Part shown: in pieces, positions 1 to 64,000 of the stretch
How positions within the stretch are numbered: position 1 is the first letter of the stretch
How the letters are laid out: each line of letters opens with the position of its first letter
Assembly: GCA_949751835.1 (NCBI GenBank)
Contig: CATKHK010000008.1
Span: 310,001 to 374,000, forward strand
Length of the DNA stretch: 64,000 bases
Source of the DNA: Blepharisma japonicum
Lineage: Eukaryota > Ciliophora > Heterotrichea > Heterotrichida > Blepharismidae
Reading direction: 5' to 3'
Notes under the pieces: model-generated
The model's input: only the letters and a program-made list of their open reading frames with translations
The model's database searches: none
Told to the model about the DNA's origin: nothing
Made by a program: the position numbers and the translations under genes

Positions 1-425
1 GCCAAGCAATAAAAGATGCAAATAAATATTTGAAGGAAAACATTGATGAGAAATTTATTCATAGAAATTGAATATGGGATAGTCCAATTGAGTTTGATTA
101 TGAAGTAATCAAAAAAGAATCAAATAATTTGATTTTGTTCACTGAAAAGAAAAGCCATAGACATAAAAGCACAAATTTTATGGCAAGTAGGCATGAAGAG
201 AGTAAATTATTTCGAACTCCTGAAAATTTCAAAAAAGAAGAATGCACTGAGTCCAAGTGCAAGCATTGTGTAAGAAAGCATTCAAGAGGTGATGTAGGAA
301 AAAATGAGTATCCAAAGAAAATGCTAAATACAAAATTCTTGGACTTTGACAATGAAGCTACAAGGGATAGCATGATGTCGATCGGGCATTTAAATACAAG
401 CAGTGTTTTTGACCTAAGACTGTAA
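1..425 (+). CDS. C-terminal part of an unrecognised protein (5' end outside window)
   Basis: An open frame enters from the left edge (codons start at base 3) and runs to TAA at 423-425, about 140 residues. One TGA near base 69 must be read as Trp (HRNW then IWDSP). The visible part is hydrophilic and basic, with a Cys/His-containing stretch (ESKCKHCVRKH) that could bind a metal but matches no motif I know, and a tail ending SVFDLRL. No domain is recognised. The next gene starts about 550 bp downstream on the same strand. The frame and the code are reasonably sure; the function is unknown. Confidence 0.6.
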
Positions 426-972
426 AAAATTATATTGTTTAGTCTCAGCAAATTAACTGTTAATGTTCATTTCATATTCATGATAGGCATCATATTTTCT
501 CTAGAAAATTTGATTATAAATAATTAGATAGAATCTATCATCAACAAGTTTAAAACGTTATTCTTATACTTCGCAAGCAGTCATGGTTCAAATCTGACTC
601 TGGCTGCTTTATTTTAACCGAACAGGAAAAAGATGATGGAAAGTTTATAAAGTTGAATTTAGCATATTTATAACAGTTTTATCTAATTGAAATCGTCACG
701 GAAAAAGAGGAGGTGAAGCCAAGATCGAGCTATTGCCATGCTTGCGCTATGCAATCTATATTTCATATGCGGGTTACTTCTTAGAATAATTTGTCAATTT
801 TCCCTTTTTTTAATCATTTCTTATAATATTTTTCATAATATCTGATTTCTAAGATTTTAAATAAAAGCCAATACATTTATAGGACTATTTGTGTAAAGTT
901 AAGTCTAAGAAGCTTAATAAATATTTATATTTTAGCTAAATTCTCTGATTTCTCTTGAATAATAAATATAAA
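426..972. other. Intergenic spacer, no gene seen
   Basis: AT-rich spacer between the first gene and the histidine kinase. Two short GC-richer patches stand out: an imperfect hairpin at 575-609 (AAGCAG paired with CTGCTT) containing a box-B-like GGTTCAAATC, and a stretch at 715-765 (see findings). Neither folds into a tRNA and no coding frame is supported. Confidence 0.4.
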
Positions 973-3108
973 ATGACAAAAGATTTAAGGACTTTATGGT
1001 GGGAAGAAAATGTTGATGATGTTTATCGATTAATCCAAAAATTTTGTGATATCACTCTAATAGTCTCTTGCCTTTCAAAAACGCTTAAAGCTATATTTTA
1101 CCCTTCTAAATATCTCTTTGATGTTTTGATTCCACAGACGCTGATTCATATTCTTGTAAATTACTTTGTGAAGCATGCTGGAAGATCAATTACTTGGAAA
1201 GTAGGTATAATAATATTTGTTGTTGAATATTTCAATATATTTTTGTGTTATAATTCATTGACAATCCTTAAAGACCAATCAGATATTCTAGAATCAATAT
1301 CTTCTGCTGTTACTTTTCTTTTCGAATACTCAATTATTACTAACAAATGAGCTTTCAATCTTGTTGTGGCTAAGCATGTATATATTTGGCATGCTCATAA
1401 ACTAATTTTTTTCAAAGTTGATTCTGAAAATCAAGAGCTTTCACCTTATAATGGAATTTTGCTCATAATTGTGCTTTATAATGTCGCCTACCATCATATC
1501 ATAAAAAAATCTTATGAGCACTACTTATACAGAAAAGAGCTAGAGAGTTCCAAAAATAGACTAATTACAGTAACAGAAGCATATACAGATGGAATTCTCG
1601 TTATTTCCCAAGATTTCAGTATAAAATTTTTCAATCATTGTATACTGCAATTATTAGATACAACAGACTCATTACTTTATACAACTCTCAGCAATATAAA
1701 ATACACAGATGGAAAGAAAGTTGCAAACTTTAGCAACTCAAATTCTCTAATCGAGGATATTTACTTTTTACTTGAAAATCAAGAAATAACTGACATCACT
1801 CTTGGGATAACACTCATTGGAGATGTGAACTTGGAATGGCGAGCAAGGAAAATCGAATGAGAAAACTCAGCAGCTCTCTTCCTTATAGTAAGAGATGCTA
1901 CTCAAATTATAGACCTAGAACTCAACATTGCAAATAATAAGATGAAGACTTTGCTCTTAAGAACAGTCTCTCATGAACTGAAAACTCCTTTGAACTCAAT
2001 AATTTATTTCACCGATGAACTGTTAAGCAGTCACGGATATCTTTGTGAAAAATTGGAAAATAAGCTAAAAATTATATCGGTTTCTGCGAAAATGATGAGT
2101 TCGCTAATTAATGATTTATTGGATTACTCCAAAATTTTGGTCGGAGCCTTCACAATCCAAAAGTCTTATTGTAATTTGAAAGAAATAATTGAAAACACGT
2201 GCGATTTGATTAGAATTCAAGCTACAAAAAAAAATTTAGCAGTGATTACTAGGATAGATCCTGATATTCCAAATAAAATTTATACAGATCCTCACAGACT
2301 AAGTCAAATAATAATCAATTTACTAGGAAATGCATTAAAATTCACCATGAAAGGCAAAATTGAGATTACATGTGTAAATACTTCGAGAAAATCTATAAAA
2401 TGCTATATTGAAGATACAGGAATTGGGATCGAAGAGGATGCAATAAAACTTCTTTTTTCAGGATATCAGGCTAATTATATTCCTGATATAAGCTATCAAG
2501 GTTATGGATTGGGGCTAGGAATTTCCAACTTAATTGTAAAACAATTGTGCGGGAAGCCAATACAAGTAAAGTCAGCCATGGGCAAAGGATCGGTGTTTAG
2601 TTTTGAAATTGGAATCCTTGATCAGGCAGATAATGAAGCTTCTGTAGTTGTTGAGTCAAATGAAATGAACTTAAGCCATTCAGTCAGTAGTTTTCCTACC
2701 CTCGCTTACTTTAGACCTAAATATCATGATGTTCTCATTGTTGACGATATGGAATTTAATCTTGATATCCTTGGATCAGTACTGAGGAATTATGAAATAA
2801 ACTATGATGAAGCTGCTAATGGAAAAATTGCAGTCGATAAAGTAATATTGCATGATAATAAAGGATTCCCATTTAAAGTTATTATTATGGATTGTGATAT
2901 GCCAGAAATGAATGGATGAGACGCGTCAAAGAAAATTAATCAATTATTTAGAGACAAAAATATCAGGCATTTACCTTACATAATAGGATATTCTGCTTAT
3001 AGTTCTGATGAAGATATAAAACTTTCTTTTGAAAGTGGTATGCAAAGCTATTTAGCGAAACCTTGCCCACCTGAAAAAATTATTAGTACGGTGCTTAAGT
3101 TTTTATAA
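973..3108 (+). CDS. Hybrid sensor histidine kinase, membrane-bound
   Basis: 711 residues with TGA as Trp at three places. The N-terminal ~180 residues hold about five hydrophobic segments (membrane sensor region), followed by a PAS-like stretch (about residues 195-260). The dimerisation/phosphoacceptor box reads VSHELKTPLNS with His334. The HATPase_c domain follows with N box LLGNALKFT, G1 DTGIGI and a GLGLGI glycine box. The C-terminal receiver domain has VLIVDD, phosphoacceptor Asp640 in MDCDMPEMNG, and YLAKP at the end. Known chemistry: ATP-dependent His autophosphorylation, then transfer to the receiver Asp. ATG at 973 is the first in frame; the frame is also open a few codons upstream. 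Hybrid kinases are common in ciliates. The signal sensed is not visible. Confidence 0.93.
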
Positions 3109-3343
3109 TTCTTTTTATTGATAATATAATTCACAAATTATGCATCTGATATTGTGAAAAAATAAAAATTTATATTTAAATTATTGATTTAATAAAGATT
3201 TATTATTCATATAGAATTAATGCCTTAAATAATGCTTAAACTATGCACGCATTGGTAGATTCTCATTGCGGTCTTTCGAACTAAGCTTTATGGCAAAAAA
3301 TAAGAAAATAATATATAGAACATATGAATACTAGATAATTAGA

Positions 3344-4720
3344 TTAAGATTTCACTTTACTCTCGGATTTATCTTCAATGCTTAGCAAAGAGATGTCAAC
3401 TTGAGGTGATATATCATTATATGAGTCTGGAGTAAAGTAAGTTATTAATAAGCTGATTATCATGCACCCAGCAATTATAAAAAATAAAATCTCGTACCCA
3501 ATAATCTGAATGAAAATTACAGGAGTAATAAATAGCTGCACAAAGTAGATAGTTACAACATTAAGTGCCACTCCAATAGAAGCATATGATACAATTCAAG
3601 GATCTTTCGGATATAGTAAACTCATTCCTATTGTTAGTATTAGGAATGTACCACTCCCAAAGCTAAAAGCAAAAATTACCCAAGCACCAAATAAGTACTC
3701 TTCAGAAAGAGTAAAATAAATAGAGCAATATACGAAGAATTGAACAATCGCAGAAATAATTGTAACTTTTTTTCACCTATATTTATCGACTGCAAATCCC
3801 CAAAATATTCTCGATATGCATGATGTAACAAATGCAATAGATCCAAGGTAAGAAAATAAATGATCATTTTTATGCTTGGTCAATCCTACACTTTTATAAT
3901 TTGTAAACAAAAATGCATATGGAGCAACGAAAAAATAAAAATTCAGTGAAAGTTTCCAGAAAAGGGATTGCTTTAGAGCGTCTTTTAACTTTAAACTACG
4001 CTTTTCTAGCTTTATCCCATCTGACCCTTTTTTGGTTTTGTTATGGCTGGATATCATACTTATGCCAGCAAGCTGCATAATTAAATAAATCAAGCATATC
4101 CATCTAATAGTTGCTGGAACTTTATCATAGACTTCGTGCCCAAAATAACTAGACGAAGAGTTTCCGTTATGCTTTGAATGAGGAGTTTTATTGTCAGGAT
4201 TCACCATCATAGTCCATATTAAACCAAATATTGTTGGACCTAAGCTATATCCTGAAAAGCCTATACTTGTTACTAAACCAGTTTTATTTGGGAAATAAGG
4301 CCAGCAGGCTCATATCACTGGCATGTCAATCATTCCAGAAATTATTGCTTCAGCCAGCCCATATAAAATGCTAAATAAATAAGGATTTGTAGTGAATGAA
4401 GACGCGAATAAAATTATGCACCCTAAAATTGTCCCTATATATGCTGTAAATTTACATCCAATTATTTCGCAGAGATAACTCGCTGCAACTTAATAAAATT
4501 TACTAAAACATATTGGTTCTAAAATATAAGATAATGTGAATGCTAAATACATATCAGATTCATCTATAGTTGAGTCCTTAGAATGATAATAAGAGGTCAA
4601 ATAAATTCCAATCGCTCCTCAAGCATTTATTGATCCAGATACCTTATTTAACATTACAATATTCGCAACCATGCATCCAATAAGAGCAGAAATCCTATTT
4701 CGTTTTTTAGGCTGTTCCAT
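3344..4720 (-). CDS. Major facilitator superfamily transporter, oxalate/formate-antiporter-like
   Basis: 453 residues after removing a 15-nt intron (4489-4503), which restores ICFIAASYLCEIIGC across the junction. Several TGA codons encode Trp (for example 3773-3775 and 3596-3598). About twelve hydrophobic segments are seen, a short N-terminal cytoplasmic tail (MEQPKKRNR), and the central loop typical of the MFS. The segment PNKTGLVTSIGFSGYSLGP resembles the RGxATGxxxxGxGxGP motif of the oxalate/formate-antiporter-like group, which includes many ciliate relatives. The substrate cannot be inferred; monocarboxylates are the family default. Start ATG at 4720 has an in-frame TAA 24 nt upstream. 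Confidence 0.85.
4489..4503 (-). other. 15-nt intron in the MFS gene
   Basis: GTAAATTTTATTAAG on the minus strand, phase 1. Its ends are GT and AG. Removal joins TTT A to TT GCA and removes an in-frame stop. Confidence 0.85.
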
Positions 4721-4892
4721 GTCTGCTATTAGATAATTTATTTAATAAAATATTCGGTTTTGATTTAATTGATACTTAATCTGCCATTTAATTCACAGAC
4801 AATTTTTCAACTTCATATTTTTATTATTAAAATTTGAAATTAAGTGTGCAGATACTCACTTTACTCAAAGATTCCATAACAATTGCTGATAA

Positions 4893-5828
4893 ATGTCATT
4901 TTCAATGAAAAACGAAGACCCTCTCTCTTTGTCATTTCTTTATCAAGAAGATCAATGCAACTTATCAAATCAAAACTTACCACCTTTATCATTATTTGCT
5001 AGGATTCTGAATTATGACCAATCTGGTACATCGTTAAATACAATTTCAAAAAATAAGTCAGCTTTATCCCCAATCCAAATTTCTAAAAACTCTTCAGACC
5101 TCCACGAGTCTTGAAAATATTCAAAAGAGGTCTCAGATATTCTTCAAGGTCATCATCTATATGCCCCAAGTATTTTGGTCAAAAGTGGCTCTCAAAATTA
5201 TAACGGACTACTAGACGAGTTCAGTGAAGATGTGGAAAGAGGAGACTTGAGCCCTAGCAGTCAAGATTTTGAGGAAGGGTCTATTGACTATAGCCTCACT
5301 GATGAAGATAATGCTAATAAAGAAACTATTGTAAATTTGCCAACTGAAAAGCCACCGCCTGGATATTTAACTCCAAACTCAAAAATTTCCCCAGGAAAAG
5401 GAATGAGAACATCAACAGTTTATACAAATTTAAGCTCTGATTCAAGTATCATGGTTACATCTTATTTATCAAATAATGGCTCAAAGCTGCCAGTCAGAAA
5501 GATATCCCAGCTTAAACCTGAGCCTGAAGAAGAATTTGAGGTCATTGAAAGTAAGCCCAAGCTTATAAGGCCAGATAGAAGCGTGCATACAAGTATAAGA
5601 AAATCGACTTTAGCCTTTCCAAACTTGCTATATTGCCCTACATGCAACGAAGATACTTACTCAAACATATCATTTCAAGTTCAAAATTTGGGCTTTATTG
5701 ACTCAATTAAGTTCTTCTTTCATGCTATCAAATGCTGCAGAGAAGCTAACTCACTAAGTAAGTACCAAGAAATTGTACATACATGCAGAAAATGTAAAAA
5801 TGTCTTGGCAAGGGTCAGAGTGGCGTAG
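4893..5828 (+). CDS. LITAF-like zinc-ribbon protein
   Basis: 311 residues with one TGA-Trp at 5112-5114. The first ~230 residues are acidic, Ser/Pro-rich and likely disordered. The C-terminal ~65 residues carry CPTC, then a hydrophobic segment (LGFIDSIKFFFHAIKCC), then HTCRKCKNVLARVR. The CxxC - membrane-embedding hydrophobic patch - HxCxxC order is that of LITAF (SIMPLE) domains, monotopic membrane proteins of late endosomes. The assignment is by motif order only; family members usually show HxCPxC, here HTCRKC. Stop is TAG. Confidence 0.6.
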
Positions 5829-5938
5829 CGATCCTGAAATCAAGTAAATAAATTATCGAAATTATTGAAAAATAGTGTACTAATTTTCCAGCTATAATCT
5901 GGAACGTTTAAACAGGTCATATTTATAATAAAAAAACA

Positions 5939-6160
5939 ATGGAAACAATTCTCAAGCTTCTTCCTGCTCCTAACACTCTCACAGGACTTTTTGTTTATAC
6001 CTTTACTTTTTATATGATTACCTTAGCAATCGCTTGGTGTCTGCAGCCAAAAGGCTTCGATCTGGAAAGCCACCGAAAGAAAATCATCCAAGCAAGAGAA
6101 GAAAGGGAAGCAAAAGCCCAAAGGCTTCTAGCAAAAAGAAACGAAAACAAAGATAAATAA
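5939..6160 (+). CDS. Small single-span membrane protein, unknown
   Basis: 73 residues: METILKLLPAPNT, one transmembrane segment (about 15-35, GLFVYTFTFYMITLAIAW), then a strongly charged helix (RKKIIQAREEREAKAQRLL) and a Lys-rich tail. The shape suggests a tail facing the cytosol or matrix, as in small subunits of membrane complexes. I do not recognise a family. The single Trp uses TGG. It lies 110 bp after the LITAF-like gene on the same strand. Confidence 0.65.
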   Translation: METILKLLPAPNTLTGLFVYTFTFYMITLAIAWCLQPKGFDLESHRKKIIQAREEREAKAQRLLAKRNENKDK

Positions 6161-6221
6161 TGACAACATCAATGCTTTAATAAATATATGTCGGCTCTTA
6201 CTTATTTAAGTCTTTTCATAA

Positions 6222-7655
6222 ATGGAATATATGAGCAGGCCTTATACAAGCGGGCGCTCAGAAGTTCATAATAGAAAACTGGTTCACTCTCGCCAAAAGG
6301 CAGCAAGCAAAATTTATCGAATACTAGAAATGAAACTCTTTGTGGACGCTAGGCTGGTAAAAAGATTTAGGATCTGGCAGATTCATATTATAAAGGGAGG
6401 TATATCTCGATTCTTGAAAAATATTAGGAGAACGAATGTAAAATACATGACCAGCAGACTCAAAGTTATTATGAAAATCTTAAATAAACCAACTAGAGAA
6501 TTCTTTTTACGGCTGGCGAATCATACAACTCAGATAAAAATGCCATCATCTCTTTTGCCAAGTATAGGTATCTGCAGAATAATTGCATACTTAAACAAAA
6601 AGCAAGCCAAAACCAGACTTACTTCTATCTTCAAAACATTACCAAATATAACTGATAGAAATTCTTTGGTAAAAATTTCATTTTACTTGTGAATGTCCTT
6701 GACTTTTAACTCTTCACCTTTTTTGCACAGACATCTTGTCCTTACCTTGCAAATCCTATGTATTATATTGAATAAAAATAATAGACTAAAGCAAATTGCC
6801 TGAGATAGCATCAAAAGGAAAAATTATTTGTCAAACGGGTTTCCTTTGTTAAGGACACTACAGATTTTGGTGCATAAAAGATTTAAATTTTCGATTGGAA
6901 AGCTTGCTCAGCCACGATTCCAACTAAGAAGAAGATGAGAAGATCCTCAGATTGCAGAATCATATAAAAAGCGTGCTTTAAATACAGCTGGAGCTTTGAT
7001 GGAGTCAATGATAAGGAGGAAAAAGAGATTTGATAAGATTGAGAGTATGAGATCTCTCTTTATTTCATTTATTTTATGAAAGAAACGAGCCACTATATCT
7101 TTAGCTGTTCCTTCATTTATAAAGAAAAGACAAACAAGGCAGCGGAGCTTGGCACTTTTAAAAAATAGCTTGCAAGCTGTAATAATCAGATATAAGCTTC
7201 AATCATTTAGAGCTATTACCTCCAAAAAATTAATAAGAAATGAATACAAAGGATTCGAAATAGATAAAGCAATAATAAAAAACCAGGCCATTGTAAACGC
7301 TCAGCTTGAAAAGCAGTTAGAGACAAAAATCGAAGAATCGCAAAAAACGAAGAGGTTAGAAAAAGTAAGATGCTTGAATTTTATTTTTAAAAATCATTTA
7401 AGAGAAGCAATATATAAATGAATCAGTATTTTGGGCAGTAAAAAAAATAATGGTTTTGACGTTGGCGTAAAATTTATATAGGAAATTTTTGGTTATTTGA
7501 GCTACTTAGAAGAGCAGGCCCAGGCCACTCAAGATGTTGAAATAGATGAAGAAATGAGTGAATTAAGAGCAATGCTTGAAAGAAAATCAGTGGATCAGGG
7601 ACTAGAGGGTATTGAATCAGAGCAGGATCAAGATTATAAATTCAAAAGTGTTTAG
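6222..7655 (+). CDS. Basic, Trp-rich helical protein of unknown function
   Basis: 472 residues after removing a 15-nt intron (7467-7481) that contains the in-frame TAG. Five or more TGA codons are read as Trp (6690, 6808, 6936, 7076, 7419 region). The protein is very basic, full of KR-rich amphipathic helices with spaced Trp/aromatics (RFRIWQIHIIKGG, RRRWEDPQIAESYKKR, ISFILWKKR). It ends in an acidic coil (EEQAQATQDVEIDEEMSEL). Spaced W/F in basic helices recalls centrin- or calmodulin-binding repeats, but no repeat register is clear, so this is only a guess. The second exon keeps the same frame to TAG 7653. Confidence 0.65.
7467..7481 (+). other. 15-nt intron
   Basis: GTAAAATTTATATAG, phase 0, between ...DVG and EIFGYL. 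It contains an in-frame TAG, so it must be removed for the downstream frame to be read. Confidence 0.88.
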
Positions 7656-8307
7656 AAGTCTTGTTGAATTTTTGTTGTATCATCTTCAAATAAGCCTATT
7701 TAAATATTCTAACCTGCTATTAGTTTGCGACATGATTTGTATTCAAATAATTCCTCATAATTATTCTCCATTTGCATAAAATGGCCGATAGTTTTTATTC
7801 AAATGTTTTACAATGCTTTTGCTCCAGAAGCAATTTTGATCCAAATTAAATATTTTTATCTTAAATGCGATCATTGACTATTTCAGAATGATTGATGCAA
7901 TTTTTTAAAGAAATATTAATTATTAAAATTGAGATTTGGTAGAAAAATTTAATTAAAATATAATATCATGGGGCTGAGAGTGCCAAATTTTTAAATTTAA
8001 GCATAGGCTAGTTGTATATGAATTTTAAATAATGATAAGTATGCAATTTTTCAATTTTAATGTAAAAAACGATGATTTTAGTGCTAACTCTAGCAGAGAG
8101 AAATCCTTTTTTTAATAATTTACTAAATTTGCTGACCAAATTCAAAATAAGAGGTCTTTTTTATTTCTAGGCCACCAAATTCTCAATATCATGAGATAAT
8201 AATCTATATAAATGACTTCACAGATTTCTCTAATAATCAGCATCTTGTCCAGTAACAATAAAAATGCCCTAATGTTGATAATACCGCATAATTAGCATAT
8301 AATATTT
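7656..8307. other. Intergenic spacer, nothing recognised
   Basis: About 650 bp of AT-rich DNA between two plus-strand genes. Stops (TAA/TAG) are frequent in all frames and no protein-like stretch, tRNA or repeat is visible. Confidence 0.5.
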
Positions 8308-8994
8308 ATGGCACTCACATCCACAGTAACCTCGACTCCTATCGAAGCCATTGCAAGCTCATTTCTCGCAGTTTTTCTCGCAGAAATAGGAGACCGCACA
8401 TTCTTCATCATTGCAGTTATGGCAATGAAAAACTCAAGATCAGCCGTCTTTTTAGGAAACCAAGTTACAGAAAGCGTAATTGCAGTAATTGCAGCGTTTA
8501 TTGGTGCAGCTGCTGTCAAACTTATTGACCCTCTTTATATACAAATCGCTTCCTGCGTGATGTTCTTGGTATATGCAATTCTTTCCTTCTATGAAGCTTA
8601 TCATGGAGAAGGAGATTCAGATTCAGAAAAAAAAGATCCTTTACTAGAAGATAATCCATCTGGTGAGCAAACAAATAACCAACTGTTAACAGAAACCCCT
8701 CAAAGGATGTCTTGGATGAAAGTTTTTTGGAAGACGGCTATTATGGTTTTCCTCGCTGAATGGGGAGATAAATCCAATACAACTATAATTTCTCTCTCAG
8801 CACTCAGTGACCCAATTTTAGTTGCTGTCGGAGCTATCATAGGATTTGCAGCTATAGGCCTAATTGGAGTATTGGTTGGTAAACTTATAGAAAAGTACAT
8901 ATCTGAGAAAACAGTTAAAATTGCAGCTGGAATTCTATTCCTTATCTTTGCTGGATTTGCTCTTCTCATGATCTTTTATGATTACGAGTTGTAA
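8308..8994 (+). CDS. GDT1: GDT1/TMEM165-type Mn2+/Ca2+ transporter
   Basis: 228 residues, the usual size of this family (UPF0016). It has two homologous halves of three hydrophobic segments, each with the signature E-x-G-D-[KR]-[TS]: AEIGDRTFF near residue 25 and AEWGDKSNT near residue 150. An acidic cytosolic linker (GEGDSDSEKKDPLLED) separates the halves. Known role: cation/H+ exchange supplying Mn2+ and Ca2+ to the Golgi for glycosylation. All Trp are TGG. A glucosidase II alpha gene, also in glycoprotein processing, lies elsewhere in the window but is not linked. ATG at 8308 gives a short hydrophilic start. Confidence 0.93.
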   Translation: MALTSTVTSTPIEAIASSFLAVFLAEIGDRTFFIIAVMAMKNSRSAVFLGNQVTESVIAVIAAFIGAAAVKLIDPLYIQIASCVMFLVYAILSFYEAYHGEGDSDSEKKDPLLEDNPSGEQTNNQLLTETPQRMSWMKVFWKTAIMVFLAEWGDKSNTTIISLSALSDPILVAVGAIIGFAAIGLIGVLVGKLIEKYISEKTVKIAAGILFLIFAGFALLMIFYDYEL

Positions 8995-9273
8995 TTAATC
9001 ACAAATATTTAATATCAAATTTTATTAATTTATCCTAAATATAATAGAGTTTTTGGAAAGTTCAAATGAAAATTTTCAAAATTTTATCAGGCAGTTTATT
9101 GAACTTGTATTTATAAAATGGAATTATATTTAATATAGATTGACATGAAATAGCATGCACTTTATCCGAATTCTCCATATCTGCTCCTAATTAAAATCTG
9201 AGATCTAAGAATTTTCATGCTAATTTGTCTATTTTCATTCTCTTAAATTCTGTTCAGAAAGTCTGGATATAAA

Positions 9274-10371
9274 ATGGGTGCTAAGTGCTCGTGTGTGAAC
9301 TATTTTAAAAATCAAGAGCCTGGAGAAGTTTATGTGCCCACAGGTAAAGTTAAATTAGATATTTCTAAGGCTCAAATTAATGAGACTCAAAATATATATA
9401 GTGAAGCAGAACCTATTGTGACTACAAACACTGTTAGATATCCAGATTCATCTATAATAATTCCAATCCAAAGTGCTTTAAGAGGCTACTTAGTGAGAAA
9501 AAGTCTTCATCAGGAATATTCAGAATATCAGCAAGAGCTTCAATACACATTAGAAACATCTACAGAAACCCATCATGTTTCTGAGCTAATCTACACACAT
9601 ACAGCTCAAGAATCCAATACCTTAGGCCAGGAATCTGTAGAAGAAAGACTTATACGTAAGCCAGAAGCAGCTTTGCCTGATGGATCCACTTATGAAGGCG
9701 AATGAAATAATAATAATTTATATGGAGAAGGCATCAAAACTGAGCCTGATGGCACAAAATATGTAGGCTTGTTTAAAAACAACTTAAGAGATGGATATGG
9801 AAGTCTTCAATTTGCAAATGGAGATACCTATACAGGAGATTTCAAATTAGGAAAAGCAGAAGGAAAAGGTGTTTATTTAAAACGCACAGGATCCAAATAT
9901 GAAGGAGAATTTCAAGATGATCTTATTCATGGCTACGGAAAGGAAAAAAGTTCTGATGGCTCAACTTATGAAGGAAACTATTTATACGGCTTGAAGCATG
10001 GAAAAGGATTTCATACTTGATCTGATGGGAGCTATTATAGAGGAGATTTCAAAGAAAATTGTATGGATGGATATGGAGAGTTTCAATGGCCATTAGGGAA
10101 AAAATATGTTGGCGAGTGAAAAAATGGAATGATGCATGGGCAGGGGGTGATGGAATGGCCAGATGGCAGAAAATATGTTGGAGAATTTGAAAATGACCTA
10201 AAGCATGGTAATGGCATTTTAAATTATCCTGACGGAAGAATTTATGAAGGAAATTGACGAAAAGGAAAAAAAGATGGCAGGGCTATTTATACATTTTTTA
10301 ATAGAAAAGCAAGTTCTTTCGTAAAGAAAGAGGGGATATGGGAATCCGGAGCTAGAGTAGAATGGGTTTAG
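9274..10371 (+). CDS. Lipid-anchored IQ-motif and MORN-repeat protein
   Basis: 365 residues. The start MGAKCSC predicts N-myristoylation at Gly2 and palmitoylation of Cys5/Cys7, so membrane attachment. An IQ-like motif (IQSALRGYLVRK, about residues 73-84) should bind calmodulin or centrin. Nine MORN repeats follow from about residue 138 (YEGEW..LYGEG, YVGLF..RDGYG, YTGDF, YEGEF, YEGNY, YRGDF, YVGEW, YVGEF, YEGNW). Several repeat Trp are TGA, which supports the code. MORN proteins organise membrane-cytoskeleton contacts in ciliates. A second gene of the same design lies at 59868-61182. It is convergent with the next gene, with 32 bp between the stops. Confidence 0.9.
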
Positions 10372-10403
10372 AGTTCTAATTTTATTTAAACGATACAGTT
10401 TAA

Positions 10404-12377
10404 TTATTCTGGACTTCGAGTTTCAATTTCTGATATAACACTTTGGTTCAATGAATGCCTTGAAATTCGAGGTAACGCCAGTGGGTTGGAATCTGGAAGA
10501 GATCTTAGCCAATTTGCATCATGGCTCACAGACCCAGAGGATAATCGGTATTTATTATTTGAGCTGTAAAATCTATGTTTAACTGATATTTTTGGAGAAG
10601 CAGTTTGAACTCTTGCGGTTACTGCATATGAGCTATCAAGAGAAGATTCTCGAAAAGAGCTTCTCTCGAAAGCATGGCTTACACTATTAGGAACATTTTC
10701 AACCATGTTTCTCACTAATTCTTGATTTCTTCTGATTTCTTGTGTTAGACCTATGTTTTCTCGTTGCTGGTCAGAAATCAGATCAGTCATAGGTCCTTGA
10801 AGATCTAAAACTTCACCTTGCACTTTTACCAAATTTTTTTGTAAATTATCGCCAATTGATTTTATTGAATCATTTGCTTTATTGAATTCGCCCATGAGTT
10901 TTGTTCTATCTTCACTGATATAGTGCAAGTATTTAATAATTTCGTTAAGCTTTTGTTTTTGAGTAGATTTTACTAGCTTCATATCAGAAACCACTTTATT
11001 TACATAAGTTTCTACCACAACAATTCTCTTTAATTTCTCATCAATTTCTTTGTGGATTTTATCTATCTCTCTCTTAGGGATTTCTACTTGCTTTTTCTCA
11101 TTTTTTTTATCAGTGTTTATCCCCTTTCTCCTCAGAGCCTTAATAAAGCTCATTTCCATGGTTTGAGTTTTAGCGTCTAGCTCTTTGTGCTGCTCAATTA
11201 TATCATGGATAGTTTCATGGATAGTTTTTTGGAGCTCAGCTTCAATACTTGCTATATAGTTTTGATTATCTTCAATAGCTTTTTTATTTGCTTCAATATC
11301 CTTTTGGAAAGTAGCCAATTTCTTGTTTATTTGGGACAAGCCTGCCCCTCCCACAATTTTCTTGCCGACGCTACTTGACCTGCTACTCATTCTACCAACG
11401 TCATTAGCTCTTGATGATCCCCTTGTTTTAAGATTTTTCCTTGACTCTTCAAGTTCTGTAATTTCTGACAAAGAAACAGGGAGATTTTGAAGAGCATTTG
11501 GAGCTGCTTTTTCTTCTTCTTTTGGTACATTTTCTTTTGGAGTTTCTTGTTTCTCCTCTTTAATTTCTTCTTTCAATGGCTGTCTATTGATATCTGTACT
11601 AATTTGCTGGGGATTTTTTGTTTCTTCCTGAGCCACTGCTTGTTTTTCCTGTACCTCCTCATGAAGTTCTTCATTTTCTTCTTCATAACTCATCTCTGCT
11701 TCTCTTGCCCTTCTTTCTCTCAGCACAGTCCTTTCTAAATCGTCCATCATCCCATCTAGCTCTTCCTCACTATCATAAGATTCGTCTTCTTCCTCATCCT
11801 CTTCATTGAAAATTTCCTGCAATTGCTGCTCAAGAGTTACAACCCTTGCTTTTAGCTGTGCAACCTCATCAGAGCTTATTTCTGCTACTTCTTTATTTGC
11901 AATTGTCTGCATTTGTGAGAATTCAATTTTCATTTTCGTTTTCAGTCCTTCGAAATCAGAAAAAATGTGCTTGTCTAAGCGTGATTTTAAATTCCCCAAC
12001 TCTTGGGAAAGGCCATTATGGGCTGATCACATCACTTTTTGCTTAAGCAGGACTTCAGCATCAGAAATGCTAAGCTTGTCGTTGAGAGAATTATAAAACT
12101 GGGCCGAGAATTCTTCAAATTTGGCTTTGACGGCTTTTTCAATCATCGATGCAACTTCATCGAGCTTCGAAGTAAATAGGGTGGCGAGGACAAAATGCTG
12201 CATTTGCTCGCTGAGTTCTTGAATATGAATATTTTGATTATTTATTGTACGCTCCAGCATAGAGATCTTTTCAAATGATTGCTTGGCAAGTTCGATCTCT
12301 CTTAAAGCATCTGCCAGCGAAAGGTTGCTTTTCTTTATTGATGACAGCTGGCCTGCAACTTGAGTAGATGGGTTCAT
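10404..12377 (-). CDS. Long coiled-coil protein, unknown
   Basis: 657 residues, one TGA-Trp at 12027-12029. It shows heptad-like coiled coil over roughly residues 1-180 and 300-510, an acidic Glu-rich spacer (NEEDEEEDESYDSEEE, then EE/KE-rich), a Ser/Arg-rich linker (SSRANDVGRMSSRSSS), and a Ser-rich basic tail (about 560-657) typical of phosphorylated ends. No catalytic motif. A cytoskeletal or scaffold role is likely but not shown. It is divergent from the next gene with 82 bp between the starts. Confidence 0.75.
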
Positions 12378-12459
12378 TTGTGTTTATTTAATAAGTGATT
12401 TATTATCAGTTATTCGGTATCTTAACAAAGAAAAATTCCCAACGTATGATATTTAAAAT

Positions 12460-13293
12460 ATGCAAGACATAGAATCTCTCTTATATAAACGGCAAGAAAT
12501 ATCACCGATGGCACCAAGAATTCCAAAAGGCCCTGAACGATTCTCTAGATATTATTCAATAAAATTTGGTTCAGAAGACGAAAGTATTTCTATCACTAAA
12601 AGTGGAAGAAATCTCCATAGATCACTCAAGCATGTTGATCCTGTAGTTAGCTCTTATGCAACTTCTCCCAAATCATATAGAATTAAAACTCCTTTCGTAA
12701 AAAAATCCATTGAAGAAGCAGAAATTAAGTTTTCCCCTAAGCCACCTGATGATTCAAAGCCTAATATTTATTGACAAAGAGGAAGAAGCATAAAATCATC
12801 AAAAGCCAGACGATCCACAGTTCAGCCGGAAAAGGAAGAAAACACAGCTAATTTAAGGAACTTATCAAATATCATCAATGGGATGAAAGATATGCTAGGA
12901 AATATGCCTAATATTAGTCAGATTTTGCACAAGTCTAAGGATATCTCATCTAGAGGAATAAAGAGCACAAAGAAGGCGAGAAGATCAATCGCTCAGCTAA
13001 ATGACTCACATGATTCGTATAATAATAAGTCACTTCATGGGTCTGGCAAGCTATCCACATCATTTGTGAGCTCGAAATTAAGTAAAAAGATCATGCAGAA
13101 CATTAAGTCAAGATACTCCACTCAGAAGCCACGAAGGAAAAAATCTCCTAGCTCTCGATCGGGATCAAAAGGAAAAGCTTCTGTCGACGTAGAAGCTCTG
13201 CAGAACTATTTTCTTGATTTTCATGCAAAATCAAAAATGCTGCTGGGGAACTTGGAACGAAATGTTCTTGGTGAAAATAATATTTGTAAGTAA
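12460..13293 (+). CDS. Basic disordered protein, unknown
   Basis: 277 residues with one TGA-Trp at 12772. Rich in Ser, Lys and Arg, with low-complexity basic clusters (STKKARRSIAQL, KPRRKKSPSSRSGSKGK) and many potential kinase sites (RRS, RxxS). A short hydrophobic helix near the C-terminus (VEALQNYFLDFHAKSKMLLG) may be an interaction motif. No family recognised. It shares a short bidirectional spacer with the coiled-coil gene, so co-expression is possible. Confidence 0.65.
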
Positions 13294-13428
13294 GTGGATA
13301 GGCTGCTTTGCTATTATACGATAAATTTATACAAATAATTGTTATACTATAATAATTTTCTAATGAAAACCAATTAAATTTTGCTTATCTTTCACAATAT
13401 TCTTTTCATCTTAAATTTTATTGATAAA

Positions 13429-14358
13429 ATGAGAGCTCTTCGAGAAATAACTACACATTTTAAAGGAAAAAGCTTGCCAAAATTTGTCACAATTAAAGAA
13501 ATTGGTCCAAGTGATGGTTTGATAAACGAAAAAAAAGTGGTGTCTCTGGAAAAAAGAGTAGAATTCATCAACAGATTAAGTGAATGCGGATACAAATATA
13601 TTGAAGCTACGAGATTTGTGAATTCTAAAGGATTTCCACAAATGGCAGATAATACCCAACTTTTCCAACAAATACACAAGGCTGATGGCATATGCTATTT
13701 TGTCTTCATCCCAAATCTAAATGGGCTTGAATCAGCACTTCAAGCGAATATTAAGGAAATTTCGATTTTCGCATCTGCAAGCGAGAGCTATTCTGAGCGA
13801 TTTCTTAATGCAACAATTGCTAAAAGTTTTATTAGATATGAGCCTCTTATGGAGTGGGCTTATGATAATAATCTCAAAATCAGAGGAACTGTATCTTGCT
13901 CTATTGGGTGTCCATTTGAAGGAAATATAGATCCAATGGCTGTCAGGGATGTAGCTAAGAGGATGCAAGAAATGGGATGCTATGAAATTTGCTTAGAAGA
14001 CTCAAATGGGGTTGGGACGCCTGCGAGGATCCAAATGATGCTTCAAGCTGTCTTAAAAGACATTCCTTCACAGCAGCTCGCGTTACATTGCCACAATACC
14101 CGTGGCAGAGCAATACAAAATATCCTAACTGGCTTAGAAATGGGGATAACAATTGTGGACAGTTCAATTGCAGCTTTAGGAGGCTGCCAATTTGAGTCTG
14201 GAAAAGTAGGAAATGTCTCAACTGAAGATATTGTGCACGTTTTAAGTCAATTAGGAGTAGAAACTGGGCTAGACTTAGGCAAGCTAGAAGAAACTGCAAA
14301 CTGGATTTCTTCTGTATTAGGTAGAGAGAACAGGAGTTTATATCGAAGTAGTAGCTAA
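13429..14358 (+). CDS. HMG-CoA-lyase-like DRE-TIM protein lacking the catalytic Arg
   Basis: 309 residues, near the family length (~300-325). It aligns along its length with 3-hydroxy-3-methylglutaryl-CoA lyase: IKEIGPSDGLINEK (family VxEVGPRDGLQNE), GFPQMADN, VSCSIGCPFEGNI, DSNGVGTPARI, LHCHNTRGRAIQN, SSIAALGGCQFESGKVGN. Metal ligands corresponding to human Asp42, His233, His235 and Asn275 are present, as is the active-site Cys (GGCQ). The essential Arg41 is Ser (residue 28, AGT at 13510-13512), and neighbouring conserved residues also differ (HCHDTYGQ is HCHNTRGR). The N-terminus is Arg/Lys/Thr-rich and could be a short mitochondrial presequence. It may have a changed activity or be a pseudoenzyme. 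ATG 13429 chosen as the first ATG. Confidence 0.85.
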   Translation: MRALREITTHFKGKSLPKFVTIKEIGPSDGLINEKKVVSLEKRVEFINRLSECGYKYIEATRFVNSKGFPQMADNTQLFQQIHKADGICYFVFIPNLNGLESALQANIKEISIFASASESYSERFLNATIAKSFIRYEPLMEWAYDNNLKIRGTVSCSIGCPFEGNIDPMAVRDVAKRMQEMGCYEICLEDSNGVGTPARIQMMLQAVLKDIPSQQLALHCHNTRGRAIQNILTGLEMGITIVDSSIAALGGCQFESGKVGNVSTEDIVHVLSQLGVETGLDLGKLEETANWISSVLGRENRSLYRSSS

Positions 14359-14381
14359 TTAATTTTCATTATAATTCAAAT

Positions 14382-15032
14382 ATGGATCAAAATCTTGAGA
14401 ACCTTTGGAGAGATTTCGGCCGAGAAAGCGAAGCTGGAAAATTGCTATTCCAGCTTTACCGTATTCCTAACAAGCCAAATATTTATTACCCCCCAGTGAA
14501 AACTGCAAAAAAGCCTTTGCCCTGTGAAATTTCAAAATCGAAAACTAAAGAAAAACCTCAAATTGAGTATCCTGAAATGAACAAGCCGCAATCAAGGCCC
14601 AAAGTCCACCCAATTGATTTGATTCCAAAGCGAAAAAGTAAGGAAGTAATTAAAGAAGAAATAAATCAAAATTACCGTGGACTTCAAGCACCTCCTAAAA
14701 AAGGAGCAAACAGAGAAGTCCTTAAATCAGAGCTTCAAGAAAAATTCCAATTTTCAAACGGAGCTCTTCCAAAATCAGTTATGATGCCTTCTGGTGGTAG
14801 CAGGCCTGTAAATCGAAACGTTGCCAGAGCTCCTAAAAGGGCTGAAGAGCCAGTCACTGATAATTTAGAAGAGTTATTTGATATGATCGTCAAAGAAATT
14901 GAAGAAAGGCAGAAGTTTTTAGATAATATGAGAACCATAAATCAGCTGCCTCCAGAAGTTGAAAATAGAGTCAAAGGAGAAATCGCATCCAGGATTTCAG
15001 AGCTCCAAAAGATTAGAGAAATGTCAGGCTAA
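14382..15032 (+). CDS. UPF0193/EVG1-like protein
   Basis: 216 residues, no membrane segment. The centre is Lys/Pro-rich. The C-terminal ~60 residues (ELFDMIVKEIEERQKFLDNM... ending in KGEIASRISELQKIREM) match the pattern of the UPF0193 (EVG1, human C22orf23) family, in which an ERxxFL helix is followed by EIxxxxxELxxI. Family function is not established; I recall it among proteins of ciliated organisms, which would fit here. It starts 23 bp after the lyase-like gene. Assignment is by resemblance only. Confidence 0.6.
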   Translation: MDQNLENLWRDFGRESEAGKLLFQLYRIPNKPNIYYPPVKTAKKPLPCEISKSKTKEKPQIEYPEMNKPQSRPKVHPIDLIPKRKSKEVIKEEINQNYRGLQAPPKKGANREVLKSELQEKFQFSNGALPKSVMMPSGGSRPVNRNVARAPKRAEEPVTDNLEELFDMIVKEIEERQKFLDNMRTINQLPPEVENRVKGEIASRISELQKIREMSG

Positions 15033-15151
15033 GGGTAATACCAAATTAATTATTTCTGTAAGAAAAATTGTAATGAGAGAAATAATAATTTATATAAACA
15101 AATCTTATTTATTCAAAATAACAGAAAAATAATTTCCAGCAATTACAAAAA

Positions 15152-15979
15152 ATGGGCAACAGAATTCATAGAGATAATGAAGCACAGGAACTTGCTGTGA
15201 GATATCCAGAAAACTCAGGCTACGCACCAAACCAGCCTTTAATTATGCAAGGTCCTGAAGAAGACCAAGATTCCACACCTCCAATGAATCCAATACAAAC
15301 AATTAAAGGTTCAAGCCACTTGAACGCACAAAGTGTCAAGTTAATTCAAGACCCCAACAACAATAGCACCTATTTTATCACATTTACATTTGATACCAGA
15401 GTGGATTGCACGATAAATGCTTATTTTTTTGCAACAGAGCTCATTCTTGAAGAAGGAAAAATCCAATACAATTGCAAAGATCAACGAAACTCTCCGCCAA
15501 TGACTTTTATCTTTGGTCCTGGCATAAATCAAATATTTCCAGACAATTTTTTGAAAATGGATTTCCAAAAATACACTCAAGCAGAGCTTGGGTTTGTGGA
15601 CAGCAGATATTTTCCTCTGGTTTTAGAAATAAAACCTCAAAATATAAGTACATCAGAAAGTACACTAATCTCATTTAGGCAGTCTTTTGATGGGTATTCT
15701 CCAAAAATAATACAGCAACGAGTCCAATTTGGCGACAAGCTTTATGAATTGAAAGAGGTTTATGGTTCTCCGAACAATCGAAATGGAATTGACGAAGAAA
15801 ATCAGTTATGTTCTATATGTTTGGAACATAGAAGAAACACAATTGTTATACCCTGTTGCCATATGTGCTTATGTGTCCGCTGTGGAAACTTTTTGAGGAC
15901 ACAGATTAATAAGAAATGCCCAATTTGCAGGACAGAAGCTGATGCACTTGTTAAGGTGGACTTTGATGAAATAGTTTAG
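15152..15979 (+). CDS. Mahogunin/LUL-type RING E3 ubiquitin ligase
   Basis: 275 residues. MGNRIHR is a myristoylation-type start, as in plant LUL/LOG2 and other MGRN1 relatives. A beta-rich middle (about 50-190) with FTFDTRVDCTINAYFFA and IFGPGINQIFP matches the DAR2/MGRN substrate-binding region. The C-terminal RING is C3HC4: CSICLEHRRNTIVIPC, CHMCLCVRC, CPICR (about residues 222-262). Known role: membrane-associated ubiquitin transfer onto trafficking cargo. No introns and no TGA codons. Start by first ATG and the Gly2. Confidence 0.9.
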   Translation: MGNRIHRDNEAQELAVRYPENSGYAPNQPLIMQGPEEDQDSTPPMNPIQTIKGSSHLNAQSVKLIQDPNNNSTYFITFTFDTRVDCTINAYFFATELILEEGKIQYNCKDQRNSPPMTFIFGPGINQIFPDNFLKMDFQKYTQAELGFVDSRYFPLVLEIKPQNISTSESTLISFRQSFDGYSPKIIQQRVQFGDKLYELKEVYGSPNNRNGIDEENQLCSICLEHRRNTIVIPCCHMCLCVRCGNFLRTQINKKCPICRTEADALVKVDFDEIV

Positions 15980-18634
<2,655 letters not shown>

Positions 18635-18654
18635 GCTAAAAATCTTAAATATAA

Positions 18655-19065
18655 ATGGAAAAAGTAGTCCTGCTACTGTCTATTGTCCTGTGTGCAACTG
18701 CTTATACGATTGCAGCGCCAAGGTTGGAGAAAGAAGAGCCTAAGCATGAACTAATAAGTGAAAACCAGGGTCCAAACTGCAAAGAAGACTCTGACTGTCC
18801 ACAACCTAAATGCTTCCAACGCTGTTCCTACTTTGTGTGTGAGAATAGCGTATGTGTTTTGAAGCCACCAAAGAAGGAACCCTGTGTAGTTGGAGGATGC
18901 TCTGGAGAGCTCTGTGTCAATGAACTTGATGATGCAGTGTCTAACTGCTTATGGCAAGAGCATTATAGATGCTTTGCAGAATATGGAAATTGCATTGAAG
19001 AGAATGGGATCTGCAAATGGGAAGAAACCAAAGAACTTCAGAAATGCATTGAAGATGCAAGCTAA
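18655..19065 (+). CDS. Secreted eight-cysteine-cluster protein
   Basis: 136 residues with a signal peptide (MEKVVLLLSIVLCATAYTIAA, cleavage likely near 20). The first half of the mature protein holds six Cys (NCKEDSDCPQPKCFQRC, FVCENSVC). The second half is CVVGGCSGELC followed by five more Cys and ends ELQKC. That pattern (CVVGGCSGxLC...C.W...YxC...C...C.W...TxELxxC) matches the eight-cysteine-cluster domain annotated mostly in bacterial secreted proteins, function unknown. Disulphide-rich, likely secreted or in a storage/secretory granule. It begins 20 bp after the ATP synthase stop and is convergent with a K+ channel (12 bp between stops). Confidence 0.8.
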   Translation: MEKVVLLLSIVLCATAYTIAAPRLEKEEPKHELISENQGPNCKEDSDCPQPKCFQRCSYFVCENSVCVLKPPKKEPCVVGGCSGELCVNELDDAVSNCLWQEHYRCFAEYGNCIEENGICKWEETKELQKCIEDAS

Positions 19066-19076
19066 TTTCTTAAATC

Positions 19077-20360
19077 TTAAATATGACTAAGTTTATGTAT
19101 TATTCCTTCAGCACTTGCTTTCAAGCCTTCGACTTTGCTTTCTAAGTATGCAATTCTATCTTTGAGGCTGTCGATGGCTTCTTCTCCTTCTACCTTGTCT
19201 GTCCCAATCAGTTCTTTAAATTCCATAAAAGTTTTTGAACTCGTTTTGACTGAATTCCAAGCGTGATATCTATCCTCAATATTTTTGATATTTGATTTAT
19301 TATATGAAAGGGCTGAAATAATTGCGCCAGTTGCTGCAGAGCTCAGCAATATCCTATTCAATGCATTTTTTTCGTTTGGCTGCAGCTGAAGAATGGAGCC
19401 TAGCGACACAAAGGTAAATGATAAAATGACTCCTCCATAAATTGCACTCATAGCTACAATAAATCTTCCTAAAGTAGTGACAGGATAAACATCTCCAAAG
19501 CCGACTGTCATCATAGTGATAATAGAATTCCAATAAGCATTTCCTGCATAGTCATAATCCAAGCTTGGCATATGCATAGGCCTTTCGAAAATCCTCATTA
19601 TAGACCCAAATATCAATATCCCGGGAATTATAAAGAAAAAGAAAAGCATAAAAAGAGGGTATTGGTTTAAATAGCATTTCAATGAAAAAGCTGGAGACAT
19701 AGGTACTCCCCACTTTTCGCGATGCCTTACAGCTACTTGATTTTGATATCTTCCATAGTTAAAAAGAGAAACAATCAAGTAAATCCACCTCAAGAACATT
19801 ATAGCATACATAGGCTCAGCCACAAAGTAGCAAATTTCTACTCGCTTATAAAGAATTTGCTGGGGAACTACAAATTCCCAGTTCAAGCCTGGGTAGGGTA
19901 AAATTAAGAGTAAAATGGTAACAGGGATAACTTCTCCTCCTAAATAATCTCTAAACTTTGGCTTCTTCCTCATTGCGAAGACTTGCATTAGGGTCAGTTT
20001 TTGGAATGATGGAAGTTCATGGAATGTTTTAGGTATGTGTCTTTTCCATTTGAGGAAATAATATTTGTAGGGGATGAGCAGAAGAATTGATACGATACTT
20101 AACCACATGATTAAATGCCGATGAGCTATGGATCGATCTTCATTTATCACACAGTTTGTTGAAGTGCGAGCCTCAGACCAGCCTGTTTCGTAATCTGAGG
20201 ATGCAGGGAATAAAGCCACACAGGCGATGATTGCAGAAAGCAACCTAAAAAACCTTCATCTATCGAAAAGTTTTTTAGATTTCATGATCTTGTTACCTAT
20301 CTTTTTCTTTTTCTTGTTTACGATTGGCTCAGAGAGTTTTTCTTCAACTACTTTATTCAT
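19077..20360 (-). CDS. Voltage-/Ca-gated-type K+ channel, six-span
   Basis: 427 residues. MNKVVEEK start, a Lys cluster, then about six hydrophobic segments; one Trp near the start is TGA (FDRWRFFRLL). The pore reads WNSIITMMTVGFGDVYPVTT with selectivity filter TVGFGD, followed by the last inner helix and a C-terminal helix that looks coiled-coil (EAIDSLKDRIAYLESKVEGL), probably for tetramerisation. No long S4 arginine array was seen, so gating is uncertain; the layout resembles the small-conductance-type channels that are numerous in ciliates. A second, divergent channel is at 40492-42126. Confidence 0.88.
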
Positions 20361-20851
20361 AAATAATTACCATTTATCAATTCAATATTTTTTAGTAAAT
20401 TAAATTAATATCTATATTTTTAATGTAATTTAATCTTTTTAAGCAAGCAGATTGAATTTAAAATAAGTAAGAAAATTATCATAGTCTATTGCTATAAGAA
20501 ATTATAGAAATAAATTATATTTATTCCAGATAAAATTAGCTATACCCAATTAATCTTAAATCCACCTATTTAACTAGAAATTATAAATAAGTTTATTAAG
20601 TTAATCTTATCAGTTTCTGATTTAAAATATTATAAACTTGAAAGTTTTTAATTAATTTAAATTTAATTTTAATTGAGATTATTCTTTTCACTTAAATTAT
20701 GAACAGTATCTGGATATTTTTGAGTGACTCAAATAGATCTACTTTTATTAGTCAATAAAAATTGATGCTAGTTTATACTTTTAGCTTCTTTTTGTGGGAT
20801 TTAACTTTTATGTTTAGGACTTGTTAGCAAGGCTAACAAAGATTAGAGTCA
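20361..20851. other. Intergenic spacer, nothing recognised
   Basis: AT-rich spacer of about 490 bp upstream of the K+ channel start and beyond the decayed cystatin copy. No frame, tRNA or repeat is supported. Confidence 0.45.
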
Positions 20852-21106
20852 TTTCAGCTGATCTGAGATAATTCCCCTTTTTTAAAACTTATAAGCTGAG
20901 GACAACTAAATTCACAATTTTCTTTATTTGCTTCTACTATGAGATAGTAGTTCTTTCAAGTAGTAACTTAAATAGAATATCAAAAAATGTTTATATTTTA
21001 AAGAGACCCTATCCTAGTAGCTAGATCGTTTTAGCCGCATTTGCAATAGCTTTGGCATATCAATCTCCTTTTATCTCTAATTATAATCCTTCACCTATCA
21101 TTTATG
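20852..21106 (-). pseudogene. Decayed cystatin (stefin) copy
   Basis: On the minus strand this segment aligns with the intact cystatin gene at 21402-21683 along nearly its whole length. Shared blocks (plus strand) include ATAAGCTGAGGA versus CTAAGCTGAGGA, TTTATTTGCTTCTACT versus CTATTTGCTTCTACT, CCTATCCTAGTAGCT versus CTTTATCCTAGCTGCC, and GCATTTGCAATAG versus GCATTTGCAACAT. Many substitutions and small length changes abolish the reading frame and the QVVAG loop. It is the third member of a tandem array, all in the same orientation. The limits are approximate. Confidence 0.75.
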
Positions 21107-21401
21107 TTATTTAATTATTTCTGCCTGTCTAGGATATCAGGCCCTATTTACTTGACCAAATGCAACTCTTATTAAAGTTTGTTTAAAATTTATTCACAAG
21201 CAGAATATTGCGAGTTATTTTGTGTTGACTCATGAGTATCTACTTCCATCATAAAATAAAAACTAAAGCTAGCTAATGTTTTTGAGCTTAATGCCAAATT
21301 TGCAGAATTAATTGGGATGCTCTAAACTTATAAAATCTAAAACAGGATGATAAGTTTTCCATCAAGATTTCATTATATAGATAAAACACAAACGGCATTA
21401 T

Positions 21402-21683
21402 TTAAAGTGGATCTGAAAGCGCTTTACTTCTTTCAATACCTCTAAGCTGAGGAGCCCCTGATAAAGGGCAATGAACAAATAAATGCATAATTTCTCTATT
21501 TGCTTCTACTTTAAGTCTAAAATTTCTTCCAGCAACAACTTGAGTAGAAAATCGAATAACTTTCAAAGTATCCAAATGACACTTTATCCTAGCTGCCACC
21601 TCACTTTTAACTGCATTTGCAACATTCTGAGCCATGCCATTGCCTTTCATCTCATTAGAGTATCCTCCATTTGCTTGTCTCAT
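21402..21683 (-). CDS. Cystatin B-type (stefin) cysteine protease inhibitor
   Basis: 93 residues, no signal peptide and no disulphides, as in stefins. The first inhibitory loop is intact as STQVVAGRNF (family QVVAG), preceded by the alpha helix AQNVANAVKSEVAARI and followed by LKVEANREIMHLFVHCPL. The N-terminal glycine region (NGGYS) is shifted relative to the usual MxxGG. Known role: tight reversible inhibition of papain-type proteases in the cytosol. It is about 55% like its neighbour at 22153-22440 by eye. It is the more diverged of the two intact copies (the charged PLSGAPQLRGIERS tail replaces PLPHTGEGPQ). Confidence 0.9.
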   Translation of the reverse strand: MRQANGGYSNEMKGNGMAQNVANAVKSEVAARIKCHLDTLKVIRFSTQVVAGRNFRLKVEANREIMHLFVHCPLSGAPQLRGIERSKALSDPL

Positions 21684-22152
21684 TTTTATTTTTTATTTCA
21701 GCTATTTCTTGAAAATTTTTTATAATGCCATATGAAGACATTATTGCGATTTCAGAATCAATCATATAAATCTGATTGAAAATGTATTGTTGATATTCAA
21801 AGTAGGAAAAGATCCATGAAAATTTAGAAAAGGGGGATATAAAATATTTAATAGCCCTTTAAACACCTAGAAAAAGTCTATCAAGTGATAAAGAGAGGCC
21901 GTTTTGCAGAAAGTAATTATATATTAAAATAATTGGTATTTATTAACCATTCTTTTGCTTTTTTATTTTAAATTACTTAAAAATGATAAAAATCTGATCA
22001 ATAGTTGGAAAGAAACTCAAGAAGATTAGATATAAGGCTCCCAAAATTTAAATTTCATCTTTATAGTTTATAGCTAATTTATATAAGCAATATATCTACT
22101 AAAACTCAGAAGAATAAGTTAAAAGACTTTTAGATTAATTTTAAGCTAAACT
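21684..22152. other. Intergenic spacer within the cystatin array
   Basis: 470 bp between two intact cystatin genes. AT-rich with frequent stops; no further cystatin copy was found by eye. It should contain the promoter of the 21402-21683 gene. Confidence 0.5.
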
Positions 22153-22440
22153 CTAAAGTGGGTCTGCAAGGGTTTTCCCTCTTTCAACATCCTTGAGTTG
22201 AGGACCTTCACCAGTATGTGGTAATGGACGATAAACTCTTAGATGCATATGCTCTCCTCCATCTGTCTCTACTTTAAGCTTATAGTTCATTCCGGCTACA
22301 ACTTGAGTTGCATATTGGACAACTCTAAAAACATTTAAAGGATGTCCAGTTCTGGTTGCCACTGTGCTTTTAACTGTATTTGCAATATCTTGTGCTTCCT
22401 GATCTCCAGGCTTCACATTTGAGAACCCTCCGGCCATCAT
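22153..22440 (-). CDS. Cystatin B-type (stefin) cysteine protease inhibitor
   Basis: 95 residues. MMAGGFSNVKPGD matches the start of animal stefins (MMxGxxS..P), giving the N-terminal Gly that enters the protease cleft. The helix QEAQDIANTVKSTVATR is followed by QVVAGMNYKLKVE (first loop) and the second hairpin MHLRVYRPLPHTGEGPQL, all as in cystatin B. It lacks a signal peptide, so it is cytosolic. This is the best-conserved copy of a three-member array and probably the ancestral one (inference). It is divergent from the 22492 gene with 51 bp between starts. Confidence 0.93.
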   Translation of the reverse strand: MMAGGFSNVKPGDQEAQDIANTVKSTVATRTGHPLNVFRVVQYATQVVAGMNYKLKVETDGGEHMHLRVYRPLPHTGEGPQLKDVERGKTLADPL

Positions 22441-22491
22441 TTTATTTTATTTCTATCATTTTCTTTCTAAAATTAATCATAATTTACAAGT

Positions 22492-25041
22492 ATGAATAAA
22501 CTTTCTGGCGCGGGGATAGCATCTGTTCTCATATGTGGAACCCTCTACTTAGCTCTTGGACAAACATTTCTCAGCAGTTTTGTTGCTTCTATAGCTTGTG
22601 CATTAGCTATGATAAAGCAAGGCAAATCATCTACGAATATAGAGATTCCATTATCTAAAATTCAAAAGGAAACATCTAATTTTGGGAACCAAACTGATAT
22701 AAAAGAATTGATTACCCTTGAAACTCAAACTGAAAGCAGCTCAAAATCTCTGAATTTCTTTGAATGCCAAACAGACCAAATTCAAATAGCGAATGCTGCA
22801 TCTCAATCAGAAATATCTGAATTTAAATCAATTTCAAGCAGCTGCTTAATCGCTCCTACAAAAAAACAGATGAAAAATGTATCAAGCCATACTGAAATTT
22901 CTTCTAGAGATCAAAGTACAAATACAGCTGTGTTGGATTGCAAAGATAGAGAAGTCCAAGTTTGGTGCATCCAAAATGATGTGGAAATCAATACAACTCA
23001 ATCATTAAATGGGCCAGCTCTTAAAAATAATGAAATCTCTATACAAACTGGAATCAGCCAAATTGAGGAAGAAGAAAAAGAGCCAGTCAGAGATAAGCCT
23101 AAACATTATGACTCGCCTTTGAAAGTAGAAGAAAAAGTATATAAGCCTGAAATTTACCTGAAAGACGCAAAATTCAAAGAGGAAACCTATAGGCCTCGAG
23201 CAAACTCAGAAGACGTGCTAGGACAAAGTGCAATGCTAGATAATGAACTATACACAAACGAATCAGATTCAGAGCAATCTTCAAACAAAAAAGAAGAAAT
23301 TGAATTCGAAAAGTCAACTTTGATGTGGAGTAAGCCCGCAATAATGATGCATATAAGCTCAGTTACTCTTTCCGACGACAAACTAGTCAGTACTTTGCAT
23401 ATCAATATGCCTATATCGAAACTCTCAAGAAGGCCTCTCTGCACTCTATTCTTGGCTCCTTATGAGCTAGATTTTGTTGAGATTTTCGGACCTCAATCAT
23501 TTTCGCTTGATTATGTTGATATCTACACCACAATCCCTCCAGTCCACAACTTGCTAAATGACCCTGTGTTTGACAAAATATCATCATGGTACTTAGGAAC
23601 ATATTTAAGTGATTTTATTATACTAGTAGTTGATTTCAGCCAGCACCCTGATATCCATCAAGACCCTCTTTTAACCAAGTATTTTCTATTACTTAAAGAA
23701 ATAGAAAGACCTATATATATTTTGCATAAAGTATCCAGCACTGTTTCATATGCATATTCCTTCAAAAGGGTAAATGATATTATGGAATCAACATGGGAAA
23801 ATGATAGAGTAGTCCTGCATGAAGAATTAGGGGATAACATTGATAATAATCATGGATTACTTGTACAGATTAAGGAGCAGATGAGTGATAATTTGCTGGA
23901 TCCAGATACAGTACTCGATTTAAGTGAAAAATTTAGAATCAGCTTTGACTCGATTTTGGAAAAAATGCTATCAATACAAAATAGCAGGAAAAGAGAACTT
24001 TTAGTGAATGGAGAAGTTTTTCAAGTAGAAGAAGGGCTTTGTTGTGCATTGCAAATGGAACCGTCATGGTCATGCATTGTTCGTGAACAATGAAGTCATA
24101 ATTTGACGAGAAACACTATTTATTTAACTCCAGCTGAGTATCATATCGATGAAGATATTTCTTGTGAGCTGATTTCTCCTCATTATTCAAATATATCTGA
24201 TCATTTAGTAAAAGTAGGAATTGTAAGCAATCTGCCCTCAGAAAAATTAGGCTTCAACTATTTGCAAACTTTGCATTCTTGCTTTACGCAGCATAAAGAT
24301 GAAATTGCTTTAATTATACCTTCATCAAAACAGCTTCTTATCAGCCAATTCAACCATATAAACTCGTTAAAGTTTAACTTGGCCTTTCAGCATTTATTCC
24401 TTGATCAACTTTCTAATTGTTCAATTCTCAGCTTGTTTTATGATAAAGACAAATTAATATATTCTGAAGATAGTTTTGAAGGCTTAGCAAGAATGCTTAA
24501 AGTTCATTATAAAGAAGGAAATAAAAAGCCTATGATGGTTCTTCATCATTTTCCAAAGGAATCTGACAGTTCTGAGTATTTTGCATTTTTTTTAAAGGCA
24601 ACTGAAGACTTTTCTCATCTTCTATCAAAATGGGCGGGAATCGAAGTTTCGAAGCAGCTATCTACACATCAAAAAAATAATGAAGGAATTTATGCATTCG
24701 ACCAAGACTTACAGATTATACATAGGCTCATTGTTCCAAATGCACCAATAGGATGGAACTGGTATAATGCAATTCTATATAAAATCATGCATAATGCAGC
24801 ATTAAAAGACATACAACTAAATATCAAAACTTTGGCCCAAAAATCCTTTTCAAGAATATTGAAAGAAATGATAAAGATCTATGAATTTGATGAGCCAGTT
24901 ATTCCTATTGTTCAATGTGCCGATGGAGAGCCAAACCGCTTCCAGATAAAATTATTCACGAACTTGAGCCCATCATGGACCCTGGAAAAAGTGGAAATAG
25001 CTCATGAGAGTTTGGAAGAAAATAGAGATCCGAATGTTTAA
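22492..25041 (+). CDS. Large membrane-associated protein, unknown; possible degenerate GTPase core
   Basis: 849 residues with one TGA-Trp at 24091. The N-terminus is hydrophobic (about 3-45: AGIASVLICGTLYLALGQTFL, then FVASIACALAMI), likely one or two membrane spans. Residues ~50-270 are Gln/Thr/Ser-rich and acidic, probably disordered. From about 280 the chain is globular: DFIILVVDFSQHPD looks like a Walker-B/G3 strand and PIYILHKVSS sits where a G4 NKxD would be, followed by long helices. No P-loop is visible, so a nucleotide-binding role is only a guess. The C-terminal 300 residues are unrecognised. Confidence 0.6.
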
Positions 25042-25133
25042 AATATCTTAATAATTATCATATGAATAAGAATGTTCATTATATATTAAATTAAATATGT
25101 TGAAAATATTACTAAACTAATGACATAATAATT

Positions 25134-27032
25134 ATGGACGTAACTAAGATTTCTGAGCGTCTCCGAACCATTGTCAACTACGTGACTGGACAAGATATTA
25201 AGCTCACTGTAGATCCAGGCCTTGTAGGAGCAAATGCTAAATACCTTGGCAGAGTCAGTTCGCTTCTCCCTGCAAGCCCATTAGACCAAGCATTCGCAAA
25301 CCAATGGATTCACAGCATCTCAAGTACAACCCCATTCCTGTCAACCAAAGAAGGTATTGCAGCTTTTTCTGAAACATGTGAGAAACTCTTAGCAAAAACT
25401 AAATCTTATGCTGTAGGAGCTTCACTCACAATTGTCGATTTATTAGTTGCTGCAATTGGAATTGAGACAGATCTCTTCAAGTATCCTCCAACCCAGCAAA
25501 AGAAGCTTATCAAATACTTAAACACTCTTAGAGCCGACAGTACCCTCAAGCTCATAATCCCTGCAGCAGAAGTTCAAGCAGGCAAAGGAAGAAAGCAATT
25601 CATCATTCCAAATGGAACAGGAGGAAGAAGTCGTGTGGATTACATTTTTAGCAACGCAGACTTGGTAGGACAAATTGTGACTGTAAAAGGTTGGGCAAGA
25701 ACAGTCAGAATCCAAGGAAATGGCAGCTTTGCATTTGTCGAAGTTAATGATGGCTCAACTGTTAAAGGAATTCAAGTCATTGTTAGCAATGCTTTTCCAG
25801 ATTTTGCCAACCTCAAAGGAACAGGTATTTCAGTATCTTGCAAAGGACTTTTAGTTGAAAGCCCAGGTGGTGAGCAGAGTGTTGAAATGCAAGTTGAAGA
25901 CCCATCCCAGCATGAATTTAAAATCATCGGAGATTGTGACCAAACTGCTTTTCCAATTTCAAAGAAGAACCATACCCCAGAATTTTTGCGTGAAAATGCT
26001 CACTTAAGAACCCGCACAAATTTAATCGGGGCTATTGCAAGAATAAGAAACGCCTTGGCCTTCGCCACTCACATGTTCTTTAACTCGAGAGGATTTCTAT
26101 ATGTCCACACCCCACTTATAACAGCTTCAGATTGTGAAGGAGCTGGAGAACTTTTCCAGGTTTCGACCATTCTTAAGTCAAAAGTTGCAGATATCAAGCA
26201 AAAAGAAGGAAACGTTGATTACTCACAAGATTTCTTTGGAAAGCCAGCGTTTTTGACTTGCTCAGGGCAGCTGAATGTTGAGGCTTATTGTTGTGCTTTA
26301 TCAGATGTCTATACATTTGGCCCTACCTTCAGAGCTGAAAACTCACACACCACAAGACATTTATCAGAATTCTGGATGATCGAGCCTGAAATGGCATGGG
26401 CTCAGCTTGAAGATAACATGGAGTGTGCCGAAAGCTACTTGAAGTTCTGTCTTCAGTATGCAATTGACAACTGCTACTCTGATCTCGAATTCTTCGACAA
26501 ATTCGTTGAAAAAGGCTTAATAGACAGACTTAGAAACGTCCTAGAAAAGCCATTCGCAAGAATTTCCTATACAGAAGTCGTTGATATTATCCATAAATGT
26601 GGAAAGCAATTCAAGATTATGCCACAATGGGGTGATGACTTGAACTCAGAGCACGAAAGATATATAGCTGAAGAAGTTATTAAAGGCCCTGTTATCGTGT
26701 TTAACTACCCTAAAGTGCTCAAAGCATTTTACATGAAGGTCAATGATGATAATGCCACAGTGCAAGCAATGGATATTTTGGTTCCAAAGATTGGAGAAGT
26801 CATTGGAGGTAGTGTAAGAGAAGACAGGCTAGAAAGACTTGATGAAATGATTCAGTTCAAGAACTTAGATAAGGAAAGCTACTGGTGGTATAGAGATTTC
26901 AGAAAGTATGGAAGCGTACCACATGCTGGATTTGGACTAGGATTTGAGAGGCTTGTCATGATGGTCACTGGAGTTGAGAATATTAGGGACGTCATCCCGT
27001 TCCCAAGATGGCCTGGACATGCTGAATTCTAA
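25134..27032 (+). CDS. NARS1: Asparaginyl-tRNA synthetase, cytosolic
   Basis: 632 residues. The N-terminal ~150 residues resemble a GST-C-like appended domain (ASLTIVDLLVAAIG). The OB-fold anticodon domain starts near VGQIVTVKGWARTVR. The class IIb catalytic core has motif 2 FGPTFRAENSHTTRHLSEFWMIEPE and motif 3 GFGLGFERLVMMVTG ending FPRWPGHAEF. It charges tRNA-Asn with asparagine. There is no mitochondrial presequence. All eight Trp are TGG, and codon use looks like that of a highly expressed gene. A tRNA-Asn(GTT) lies at 52641-52713 but is not linked. Confidence 0.97.
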   Translation: MDVTKISERLRTIVNYVTGQDIKLTVDPGLVGANAKYLGRVSSLLPASPLDQAFANQWIHSISSTTPFLSTKEGIAAFSETCEKLLAKTKSYAVGASLTIVDLLVAAIGIETDLFKYPPTQQKKLIKYLNTLRADSTLKLIIPAAEVQAGKGRKQFIIPNGTGGRSRVDYIFSNADLVGQIVTVKGWARTVRIQGNGSFAFVEVNDGSTVKGIQVIVSNAFPDFANLKGTGISVSCKGLLVESPGGEQSVEMQVEDPSQHEFKIIGDCDQTAFPISKKNHTPEFLRENAHLRTRTNLIGAIARIRNALAFATHMFFNSRGFLYVHTPLITASDCEGAGELFQVSTILKSKVADIKQKEGNVDYSQDFFGKPAFLTCSGQLNVEAYCCALSDVYTFGPTFRAENSHTTRHLSEFWMIEPEMAWAQLEDNMECAESYLKFCLQYAIDNCYSDLEFFDKFVEKGLIDRLRNVLEKPFARISYTEVVDIIHKCGKQFKIMPQWGDDLNSEHERYIAEEVIKGPVIVFNYPKVLKAFYMKVNDDNATVQAMDILVPKIGEVIGGSVREDRLERLDEMIQFKNLDKESYWWYRDFRKYGSVPHAGFGLGFERLVMMVTGVENIRDVIPFPRWPGHAEF

Positions 27033-27128
27033 GTTAATCTAGTAATTCCTTAAATATGTATACGACTATAATGGTAAGCCACTAGGAAAAATTTAGATAA
27101 TTAGATTGAAATATTTTAAGTGATAGAT

Positions 27129-28379
27129 TTAATTTTCATAAGAATGATAAGTTTCTATCAAATCAATAACTTCATGTGAAGCCTCATCAAACTCTTCGAT
27201 ATCCATTCCTTCACTTAAATATCAATGCAGAAAGGCATTTCTCCGCTTCATATTATCGAAATCTTGATAAATCCTATTTAAAGTGTTCTTAAACGCTGTT
27301 GTATTCATCAGCGAAGATACTCCCATTTTAAGCCCTCTTGGCCTAAACTCAGTCATTGAATATTTAATATTTTTTATATCAATGCCACTAACAAATGTCC
27401 CTTCTGAGCTAAAAAAGTCTTCAATTTGTTGAGATTTCGCTTCAAAACCTCTAAAGTTGCAAGCCATTGAAGTAATTGTATCTATTTGTGTGGTTTCACA
27501 CATAGCATTTGTTGATGTTATGTCACTGAAAAACTCCTGAATTTCTCCAGAATGTCTCATGCACATGCATCTGCAAGTAAATGGCGAAAATCCAGGCACA
27601 AGAAAATTCATTGTTTCTATTGGAGCGAGATTTCCCATTAACTTCTTCAGGTCTCCGTTTATCATCCCTGGGAATCTAAAGCTAGATGTTGCTCCTCCTA
27701 ATGTTTGAGCTGCTAAATGATTGAGATCGCCATAAGTCGGGGTAGAATTTTTATACCTCTTAAGCAAAATTCTCATGAGTGATTCATTATCTATAGCAAA
27801 AGTTATATTACCAGGCATGTGGAGAAAAGGAAATGAAAGCACTGCATTATAAGGCTCAACAACAGAATCAGAAACCTTTGAAGATGGGAAAACTGTTTGG
27901 AAGCTAAACAGGATATCTGGGAATTCGTCTTTAAGAGTTTCAATTATTCTCGAAGTTAGCCCACTGCCAGACCCACCTCCAAGGCTGTGCGAGAATTCAA
28001 GTGCCTGCAAAGAATCACAGGCTTCCACCTTAGTTTTCACAAGATTTCTTATATCATCATCTAATTCATTTCTGTAATATCCTTTGGCTCAATTTCCTGA
28101 ATTTTCAATTTCTATAAAATCTTTTGGGCTAAAATAATTTTTAAAAATAAACTCAGGATTTAATACCTCATTATACTTGCAAATTGATATGCTTCTTGCA
28201 ATATATTTTTGATCTGGCTGTTCTTCAAGATAAACGCCAATTTTTTCTTGAATATTTTCATTATTTTCTTCTAATTTCCCATTTATATCAATGCTATATT
28301 CATCAAAAATATTCTGCCAATTCAATTTCCCTAGCTGATTTCCACAATTTCCTACTTGAAGACGTAAAATTTCTCTCAT
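27129..28379 (-). CDS. Divergent beta-like tubulin
   Basis: 416 residues, about 30 fewer than normal beta-tubulin. It starts MREILRLQVGNCGNQLG (beta MREIVHIQAGQCGNQIG), keeps the GTP-binding glycine loop as GGGSGSG (normally GGGTGSG), PYNAVLS, TPTYGDLNHL, LRFPG-like FRFPGMING, PRGLKMG and AFLHWYLSEGMD. The strand/loop after residue 60 (normally VDLEPGTMDSVRSG) is shortened and altered, and the acidic C-terminal tail is absent (ends TYHSYEN). Two invariant Trp are TGA (28089-28091 and 27222-27224). It is probably a specialised tubulin rather than a bulk axonemal one. It follows the kelch gene by 17 bp. Confidence 0.9.
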
Positions 28380-28396
28380 ATTAGTTATTATTACTA

Positions 28397-30664
28397 CTAT
28401 TTTTTCCTTCTTCTAACTAGCGCAGACTCCTTAGCTTTTTGTATCAGTTCTTCTGCTTTTAAGCTAACATATGACCTATCAGAGGTAACTGAGCTTCTTC
28501 TCGACGTTTCTCTCGAAGACTGTTCTCCAAAAATTTGGATTTTTTCTTCCTCTTCTTCATCTTCTGGTATTGTTGTTACAAAACTCTGCTCAGTTGAGCC
28601 TTTAGAGCTCGATTTTTTGTAGCCTTTTTTGTTTTTTGATTTCCCCTTTGTATTGATATTAGTGATTTTATCTTCTACCATGTCAATTGAGCTCTCATCA
28701 AGATCCCCAGAAAACATCGGTATGGACTTATAAGGCAAAATAAAATCAGAAAAGATATTTGTGGAGACTGCATCAGACGGAACATCATTTCTATCTAATT
28801 GATATATGTTGGGGTCAGGCCCTCCTCCATATATGACTATGTCATTCGTGACGAGCACCGCTGTGTAAAATCTTTTGGGAGGGATTGAGCCTTCAACTTT
28901 GTATCTGCATCAGTTCAAATTATTGTACGTTAGATTCAAGCTTCATAAGATGCCTGTACTTGGGACTTTTATTGCATTTCCTCTGCTATCAACTGAATTC
29001 CCAACATATTCGAAAATTGAGTTCTCAATTAGCAATGCTGTATGCCCATATACAGATCCAGGCGATCTATTAAACTGAGGCAGTCTTTGCCATTCCCAAG
29101 TCAATAAATTAAGTCTCCACAAATCATCTAGCACAATTTCTGAGTTAACACCTCCATGCATGTATAGTCAGCACTCATTGTAAAATTCATAGAGCATGCA
29201 AGCCATGGCTATTCTTCCAGCAGGCATAGGGCCATCATTAGTAGAGGTGGCTATTTTAGTCCATTTTGCGTCATCAATGTTGAATGACCAAACTTCATTT
29301 GTGTAGCCTTCAATTGAAATGAAACCACCGATTATGACCATTTCATGCGTTCTTGGGTGGATAAAAGCATAGTGGCCTGCCCTTGCGGGAATTCTCTTTT
29401 TGCTTTTAGGAATGCTTCAGGTCATTGTGTTTACATTCAAAACATAAATTTCTCCTGAGCATTCTTGCAGATTTCCTCCTCCATAATAAATAACAATATT
29501 TTTTTCTTTATCATAAATACAAGAATGATAAGAGAGCGCTGGAGACTCTCCTTGATATTCAATTTTTTCTCAAGCTTTTTCTTTATATTTGAATAGATAT
29601 AGATCATTATTTACTTCTCCCCTTGAATCTCCTCCATGGATGATGATTCCTCCCAAACTTTCAATGTAGCAAGCAGTGTGTCCAACTCTTTCTGAAGGCG
29701 GGGTGCCGACAATTTTCAAGCATATCCATCTAAGTCCAATATTCGGGTTAAATGCATAGATATCTCCACTCAGAGTAAATCCTGTTTTCCCACCAATGTA
29801 TATAATTGAGTCTCCCAAGCTAACTGAAGCAAATGAAATTCTTATTCCTGGCTTATTTCCTGTGCACTCAAGCTTGTGCCATATATATTGGTCATCAATT
29901 AGATCTAATGAGTATGTAGAATCGCTTTCTTCTGAATAAGAGATTCCCCCATACACATAAAAGCTTCCTGAATCACAGCGGCTAAATCCATAAAGCTCAA
30001 GTTTATCAGGGATTGTGCCGAGAGTTGATATCACTTGCCATTCTCTTGTTTGAAGGCTTAATAAATAAAATTTTAATACTGAAGACCCTAAGCAGTATAT
30101 GACTTTATTATAAATAACACAGTTCCATCCTGTTCCTTTAGGTTTCTCCTCTCCTACAGTATTTATTTGATTCCATTGCCTAGCTCTGACATCAAATGCC
30201 CATACATCGTCTAAATATTTATCTTCTCCTGACTCTGGATTCGTTCCATAACCAGCGATAATGTACATAGTAGATTCGTTCATATCACCACACATCCCAT
30301 ATCTTGGTCATGGGACTTTGCGGGAATCTGAAACACATTCCCAATTATAAGTTCTAGTGTTAAACACATAAGTATCATTAAAAAAGCTATTTGTATGAGC
30401 ACCTCCGAATATTACGATCAAATGCTTTTCAGCATATTTAATTACATGGAGATGACGTGCTGAAGGTCTGCTGGATAGTGATAATTCAGAAAATTTTTCT
30501 CAAGAATTTGCTTTTAAATCAAAAATTAAAAAAGAGTCCAAATAATTTTTCCCATCATATCCTCCGAAAATGAATAGCTTATCTTCTCCATATGCAACTC
30601 CTAAGTTCATAGCTTTGGGTATTTCATAAGTATCATCTGGAATTTCAATTTTATGATAAGCCAT
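28397..30664 (-). CDS. Kelch-repeat protein
   Basis: 755 residues with several TGA-Trp. From residue ~20 on there are about ten kelch blades (LFIFGGYDG, LIVIFGGAHTN, MYIIAGYGTNPESG, FYVYGGISYS, IIYIGGKTGF, IIIHGGDSRGE, IVIYYGGGN, MVIIGGFIS, WLYMHGGVN, IVIYGGG), probably two propellers. The C-terminal ~150 residues are charged and low-complexity (KGKSKNKKGYKKSSSKG, EDEEEEEK, SRETSRRSS). Kelch propellers bind partner proteins; no BTB or other domain tells which. Start ATG 30664. The TAG at 28397 lies 17 bp before the tubulin start, so the tubulin promoter must lie in or near this gene's 3' end. Confidence 0.9.
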
Positions 30665-30711
30665 GTTGATTTTTATTTAAATTTTAATTAGTTGCAATGT
30701 GTATGATTATA

Positions 30712-31611
30712 CTATAAAATATAATCTTTTCGAGAGCTATCAGAATCAATCGAAAATGAGCCCACTAAAAATGTTTTATTCACATTGAATGAGCCATATG
30801 AGAAATCATGATCTGCAGTTGCTATAAACGTGTAATTTTTCATATGTACACTAGCCTTTATCTGGGCTAATTTTTCAGGACTAGCTCTATAGTGAGTATT
30901 TAGCGAGCTTTCTTGGTCTTCATCTTTACCCAAATCTTCTATTGGAATTACGTGATTTCTGCTTGGCTTTTTTCGCAACTCTTGTATGAACTCATAAGTA
31001 GTTTTGCCTTTGAACCCCAAATAGATGTGGATACCAATCAGGTACCCGATAGCTAAAAATACTGAGCCATTAATTAAAATGTCAGCGAATAAAACTGCAA
31101 ATACAAATGATTCAATTGATTTATCATCTAATAATCCATTTGAAAATCCTTGGCTTAGCACATAAATTTCAAATGATAGCAATACGGAAGTCCCGGCTTC
31201 CAGAGTTCAAATTAATGCAATAAATTTCCAATAATTTGATTTTCCTATGCAATTATTCAGTCATTTGCAGTGATGGTCAAACCTATCAACGCATCGATTG
31301 CAATGACCGCAGTGCTTTGCTGATTCTGTCACGTAAATTTTGCAAATTGTGCAAAAAAAGTTGACACTTGTATCTAAAGCTAAATCTTCAACGTTAACAG
31401 CTATTGTTGGATCTGAGCTAGTTGCTATATAGCCTTCAATTATAACTGAAACATGAAAAGTATAAAATAAAACCAAAAAGACAGCAACTAAATCATTTGA
31501 TAAGAAAAGTGCTACGCAGAGGATGCTGATCACTGTATGTAAAATCATAAGCATTCATGATGTAATTTGAAATAGATGAAAAGGTCTTCGAAAACCATTT
31601 TTCTTTGTCAT
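30712..31611 (-). CDS. DHHC-type protein S-palmitoyltransferase
   Basis: 299 residues. It starts MTKKNGFRRPFHLFQITSW, has two membrane spans, the Cys-rich domain CTICKIYVTESAKHCGHC then RFDHHCKWLNNCIGKSNYW, then two more spans and a cytosolic tail. The catalytic Cys is in DHHC. The Trp after DHHCK is TGA (31261-31263), an almost invariant position (DHHCPW in the family), here with Lys instead of Pro. Four spans with DHHC on the cytosolic loop fit the family. It acts on cytosolic proteins at a membrane, which may include the lipid-anchored MORN proteins here (speculation). 47 bp from the kelch gene. Confidence 0.94.
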
Positions 31612-31827
31612 TGAATATTGATTTTTTTAAAATATATAAAATATCTTAAATTGCATTATAAAGAAGTTAAAATAAATTAACAAGGTGCTATAGTTCTATA
31701 TGCAGCTCTGATTTCTTTATTTTTTTAAAATCTTAGATGCTTGCCTTAAAGAGTTAAAATAATTTTATTATAAGAATTTATAGCTTTAATAATTCGTACC
31801 TCTTAGCCTATTTTAGCTTCATGAATC

Positions 31828-32721
31828 TTATTTAGCAAATGGATTTCCATCCATCAACCCATCTACATCACTAATAATATATTCATTTAATATTCCTTTA
31901 AAATTCAATTTCATTCATTCAACTTTTCTTCGATATTTATCGAAAAATCCTTTATTATGCATGACCATTTCCATCCTGAACGAGTGAAACTCTAGTTTGT
32001 CTGGATTTTCTTCTCCGTCCAATATATGTCCATCTTTGTCTAATACCAGTAGCTTAAAGGAACTAACAAATCCTACATCAAAAACATATATAGAAATAGG
32101 CGAAAAGTTTACAGCCATCCTTAGATTCCTTAAATGCTCTTCAAACGGTGAAATGTCGTCCAGTGTGTTAAGATACTTCAAGTCAAGCAAGTACATTTTA
32201 TCGTCATAGCTACGTTCTTTATAGTCTTCTAAATGTTTAGACTTAAGGCCAAAAGAATAAAATTCGATACCTTTGCGAAGCTCAGGGAAATTCAATCGGG
32301 AAGTTTTATAATCGTTTTTTAACAAATTCAAGTTTCTATAAGGAAACAAATTGCCTTGAAAAATGGTGCTCCCTAAGTATATTGCTTTGGATCTCTCTAT
32401 GTCCCCAACTGATTTAATTGTGTAGCCTTGGTCTTTGAAGGAATTCATTGAATTTTTGATTTTTGTATACAGATTTCTCTCACATAGATTTTCTAAGTCT
32501 TGAATTTTATTATTTGCAAGCAAAGATAAAAATAATCCACATCTATGCTTTGCACCTTCTAGCATTTTAGAATGAAAAATGTTTAAATATCTATCAATTC
32601 TCTTTAAAGCAAGGTCTTTTGAATAGAATTGTAAAGGGAAGTCAGTTAAATCTTGGATGATAGCTTTAGGATTTATGTGATAAGGATATGGAGGTAAAAT
32701 TATTTGAGGCACTTTTTTCAT
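31828..32721 (-). CDS. Unrecognised soluble protein (weak Tim44/mL45-like feel)
   Basis: 297 residues with one TGA-Trp at 31915-31917; the frame continues past it to TAA at 31828 (ending DVDGLMDGNPFAK). Helical N-terminal half (FLSLLANNKIQDLENLCER..YTKIKNS) then beta-rich C-terminal half (ISIYVFDVGFVSSFKLLVLDKDGHILDGE). Helices followed by a sheet, with the LL..N...LE.LC pattern, recall Tim44-like domains such as in mitochondrial ribosomal protein mL45, but this is weak. Only 12 bp separate its ATG from the stop of the upstream methyltransferase gene. Confidence 0.65.
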
Positions 32722-32733
32722 TTTTATTTTAAT

Positions 32734-33417
32734 TTAATTAGAGATTTTTTGCTGAATATAGACTGTTGCATCGCCTCAGCTCATTTTCTTAGTTATTGTC
32801 TCACGCACAGCCCATTTGGATGACTCAAGTCCTCAACTTGTGGTTAAGATCCAAGTTCCAATTTTCACCGGAAAATCCGCAATTCTTCTCATCATATCTG
32901 GACTGTAGCACGTAGAATTAGCAAATATAAAATCTGCATCAGCTCATCCTCTCTCAAACATATCGACATTTTCGAAAATTACTTCAGCAGTGCAATCAGC
33001 CTCTGCTCTACCTATTATTTCATCATACTTTTCTTTCATATTTAAAGATATTTCATATAAACTATGCAGCAATTCCAGACCAATACATCTTTGAAAATTG
33101 TGCAGTAAAGCGGCTGCTATTACGCATTTCCCAGATCCGGACCCCAAATCATAAAACACCCCACCAGTTAGTATCCCTCCATATCGAGTTTTTATAGTTT
33201 CGAAGACTTCACCTATAGAATAAAAATCGATTTCTCCGTAAACAAAAGTTGAAGATTTTAGTCTGCAGCTAGCTCTTTCAGCTTTGCTTGCATTTTTAGC
33301 AATTTCATATGTCCAGTCTCCAACTATTTGGCTAAATATTGCGCCTCTTCTATTTAGCTCCAGCTTTGAGTCATCAGATAGTATATAAGGGTTATCTGAT
33401 TCATTAAGGAAATCCAT
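32734..33417 (-). CDS. DOT1-like SAM-dependent methyltransferase
   Basis: 227 residues; three or more TGA codons read as Trp (32944, 32833, 32776). SAM motif I is VFYDLGSGSGKCVIAAALL (about residues 87-105), followed by IGLELLHSLYEISLNM, as in the DOT1 fold (FVDLGSGVGQ... GVE). Post-motif ADADFIFANSTCYSPDMMRRIA matches the DOT1 F-x-N-N/S...-P-x-L pattern. There is no long histone-binding N-terminus, so the substrate is unknown. Many protists encode such stand-alone enzymes. It lies 57 bp after the P-type ATPase-like gene on the same strand. Confidence 0.82.
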
Positions 33418-33474
33418 GATCTTTTTCTAGAATTAATCAATTAATTATAATCATATTAAAATTTATCTCAAATC

Positions 33475-35988
33475 TTAACCAATAAATCTTATTAAAATTA
33501 GTTGGATAGCATAAAAAATAACGCCTTGGTAAGTGTGTTCCCATTTTATCGGTGCTAAATACACACGACTGGACACCTTTGCAATCAAACAAAACCCAAG
33601 GAAAAATACGCACTTCAAGAAAACAAACATGTGTATCATCGTCCATGCTGTGTACATTATCTTCAAATTGCTGACTTGGATCCATAGATTATGAAGGCCA
33701 AAGCACACAAAAATTGTAAAAAAATACCCAGTATGAGGAGAATATTCATAGCTGTGATCTGACGCTGAAATATAAAAAAAGCTGTATAATGCAGCTAATG
33801 TTATGCAAATTCAGTTTCTTAAAGGCCTAGCTGGAATAGTAGATGGGAATGATACATATAAAAATTGTGTTACAACTGGAACTCCAAAATCAATGCATAG
33901 AATCCCAAAACTTGATGGTACTAATCCACTATAAAGACTAAGTAAAATATGTGTAAAGCAAGGTATTAAAGATCCTACAATCGCTTGAAAAATAAACAAA
34001 GTCACTTTTCTAGCATTTTTCAGCTCGATTACAGCATTGAGAAAATCATCAACCCCCTTATCAGATAGCATGACTAAGTCTGAAATTGCTTTTACTTCTT
34101 TTGCATTTGTCTTATGTGTCATTGAAATCTGAGAAATTTTTAGTGCAAGTGAGTTTCTTCCAAAATATGCTGATTTTTTGTCTTTGTAATTTTCTATTAA
34201 GTGGCACGTATCATAAGTTGATAATGAAGGGATTATGCTAAATCGCTTATTTTCAATTATTTTAGGATTCTTTTTAATATGGTCAGGTAAGTAAATTATT
34301 GGATCATTAGATAGCTTGGCTTCATCGTAAACCTCTGGATTATCCTTGAGGAATCCTGAAGTAAGAGATAAATTTACCAGGTAATCTTTGGATTCTGGCC
34401 CAATCGCAACTATATTTATTCCTAAATCTGATGCGAGTTGAATTCAATGCGAAGCATTATTAGTGTGTTCTCTAATTCCTAAAATCCCAATCAGTGAAAA
34501 ATTAAACATATCAGTTGTTATTCCAGACTCTTCAATTTTCTCTAGACTTTGAGGGAGCACATCTGAATATGCCAAGGCTAAACATTTTATTCCGTGATTT
34601 GCAAAATCATCGATAATTGTAGCGAAATAACTTATATCAACAGGCATAAGTTTTCCATTCACATACATTTCTTTGGAGTTTTTCAAAACGTCCTTGGCAT
34701 CGCCTAACAAAATCCCGCTAAAAGCAAGTTTGTCTTTATCATTAATCACGGTCAAGGTAAACTTGTTCTTTTCTGACATGTTTATCTTATAGATTGTATC
34801 ATAATCTTTTCTACTTACTTCTAGGTCAGCTAAAAAGCTAATTAAGGCTTTTTCAAAAGGATATTTAAATTGATCATCTTCTGAATCTTCTTCTGGCTCA
34901 TTAGGCATTTTTGACTTTAAAATAACATCTATTAGGTCAATTAGAAGTTTAAAGTCCTTGGATTGACTTTTCAATGCTTCTGCTGCAGTCATCAGCTTTC
35001 CTTCTATATAGACCTGCTCGACTTCTTTTTGACTATTGAGCAAGGCATATCTAGTATCAATAAAGAGGGTTTTTATCTTTGTAAGTTCTTTATATGCATC
35101 CGTGTTTTTTGGATAAATATTGTTCTTTAGCAATACATGACTGTGTGAAGAAGTATTGATACCTTTCGAAAAATTTCAATAATGAGGCATTTTTACAAAA
35201 ATTAAAAGTAAAGCAATTGCTGATGCATACCAAGGTCTGGTGCCAAACCCATATCGAAACAATACCAAGCTTATTCATAAAAATCCTACGAAGACTAGTC
35301 ACTTAGTGTCACTTTCATTTTCGAAATAATCAATTTTGGTTAGTTTTGCTAAAAATGTGTCTTTTCCGGTTTTCAATACAATTCCAAGCCCTTTTCCACT
35401 TTCAACTGTTGATCCTTGGAAAGCCATATTTGGGCTTCTATAGTAATTGCCATTCCCATTTATTTCTCCTATATGAACTCCTTCTTTCCCAAATAGACTG
35501 CACCCATTAATAACAGGCTTTATGCTGCCCACATTAACAAGCCTAATATCAGCCGGAATAATCATTGATTCTTGTATTTGAATCACATCTCCACGAACTA
35601 AGAATTTACTTTCAACCATATTTGAAGTCCCGTTCCTTATGGCTGGCACCATTGAGTCTATTGTTGGAAATTCTGGATATTGCCGAGTAAATGCTTTTAT
35701 TATGAAAAGAGCCACTGTGAATAGAATAATAAATATATGAGAAAGTATATGTGATGGGCCTGTATTGGCAATTTCTGCCATCAGGGTTGTAAAGAGAATA
35801 CAATAAAGAATGAAAATTCGATTTATGTATAGTTGGGTAAGGACTGTAGGCTTGTAAGTTGGCAATATGTTATAGCCAGTTTCCACGAGACGGTCTGCGA
35901 TTTGGATGTGGCTTAGGCCATGATCGATTGATGTGAGGCCAAGGCTTGGCAACAGGCTATTTAGTGGAATTAAATGCTCCTTTTCCAT
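33475..35988 (-). CDS. P-type ATPase relative without catalytic motifs (pseudo-pump)
   Basis: 837 residues, open throughout with TGA as Trp. Topology and order match type II (Na,K/H,K-like) P-type ATPases: two N-terminal spans, actuator domain (LVRGDVIQIQESMIIPADIRL), spans M3-M4, a large cytosolic loop, then M5-M6 with GILCIDFGVPVVTQFLYVSF (family [20 protein letters not shown]) and further spans. Catalytic motifs are gone: DKTGT reads DTRYA (Asp311, 35056-35058), TGES of the actuator is absent (INGCSLFGKEG), TGD is IGPE, and GDGxND is FGRNS. The PEG/PEGL of M4 is KMPHYW. The uninterrupted frame argues for a retained non-pump role. ATG 35988 chosen; upstream frame has only a GTG. Confidence 0.85.
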
Positions 35989-36452
35989 ATTAAAGAAAAA
36001 TTGTAATTGATATCTACTTATAATGTGGCAAGAAGGTAACACAAAAATAGGATTTTTTACTATTATTTATATTTCATTTTTATACCATTTTCGACATTTT
36101 ACAAATTTTTGTTTTGTTGCTACTGAGTGTTCTATTTATAAAAATTATAGAAAAACTTGAAAACTGTCCAATTCTCTTGTTGTCTAATGCGTCATCTATT
36201 ATTACAACCACAATTTACCTATTTTTCATATCTTTCATAGCAGACAGCGCGACAAGTAATTCAATTAATTTTAAACTGAACATCAGCTTATAGCTATTAA
36301 ACTAAAAATTATAGATAAGGGACATGCAGTGAGCTTATATGCCAAATTTTAGCCAAATAAATTTATTACGTCATGCAAATCTAATAATTATGCCAAAGAT
36401 AATTTCAGCCTATTTAGTAGTTAAAAATGTTTAACATTAATACAATAGTTTA
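35989..36452. other. Intergenic spacer, nothing recognised
   Basis: AT-rich 464 bp between the pseudo-pump start and a small minus-strand gene. No protein-like frame or RNA gene is visible; it should hold the pseudo-pump promoter. Confidence 0.5.
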
Positions 36453-36674
36453 CTACTTGACTCCATGGAACATCTTATAAGTGCAGCTAAGATATTCCCT
36501 TCTAATGTTTTTAACTAGATCCTCGTTACCATCCATCCTGGCTTCTTCAAATTTTAATGTCTCTTTTTGACACAACGCTTGGGCTTCCACTCCTTTGGTG
36601 ATTAAAGCCTTTCCTGCAGCTAACATTGCTCCAGGAAATGCTAAAAATTTAAGCGCCAAAGAGTTGTTTGACAT
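36453..36674 (-). CDS. Small protein, unknown
   Basis: 73 residues: MSNNSLALKFLAFPGAMLAAG has a moderately hydrophobic helix (about 5-25), followed by a charged helical region (KETLKFEEARMDGNEDLVKNIRREYL). Two Cys. It ends TAG/TAA-type with no TGA codons. It could be a small mitochondrial or membrane-peripheral protein. Not recognised; accepted because of its clean frame, ATG and helical composition. Confidence 0.5.
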   Translation of the reverse strand: MSNNSLALKFLAFPGAMLAAGKALITKGVEAQALCQKETLKFEEARMDGNEDLVKNIRREYLSCTYKMFHGVK

Positions 36675-36942
36675 TTTGATATATTTTATTATTATTCATG
36701 GAAGCTCCATTAATTAATTTTTCTTGTCTATTTAACGATTTTTAAAGCATATTGCACAATGGAAAATTGTTACTAATTTTTTGGATGGTGCATAGATTAT
36801 TTTCGCTATAATGGTGAATGCATTTTATTTTATTCTTTCTTAAAGAGTTAATTAATAAAATTTTGAGTTTTTTGATGAGAAATTGAGGAGAAATATTGCT
36901 ATCTCTGAGAATGATAATTTTACATAATGCAAAGCGCTGTAA

Positions 36943-38031
<1,089 letters not shown>

Positions 38032-38032
38032 G

Positions 38033-39238
38033 TTAAGCAGTCTTTAAGAATATTACAATTACTGTAATGTCGTCGTTATTGCTGTTTCTTTCATTCCATC
38101 TCTTATTAGCTTCTTTTAAAAGAGATTCACATGCTGACTGGGGATAACCAAACTCCCAGCCAACCTTGCAGAGAGAAACTGCTTCTTCGTTAGACATCAC
38201 GTCTCAAAGCCCATCTGAGGCAAGTATTATGTACTTGTCGTCTTTTGTTAATTCAAATTGCCTTATATCAGGGTCAGGAATAACGCCCACTTCGGTTGCA
38301 AATCGATCTCCAATAGATCTTGACATTGCAAGTCCTGGAGTGTCTTGATTGCCTATCCAAACTCTTAAAGGCCCTACACTGCTTCCTCGGTGTGTATACA
38401 AAGTATCAATTCTTCCTCCAAAGCTTTCAATTCGCTTCCTTTCAGTCAGATTATCTGGCTTATGGTCTTTCGACAGCGGAATTGCTACAAATCTTTTATC
38501 TGTTTTTCTTCCTAAAACAGCCCGGCTATCTCCAACTGACGCACAAATTAAAAGTTTACCTAGAATTAGCACAGACACCAAGGTGCTCCCAGAAAAATCG
38601 GTGTTAATAGTTTTATTTAGTACCAGCTCTTTGTGTAGCTTTATAATACATTTTCTGATGCTTAGAGCAGGGTCTTCTTGAGCTCTGTAGTTCAGCCTTT
38701 TATTTAACATTTCTGGGAATTTTTCTTTGATTTCAGCAGAGACGATATGGCCATAAAGTCCATGGCCATCACAAACCCCATATAAGCTTTGTGACTCTCT
38801 GCCTTGGAATTTTGAATAGCAAAAATAGGAATCTTGATTATGAGATTTGCTCAAAAGGCCAAGAGTTCCTGTTTTGGTTCTGAAATCATAAGTCTGATGA
38901 AAATATTTGAATTCCTTGGCTTCTTCTTCTTTTAAAGGGAAGAGCTTCTGTGTTAAGTGTTTAAGATTTCTAGCAAGTATTTTATTTCTGTTCACAATAA
39001 ACGTGGATTTTGACTTTTTCGGGATCATCGTAGAGGAAAGAGATCTCGCATTAATATTTGATTTTGATGGAATTTTTGGTGCAATTTTTATAGAGCTGAT
39101 GGATAAATTTTCTCTTCTTTGGGACGATAAGCTTGATCTTTGATTAATAAATCGATACAATTCGTGGCTGACTGAGTTTCTTTGGTTCGCATGAGCAGGA
39201 GGAAAAAATGAAAATTCTTTTGACATTTGGGTGTTCAT
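38033..39238 (-). CDS. PP2C-type (PPM) Ser/Thr protein phosphatase
   Basis: 401 residues. A ~110-residue basic, Ser-rich N-terminal extension precedes the PPM domain: NQDSYF, YGVCDGHGLYGH (metal-binding Asp-Gly), STLVSVLILG, ASVGDSRAVLG, LSKDHKPDN, GLAMSRSIGD, ASDGLWD and NDDITVIVI at the end. The Trp of DGLWD is TGA (38204-38206). Mn2+/Mg2+-dependent dephosphorylation of Ser/Thr. The first ATG (39238) is used; a second ATG five codons in is possible. Convergent with PRMT1, with one base between the stop codons. Confidence 0.95.
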
Positions 39239-39325
39239 TTTAATAAAAGATGCAATTAAATTCCTTAAAAGGCGCTAAAAATATATGCAATTAAATCATA
39301 TTATGTTAGAAGGAATTTATATAAA

Positions 39326-40444
39326 TTAAGAGAAAGTCACTAATAGAAGTACTGATAAGGCAAATAATAAGCTCGCTGAATCATCATTTATTTGATGAGG
39401 TGTTGGCCAGTTAGCAGGATTGAGATTGTTTCAAAGAGCCTGTAAGCCCCAGAATTGAGATGTAAACATCTTTTGCACACATTTATCATTTTCTTGTATT
39501 TTAGCATAATTATTAACCTTTGTGTATAAATACATAAAATAAACATAATTTGTAGTGTCCCAAAAGCTCCTAATGCAATTCAAGCCAAGCCTTTGCATGG
39601 TATTACAAAGGTAAACCTCATCTGAAGTCAGCCATTTTTTCAATTGCCCTACATATTCAACCATAGGCTGATCTCCAGGAAACAAGCTGCAATAGCTTGC
39701 TCCAGCTGAATTTAAACCACAAGTACAAGTATTGTAAAAAATAAGGCTGAATTTTGGATCCGGATTAGAAGCACAGTCTGTTGGCAATTGTGAACATTGG
39801 ACAGGCAGAGTTCCATTTGTAGTTAAAGAAGGCATACAATAGTATTGTTTTCCGTTTTTGAAGCAAGCGCCTGACTGACATAGTAAATTGATATTATTAG
39901 TACAATATGCAAGAGGTGAGTAGTCAGGGAAAGTAAAATACTTATAGCAAGTTCCAGCTACACGAGAAGTTGAATTGCAGCCTGATCCATTTTCGCAATC
40001 ATAATCAGAAGTACAACCGGCTTGATTTGCAGCAATTTGGGGCTGGCAAGTATCAGATGCTGAATTGCAATAAAGCCCAGGGTTGCATGAGCTATCATCG
40101 TCACAATCTTCTCCTTTTGCTATGCCAGAGCAAATTCCTACTTTATCGCACGGACCTCCATTTATGCAGTCAACACTATAATTGCATAGCTCACCCACAT
40201 AAGATGATGCTACAGATGGTGTGGGCTGCATAAATGAGCATGAATTTGAAGAAGTTGAGCAAGTATAGCTGTTATCGCATGGTCTTAAATACATTTCTGT
40301 AGAGGTGCTGTTAATACACTGATCCAAAGAAAAGTTCGAGTCATCTTCTGCGCATTGATATGCTAAGCAACCTGTAGCCTCAAACGACTCTTGAATGAGT
40401 GCTCCAAAAATTGGCACTAAAATAAAAATAATCGCCAGTCCCAT
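39326..40444 (-). CDS. Cysteine-rich surface protein, probably GPI-anchored
   Basis: 372 residues. Signal peptide MGLAIIFILVPIFGALIQ; then about 40 Cys in an EB/Dickkopf-like spacing (CNYSVDCINGGPCDKVGICSG, CDDDSSCNPGLYCN, CTSDYDCENGSGC) and several N-glycosylation sequons (NCS/NST/NGS/NGT). After TGA-Trp at 39431 the chain ends NDDSASLLFALSVLLLVTFS, a short hydrophobic tail with small residues before it and no basic residues after, as expected for GPI attachment. Ciliate surface proteins are commonly GPI-anchored. No ligand can be inferred. Divergent from the K+ channel with 47 bp between starts. Confidence 0.8.
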
Positions 40445-40491
40445 TATGATTCTTTTATCGCGACAAAATAACTATTTTCTATTTATCAAAC

Positions 40492-42126
40492 ATGACTAAT
40501 AATTTTTCAGCTATTAATCAGTTTTTTAATAATAAAATGCTACCTTTAAGAAGGTCTGCCACTTTAAAACAAGGGAAATTAGACAGATCAACCAATAACT
40601 CATCAAGTGCCCTAACTATTTCAATCAGTGACCCTTTTGGGGATGCAAACTCAATCCCCAAAAAAGTGAGTACTGTTTTCCCACAATTAGACGTATCAAA
40701 ATTAAAAATCCGGACAAGATGGAATTCGATAATAACAGCAATATTGAATGCATTAATAATACTTCTATTGTACATAGAAAATGAAGAGTTTAATACTAAT
40801 CGACACAAATCAAATATTTCTGAGAATTTGCTCAGAATCTTCATTATATTCCTTAGCGCAATTTCTATTAGTCTAGTCATACAGTATTGATCAATCAAGC
40901 TTTATCAGAAAAAAGCCTATAGAGAATGCCATGTTAGTAGTGGCTTCTGAGAATACCCAAAAATAAGAAATTGAATGCTGCTTGAAATTATATTTTGCTG
41001 TATTAATGTCCCACCATATTGTGACTGAACGTTCACTTTTAAGCAGCTTAACACATCATCAATAATGTCAGCTGATGACATTATTGTATCCTTATCGTTC
41101 ATAAGACTTTATTTTGTTTTTAAAATGATGTATGAGTGCTCAAATTATAGTTCAAGGAGAGCTGAATATGTGTGCAATATGGAAAATGTCAAAGATATTA
41201 TGGCTTTTTCTTTGAAAAGCATACTAACAACACAAACATATTTTTCAATCTTACTCCTATTGATTTTGCTTATGATTTCTGGAGGTGCTTTATTAAGAAT
41301 TTTTGAAAGAAGCATTTCAAATACAAAATTTGACTATATATGAAATGGATTCTTCACGGTCGCTGCGACTGCATTAACTATTGGATACGGCGACTGCGTT
41401 CCAACAACTCATTTAGGTCGCTTCATATGTGTGATTGCGAGTATCTTTGGCATATTTTCAGTTTCATATACTGTATGGGCAGTACAGAATAGTATAGCTT
41501 TTAATCACAACGAATTCCAAATCTATGACGCCATGGTTTTCAAGAAAAATATAAAGAAAAAATTAATGCCAATTGCATCAATTCTTCTGCAAAGATGGTG
41601 AATTCTCCATCAAAAACGAAAAAAAAAACTTCCTCGTCTTCAAGTCTTAAATGAATTTTACTGCCAGTTCTATAGGTATAAGCTTTTGAAAAACCAAATG
41701 AAAGGCGACGTCAATAAAACACTTTCAGAAAACATCAATGATTTTACAGGCAAATTAAATATTTGCATGCCAAAAATATTTAAACACCTGGAGCCAGCTA
41801 AAAATGTGCTAGAAATTGCTGTAGAAATGACTAATAATCAGCTATTTATTGCAGAAAAATTAAAACGAATACAAACTGGCATCCGAAGTTTAAAGAAACA
41901 GATTGGAGAAATCACAAACACAAGCATCAATGATTATACACATAGGAGATACTCAGATAAAATGGGAAAGCGTGCCACACTAGTTGAGATGAAAAAAGCT
42001 CAGTGTCGTGCACTAAAGAAACTTATGAATCGCAGAACAAGTGACACTTCTATTAATTCTGAACTTTCTTCGCCTCGGTTTAGGGCTGACTCGATCTGTG
42101 ATAGCGATGCTGCCTCTGATCGTTAG
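40492..42126 (+). CDS. SK-like K+ channel
   Basis: 544 residues with about eight TGA-Trp. Six hydrophobic segments; the first follows KLKIRTRWNSIITAILNALI. The pore is ATALTIGYGDCVPTT with the classical filter TIGYGD. After S6, a basic amphipathic stretch (RWWILHQKRKKKLPRLQVL) sits where SK channels bind calmodulin, and a further helix (LKRIQTGIRSLKKQI) may assemble subunits. Likely Ca2+/calmodulin-gated hyperpolarising K+ channel in the ciliary or somatic membrane. It is paralogous to, but strongly diverged from, the channel at 19077-20360 (filter TVGFGD). Confidence 0.88.
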
Positions 42127-42216
42127 ATTCAGGATCAACTAAAAATGTATTGAGCTTTATATGAAATAATATATTTATAGCATGATATAAAATAAATTAT
42201 AAAGGGATTTAAAAAG

Positions 42217-42290
42217 TGGTCCCAGTGAGGATCGAACTCACGACCTCTGCGTTATTAGCACAGCGCTCTAACCAGCTGAGCTATGGGACC
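42217..42290 (-). tRNA. tRNA-Ile(AAT)
   Basis: Clean cloverleaf on the minus strand: acceptor GGTCCCA/TGGGACC with discriminator A, D arm with AGCTGGTTAGA, anticodon stem CTGTG/CGCAG with loop CTAATAA (anticodon AAT, read as IAU), T arm with TTCGATC. No intron. A run of five T follows at once on the minus strand (42211-42215), a Pol III terminator. Confidence 0.97.
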
Positions 42291-43106
42291 TACAGGCTCT
42301 AGCCTAATTAGTTGCAATTTATTCCAAAAAATCAACCAAATATTATTCAAAATATTTAAAATTTAATAAATAGTTTAATTTTAATAACTTTAGTCTTGTG
42401 TCGCTATTTGCTATCTAATATTTTTCCTATAAACTTATCTTGTAGTTGATCTTGCATTTGCTTTGGACTAATAATCTATTAATTGTTATGTTTTTAAAAC
42501 AATTCCATATTTAGTTAAAGAAATATGAATAAACTTCACATTCTCGATAACAGAGATTCTTTATGGATCTCAACTTTTCTAAGGGGGAGAATGTAATTTA
42601 AACTTTTAAACTCAATCAGAATATAATAAAATCCTCAATTAAATAATTTATACTTCTGCGTTTTAATAATGATGAAAAATTAGTGATATAATAAATTTAT
42701 ATCTTTATAATAAGAAATTTGCTCTTAAAAATATCAAAGGGACTTAATAAATTGTAATATCTTAAGTGAAACTCAATTAATGCATCAACAGCCAAATCTT
42801 CCAAATTATTTGGTTGGAATAAATAAATTAAAGATTCTCTTCTAAACTAGACTTCGGTGAACACGAAAAAAAATTAAATGCTAAATATCAGCTAACTATT
42901 TTCAATCTCTAAAACAAAATTATTAATCAAATTGATGATCTAGAATTATCATTTAATCCCTATGTTTATCGCAATAAAAAAATATAATACAAAAAGCAGC
43001 CTTAGCACTAAACTCCTCAAATAATTAAGCCTATTTGCATAAACCAAAAATAATTAACTTAAAACAATTTTTCAACGATAATCTCTAAATAATTAATATA
43101 TTAGAA
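42291..43106. other. Intergenic spacer, nothing recognised
   Basis: About 815 bp, the most AT-rich long gap in the window, between a tRNA and a kinase gene. No sustained frame, RNA or repeat was found on either strand. Confidence 0.5.
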
Positions 43107-44468
43107 ATGTATTTAAATAACGCAAGTCCAGTGAAGATCACAATATTTCTCAATGGCAACCTGAAAAAGAAATGCCAGCTCACAATACAGAAAAGCTCAA
43201 CAATGTCAGAAATCCTTTCGGATTGCAAAGATAAGCTCAGCATTGACAAGCACACAAAATGCAGGCTTTATGACTCGAATGGAGGGCAGCTTTCCGACGA
43301 TGACATTGAATATATCAACCCAGACGAACCACTTTTCCTATCTAAAGGTGAAAAATTCTCAAAAAGTTCTTCACTGGCAATTTATGAAGAAATCAAACAG
43401 CTTGGGAAGGGTGGTTTTGGGTCAGTTTCTCTTTACAGAAATAGAATAACCAAACAAGAAGTCGCCTTAAAGTTCGTCGAGTTGAAAACAATTCTGTCTC
43501 CAGAAGACGTAAATAGAGTGTTTACTGAAATTGGAGTTTTAAGAAATCTAAATCACCCAAACATTGTCAAGCTTATTGATGCCTTTGATTTACATGATAA
43601 AGTTTGCTTTGTGATGGATTACTGCAGAGGTGGAGAACTCAAGCAATATCTTGAAGAAAAAGGTCCGCTTTCGGAAAGGGAAGCTTTTTTAGTTGCTTGT
43701 CAAATTTCTGACGCGATAAGATATTGCCACAATTCAAGAGTTGTCCATAGAGACTTAAAACTAGAAAATATTTTATTTGCAACAGAAGATAAAGAACAGA
43801 TAAAAATCGTAGATTTCGGGATATCAGGGATGTTTGCGCTCGGAGGAGAAGGAGAAGCTAGTGATGCAGGATCACTGTTATATATAGCTCCTGAAGTGCT
43901 ATCTGGCAAGGACAACCGGACGAATCCAGCTTTAGATATTTGAAGTCTGGGCTGCATTTTCTACTCGCTCCTAACAAAAAATTTGCCGTTTTCAGGGGAA
44001 ACACAAAGAGAAGTAATAAATCGGATACTCACTTGCCAATATCCTCCATTACCTCAAACGATATCAAAAAGCTGACATAAGCTAATTAAAGGTATGATAA
44101 GGGTGAAACCAAATAAAAGATGGGGAATGCTGAGGATAAGTGAGCATTTATATAAATATAGAAACAATCCTGATGCTGAGGTAAGCTCTGATTCTGAAGA
44201 AGAGACTTTTGAAGAGAAAAAAGTTGTGCTGAAGAAGAAACCACCAAGTAGAAGCTACCCAAAATTAGTGTTCGCAGATAAGCAGAAAAGATTTAAAACA
44301 CCAATCCTTCGTCCAGTTGAGTAAGAACTATGTAGAATTCCTAGAGGAAAAAAATCAAATTCAATAACCCCCGGGCCCAGAAGACAAAGCCCTGCACCTC
44401 AAAATAAAGCTGTAAACCAAGCGCCAGTGCTAATTCAAAGAAAGTCTATATTAAGAAAGCCAGCATAA
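43107..44468 (+). CDS. CAMK-like protein kinase with doublecortin-like N-terminus
   Basis: 448 residues after removing a 15-nt intron (44321-44335) that hides the last ~43 codons. Residues 10-85 (VKITIFLNGNLKKK... CRLYDSNGGQLSDDDIEYINPDEPLFLSKGEKF) have the NGD..., lytxdG..., l..l..GE.Y/F.a.ge.F pattern of DCX or ubiquitin-like folds. The kinase domain has LGKGGFGSV, Lys122 (VALKFVE), HRDLKLEN (Asp216), DFG (Asp236), YIAPEVL and DIWSLGCIFY with TGA-Trp. All catalytic residues are present. The tail is basic and Pro-rich. A close paralogue lies at 55832-57083 in the other orientation. Group CAMK/SNF1-like by LKLEN and APEVL; substrate unknown. Confidence 0.92.
44321..44335 (+). other. 15-nt intron in the kinase gene
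   Basis: GTAAGAACTATGTAG, phase 2. Removal joins RPVE to IPRGKK and opens a further 43 basic codons ending RKSILRKPA; without it the frame stops at TAA 44322. Confidence 0.85.
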
Positions 44469-44712
44469 CTCAAATTTTAAAATTGTTGTAATGCTAATCT
44501 TTGTCTTTTAAAAAGTTTCGATTGATCAGTATTTATATGCAATATTTATTTGTTTCTTAGAATTTATTTTTAATAGCTTGCAAACAGTTTCAATGCTTAA
44601 TTATATGATGTGCAGTTGTGTATGAACTAGATATGATCTACTTCTTATCAAGAATTCTTCCAGCATTTCTCAGCTACCATAATTTAGGAAAAAATCGAAT
44701 TATGTATGAGTA

Positions 44713-45120
44713 TTATCCAGACAGATCTTGAAGGAAATCAAAAATGTCTGTTTTATTTATGCAAGCTTCGATATCGTTCCTTTGTAAAGTTCTTCGCTTC
44801 GCTTCTTCTGTATATGCCCAAGATCGATGAGTAAGTTCGATGATAAAAAACTCGCACGCCTTCGCAAACACAGCAGGGGATTCAGCGCTGATCATCCTGA
44901 CGTCTTCGTCTGATTTCATGATCTTTTTGACTCTTGCGAGCGGAAGCTGATGAACTTTGAAATCTTGGCTGTCCATGTGCTCGATTTCGACCTTTTGCAT
45001 GTGTAAAAGCTTGTCCAAGCTTGCAGTTTGGTCTCTGCTTATGGTGTTGTCTAAGTGGTCACCTAAATCAGGAGGCAGCATATAAACTCCCATCATTTGA
45101 GTTTCTCTATTAGGCTCCAT
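44713..45120 (-). CDS. NFYC: NF-YC/HAP5 histone-fold transcription factor subunit
   Basis: 135 residues, little more than the core. LPLARVKKIMKSDEDVRMIS, AVFAKACEFFIIELTHRSWAYTEE, KRRTLQRNDIEACINKTD and FDFLQDL match the NF-YC histone fold almost position for position. With NF-YB it forms an H2A/H2B-like dimer that recruits NF-YA to CCAAT boxes. The Gln-rich activation domain of animal NF-YC is absent. The N-terminal 50 residues are specific to this lineage. All Trp are TGG. Confidence 0.95.
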   Translation of the reverse strand: MEPNRETQMMGVYMLPPDLGDHLDNTISRDQTASLDKLLHMQKVEIEHMDSQDFKVHQLPLARVKKIMKSDEDVRMISAESPAVFAKACEFFIIELTHRSWAYTEEAKRRTLQRNDIEACINKTDIFDFLQDLSG

Positions 45121-45446
45121 TTTATTATTATAGCGACACGCAAAAAGGGATTTTTAGATCGATCTACGTGCTGCTTGATTTTACTGGTAATGAAAAAATT
45201 GATAAAATTCAGAGTAATTCATTTAACTAATTATTGCAATATTTAAAGAGGGCTTTAATAACTAAAATTTTAATATATAATAAAATTTTATATTGCTTAA
45301 AAGAGCAGTGCGAAACCATTGTCATGCTCGTTGCTTTGCGTATATATTTTGGCTTATAGTCTGATTTTGCTATTTTAAAAATTGAATTAATCGCTGTAAA
45401 AAATGTAGCTTTTCACGGCTTATGGAAATTTGAATTCGTAAGATTA

Positions 45447-45587
45447 ATGGAGCAATTTTCATTAAAAGTAATTGTTGTAACGTATTTTATAATTGGATTT
45501 ATGAGCGTTTTTCAGCCTGGCAGCCTTACTTTAGTTTTAAGGGCAATTCTAGCTGAGAAGTTTGTTTTATCTAAGAAGGCTAATTAG
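45447..45587 (+). CDS. Possible 46-residue membrane protein
   Basis: ATG...TAG frame with a protein-like sequence: MEQFSLKVIVVTYFIIGFMS is a membrane span, then VFQPGSLTLVLRAILAEKF and a Lys-rich end. It sits alone in a 600-bp gap with TAATGG context. Small single-span subunits look like this, but a frame of this length can arise by chance. No family recognised. Confidence 0.35.
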   Translation: MEQFSLKVIVVTYFIIGFMSVFQPGSLTLVLRAILAEKFVLSKKAN

Positions 45588-45723
45588 AGATTTTCAGCAA
45601 ATCTTTCATAAGATGTTGATACTGTTTTCAAAAAAACGACAATATCAGTTTAATCATAATTTAAGATAAAAAATAAGTTAATTGCCATTTATTTATTCAT
45701 AAAGTCTCTACAGCGAGCAAAGT

Positions 45724-46113
45724 CTACCCCTTAATATTTCTTAATCTCCACCTCAATAAGAAATTAAAAAACCGGCGCATTTTTTCTATTTTAATCATCT
45801 CTTCTTTTTTCTTATCATTTCTCTTCTTTACCTTTTTGAGGTAAAAGTAACGATATTGCACTTGTTCTAGTTTCATCCCAGGGAGTTCTATCATCACTCT
45901 ACTTCACTTGATCCTCCCGTTAACTTTATATTTTTCAACGATTTTGCACATTGCCTCGGTTTGACTTTCATTCCAATGCCTGCCTTTTAGAATGCTCCAA
46001 TCTTCTACGCTTAGCATACAGTCAACATTATTATCATACATACATAGGGAATTCCCTTCCTTCAATTCCTCAAGCTTTAGGTCTTCGCTTTCTTGAGTTA
46101 TTTCGGCCTTCAT
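45724..46113 (-). CDS. Myb/SANT-like domain protein (start uncertain)
   Basis: From the first in-frame ATG (MKAEITQESEDLKLEE) this gives 129 residues with TGA-Trp at 45904-45906. The core HWNESQTEAMCKIVEKYKVNG..KWSRVMIELPGMKLEQVQYRYFYLKK has the three-helix Myb spacing W...W...Y, with a very basic tail (KKVKKRNDKKK, RRFFNFLLRWRLRNIKG). The same frame is open upstream to about 46290, and a different frame (46031-46507) overlaps its start and reads as protein too. Either this is one gene with an unexplained frame change or two overlapping frames. Probably a DNA-binding protein. Confidence 0.6.
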
Positions 46114-46507
46114 CTGGTATTGTAGGTATTGAGATAAGATCTCTAATATATTCAGGCATTTTTGAGAGACCAATATTCAGAATTTTTCTTTCTTCAAAAC
46201 TTTGATTATTTTGAGATTTTTGAAATCCGCCTTTAAAAATGTAAAGACTATTTCGCTTGGCTTGAAAAGGCAGATCAGTGAAAATTTGAATTACGGATTG
46301 AAAATCATGGATCAAAAAATATCTTGAGAAGATGCTGATGCAGTTTTTTGGGTTAATATTCCCAATACCCAAAAACTCTGCTTTGAAGTGCTTAGTTTGA
46401 GAGAGCAGCCAATTGAATTGCAATGAATCATTAGATCAATAATGATACCATCTAGATGTAGAATGCATGAGCATGTCTCTTTGCTTATTAGTGGTCATTT
46501 TGTGCAT
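46031..46507 (-). CDS. Reading frame overlapping the Myb gene start; possibly its true 5' part
   Basis: 158 codons from MHKMTTNKQRDMLMH, with TGA-Trp, containing FLGIGNINPKNCISIFSRYF and KMPEYIRDLISIPTIPDEG, ending shortly after RKRRPKAW. It overlaps the Myb-domain frame by about 80 bp in another phase. Removing 16 nt would join the two frames, but no GT...AG of 16 nt is present in the overlap. Composition favours real coding. No family recognised. Confidence 0.45.
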
Positions 46508-47016
46508 TTTTGATTTGGCTGCGTAGATAATAGATTAACCCCCGAATCAATTCCGATGTGGGAAATCTGATTCTTGAATTGAAAGAATCAAGCAATCTCA
46601 AGATTGATGAAAATTAAGCTCATCTAACCACAAGAAAGCAAAGGGAGGTCGCCTTTTCGACATCGAAGGGATTTTTTTTTCCTGTGTGTATGACCACTTT
46701 GAGTTATAAATATATGATTAGTGTTTCCTATAAGTTTAAATTTTAAAAATGCGCAGTTTAAAATTGAAAAAGTTGTAAAATTGAACTAAGATTTAAGGTT
46801 TAAAATACCATTAGAATTTTTGATGCTTTTAAATCTTCAAAGCTTGCTTTAAATAATGCTAATAAAAATCACTTTCAAATATATAATTGAAAAATCGCTT
46901 TTTTCTTAAATTTTATAAGAACTATGGTTATATCAATAGATGGAAAAGCTCATCAATTTCGATTCTTACATATTATTTCATCTTAAAATTAAGAAAAGTA
47001 ATAAACACATTAATAT
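46508..47016. other. Intergenic spacer between divergent genes
   Basis: About 510 bp between the Myb locus (minus) and PEX19 (plus). It includes a short G/C-richer stretch near 46620-46690 with a T-run, but no RNA fold or coding frame is recognised. Confidence 0.45.
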
Positions 47017-47505
47017 ATGTCTGACAAAACAGACGAGCTTCTTGATTCAGCTTTGCAAGAGTTCCAAGATCCTGAGGAAGAAAAATCAGGATTTCATGAG
47101 AAAACAATCAAAGAAGAAATGGTTGAATTTGAAGAAAGGATCAATGATGATCCTGAAATAGAAGCCATGTTCAATGAACTAGCAGAAGAACTCGAATCTA
47201 ACTCAGAAATCCGCAAAAATATAGAAAAGGTTGGTCAAGACTTATTCCAAAAAGGTGTTTTGAAAGAATCTATGCTTGATATTCGTGAAAGGTTAAACGA
47301 GTACATTCAAAGAAATCGTCATACTATCCCGAAAAAGGAATTATCAAGATTTGAGATACAGCTAAACACATATAATGAAATTTGTGAGGCCATCCAAGAA
47401 AATAATGAGAAGAGTGCGATGGAACTTATTTCAAAGCTGAGCTTGTATGGAGAGTTACCTGAAGAGCTTTCTTTGAGTAATAGAGTTGAATGTGCTATTT
47501 TTTAA
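47017..47505 (+). CDS. PEX19: PEX19, peroxisomal membrane protein chaperone/receptor
   Basis: 162 residues, about half the length of animal PEX19. DELLDSALQEFQDPEEEK matches the N-terminal PEX3-binding segment (LLDSALxDF). The middle has EFEERINDDPEIEAMFNELAEELESN and GVLKESMLDIRERLNEYI, the helical cargo-binding region. It ends RVECAIF: CAIF is a CaaX box, the farnesylation signal typical of PEX19. It binds newly made peroxisomal membrane proteins and docks on PEX3. No TGA codons. It implies that this ciliate has peroxisomes. Confidence 0.88.
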   Translation: MSDKTDELLDSALQEFQDPEEEKSGFHEKTIKEEMVEFEERINDDPEIEAMFNELAEELESNSEIRKNIEKVGQDLFQKGVLKESMLDIRERLNEYIQRNRHTIPKKELSRFEIQLNTYNEICEAIQENNEKSAMELISKLSLYGELPEELSLSNRVECAIF

Positions 47506-47637
47506 AGCTTTTTGGACAATTTTTTAATTAATTATTAAATTCTAAACCCATAAAATTTAAGAATACGGTAAATATGCTTGACATTTAATTTCCTTTTTCA
47601 TTCCTTTCACAAATTTCTCGTTGTGCTTGACATCGGG

Positions 47638-47814
47638 ATGGATTCTTTAATGTTCCAAAAATCTTTTCATATGGGGAGCAATAAAGTTATGGAGTCTCCA
47701 CACATGGATCTTTTTGATATGTCAAGAATGTCTTTACATACCAAGCCCAGTAAGAGATTTGTTCAAAAGATATTAAATATTTTCTTTATGAAAAAAGTTC
47801 CATTAATCTTCTAA
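47638..47814 (+). CDS. Possible small Met-rich protein
   Basis: 58 codons from MDSLMFQKSFHMGSNKVMES to TAA, with eight Met and a hydrophobic-basic end (RFVQKILNIFFMKKVP). The frame is open about 20 codons upstream without ATG. No family; weak support, reported because the composition is more protein-like than the flanks. Confidence 0.25.
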   Translation: MDSLMFQKSFHMGSNKVMESPHMDLFDMSRMSLHTKPSKRFVQKILNIFFMKKVPLIF

Positions 47815-48130
47815 AATAAACTAAGATTTTGCTATCAATTAATTCAATAATGCTATCATGACATTATTAAGGCCCTTGATGTAATTTGTCAAAAATGCCA
47901 TAATATTACTTTATTTTCGCAGCAATTCAGATGTATGCCGATATAAAAACCTAGTATTAATGTATACTTAAAAAATTCTAATACAAAAACAGTTCATTTA
48001 CTGATTTACTTATTTATTCGAGGCTGCTTCCTATGCGCATGAAAAAATTATTAAAGAGCAAGTCTGTATTTAATAAACGATTAAATTTCAAAGAGTTATA
48101 AGCAATACAATCTAATTATATCTTTGAGTT
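47815..48130. other. Intergenic spacer, nothing recognised
   Basis: About 315 bp, AT-rich, between two small genes facing each other. No RNA or repeat is seen. Confidence 0.45.
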
Positions 48131-48364
48131 TTAAAACTCTCCCAAAAAATCAGTAGGATCTATTTCATCAGTAGTTCGTTGTGATCTGCCTGAAAATGTT
48201 TGGCTTGCAGAGTTCATATGATCATTCGGTTGAGAGCGACCAGCAGAAATACTGCTAGAGTCAACTACATCTCATATATCTTGTATATGAGCTTCTACAT
48301 CGATTTCATGATATCTTTGGGGTCTTTTTCTTCGATCTTGTCCGTGTGCTCTTCTAGGATCCAT
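48131..48364 (-). CDS. Small hydrophilic protein, unknown
   Basis: 77 residues: MDPRRAHGQDRRKRPQRYHE, then DIWDVVDSSSISAGRSQ with a TGA-Trp, ending DEIDPTDFLGEF and TAA. It is invisible under the standard code because of the internal TGA. The C-terminal acidic-hydrophobic motif (EIDPTDFLGEF) looks like a short docking peptide. No family recognised. It sits 106 bp downstream of the C2 gene on the same strand. Confidence 0.6.
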
Positions 48365-48470
48365 TACTTAAATTTTTATTGGAATTTTTTATCCTAAAAT
48401 TTCTCAACATTTAACGATAAACTGTAAACTTAAACTCCTCCAATATATTAAATAGCGAATTTAAACTTAT

Positions 48471-49544
48471 TTACTTGGTGCTCAAGTACATACCTATTGC
48501 TAAGAAGTCGAATTTAAAAGGCTGCCTTTCATAAGACTTTTCTTCATCCAGGAAACTGTTATAGCGATCAGATTCTGGCAGCCTCGGACTACTGAAAGAG
48601 TCTTTGATATTTATATATCTTGTATTCTTTCGTGTTTTGGACCTGGGAGTCCCTAAAAGTGACCCATGTCTTGAGCACGGAATACTCAAAAAGTGTTTAC
48701 CTTTTCTTGATTTTGATGAAATCAAGGTAAGTGATGGAGGATCTAGCCAAGTTGTAAGCAGTTCTTTGCCATCGAGAGTATACAAGCTTTCAAGATGCTC
48801 AGTCACTTGAGATAGAAGTTTTTCACACTGAGTAATGTTTCTATCATATTTGTCAAGGCAAGAATTATGAAATCTCGTCATGCTATAAATCCACTGCCCA
48901 GTTATCTTGACTTCTCCACTGCTTATTCCTTCAGGTCCTTCCAAATCATACCACCTGCAGTGCACTTGCTGATCTTCATAAGTATCAAGCTCAATGACAA
49001 ATGAGCCTATAAGCTCCGGGTTTGAGTCGTCATCCCACAGCTCGAATTCAATCAAATGGCTTTTTGAGGTCACTGGAATTGAAACTTTTTCATTTCAAAC
49101 TGGTTCAGCAGAATCAACAATCAGCTGGGACTGAAAAAATAGCTCGTCATCACTTTTTACAGTAAAAAATGAATCTGCTGTGTTATTCGTGTTCATTGCT
49201 GGGAGATCACGAGCTTCTTCAACGATAAACTCGAATTTGCTCCCATCCATGATGCCATTATAGCCATATTCATCTCTGTCTCCTTGGCTCTGCAGGTGCT
49301 TTCTTGTTTTACTTTTGTATTGGCTTATTTGGTAAATTAAATAGTCTTCTTGATCTTTCAAACGTAAAAGTTCAGCATCAAATGCGTCAATGAAATCATC
49401 TTTGTTGATAGTTGAAGGAAGCATGTCAGTATTCACATCGCGGCCTAAGTATTTTTTTATTGTTCTAGCTGTGATCATTTGGCCACCTTCACTAATATGA
49501 TGGAATATTCGTGAAAGCTCTTTAGTTCTTCCAGGAGTTGTCAT
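48471..49544 (-). CDS. C2-domain protein
   Basis: 357 residues. N-terminal ~85 residues resemble a degenerate EF-hand or calpain-like regulatory helix bundle (INKDDFIDAFDAELLRLKDQ). The C2 domain spans about 100-220: KFEFIVEEARDLPAMNTNNTADSFFTV, EPVWNEKVSIPV, FELWDDDSNPELIGSFVIEL, CRWYDLEG. Asp residues of the Ca2+ loops are mostly kept (TADSF, WDDDSN). The Trp of EPVWNE, conserved in C2 domains, is TGA (49095-49097). A Ser/Arg-rich tail follows. Probably Ca2+-dependent membrane binding. Confidence 0.85.
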
Positions 49545-49833
49545 ATTAATATAAAAAATTTAAATCAAAAAATAAAGAAATTCTTGGTTAAAATTCATAG
49601 AGGATTTAAGGTATATTAATGCATCATTTAAAAGGAATAGAAGAAAAGGGGAATATTAGATAAGGACAATTTGACTTGCTTAAAACTTATTTAAATAATT
49701 AATTTATGAGTGTAATTTGAATATTGGAGATCTATTCTTCATACCTATTGATGCTTATTTAAGTATAAAAATTCTAGCCATCATTTTTTCTGGTCAATGA
49801 TGAATTCTGGTCAATTTGAATTAAAAATTAAAA
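49545..49833. other. Bidirectional spacer
   Basis: 289 bp between the divergent C2 and glucosidase genes. It contains GTATAAAAATTCTAG at 49763-49777, a perfect 15-nt intron look-alike, but no reading frame crosses it into the glucosidase frame. Confidence 0.4.
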
Positions 49834-52527
49834 ATGTCACACGGCGATTTGATGAAATCTTGAACTGAATCTAGTTTTTGCTGCAGAAATCGAAGTTTAT
49901 CTAAAAACAGCTCCTTATCAAAACTTTCTGGACTTCGTTTCGAAATCAAATACACAATCTTGCCAGACTCAATCATTAGAATCCCTGGTGGCATATCTTT
50001 TAAAGCTGGCAGTGCTTTTGAAGACCAACCCTTCTTAAAAGGAGAAATTGTTATGTACTCGACAACTGGAAATCTTCATATGTATTTAGACGAGATAAAC
50101 CCCATCTACAAAAGATTTCGGATTCCAACCTCTGATGTTCTAAATGAAAACCTTCTTTCAAGAGTTCCGAATTCATGCATTTCTATAGCCTACAATTGCG
50201 TTATTTGGGAACATGGAAATAGAAAATTTGTTTTGAATTTGGATCCATTGTCTATAAACTGCTATTATTTGGGACAGCTTTACTTAACTGTAAATGGAAA
50301 TTCTTTAATGAATTTTGAAAGATATCGAAAAAAAAATGAAAAAATAATTGTTAAAAATATAAAAAAGGCTGAGAATTGTCCTGTGAAAATTATTGATACT
50401 ACTGGGATCTATGAAGAAACTGATGGGGAGCTAAAAATAACTGAAGGACTCTGGAGTGAGAAGTGGAAAAAATGGATGGATCATAAGCCAAGAGGACCTT
50501 GCAGTGTAGGGCTTGATTTTGAGTTTGAAAAAGCTAGCCATTTATTTGGACTTGCTGCACATGCAAATAACTTAGCCTTACAAGACACAATTGATGAAGC
50601 TCCATATAGATTATTTAATTTTGACAATTTCATGTATGATTTAGGATCAACAAAGCCATTATATGGGTCATCCACTTTTCTTTTAAGCAGGACAAAGAAT
50701 GAAGCTTCGGCTGGGTTATTTTGGATGAACAGCTCAGATACTTGGATAGATATTTCCACTCATGACTCTTATAAGCGCACACATTGGATGTCAGAAGCTG
50801 GAATTATTGAATTCATATTAATGACTGAGTCCAGTCCATTAAAATTGATAGAATCATTCACCATTTTTACTGGTCCACCTTCATTTCCGCCTCTTTATTC
50901 TCTCGGCTATCATCAATCACGCTGGAATTATTCTCAAAAAGATGTATTAGAAGTATCAGAAGGCTTCGATAAGAACAATATTCCATTAGATTCCATTTGA
51001 ACTGATATTGACTCTGTAGATGACTTTAAATATCTCACGTGAAATTATAAGCTATTCCCAAATCCTATGGAGATCCAGGATTATCTCAGCTTAAAAGGCA
51101 GGAAAATATTTATGATAGCTGATCCGCATGTAAAGCGGAGCTTCAAATATCCAATATATGCTGAAGCTCACACCAAAGGCTTATTGGTAACTGACGTTAA
51201 CGGCTATGAGTTCATGGAAGACTGCTGGCCTGGAAATGCATGCTGGCTTGATTTTTGTAATAGAGATACAAGGAAATTATGGGCTGAATTCATTGGATTT
51301 GATAAGCACCAAGACTCAACCAGCTGCTTAAGCTTTTGAAATGACATGAATGAGCCAGCACTATTTTTCGGGCCTGAGAAAACACTTCCAAAATGAACGT
51401 TGCATGGAGATTATGAGCATAGAGAAATCCATAATCTTTACGGAATGTATATTCAAAGAGCAACATATGAAGGAGCCTATAATAGATCTTTGGGAAAAGA
51501 TAGACCCTTTATTCTTGCAAGGGCCTTTTTTACAGGAAGTCAAAGATATGGGGCGAGGTGGACTGGAGATAGTAGTGCTATATGGGAATATTTAGATTTT
51601 TCAGCTCCCCTGATGCTGTCTATGGCTATTTGCGGACTTTGTTTTGTAGGTGGAGATATTGGTGGTTATTTTTCAGATCCTAGTTCAGAGCTCTTTGTAA
51701 GATGGTACCAGCTCGGGGCTTTTATGCCATTTTTTAGATCGCATAGTGATAACTTATCGAAAAGAAGAGAGCCTTGGAATTTTGGGGAGTCTACTTTATC
51801 ATTAATACGAGAAGCCATAAAAGATAGGTATAAATTGCTTCCATATTGATACACTTTATTTTATCAATATTGTTTCAAAGGAACTCCAGTGATTTTGCCA
51901 ATGTTTGCTTTATATCCAGCAGATGAGGTTTCAATATCTCTTGATAGACAGTTTCATATAGGTCCTGCCCTGTTAGTTATGCCAATTAGCCAACCTTTGC
52001 AGAAGAACATCTCAATTTATTTGCCAGAAGGAAGGTGATATGACTATCATACCTATCAAGAATGCGACCATGGGAATGTAAATTACCCAACCTCAGAATA
52101 TTGGATTCCTGCTTTTATTAAAGGGGGCCATACAATACCTCGGCAAGATACCCCAAGGCCATGCTCGAGAGATATGTTTTATGATGATTACACCTTAATC
52201 GTTGCGCTGGATAGAAACTTGGAGAGTCATGGACAAATTTACATGGATGATACTTGCACTTATCAATATAAAAGTGGCAATTATATTCTTGCTACAATAT
52301 CTTTTACAAATTTATCGTTGAAATATCAAGTGCATAAAGGGATGAATCTTCATAATTCGATATCAAAAATAATTATATTGGGACTCTCAAAAATTCCAGA
52401 GTCTATTTTGGTAGATGGCAGCAGCGCTGTAAAACTTCCCATGACTATTTCTGTCTTAGATGGTTCGGTCACTTTAAAAAATCTTCCATTTCATATTGAT
52501 GAGCCTTTTACTCTCAATTTCTCTTAA
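49834..52527 (+). CDS. GANAB: GH31 alpha-glucosidase, glucosidase II alpha-like
   Basis: 897 residues with seven TGA-Trp. The family order of GANAB is complete: ESSFCCRNRS near the start (animal ESSFCKRQRS), GPCSVGLDFEFEKASHLFGL, SLGYHQSRWNYSQKDVLEV, DIDSVDDFKYLTW, FWNDMNEPALF with nucleophile Asp, RWTGDSSAIWEYL with acid/base Asp, and PFFRSHSDNLSKRREPW. It trims glucose from N-glycans in the ER quality-control cycle. Unlike the family, no signal peptide is visible: the chain starts MSHGDLMKSWTESSF, and the upstream frame is closed by TAA at 49822 with no usable mini-intron. Frame and function are sure; targeting is not. Confidence 0.94.
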
Positions 52528-52640
52528 TTAATCCTAATGATATATAGCATAATAATATCCTTATACTGTCAAACTAATGTTTTAAGTTCCTGCTCATTAA
52601 ATTCGATATAAAAGCTAGGTAGTATTTTAAGATACAACTC

Positions 52641-52713
52641 GCTTTCATAGCTCAGCCGGCAGAGCATTTGGCTGTTAACCAAAAGGTCCCTGGTTCAAAC
52701 CCAGGTGGAAGCG
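52641..52713 (+). tRNA. tRNA-Asn(GTT)
   Basis: Complete cloverleaf: acceptor GCTTTCA/TGGAAGC with one G-T pair and discriminator G, D arm AGCTCAGCCGGCAGAGC, anticodon loop CTGTTAA (GTT), T loop TTCAAAC. No intron. A run of T starts at 52714, a Pol III terminator. Confidence 0.97.
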
Positions 52714-52963
52714 TTTTTTATTGAATTGTTGTAATATCAAAATTAATAGCTCCACTATTTTCACCAAAAGATAGGCATCATCAAATACCCAAATTTGCCT
52801 TTAAAAGAATAAGCATAGAGATTATATGTAAAATTACATTTATTTAAATTTTTCCTAGTGATTATTATTTCTTGAAGTTAAATCTATAAGTTTTTAATAA
52901 GTCCAAATACTAATTTTCAAAAAATTAATAAAATAATTTTACTTATCGCGCTATTGTTGAGTC

Positions 52964-53746
52964 TTATATCTGAGGATTCTTATAAAGCGTATCTAAATCA
53001 ATCCCTTTAATAGAATCCGAGGCTTTCTTGTCTCCTCTATACAAGCAATAATGTTGAATCATAAAAATAATATCAAAAACCATTGACAAAAACCCTAATA
53101 AAAACTTCGCGACGTTAAATGCTCCTCCCCCGCCAAAAACATTCCAATCACCAGAGTTTGCTCCATCAATGAATATTTGCAAAATACTCAATGATCCTCC
53201 AGTGAAATCTAATAAAACATTAATGATGCTCCATCCTATGGTGCTTTTCCTTACATAATTCATATAAACCTGAGGCATGTACTTTATTAATGTAATAAAC
53301 ACTTTAATGTAGCCGAGATAAAGGCATCCATTTCAGTCTGTTGAATCAGTCAAATTTCCAGTTAACTGCAAAACTCCTAGCAAAGTTCCGCTGATCCAGA
53401 AAAAGAGACTTAAAAGTTTGACCCATAATGCTGTCCTATTCCATACAGATTCATAGTAATTGCACTGAATTAAAGTTATTGTAGTTATAAACCAGGCATG
53501 GCATGCGAATGCTATATCAGACGGGTCTACTTGGCCCGGCATTATGCTGGGCTCAGCATACCCTCAAATCGAATAAAAGGAATATGCTAAAAATCCTGAA
53601 AAGTTTAGAACTCCGAAATCTAAAGAGTAGCCTGATACATTTTTGAGTTTATAATTCAGAAATAGTTGTGGATAAAAGCTAAAAGACCAAGCCGTAAAAT
53701 ATACCCAGCCAACTATCTGAGACAGGATTGATAGGAATAGAGACAT
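52964..53746 (-). CDS. CTNS: Cystinosin-type lysosomal cystine/H+ symporter
   Basis: 260 residues, close to the core of animal cystinosin without its glycosylated lumenal N-terminus. Seven hydrophobic segments; two PQ-loops: SFSFYPQLFLNYKLKNVSGYS and IKYMPQVYMNYVRKSTIGWS, with the family residues DF after each (SLDFGVLNFSGF, LLDFTGGSLS). Trp at 53564 and 53333 are TGA. It exports cystine from lysosomes with protons. ATG 53746 chosen; a TTG seven codons upstream is not a start. No C-terminal GYDQL lysosomal signal is present (ends TLYKNPQI). Confidence 0.93.
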
Positions 53747-54127
53747 TTTTTCAACAGTATGATGCAATAGAGATGGTGAAGAGAAAATAGCAGTTTCTTT
53801 GATTTAATTGAGATAATAATCAAATATTAATAAAGGTAAGTATTAAGCTTGGCCTGATGAAAATAGAAATTGTTTGACGTGAAAGGAAGCAAATGTATTT
53901 TCTCAAAATGTCAAATAAAATAAGAGATTTGGATATTTAAAAAGCCCCACTTTGGTGCTTTATTCTCCTATAAGATAGAAAGATCCATAAAAATTTTGAT
54001 TTAATTCTCCCCAAAAATTATTATATAAATACTCCATTATATATCCATTTTGTGAATAATTTAATAATTGGATAATTGGATAATCATGAAGAAAATAGAT
54101 ATTTCATAGAATGCTTATTAAATTATC
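53747..54127. other. Bidirectional spacer, nothing recognised
   Basis: 381 bp between divergent cystinosin and hydrolase genes. It has a short imperfect hairpin (53941-53961, CCCCAC/GTG) of doubtful meaning and otherwise AT-rich sequence. Confidence 0.45.
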
Positions 54128-55052
54128 ATGCCTTCTAAGTTTGCAACATTTGCTCTAATAGGGAGTGCAGCAATTATTGGCGTCTCTTCTTTACTTTATT
54201 ACTACCAAAATGATATGATTTACGTTCCAAACTACCCTTCAAGGAAGTATCGATCGCCAGATAATAACCCAAATGGATATAAAAATCCATGAGAAAGGAA
54301 TATTCCTTATAAAGACGTTCATCTTAAAACAAGTGATGGAGAAACCCTTCACTGCTGACTCATGCTGCAAAGCAACCCTGATGCTCCAACTATTTTGTTT
54401 TTCCATGCCAATGCTGGAAACATGGGGATGCGCATGGATATCATTGAGCAGTTTTACAAAAAAATTGGAGTCAATATTTTCATAATTTCTTATAGAGGTT
54501 ATGGAAAATCCACTGGAAAGCCGAGTGAAAAAGGTTTACAAATAGATGCAGAAGCTGCTGTTAATTGAATATTCGATGAAGATTTGGGATTAAACAAAAA
54601 TAAAATTTTTATTTATGGAAGCAGCTTGGGAGGGGCTGTAGCAATTTTTACAGCATGGAAGTTTAGAGGCTTTCCTGTAAGATTTATTTAGTTTAGAGGA
54701 CTTATATTAGAAAACACATTTACAAGTTTACCTAAGCTTGTAGATAAGCTAATGCCAGCTATTAGTTGGCTTAAATGGCTTGTTTTGGCTAACTTTTGGC
54801 CTAGCTTGCAAAGGATTCAAGATATAGACATACCTATTTTATTCATATCGGGGGTTAGAGATGAGTTAATACCTCATGGGCATATGATTGAATTAAAAAA
54901 TGCAGCAAGCCAAGCAAAGTTTATTGATTGGGTAATTTTTTATATAGAAACTTGTCGATAATGGAGAGCATAACACGACCTGATTAAAGGCAGGTGATAA
55001 TTATCAAGTTTGAATCAGAGAGTTTATAAATAGATCAACAGAAATTAACTAA
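54128..55052 (+). CDS. ABHD13/Bem46-type alpha/beta hydrolase
   Basis: 297 residues after removing two introns (54677-54691, 15 nt; 54932-54947, 16 nt). One N-terminal membrane span (FALIGSAAIIGVSSLLYYY), then VHLKTSDGETLHCWLM, HANAGNMGMRMD (oxyanion region), IISYRGYGKSTGKPSEKG, nucleophile elbow GSSLGG, catalytic Asp in SGVRDELIP, and catalytic His in DNGEHNTTW. Only splicing of the 16-nt intron brings GEHNTTW into frame, which strongly supports it. Several Trp are TGA. Family members are membrane-anchored serine hydrolases or depalmitoylases; the substrate here is unknown. Confidence 0.93.
54677..54691 (+). other. 15-nt intron in the hydrolase gene
   Basis: GTAAGATTTATTTAG, phase 0, joining KFRGFP to FRGLILEN; it ends in an in-frame TAG. 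Confidence 0.88.
54932..54947 (+). other. 16-nt intron in the hydrolase gene
   Basis: GTAATTTTTTATATAG, phase 0. Its removal shifts frame by one and restores KLVDNGEHNTTWLKAG with the catalytic His. Confidence 0.92.
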
Positions 55053-55109
55053 AAGCATCCTAGAAATACTCAGGGATTTCATCAGTAGACTAATAATTAC
55101 ATTAGATAA

Positions 55110-55775
55110 ATGTCAATTTCCTTTTTTCCTGTAATTAATGAAAGCCAAGATCATTGGGTCCCTTGGAATCGTTTCAATAAACGGGCCATACTAGTTGAGC
55201 CATCCAGAATTGCAAGATATTCAAATTCACGATCTCCTCCTCAATCTCCTCAGATGAAAACCCAATTATCTTCTTTTCAAAACTCCCCGATTAGAAAAAA
55301 CCAAAAAAGCTTATTCTTCCCAACCCCAGAACCAAGCTTCTCTGATGCTTCGCCATGCCAAACGTTAGAATGGCGCCCAAAAACAGCTGCTTTTAAAGAA
55401 AAGACAAGACAGCCAGCAAGCTCGCAGATAAATGATGATTATTATAACTCGCTCTCACAAGAAAATTATGGCTCAAAACTAAAATGCATGCTAAAACCGA
55501 CAAAACTAAAATTTATATTAACAAAATTTGATCCTTCTAGGTTACTTAGTCCTCAAAGAAAGCAAAAATTTTATCATTACGTTCAATCTCCAGAGAAGAA
55601 AACCGAAAAAAATTTAGGGCCAATGCTTAAAGGGGTCAAAATTCAGCCATTTGGACATCCAAGGGTACGTACTCAGAAGAGGCAGACAAGACCTAAAAAA
55701 TTTTTGAAAAGTTGCTCTATGATTTCAACTGAAGAAATATTTGAGGTGAGCAAAACACAATTTTGTAATAATTAG
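55110..55775 (+). CDS. Basic Ser/Pro-rich protein, unknown
   Basis: 221 residues, starting MSISFFPVINESQDHWVPW. Rich in Ser, Pro, Lys and Gln with several SP/SPQ sites (SNSRSPPQSPQM, LLSPQRKQKF, YVQSPEKK) and a basic end (RTQKRQTRPKKFLKS). Probably disordered and phosphorylated by proline-directed kinases. Several short conserved-looking patches (WRPKTAAFKEK, KLKFILTKFDPSRLLSP) could be docking motifs. No family recognised. It starts 57 bp after the hydrolase. Confidence 0.65.
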   Translation: MSISFFPVINESQDHWVPWNRFNKRAILVEPSRIARYSNSRSPPQSPQMKTQLSSFQNSPIRKNQKSLFFPTPEPSFSDASPCQTLEWRPKTAAFKEKTRQPASSQINDDYYNSLSQENYGSKLKCMLKPTKLKFILTKFDPSRLLSPQRKQKFYHYVQSPEKKTEKNLGPMLKGVKIQPFGHPRVRTQKRQTRPKKFLKSCSMISTEEIFEVSKTQFCNN

Positions 55776-55831
55776 TCGCATTTTAAAATTATAAATTTCA
55801 TTTTATATTATCTAAAATTTATTATGTAACC

Positions 55832-57083
55832 TTACTTTTTTGAATTTTTCCTTGCATCCTTTTTCCTGGGAGAGTGTGCTTCTATTTTTTTACTATGCAA
55901 ACCTTGTTCCGTAGGCTTTGTGGCGACCTTCAGGACTTTTCCAGGTCTTGCGCTTTTCTTTCCTGGCTCATTAACTACAGGAGACCTTTCCTCTTCTGAC
56001 TCTGGGCTTATACTTGCATCTCTTTCAAATCGATACTTATACAAATGTTCAATAATTCTTAGAGATCCCCACCTTCTTCTAGGATTTCGTCTCAAAATTC
56101 CTCTAATAAGCTTATGCCAAGGTCTAGATACCGTATTTGGCAATGGCTGATATTCACAATTTACAATTTTTCTAATGATTTCCTCTTGAGTTTCATATTC
56201 AAATGGGTGAACTCCTGATAACAAATAATAAAAAATACACCCTATGCTCCAGATATCAAGCATAGGGTTGGCTCGATTATCTTCTTTAGTCAGCACTTCA
56301 GGCGCAATATAAAGCAAAGACCCAGCGTCACTTCTCTCACTATGAGCTCCTGCAAACATCCCAGCAATCCCAAAATCCACAATTTTTATTTGTGTTTTAG
56401 AATCATTTGAAAACAAAATGTTTTCGAGCTTTAAATCTCTGTGGATTATTTTCATATCATGACAGTATTTAATTGCTTCTACCATTTGGCAGCCTATATG
56501 ATAGAGCTCGTCTTCTGAAATAGGCCCTCGTTCTTCTAGATATTGCTGCATCTCTCCACCACCGCAATACTCCATGACAAAGCAGATTTTGTCCCTTAGG
56601 GGAAACGCATCGTAAAGCTGGACAATATTTGGATGCCGTAATCCTCTTAAAACACCAATTTCAGCATACACACGATTGACATCGTCGGCTGAGATAAGGG
56701 AATCTAAGGGGACAAACTTCAAAGCTGCGAGATTTTTGTTTATTTTATGCTCGTAGAGTCAAACTGAGCCAAATCCACCTTCTCCTAGTTGTTTTATTGG
56801 CTCATATACCAAAATGCTGGAATCTTTTGAAAATTCTTCACCTCGTGATAAAAATAGTGGCTCATCTGGGTTTAAATAGTCTAAATCATCATCAGAAAGC
56901 TCACCTCCTCCAGAATCAAATAGTTTGCATTTTGTATGACTGTCGACATCTAGCTTTTCTTTGCAGTCTGAAACCAGCTCAGATAGGGTCATGTGCCCAT
57001 GAACAGTGACTTCACATTTCTTATTTAAGTCTCCATTCAAAAAGACGTTTACCTGAATTTAAAGTTACCCTATTTGATTCCAT
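55832..57083 (-). CDS. CAMK-like protein kinase with doublecortin-like N-terminus (paralogue)
   Basis: 411 residues after removing a 16-nt intron (57053-57068) that joins the short first exon MESNR to VNVFLNGDLNKK. Residues ~6-75 carry the same domain as the 43107 gene (VFLNGDL..., CKLFDSGGGELSDDDLDYLNPDEPLFLSRGEEF). The kinase domain has LGEGGFGSV, ALKFVPL, HRDLKLEN, VDFGIAGM, YIAPEVLT and DIWSIGC. It is catalytically complete. Identity to the paralogue is high (about 60% by eye), but intron positions differ, so at least one intron was gained or lost after duplication. The C-terminal tail is basic (KKSARPGKVLK). Convergent with the 55110 gene (56 bp between stops). Confidence 0.92.
57053..57068 (-). 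other. 16-nt intron in the second kinase gene
   Basis: GTAACTTTAAATTCAG on the minus strand, phase 0, after only five codons. Splicing gives the frame needed for the NGD motif and an ATG start. Confidence 0.82.
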
Positions 57084-57342
57084 GACTTAGATTTTCTTAT
57101 GTTTAATGTTTTATTTTCCAGGATTTTCAGGCAAATGAAATTTAAATTTTATGACCCCAAACAGATATAGCCTATCCGTTTCTTCTTCAATTTAAAAGAT
57201 TTTTTCACCTATCGGCCTCGTCAATCTCCATAGAATTTAAATTTATAAGATTCCTCTCTTAAAAAAAAATAAGGGAGTTTGATAATTATAAAGATATTCA
57301 AAAAAAAATAACATAATCTCTATAAAATGGTGATATAAATAA

Positions 57343-58329
57343 ATGCAGTATAATCATTTCATCGTTGAATGCCCTCGAATTACCAAAACCAACTGTGGAG
57401 TTTGTTTAGAGACAATTCATAAGACTGATATAAGAATAAAGATTTGGCATTATGAGAAATCAGAGTTTTACCATCTTGAATGTTACAAACCGAAACTTCC
57501 GCAGTATATAAGCTCTCGGCATATAACAAGCTATCTCAAAGGGGAGTGCGCAGAAAAGTTTCAAAGCTGATTGAATGAGTGAAATTTAAAATTTCCTCCA
57601 TTGGATAAGCCGTGTCATTTTCCTCCAAAACTGATTAAGAATGTTGAGTCTCAACAGCCAAAGCAAAAACGCTCTTGGCTTGAAATTTTTAAATTTCTTC
57701 ATCCGAGAGAAGTTTTGAATTCTATAGCTTTTGTCAATAAAGAATTTTATCATCTCACATGGGACCAAGAGCTCTGGCACCACTATTGCATAATCTTTTT
57801 TGACATTCAAGATTTTACTGTTGACTGGAGAGCATACTATTGCACTTTATCCTTGAGAGCTTGCTTTGGATGCAAAGCAATAATCCAAGACTCCGAATTT
57901 CACCGTTGCCCTCTCCTTAATAAGCCCCTATGCAAAAACTGCAGAAGACAAGATTCGAAATTCAAAGTTTACCATAAAAATGCGATTTTTTCTAAGTATG
58001 GCATCAACCCGAATGTTTTAAATCTTGAGTATGTCCCTGGATTTAACAATCGTAAGGTGACCTATCATTTTATGATTGAAAAAGCATTGTATAATTTTAG
58101 GCTGAAGAATAAAGAAGTTGTTCTAGCATTTTTTAGGAAGTTGAAAGGTCTTGAAGACCTTGTAAAAATAGTTGAAGAAATAGATATAACAAATATGGAT
58201 GTTAAGGATAATTGGCATTTACCTAACTATGACCAGAAAATCCAACACTCCTTGTATCCCAGGGTTTTTAATTATGTTCGGTCTAAAGAAGGAGGGCTGA
58301 GATCTCTTAGAGGCAAATCAGCTGCATAA
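57343..58329 (+). CDS. F-box-like protein with PARP-type and Cys-rich zinc fingers
   Basis: 328 residues with TGA-Trp at 57568 and 57580. Residues ~17-60 (CGVCLETIHKTDIRIKIW, FYHLECYKP) have the CxxC...HxxC layout of PARP-type zinc fingers. An F-box-like helix pair follows (SWLEIFKFLHPREVLNSIAFVNKEFYHL, about 105-132). A third Cys/His cluster (RACFGCKA, HRCPLL, LCKNC) comes at about 175-205. F-box proteins recruit substrates to SCF ubiquitin ligases; the combination with a PARP-type finger suggests a nucleic-acid-linked target. Assignment by motif only. Confidence 0.6.
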
Positions 58330-58577
58330 CAGTATCTACATGCTTAAAAATTTGTTTTATAATTAATTTATAATTACTAAATTTGCAAATTTAAACGATT
58401 TTAAACGAAATAACATATTAAGAGACAAAAATAGATTGTGAGATTATATAAAACCAAATAAAAGAGTAAACAAGATTAATGAAAGGTATTTATATTGTTA
58501 CTATTATAAATTCTTTAATACTTAATTCCTTAATCTATAAAAGAATAAGCTATGACGAAATCATAAATATTAGCTTA

Positions 58578-59792
58578 TTATAAGTCCACACGTCCTCGGT
58601 TACTCAGTTCATTCAGTCTGCCAAACAAGTGATTTAGATAAAAAAAGAGCAGAATTATACATACAGTATTGAAAAGCAGCAAACTATTGACTGAATTTGG
58701 AGCTGAGTTCAAAATCATTTTAGTTTTTTGTCGGTATGCTTTTAAGTCAACTTCATCATACTTTGCTATTGGATGAATTTGCTTTTCAGGCTGCTTTTCG
58801 ACAGGAGAAGGCACATCTCCCAAACATTTAGCTCTAGCTGATTTAAGCCAATTTTCATGATCAGCCGCAACATCAGTTTTTGATCTGCTCTCAATGGTCC
58901 CTTTAAACATTGTGGATTTCAAAAAATTAATTGAGACTAAACATCTGAAAATAGATTTATCGGCTCCATTAGCCGTGACATTTCACTCATCTTCGACAAC
59001 AAAATAAGAACTATAGGGGACGTCTAGTGCTTTGGACGATGTTTTTATTATTAAATTTCCATCAGCCCATTTATATACTTGTGTCCTGTGGCATCTTGTG
59101 GTCTTTGGACCTATTGAAGGGCCATTTATCTTTGTTCGGAATTTGATTTCTCTGGTCCAGCCTCCTAACTCTTCGTTTTCGACTCAGTTGGTGATTTCAA
59201 ACTCAGTGTCTTTTCTTTCCATACAGTAGTCCTTAAAAGGATAAACAGCGTCATCAGCAAAAAATAGTTCAAAAAATTTTTTGGGGGTTATAGGTAAAAT
59301 AGCTTTGAGAGTTTCTGTCCTGTCACCTTCATCTTCAGTAGGAAGCATAGTAATCCCTTCTTTTTCTTCTTCTTCTTGGGTCGGAGGTGGATCTTCATCA
59401 TCACTCCACACTCCTGTGTCTTGAGATTCATCACAATACCCAGAATTTCGTCATAGACTATAGATAAATTGAAATGCTTCATTTCTTCTTGTGAACGAAC
59501 CAAAAAAGAATGATTTTTTGTTGGCACAGGCTATTTCTATGGAATTTGTGATTGAGCCTTTGTGCCGGCGAATTGCTATGACATCGCGGAATGGAATTAC
59601 CTGCTTTGTTTTAAAGCCCAAAATATTGGCATAAAAACAAAGAAAATTGTCAGTACAGAATAGTCTGCCGTGGATTAAAACCTTTTTCCTTAGCCCACAG
59701 CTAAAATCATCAAGGACATCTTCTTCATCTGGGAGTGAAAATAGAAGCCTTACGACTTGCTGAGAGTTCATACGTTGTGGAGCTCTAGACAT
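58578..59792 (-). CDS. GRAM-VASt (Aster/Lam-type) sterol transfer protein
   Basis: 404 residues. GRAM domain at ~15-115 (LLFSLPDEEDVLDDFSCGLR, HGRLFCTDNFLCFYANILGF, QVIPFRDVIAIRR, FGSFTRRNEAFQFIYSLW). Acidic linker (DDEDPPPTQEEEEKEG). VASt/ASTER domain at ~165-315 (FFELFFADDAVYPFKDY, WTREIKFRTKINGP, SSYFVVEDEW, STMFKGTIES). One membrane span near 370 (LLLFNTVCIILLFFYLNHLF). This is the complete architecture of Lam/GRAMD1 proteins, which move sterols at ER contact sites. Trp at three positions are TGA. TAA stop 58578. Confidence 0.92.
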
Positions 59793-59867
59793 TTATAAAT
59801 AATTTCCCCTTTATTCTAAAATAAATCTTAAAAAATATATTCTTCCTTGTTTATTTGTTATATATTA

Positions 59868-61182
59868 TTAATTCACATCAGGTTTGATAATTTTTCCATG
59901 TCTCCACACATCTTTACTGGCTTTTCCATTTGGATAAGTTGTGACCCCTTCTCCATGCTTTTTGCCTTGATATCATCCTCCTTCATATTTCCTTCCATCT
60001 GGCCACTCCAAAACACCAAATCCATGCATCATGCCTAATGCCCACTGCCCTAAATAGCTTTTTTTATCGGGCCAGACATATCTTCCCACTCCATGCATAT
60101 TATTATCCTTTCATTCTCCTATATATTTGGTTCCTTCTTCTCATTCATATATTCCAGCTCCATCTTTAAGATTATCAAGGTAAGATCCTATGTATTTTGA
60201 TCCATCCTTTCACACATTTCTTCCCCATCCGAATTGCTTATCATTTTTTCATTCTCCATCATATGTATCTCCATCTGGTCAAATATTTTTTCCTCTGCCA
60301 TCTCTTAAGTTTCCATTTCATTCTCCTACATAAACTGTTCCATCTGGATATTTAAATTGCCTGTATTCCCTCAGATTCACTTCTCTATCTTGTACAGCTG
60401 AAATGGCTCGGCCAAGATTGTTTTCTACTAATCGCTCTACATAAGTAAATCTTTCTTGAATTTCTTGAATTTTTTTTTGGTTTTTAGGGCTTGTTGGGGC
60501 AGATCTGGGACTGTTCCTTGTTTGCTCATATTTATATCATAGTCACTCTGTAATATAATTTACGGTATCCGTCTTTCACTTTTTCTTTCCAAAGAACAGC
60601 TCCTAAGCCTTCTAAGTTTATTTTGTCCCCAATAAAAAAGTAATTAAGTCAATTTCCATCATACTTGTCGCCGTCTAGAAATATAAATTTTCCTCTGCCT
60701 TCAGGTCGTCCCCATGATCAGTTTCCTTCATATCTAGAGCCATCCTGCCAAGACATAACTCCATGACCATCACGAAAAGCGCCTCTTCATTCACCAATAT
60801 AAATCCCGCAGCCTGGATACACCTTGGCTGGCCTTACCTCACGATATAAAGGTGGAGATGTACTCTTGCTCAAATCATAAAACACTTCATTGTTGCCAAA
60901 ATAAGGATAATGAGGTCTTTTTACTCGTAAAAGTTTTTTTAAATCTTTGCGCGCTTTATAGGATCTTCATAGAGACTGAAATTTAATAAGATATGATTTT
61001 TTGCTTTTTATTATATCAGAGTCCAAGGTCGAGTTTTCGCCTAAAATTATTGACATTGTTTCTCTATAGCCTTGATGAGAAGAATATAAATCCTATATAA
61101 AAAATACATTACTCCGGAGCTCAAGCTCAGTTTTATTTTCAATTCAGTGACAATCGCATGTTCTGCATGATACTTGTCCCAT
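59868..61182 (-). CDS. Second lipid-anchored IQ-MORN protein
   Basis: 427 residues after removing two introns (61093-61107, 15 nt; 60548-60563, 16 nt). The spliced first exon gives MGQVSCRTCDCHW, a myristoylation/palmitoylation start like MGAKCSC of the 9274 gene. An IQ-like motif follows (FQSLWRSYKARK, near residue 65-76). Three MORN repeats (YIGEW, YEGNW, YDGNW), a non-repeat insert (~200-285) that may be coiled coil, then seven more repeats (YVGEW, YDGEW, YIGSY, YIGEW, YLGQW, YEGGW, and a terminal partial). Most repeat Trp are TGA, so under the standard code the gene is unreadable. Likely membrane-cytoskeleton scaffold. Confidence 0.88.
60548..60563 (-). other. 16-nt intron in the IQ-MORN gene
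   Basis: GTAAATTATATTACAG, phase 1, joining GAC GGA TAC C to AG TGA CTA; it restores the frame into the second MORN block. Confidence 0.88.
61093..61107 (-). other. 15-nt intron in the IQ-MORN gene
   Basis: GTATTTTTTATATAG, phase 0, joining LELRSN to DLYSSHQG; it removes a TAG and links the MGQVSC start to the IQ region. Confidence 0.82.
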
Positions 61183-61742
61183 ATTTTTATTTTTTAAAAT
61201 TCATAAATTGGTTAGATCTTTGCATTATATATCAGCCAAGGTTCAAGTTTTTGATTTATTATTTATTTTTTAATTATATTTTTATCAAATTTTAAAGTTA
61301 AAAATTTTGAATTCTTAAATATTTAAAGATTAATAAATTGCTTTTAGAATGCAAATTATTTGGTTCAAATAAGCAATAATTATGCTTTCATTAATGTATA
61401 TAATTTTTTTTTAGCAGATTTCATGTCGTGATAGTCTTTTTAGCGATTAAAATACTCATAAAATTAGAATTAATAAATCGTTTTGCACAAATAATTATTT
61501 TTATTAGAATAAAAGCTATTAAAATTAAAATTTAGAGGTCATGCATTCCATTTTTATCCGATGTCAGATATGAAATAAACATAAAACTGTTTTCTTTAAA
61601 GTATCAATTTTCAATTATCAATCTTTCAATTTTATTTACTTTTTATGGTTTAGAACATTGATTTTCTCTAATTAGATATTAATAAGTCACCTTGCCAATT
61701 AAATGCTTAAGTAGAGTATTTAAAATAGTTTGTAATAAAAAT
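61183..61742. other. Bidirectional spacer, nothing recognised
   Basis: 560 bp between two divergent genes, very AT-rich with short A/T runs. No frame, RNA or repeat is supported. Confidence 0.5.
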
Positions 61743-62735
61743 ATGCTACTTTCGAATTTTGCTTTAGTTTTAGCTTTTCTTATAGATTTCTGATATTGGA
61801 ATGTGAGCTTATTCAGAAAAAGAAATGAAAAGATTCCTTATATTTGTATTATCATGCTTTTGATTAACTATGCTTTGATTGAATATACAAAATGACTAGA
61901 GAATAATAATTCTTTTGGCTATGCTTCGTTAACTATCAAAGAGTATTTTATTAATCTACCCCTTGATTGACAAAATTTTATAGAAATGATTGAGAATTTA
62001 CATTATGTGAATATGCCTAATTTAATATTTTTCAATGCAATAGTATTTATTTACTGGTCTCAATCACTCGTATTAATTTGCATCCTGGCAATTCTAAATA
62101 ATTACTATTTTTTAACTATTGAATATGCAAGCTACAATTGCTTTTATTATTTTTTATTTTTATTGACAATATTTGTATACATATATTTCAATCATAAAGC
62201 TTGGAGACAATACTCAGATCTCTGAATGTTGATAAAATATATTCGCACCCTTTTGCTTATTTTTGATTTTGTCGGCTTTATTTCCCAATTGTGTGGCTAT
62301 AACCTTAAAATTGCTGATTTGGCATTGTGGCTGTTTTTAAAGATAAGCGAACTTATAGCTCAAGTATTGATTTTATGATTTTATTCAACAATTATAAAAT
62401 ACGCAACACTTATTTTGGATGGCTATTTGTCAAATTATAATGTTAGATTTCATCGAACTTCTTGGTTCAAAGATAATCTATTGGGGACTGCAGGGATGTA
62501 TGTTGTGATAGCTTTATCTATTGTAACAATGTTTTTAACACAAATTGAAGTTGGAGAATTCATCGAAAATCCTGTTTATTTAAAGGAAGGATTGTACTTC
62601 TTAGGATCTGCTCATATTGGTTTAATTTTGCATTATCCTAATAGCGTAGCCGAGGATAAATTTATAGTCTTGAATACATGTGGAGTTTATCTACCAATTT
62701 TAATTGTTAGAAATGTATGGAATTGCTTTGTTTAA
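61743..62735 (+). CDS. Polytopic membrane protein, unknown
   Basis: 330 residues with five TGA-Trp. About eight hydrophobic segments (for example LVLAFLIDFWYW, IPYICIIMLLINYALI, LVLICILAILNNYYFL, YYFLFLLTIFVYIYF, TLLLIFDFVGFISQLCG, MYVVIALSIVTMFLTQI), short loops and few charged residues. The C-terminal part has FHRTSWFKDNLLGTAG and ENPVYLKEGLYFLGSAH. I do not recognise the family; it has no transporter signature that I can name. It depends on TGA as Trp for continuity. Confidence 0.65.
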
Positions 62736-63224
62736 AATAATAAATCAATCATAAAAAATTTATATTTTTAAAAAATTAACTTTCAAATTAAATCATTGAA
62801 TAATAAAATAAGAAGGTAATAAAAGACCTTATATTTATCATATTAGGAAAAATTGAATTTTATGTTAATTTAGCTTTGAATATTTTATCAATATTTTAAT
62901 AATAGTTAAAGAAAAAAGACAATAGAAAATGCATTTATCATAAAAGGGGCTATTAATTATTCCAGCTACTCATTTTGAATTAATTATGCACTAATATGAT
63001 TTTATAAAGGATGATGACTTTGCAATTTTAAAGCGTTAATAATTTATTTTCCTCTATTTCTACCAGATTATAGCACTTTTAATTTGAATTGAAAAACTAT
63101 CTCTACTATTAATTAATAAGTGCTTTTATAATTTTTTCCTAAAATTATTATTTACAAGATTTCCTAGCAAGATAATTTTTATTGAAGGAATTGCAATTTT
63201 CTATTTAATTGAATGCTGTTAAAA
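62736..63224. other. Convergent spacer, nothing recognised
   Basis: 490 bp between two convergent genes. AT-rich with dense stops; unusually long for a convergent gap here, where most are under 60 bp, but no gene or RNA is visible. Confidence 0.5.
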
Positions 63225-63878
63225 TTATATGAAGCCTAAGTTTTTATTTAAAATAGCATTTGTTGGAGTTTTATTTCTTCCTAAAATTCCTACAACTGAC
63301 TTCTTCCTGTTCCTTAAAGGAGAACTATCAATTTTTTCATATGTCAATTCTTTAGCCTTTTTATAAAAATAATGATCAATATATTGTATATCTTGGAATT
63401 GCTGATTAAGATCTCCTTTCAACTTTCCAACAGATGCAAATTCTGATAGTTGCTTTAGTTTAGGAAGAGATCTTTTATTGCCTCCTAATCTGGGGCTATC
63501 GTATACAACTCTATCCTTTTTTAATTTTATTTTGTCATCTGCAAATAATTCTCTATATTTCTTGATCTTTGATTGGAACTTTTTTTCATCATCTGTTAAA
63601 TCACCTTTTCTGCTCTGGCTATTTGAAGATAAGCTTTCTTTTAAAAATAATCTTAAATCGAGGTCTGCTATGGTTTTTATTAGCGCTTTATTAGATTTGT
63701 GTGGTGATTTAGAATTTCGTCTTTTTTGGTAGTTTGGGAGATCTTCTAGGAGATATGAGGGGATTGAAGCATTTTTAAAGGTTTTGGATAATTTGGGCGG
63801 AGTCTTAGATAGAGAGCTCTTTCGAATCAAATTATCGATAATTCCATCAGGAATATCTCTTACTTTGCTTGCACTCAT
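63225..63878 (-). CDS. Basic protein, unknown
   Basis: 217 residues starting MSASKVRDIPDGIIDNLIRKSS. Lys/Ser/Leu-rich, with a helical stretch (DDEKKFQSKIKKYRELFADDKIKL) and repeated basic-Ser patches (RRNSKSPHKS, RNRKKSVVGILGRNKTP). No membrane segment, no Cys, no family recognised. Complete, with TAA stop at 63225. The last 120 bp of the window beyond its start are AT-rich spacer. Confidence 0.65.
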   Translation of the reverse strand: MSASKVRDIPDGIIDNLIRKSSLSKTPPKLSKTFKNASIPSYLLEDLPNYQKRRNSKSPHKSNKALIKTIADLDLRLFLKESLSSNSQSRKGDLTDDEKKFQSKIKKYRELFADDKIKLKKDRVVYDSPRLGGNKRSLPKLKQLSEFASVGKLKGDLNQQFQDIQYIDHYFYKKAKELTYEKIDSSPLRNRKKSVVGILGRNKTPTNAILNKNLGFI

Positions 63879-64000
63879 GGCTTATTCGATAAATATTATT
63901 TTACTTCTAAATTAAATTTGATTTAAAATATATAAGCTCATTATTAAATTATAAATATCAATTACGAAATTAAATTACACAAAAATTGCTTAAAAAACTA

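Follow-up and report, generated by a model that had tools for sequence, protein, structure and literature searches.

A probably maintained, catalytically degenerate relative of P2-type pumps in the ciliate Blepharisma japonicum

Introduction

Whether a P-type ATPase can lose its pumping cycle and still be kept as a full-length protein is the question raised by a gene of the heterotrich ciliate Blepharisma japonicum. The gene (33475–35988, minus strand) lies in a 64,000-nucleotide stretch of contig CATKHK010000008.1 (positions 310,001 to 374,000; assembly GCA_949751835.1), referred to below as the window. A sequence-only reading had described its product as a relative of Na,K-ATPase-type pumps that had lost every catalytic motif while keeping its frame, and had taken it for what looked like a maintained pseudo-pump, of a kind for which it knew no described family. 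In kinases and proteases, pseudo-enzymes act as regulators of their active relatives. Among the printed cases that we found, those of P-type pseudo-ATPases are few and disputed.

The pseudo-pump gene has an intact frame

The frame runs for 837 codons to a TAA stop when TGA is read as tryptophan, and contains no TAA or TAG upstream of that terminal codon. Five in-frame TGA codons are present (codons 230, 238, 271, 515 and 726). This reading of TGA is backed by the glycosidase-like gene at 49834 of the window, in which a TGA codon occupies the Trp position of WNDMNEP, which we take to be the conserved GH31 tryptophan. For B. stoltei, the excerpted text of PMC9942806 gives UGA as a tryptophan codon, tiny introns and a somatic genome of 41 Mb; the genome analysed here comprised 45 Mb in 224 contigs.

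The gene content of the window is eukaryotic. The pseudo-pump gene is flanked by a DOT1-like gene 57 bases away on one side and a PRMT-like gene 954 bases away on the other. Elsewhere in the window we observed a hybrid histidine kinase with a receiver domain (973–3108, plus strand), a divergent beta-tubulin-like protein of 416 aa (27129–28379, minus strand; 306 bits to a beta-tubulin chain) in which the GGGSGSG loop is present, and a lipid-transfer-like protein with GRAM and VASt domains (58578–59792, minus strand). Two related kinases (43107–44324, plus strand; 55832–56992, minus strand) share a similar N-terminal stretch, as judged by eye, and in the former this stretch matches a doublecortin-like domain just above the cut-off.

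The synonymous codon score of the pseudo-pump gene was 0.033 (null −0.042, sd 0.010) and fell within the range of 23 neighbouring genes (0.013–0.065), the same genes serving as comparison range and as reference set. In random sequence of the same composition, the log10 probability that 837 codons would run free of TAA and TAG was −20.6, which excludes a chance frame, though not a recent death of the gene. In the trees, the end branch of the pseudo-pump measured 4.4–8.8 changes per column; that the frame stayed open despite so many changes argues for selection on coding for most of the gene's history. The gene is real, and its frame is intact as first described.

Twelve GT-AG stretches of 15–16 nt lie inside the frame. 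Since the frame stays open without any tiny intron, these candidates were not used, and, as judged by eye, an intron over the TGES site would not restore TGES. A frameshift concealing the catalytic motifs was ruled out by a six-frame scan of 33001–36600 (DKTGT, GDGxND and KGAPE with at most one mismatch; TGES and PEGL exact). The scan gave no match in the gene's own frame, and its sole match, DKMGT at 33550, lies in a different minus-strand frame near the 3' end of the gene.

The pseudo-pump descends from P2-type pumps as judged by sequence

A Pfam search of the protein listed two models and gave no match to the Hydrolase and Cation_ATPase models. PF00122, the actuator (A) domain, matched residues 112–218 (35335–35655, minus strand; E 5.6e-11, 42.7 bits, cut-off 28.1), and PF00690 matched a Cation_ATPase_N-like N-terminus at residues 5–57 (35818–35976, minus strand; E 4.8e-4) with 20.2 bits, just below its cut-off of 20.4. 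The best solved chains were Na,K/H,K-ATPase alpha (3e-11) and SERCA (5e-11). In hhalign comparisons, a profile built from six intact pumps of this genome, of which four are P2C-like and two P2B-like, matched residues 4–533 with E 3e-19. Taken alone, residues 374–561 matched a set of 25 P2 pumps from bacteria (E 7e-7). Homology was thus found for the N domain and for the P domain up to its GDGxND end, which lies outside this coverage. The homology to P-type ATPases claimed for the gene is far beyond chance, and these alignments indicate that the pseudo-pump descends from a P2-type pump.

The C-terminal membrane region (residues 664–837; 33478–33999, minus strand) shows six hydrophobic stretches in its hydropathy profile, the putative M5–M10, and has weak homology. 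The last 188 residues (650–837) gave an hhalign match with E 0.031 and a probability of 1.6%, so that the M5–M6 resemblance to Na,K-ATPase-type pumps proposed earlier is plausible but not significant alone. The smoothed hydropathy profiles of the membrane region and of P2 pumps correlated with r 0.68, a shift control giving 0.01 (sd 0.28), in an alignment that includes the pseudo-pump itself. In the putative M6, ILCIDFG, one Asp is kept and the second is Pro.

As for the class of the ancestor, the best pairwise match was the P2C-like gene L002 (4e-15, 22% identity), the best blastp matches were P2C, and the M6 ILCIDFG fits P2C, not the WVNL of P2B. The best NCBIfam model was that of the P3A proton pump (48.7 bits); TIGR01106, the Na,K (P2C) type, gave 27 bits, far below its cut-off of 946. 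Family profiles built from the data gave 83.8 bits for bacterial P2, 59.0 for P2B and 52.0 for P2C. The best tree grouped the pseudo-pump with P2C (support 59), and AU tests rejected none of four alternatives (p 0.39–0.52). The gene possibly originated in the Na,K-ATPase-like P2C group. No close paralogue of residues 223–837 was found in the genome, the best match being a P2B-like gene (E 5.6e-4), and no relative of the pseudo-pump was found in viral contigs.

All catalytic motifs are altered, with one aspartate kept

All the following positions are on the minus strand. At residues 166–169 (35482–35493), FGKE replaces TGES, the dephosphorylation loop; it is ungapped in the PDB alignment, and other alignments place LFG followed by gaps. 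Several alignments put PHYW (residues 268–271; 35176–35187) in place of the M4 PEGL, LGDAK (residues 428–432; 34693–34707) in place of KGAPE, with loss of the nucleotide-binding Lys, and IGPE (residues 529–532; 34393–34404) in place of TGD. FGRNS (residues 609–613; 34150–34164) replaces GDGVNDS, FGRN being placed with gaps. The losses of TGES, TGD, GDGVND and PEGL that had been read from the letters each appeared in more than one alignment; at M4 the Glu is indeed gone, but the Pro is still present.

DTRYA (residues 311–315; 35044–35058) aligns on DKTGT in several alignments. Its K, T, G and T positions are lost, but the Asp column is kept, and D311 occupies an invariant column in a 58-row alignment, which took 57 of 75 bacterial or archaeal pumps. 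The catalytic residues are therefore not all lost, and the statement that every catalytic motif had gone holds for TGES, TGD and GDGxND but not for this aspartate. Recovery of DKTGT and GDGxND by a better alignment had been named as a refutation of the earlier reading; only the Asp of DKTGT came back, and GDGxND and the rest of DKTGT did not. The protein therefore carries neither a complete DKTGT nor any of the TGES, TGD, GDGxND and KGA motifs of a P-type ATPase enzyme. As for the earlier term "maintained pseudo-pump", the sequence gives good support to a pump relative that is catalytically dead, and maintenance is probable, backed by the frame and the codon usage.

The actuator domain is kept better than the P/N region

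Conserved residues were kept unevenly in the pseudo-pump, 13 of 19 in the A domain and 17 of 79 in the P/N region (p 1.7e-4). For six intact pumps of the genome that do not belong to the reference set, the counts were 16–18 of 19 and 43–52 of 79, respectively. The P/N retention of the pseudo-pump was lower than that of three of these six pumps (p 4e-6 to 3e-5), and its A-domain retention did not differ from that of the intact pumps tested (p 0.45). Two half-degenerate genes described below, L010 and L049, kept 44/79 and 42/79 P/N residues, respectively. One intact distant pump, L039, kept 16/19 in the A domain against 43/79 in the P/N region (p 0.02); intact distant pumps thus likewise keep the A domain better, so that what is unusual in the pseudo-pump is the size of the gap alone, and its low P/N retention may partly be due to misalignment at such divergence.

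The data did not clearly support a preferential loss of catalytic residues relative to other conserved ones. In columns at least 90% conserved among 49 reference pumps, retention was 7 of 34 for catalytic residues and 19 of 54 for the others (p 0.16); in columns at least 80% conserved, the numbers were 7 of 38 and 37 of 99 (p 0.04). By chance, about 5 of 88 conserved residues are expected to be kept. The reference rows were 14 hand-picked pumps of the genome and 35 of the 75 bacterial or archaeal pumps, and one of them, L023, carries TGET where others have TGES. Five of 80 fetched loci had been left out beforehand, one for its length and four in which one of the exact motif strings was missing, and the reference set therefore leans to intact motifs.

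Other degenerate pumps occur in the same genome

A PF00122 profile search of the genome gave at least 111 actuator-domain hits. Hits should not be equated with genes, since three of them near C35:233k appear to belong to a single gene, and only the best candidates are scored by the search; a dead pump with no recognisable A domain would escape it. DKTGT was found nearby, on the same strand and no more than 1,200 bases downstream, for 95 of the 111 hits and was absent for 16; it was present for 85 of 99 hits on contigs C1–C86 and for 10 of 12 on later contigs, where it was read from the loci. As a DNA pattern, DKTGT occurred at 111 places in the genome, versus 9 for a reversed control.

The 16 hits without DKTGT were the pseudo-pump, C1:856105, C35:244542, C96:20674, C30:271699, C96:19579 and ten altered P-loops, namely DKSGT (three), DRSGT (three), DKTGS, DRAGT, DKSKT and NKSGA, some of them read by eye. 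Two of these ten genes, scanned as fragments, matched a phospholipid-ATPase model below the cut-off. The gene with NKSGA (C18:258606, L055) and that with DKSKT (C1:808882, L140), the latter matching the phospholipid-ATPase model, are perhaps inactive too.

The C1 gene (C1:855649–857844, plus strand) is an unbroken 731-aa PMCA-like (P2B-like) frame without an N domain, in which SGQKE replaces DKTGT and GTCQTD replaces GDGVND. It grouped inside P2B in the tree (support 97/96), and a 398-aa fragment of it kept 12/19 conserved residues in the A domain and 16/67 in the P/N region. Over this fragment it showed no similarity to the pseudo-pump, and a kinship between these two genes was not supported.

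L049 (C35:244542) is P3A proton-pump-like and scored 768 bits on the proton-pump model (cut-off 615). It carries KKTGM, the phospho-acceptor Asp being replaced by Lys, and is otherwise well conserved; it shares 56% identity with its intact paralogue (pN 0.28, pS 0.74, synonymous sites being saturated). L010 (C96:20254–22878) is a half-degenerate P2C-like gene with DKTGV, TGEN, GDEMND and an M4 "PH" instead of PEGL, at 33–35% identity to intact P2C genes. The pseudo-pump shares this "PH" with L010, and AU tests neither rejected nor showed that the two are sisters.

Two further P2C-like genes, L007 (C30:271315–272022) and L012 (C96:19195–19911), encode actuator-only proteins, which consist of the N-terminus, M1–M2 and the A domain and then stop. 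TGES is absent in both, and the following 360 bases, read in all three forward frames, showed no pump continuation. The two proteins are 55% identical over 252 codons (dN 0.33; dS about 1.66, near saturation), giving a dN/dS of about 0.2, compared with the lower values of about 0.08–0.12 for three intact P2C pairs; the dN/dS and pN/pS figures concern these relatives and not the pseudo-pump gene itself. The presence of several degenerate pumps of different classes with kept frames indicates that loss of catalytic motifs with the frame kept happened several times in this genome.

Discussion

It is very likely that the pseudo-pump is a maintained protein derived from a dead pump. As to how it came about, we tentatively favour the reading that a P2-type pump has ceased to run its ATP-driven cycle and persists as a full-length membrane protein that does something other than pumping. 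Such a protein would no longer form and cycle a phosphoenzyme, its membrane part would still fold like that of a pump, and it would act as a non-catalytic partner or scaffold that binds an active P2 pump, or some other membrane protein, through its A domain and membrane helices. That a dead pump keeps its A domain and its membrane hydropathy makes a partner or scaffold the most likely job, although as a specific mechanism this proposal is possible rather than probable.

The long branch and the wide loss of conserved columns, catalytic and other alike, would also fit a decaying pseudogene that died recently and whose frame has not yet been hit. We consider this quite unlikely, because 837 codons have stayed free of TAA and TAG after protein-saturating changes, codon usage is normal, the A domain is still conserved and the membrane hydropathy pattern is kept. 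The same hydropathy, kept while the P/N region decays, could instead point to a passive channel, a lipid scramblase or an ion-binding receptor built on the membrane part of the pump, with the cytosolic part as lever or sensor, and a lipid occupies the membrane groove of TMEM94 (PMC12134183). This reading is unlikely, in that most cation-site residues are replaced and the A domain is well kept, though a channel has no obvious need for one.

A divergent working pump or ATP-coupled transporter, using D311 with unusual motifs as has been claimed for ERMA/TMEM94, is very unlikely. The invariant D311 column speaks for it, and in the excerpted text of PMC13322241 the D427N substitution of ERMA abolished Mg2+ uptake despite DKQGI and GSSANL. 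However, TGES, KGA, TGD and GDGxND are all gone from the Blepharisma protein, the Lys of DKTGT is gone too, whereas ERMA keeps it, substitutions stand at the M4 Glu and, as judged by eye, at the M5 Asn and Glu positions, and the activity of ERMA is itself disputed (PMC12134183).

The view that no family of this kind had been described does not hold, since degenerate P-type ATPases are already in print for TMEM94/ERMA and for the P4 domain of PfGC-beta. TMEM94/ERMA has DKQGI for DKTGT and GSSANL for GDGVND, and TGES is absent (PMC12134183; excerpted text of PMC13322241). One study imaged it by cryo-EM in six conditions, ran an ATPase assay and detected no cycle (PMC12134183), whereas the excerpt from another group reports Asp-dependent Mg2+ uptake (PMC13322241). 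Like the pseudo-pump, it combines a P-type architecture with degenerate motifs and a kept Asp column; it differs in its length (1356 versus 837 residues), in the GMN motif at M10, which the pseudo-pump does not have, and in its retention of the DKTGT Lys. No TMEM94 entry was among the best 60 of 67 matched PDB sequences, a set that may not include a TMEM94 chain. The P4-ATPase domain of Plasmodium falciparum GC-beta is described as degenerate in the excerpted text of PMC6592433; it is of P4 type and fused to a cyclase, whereas the pseudo-pump is P2-like and gave no cyclase domain in the Pfam search. The P2C (Na,K-ATPase alpha-like) pumps of the same genome resemble the pseudo-pump in the N-terminus, the A domain and the CID of M6, but identity is 22%, and of their catalytic motifs the pseudo-pump keeps the Asp of DKTGT alone.

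A precedent for keeping dead paralogues, and nothing more, comes from another enzyme family. As the excerpted text of PMC9942806 has it, knocking down most of the Paramecium PiggyBac paralogues that are catalytically incomplete impairs DNA excision, although the full triad is present in a single paralogue; dead PiggyBac paralogues of B. stoltei are under purifying selection; and most short Blepharisma paralogues are weakly expressed, which suggests pseudogenisation. None of TMEM94/ERMA, PfGC-beta and the PiggyBac paralogues is orthologous to the pseudo-pump. For CATP-1, pump-independent roles are disputed in the excerpted source, but the Asp is kept. A literature search for P-type ATPase pseudoenzymes or for a lost conserved aspartate found none, and we do not claim that ciliate pseudo-pumps are absent from print.

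With several dead pumps in one genome, broken pumps may have been reused for a non-pumping job. On a broader proposal, which we regard as rather improbable, P2C, P2B, P3A and perhaps P4 pumps would repeatedly have lost catalysis with the actuator kept, down to free-standing M1–M2 plus actuator proteins, and would serve as regulators led by the actuator, joining active pumps or competing with them and setting their turnover. A genome with at least 111 actuator-domain hits and several degenerate pumps of different classes would allow one to ask what in the pump fold is still worth keeping after pumping stops; the uneven decay in the pseudo-pump and the actuator-only proteins both point to the A domain.
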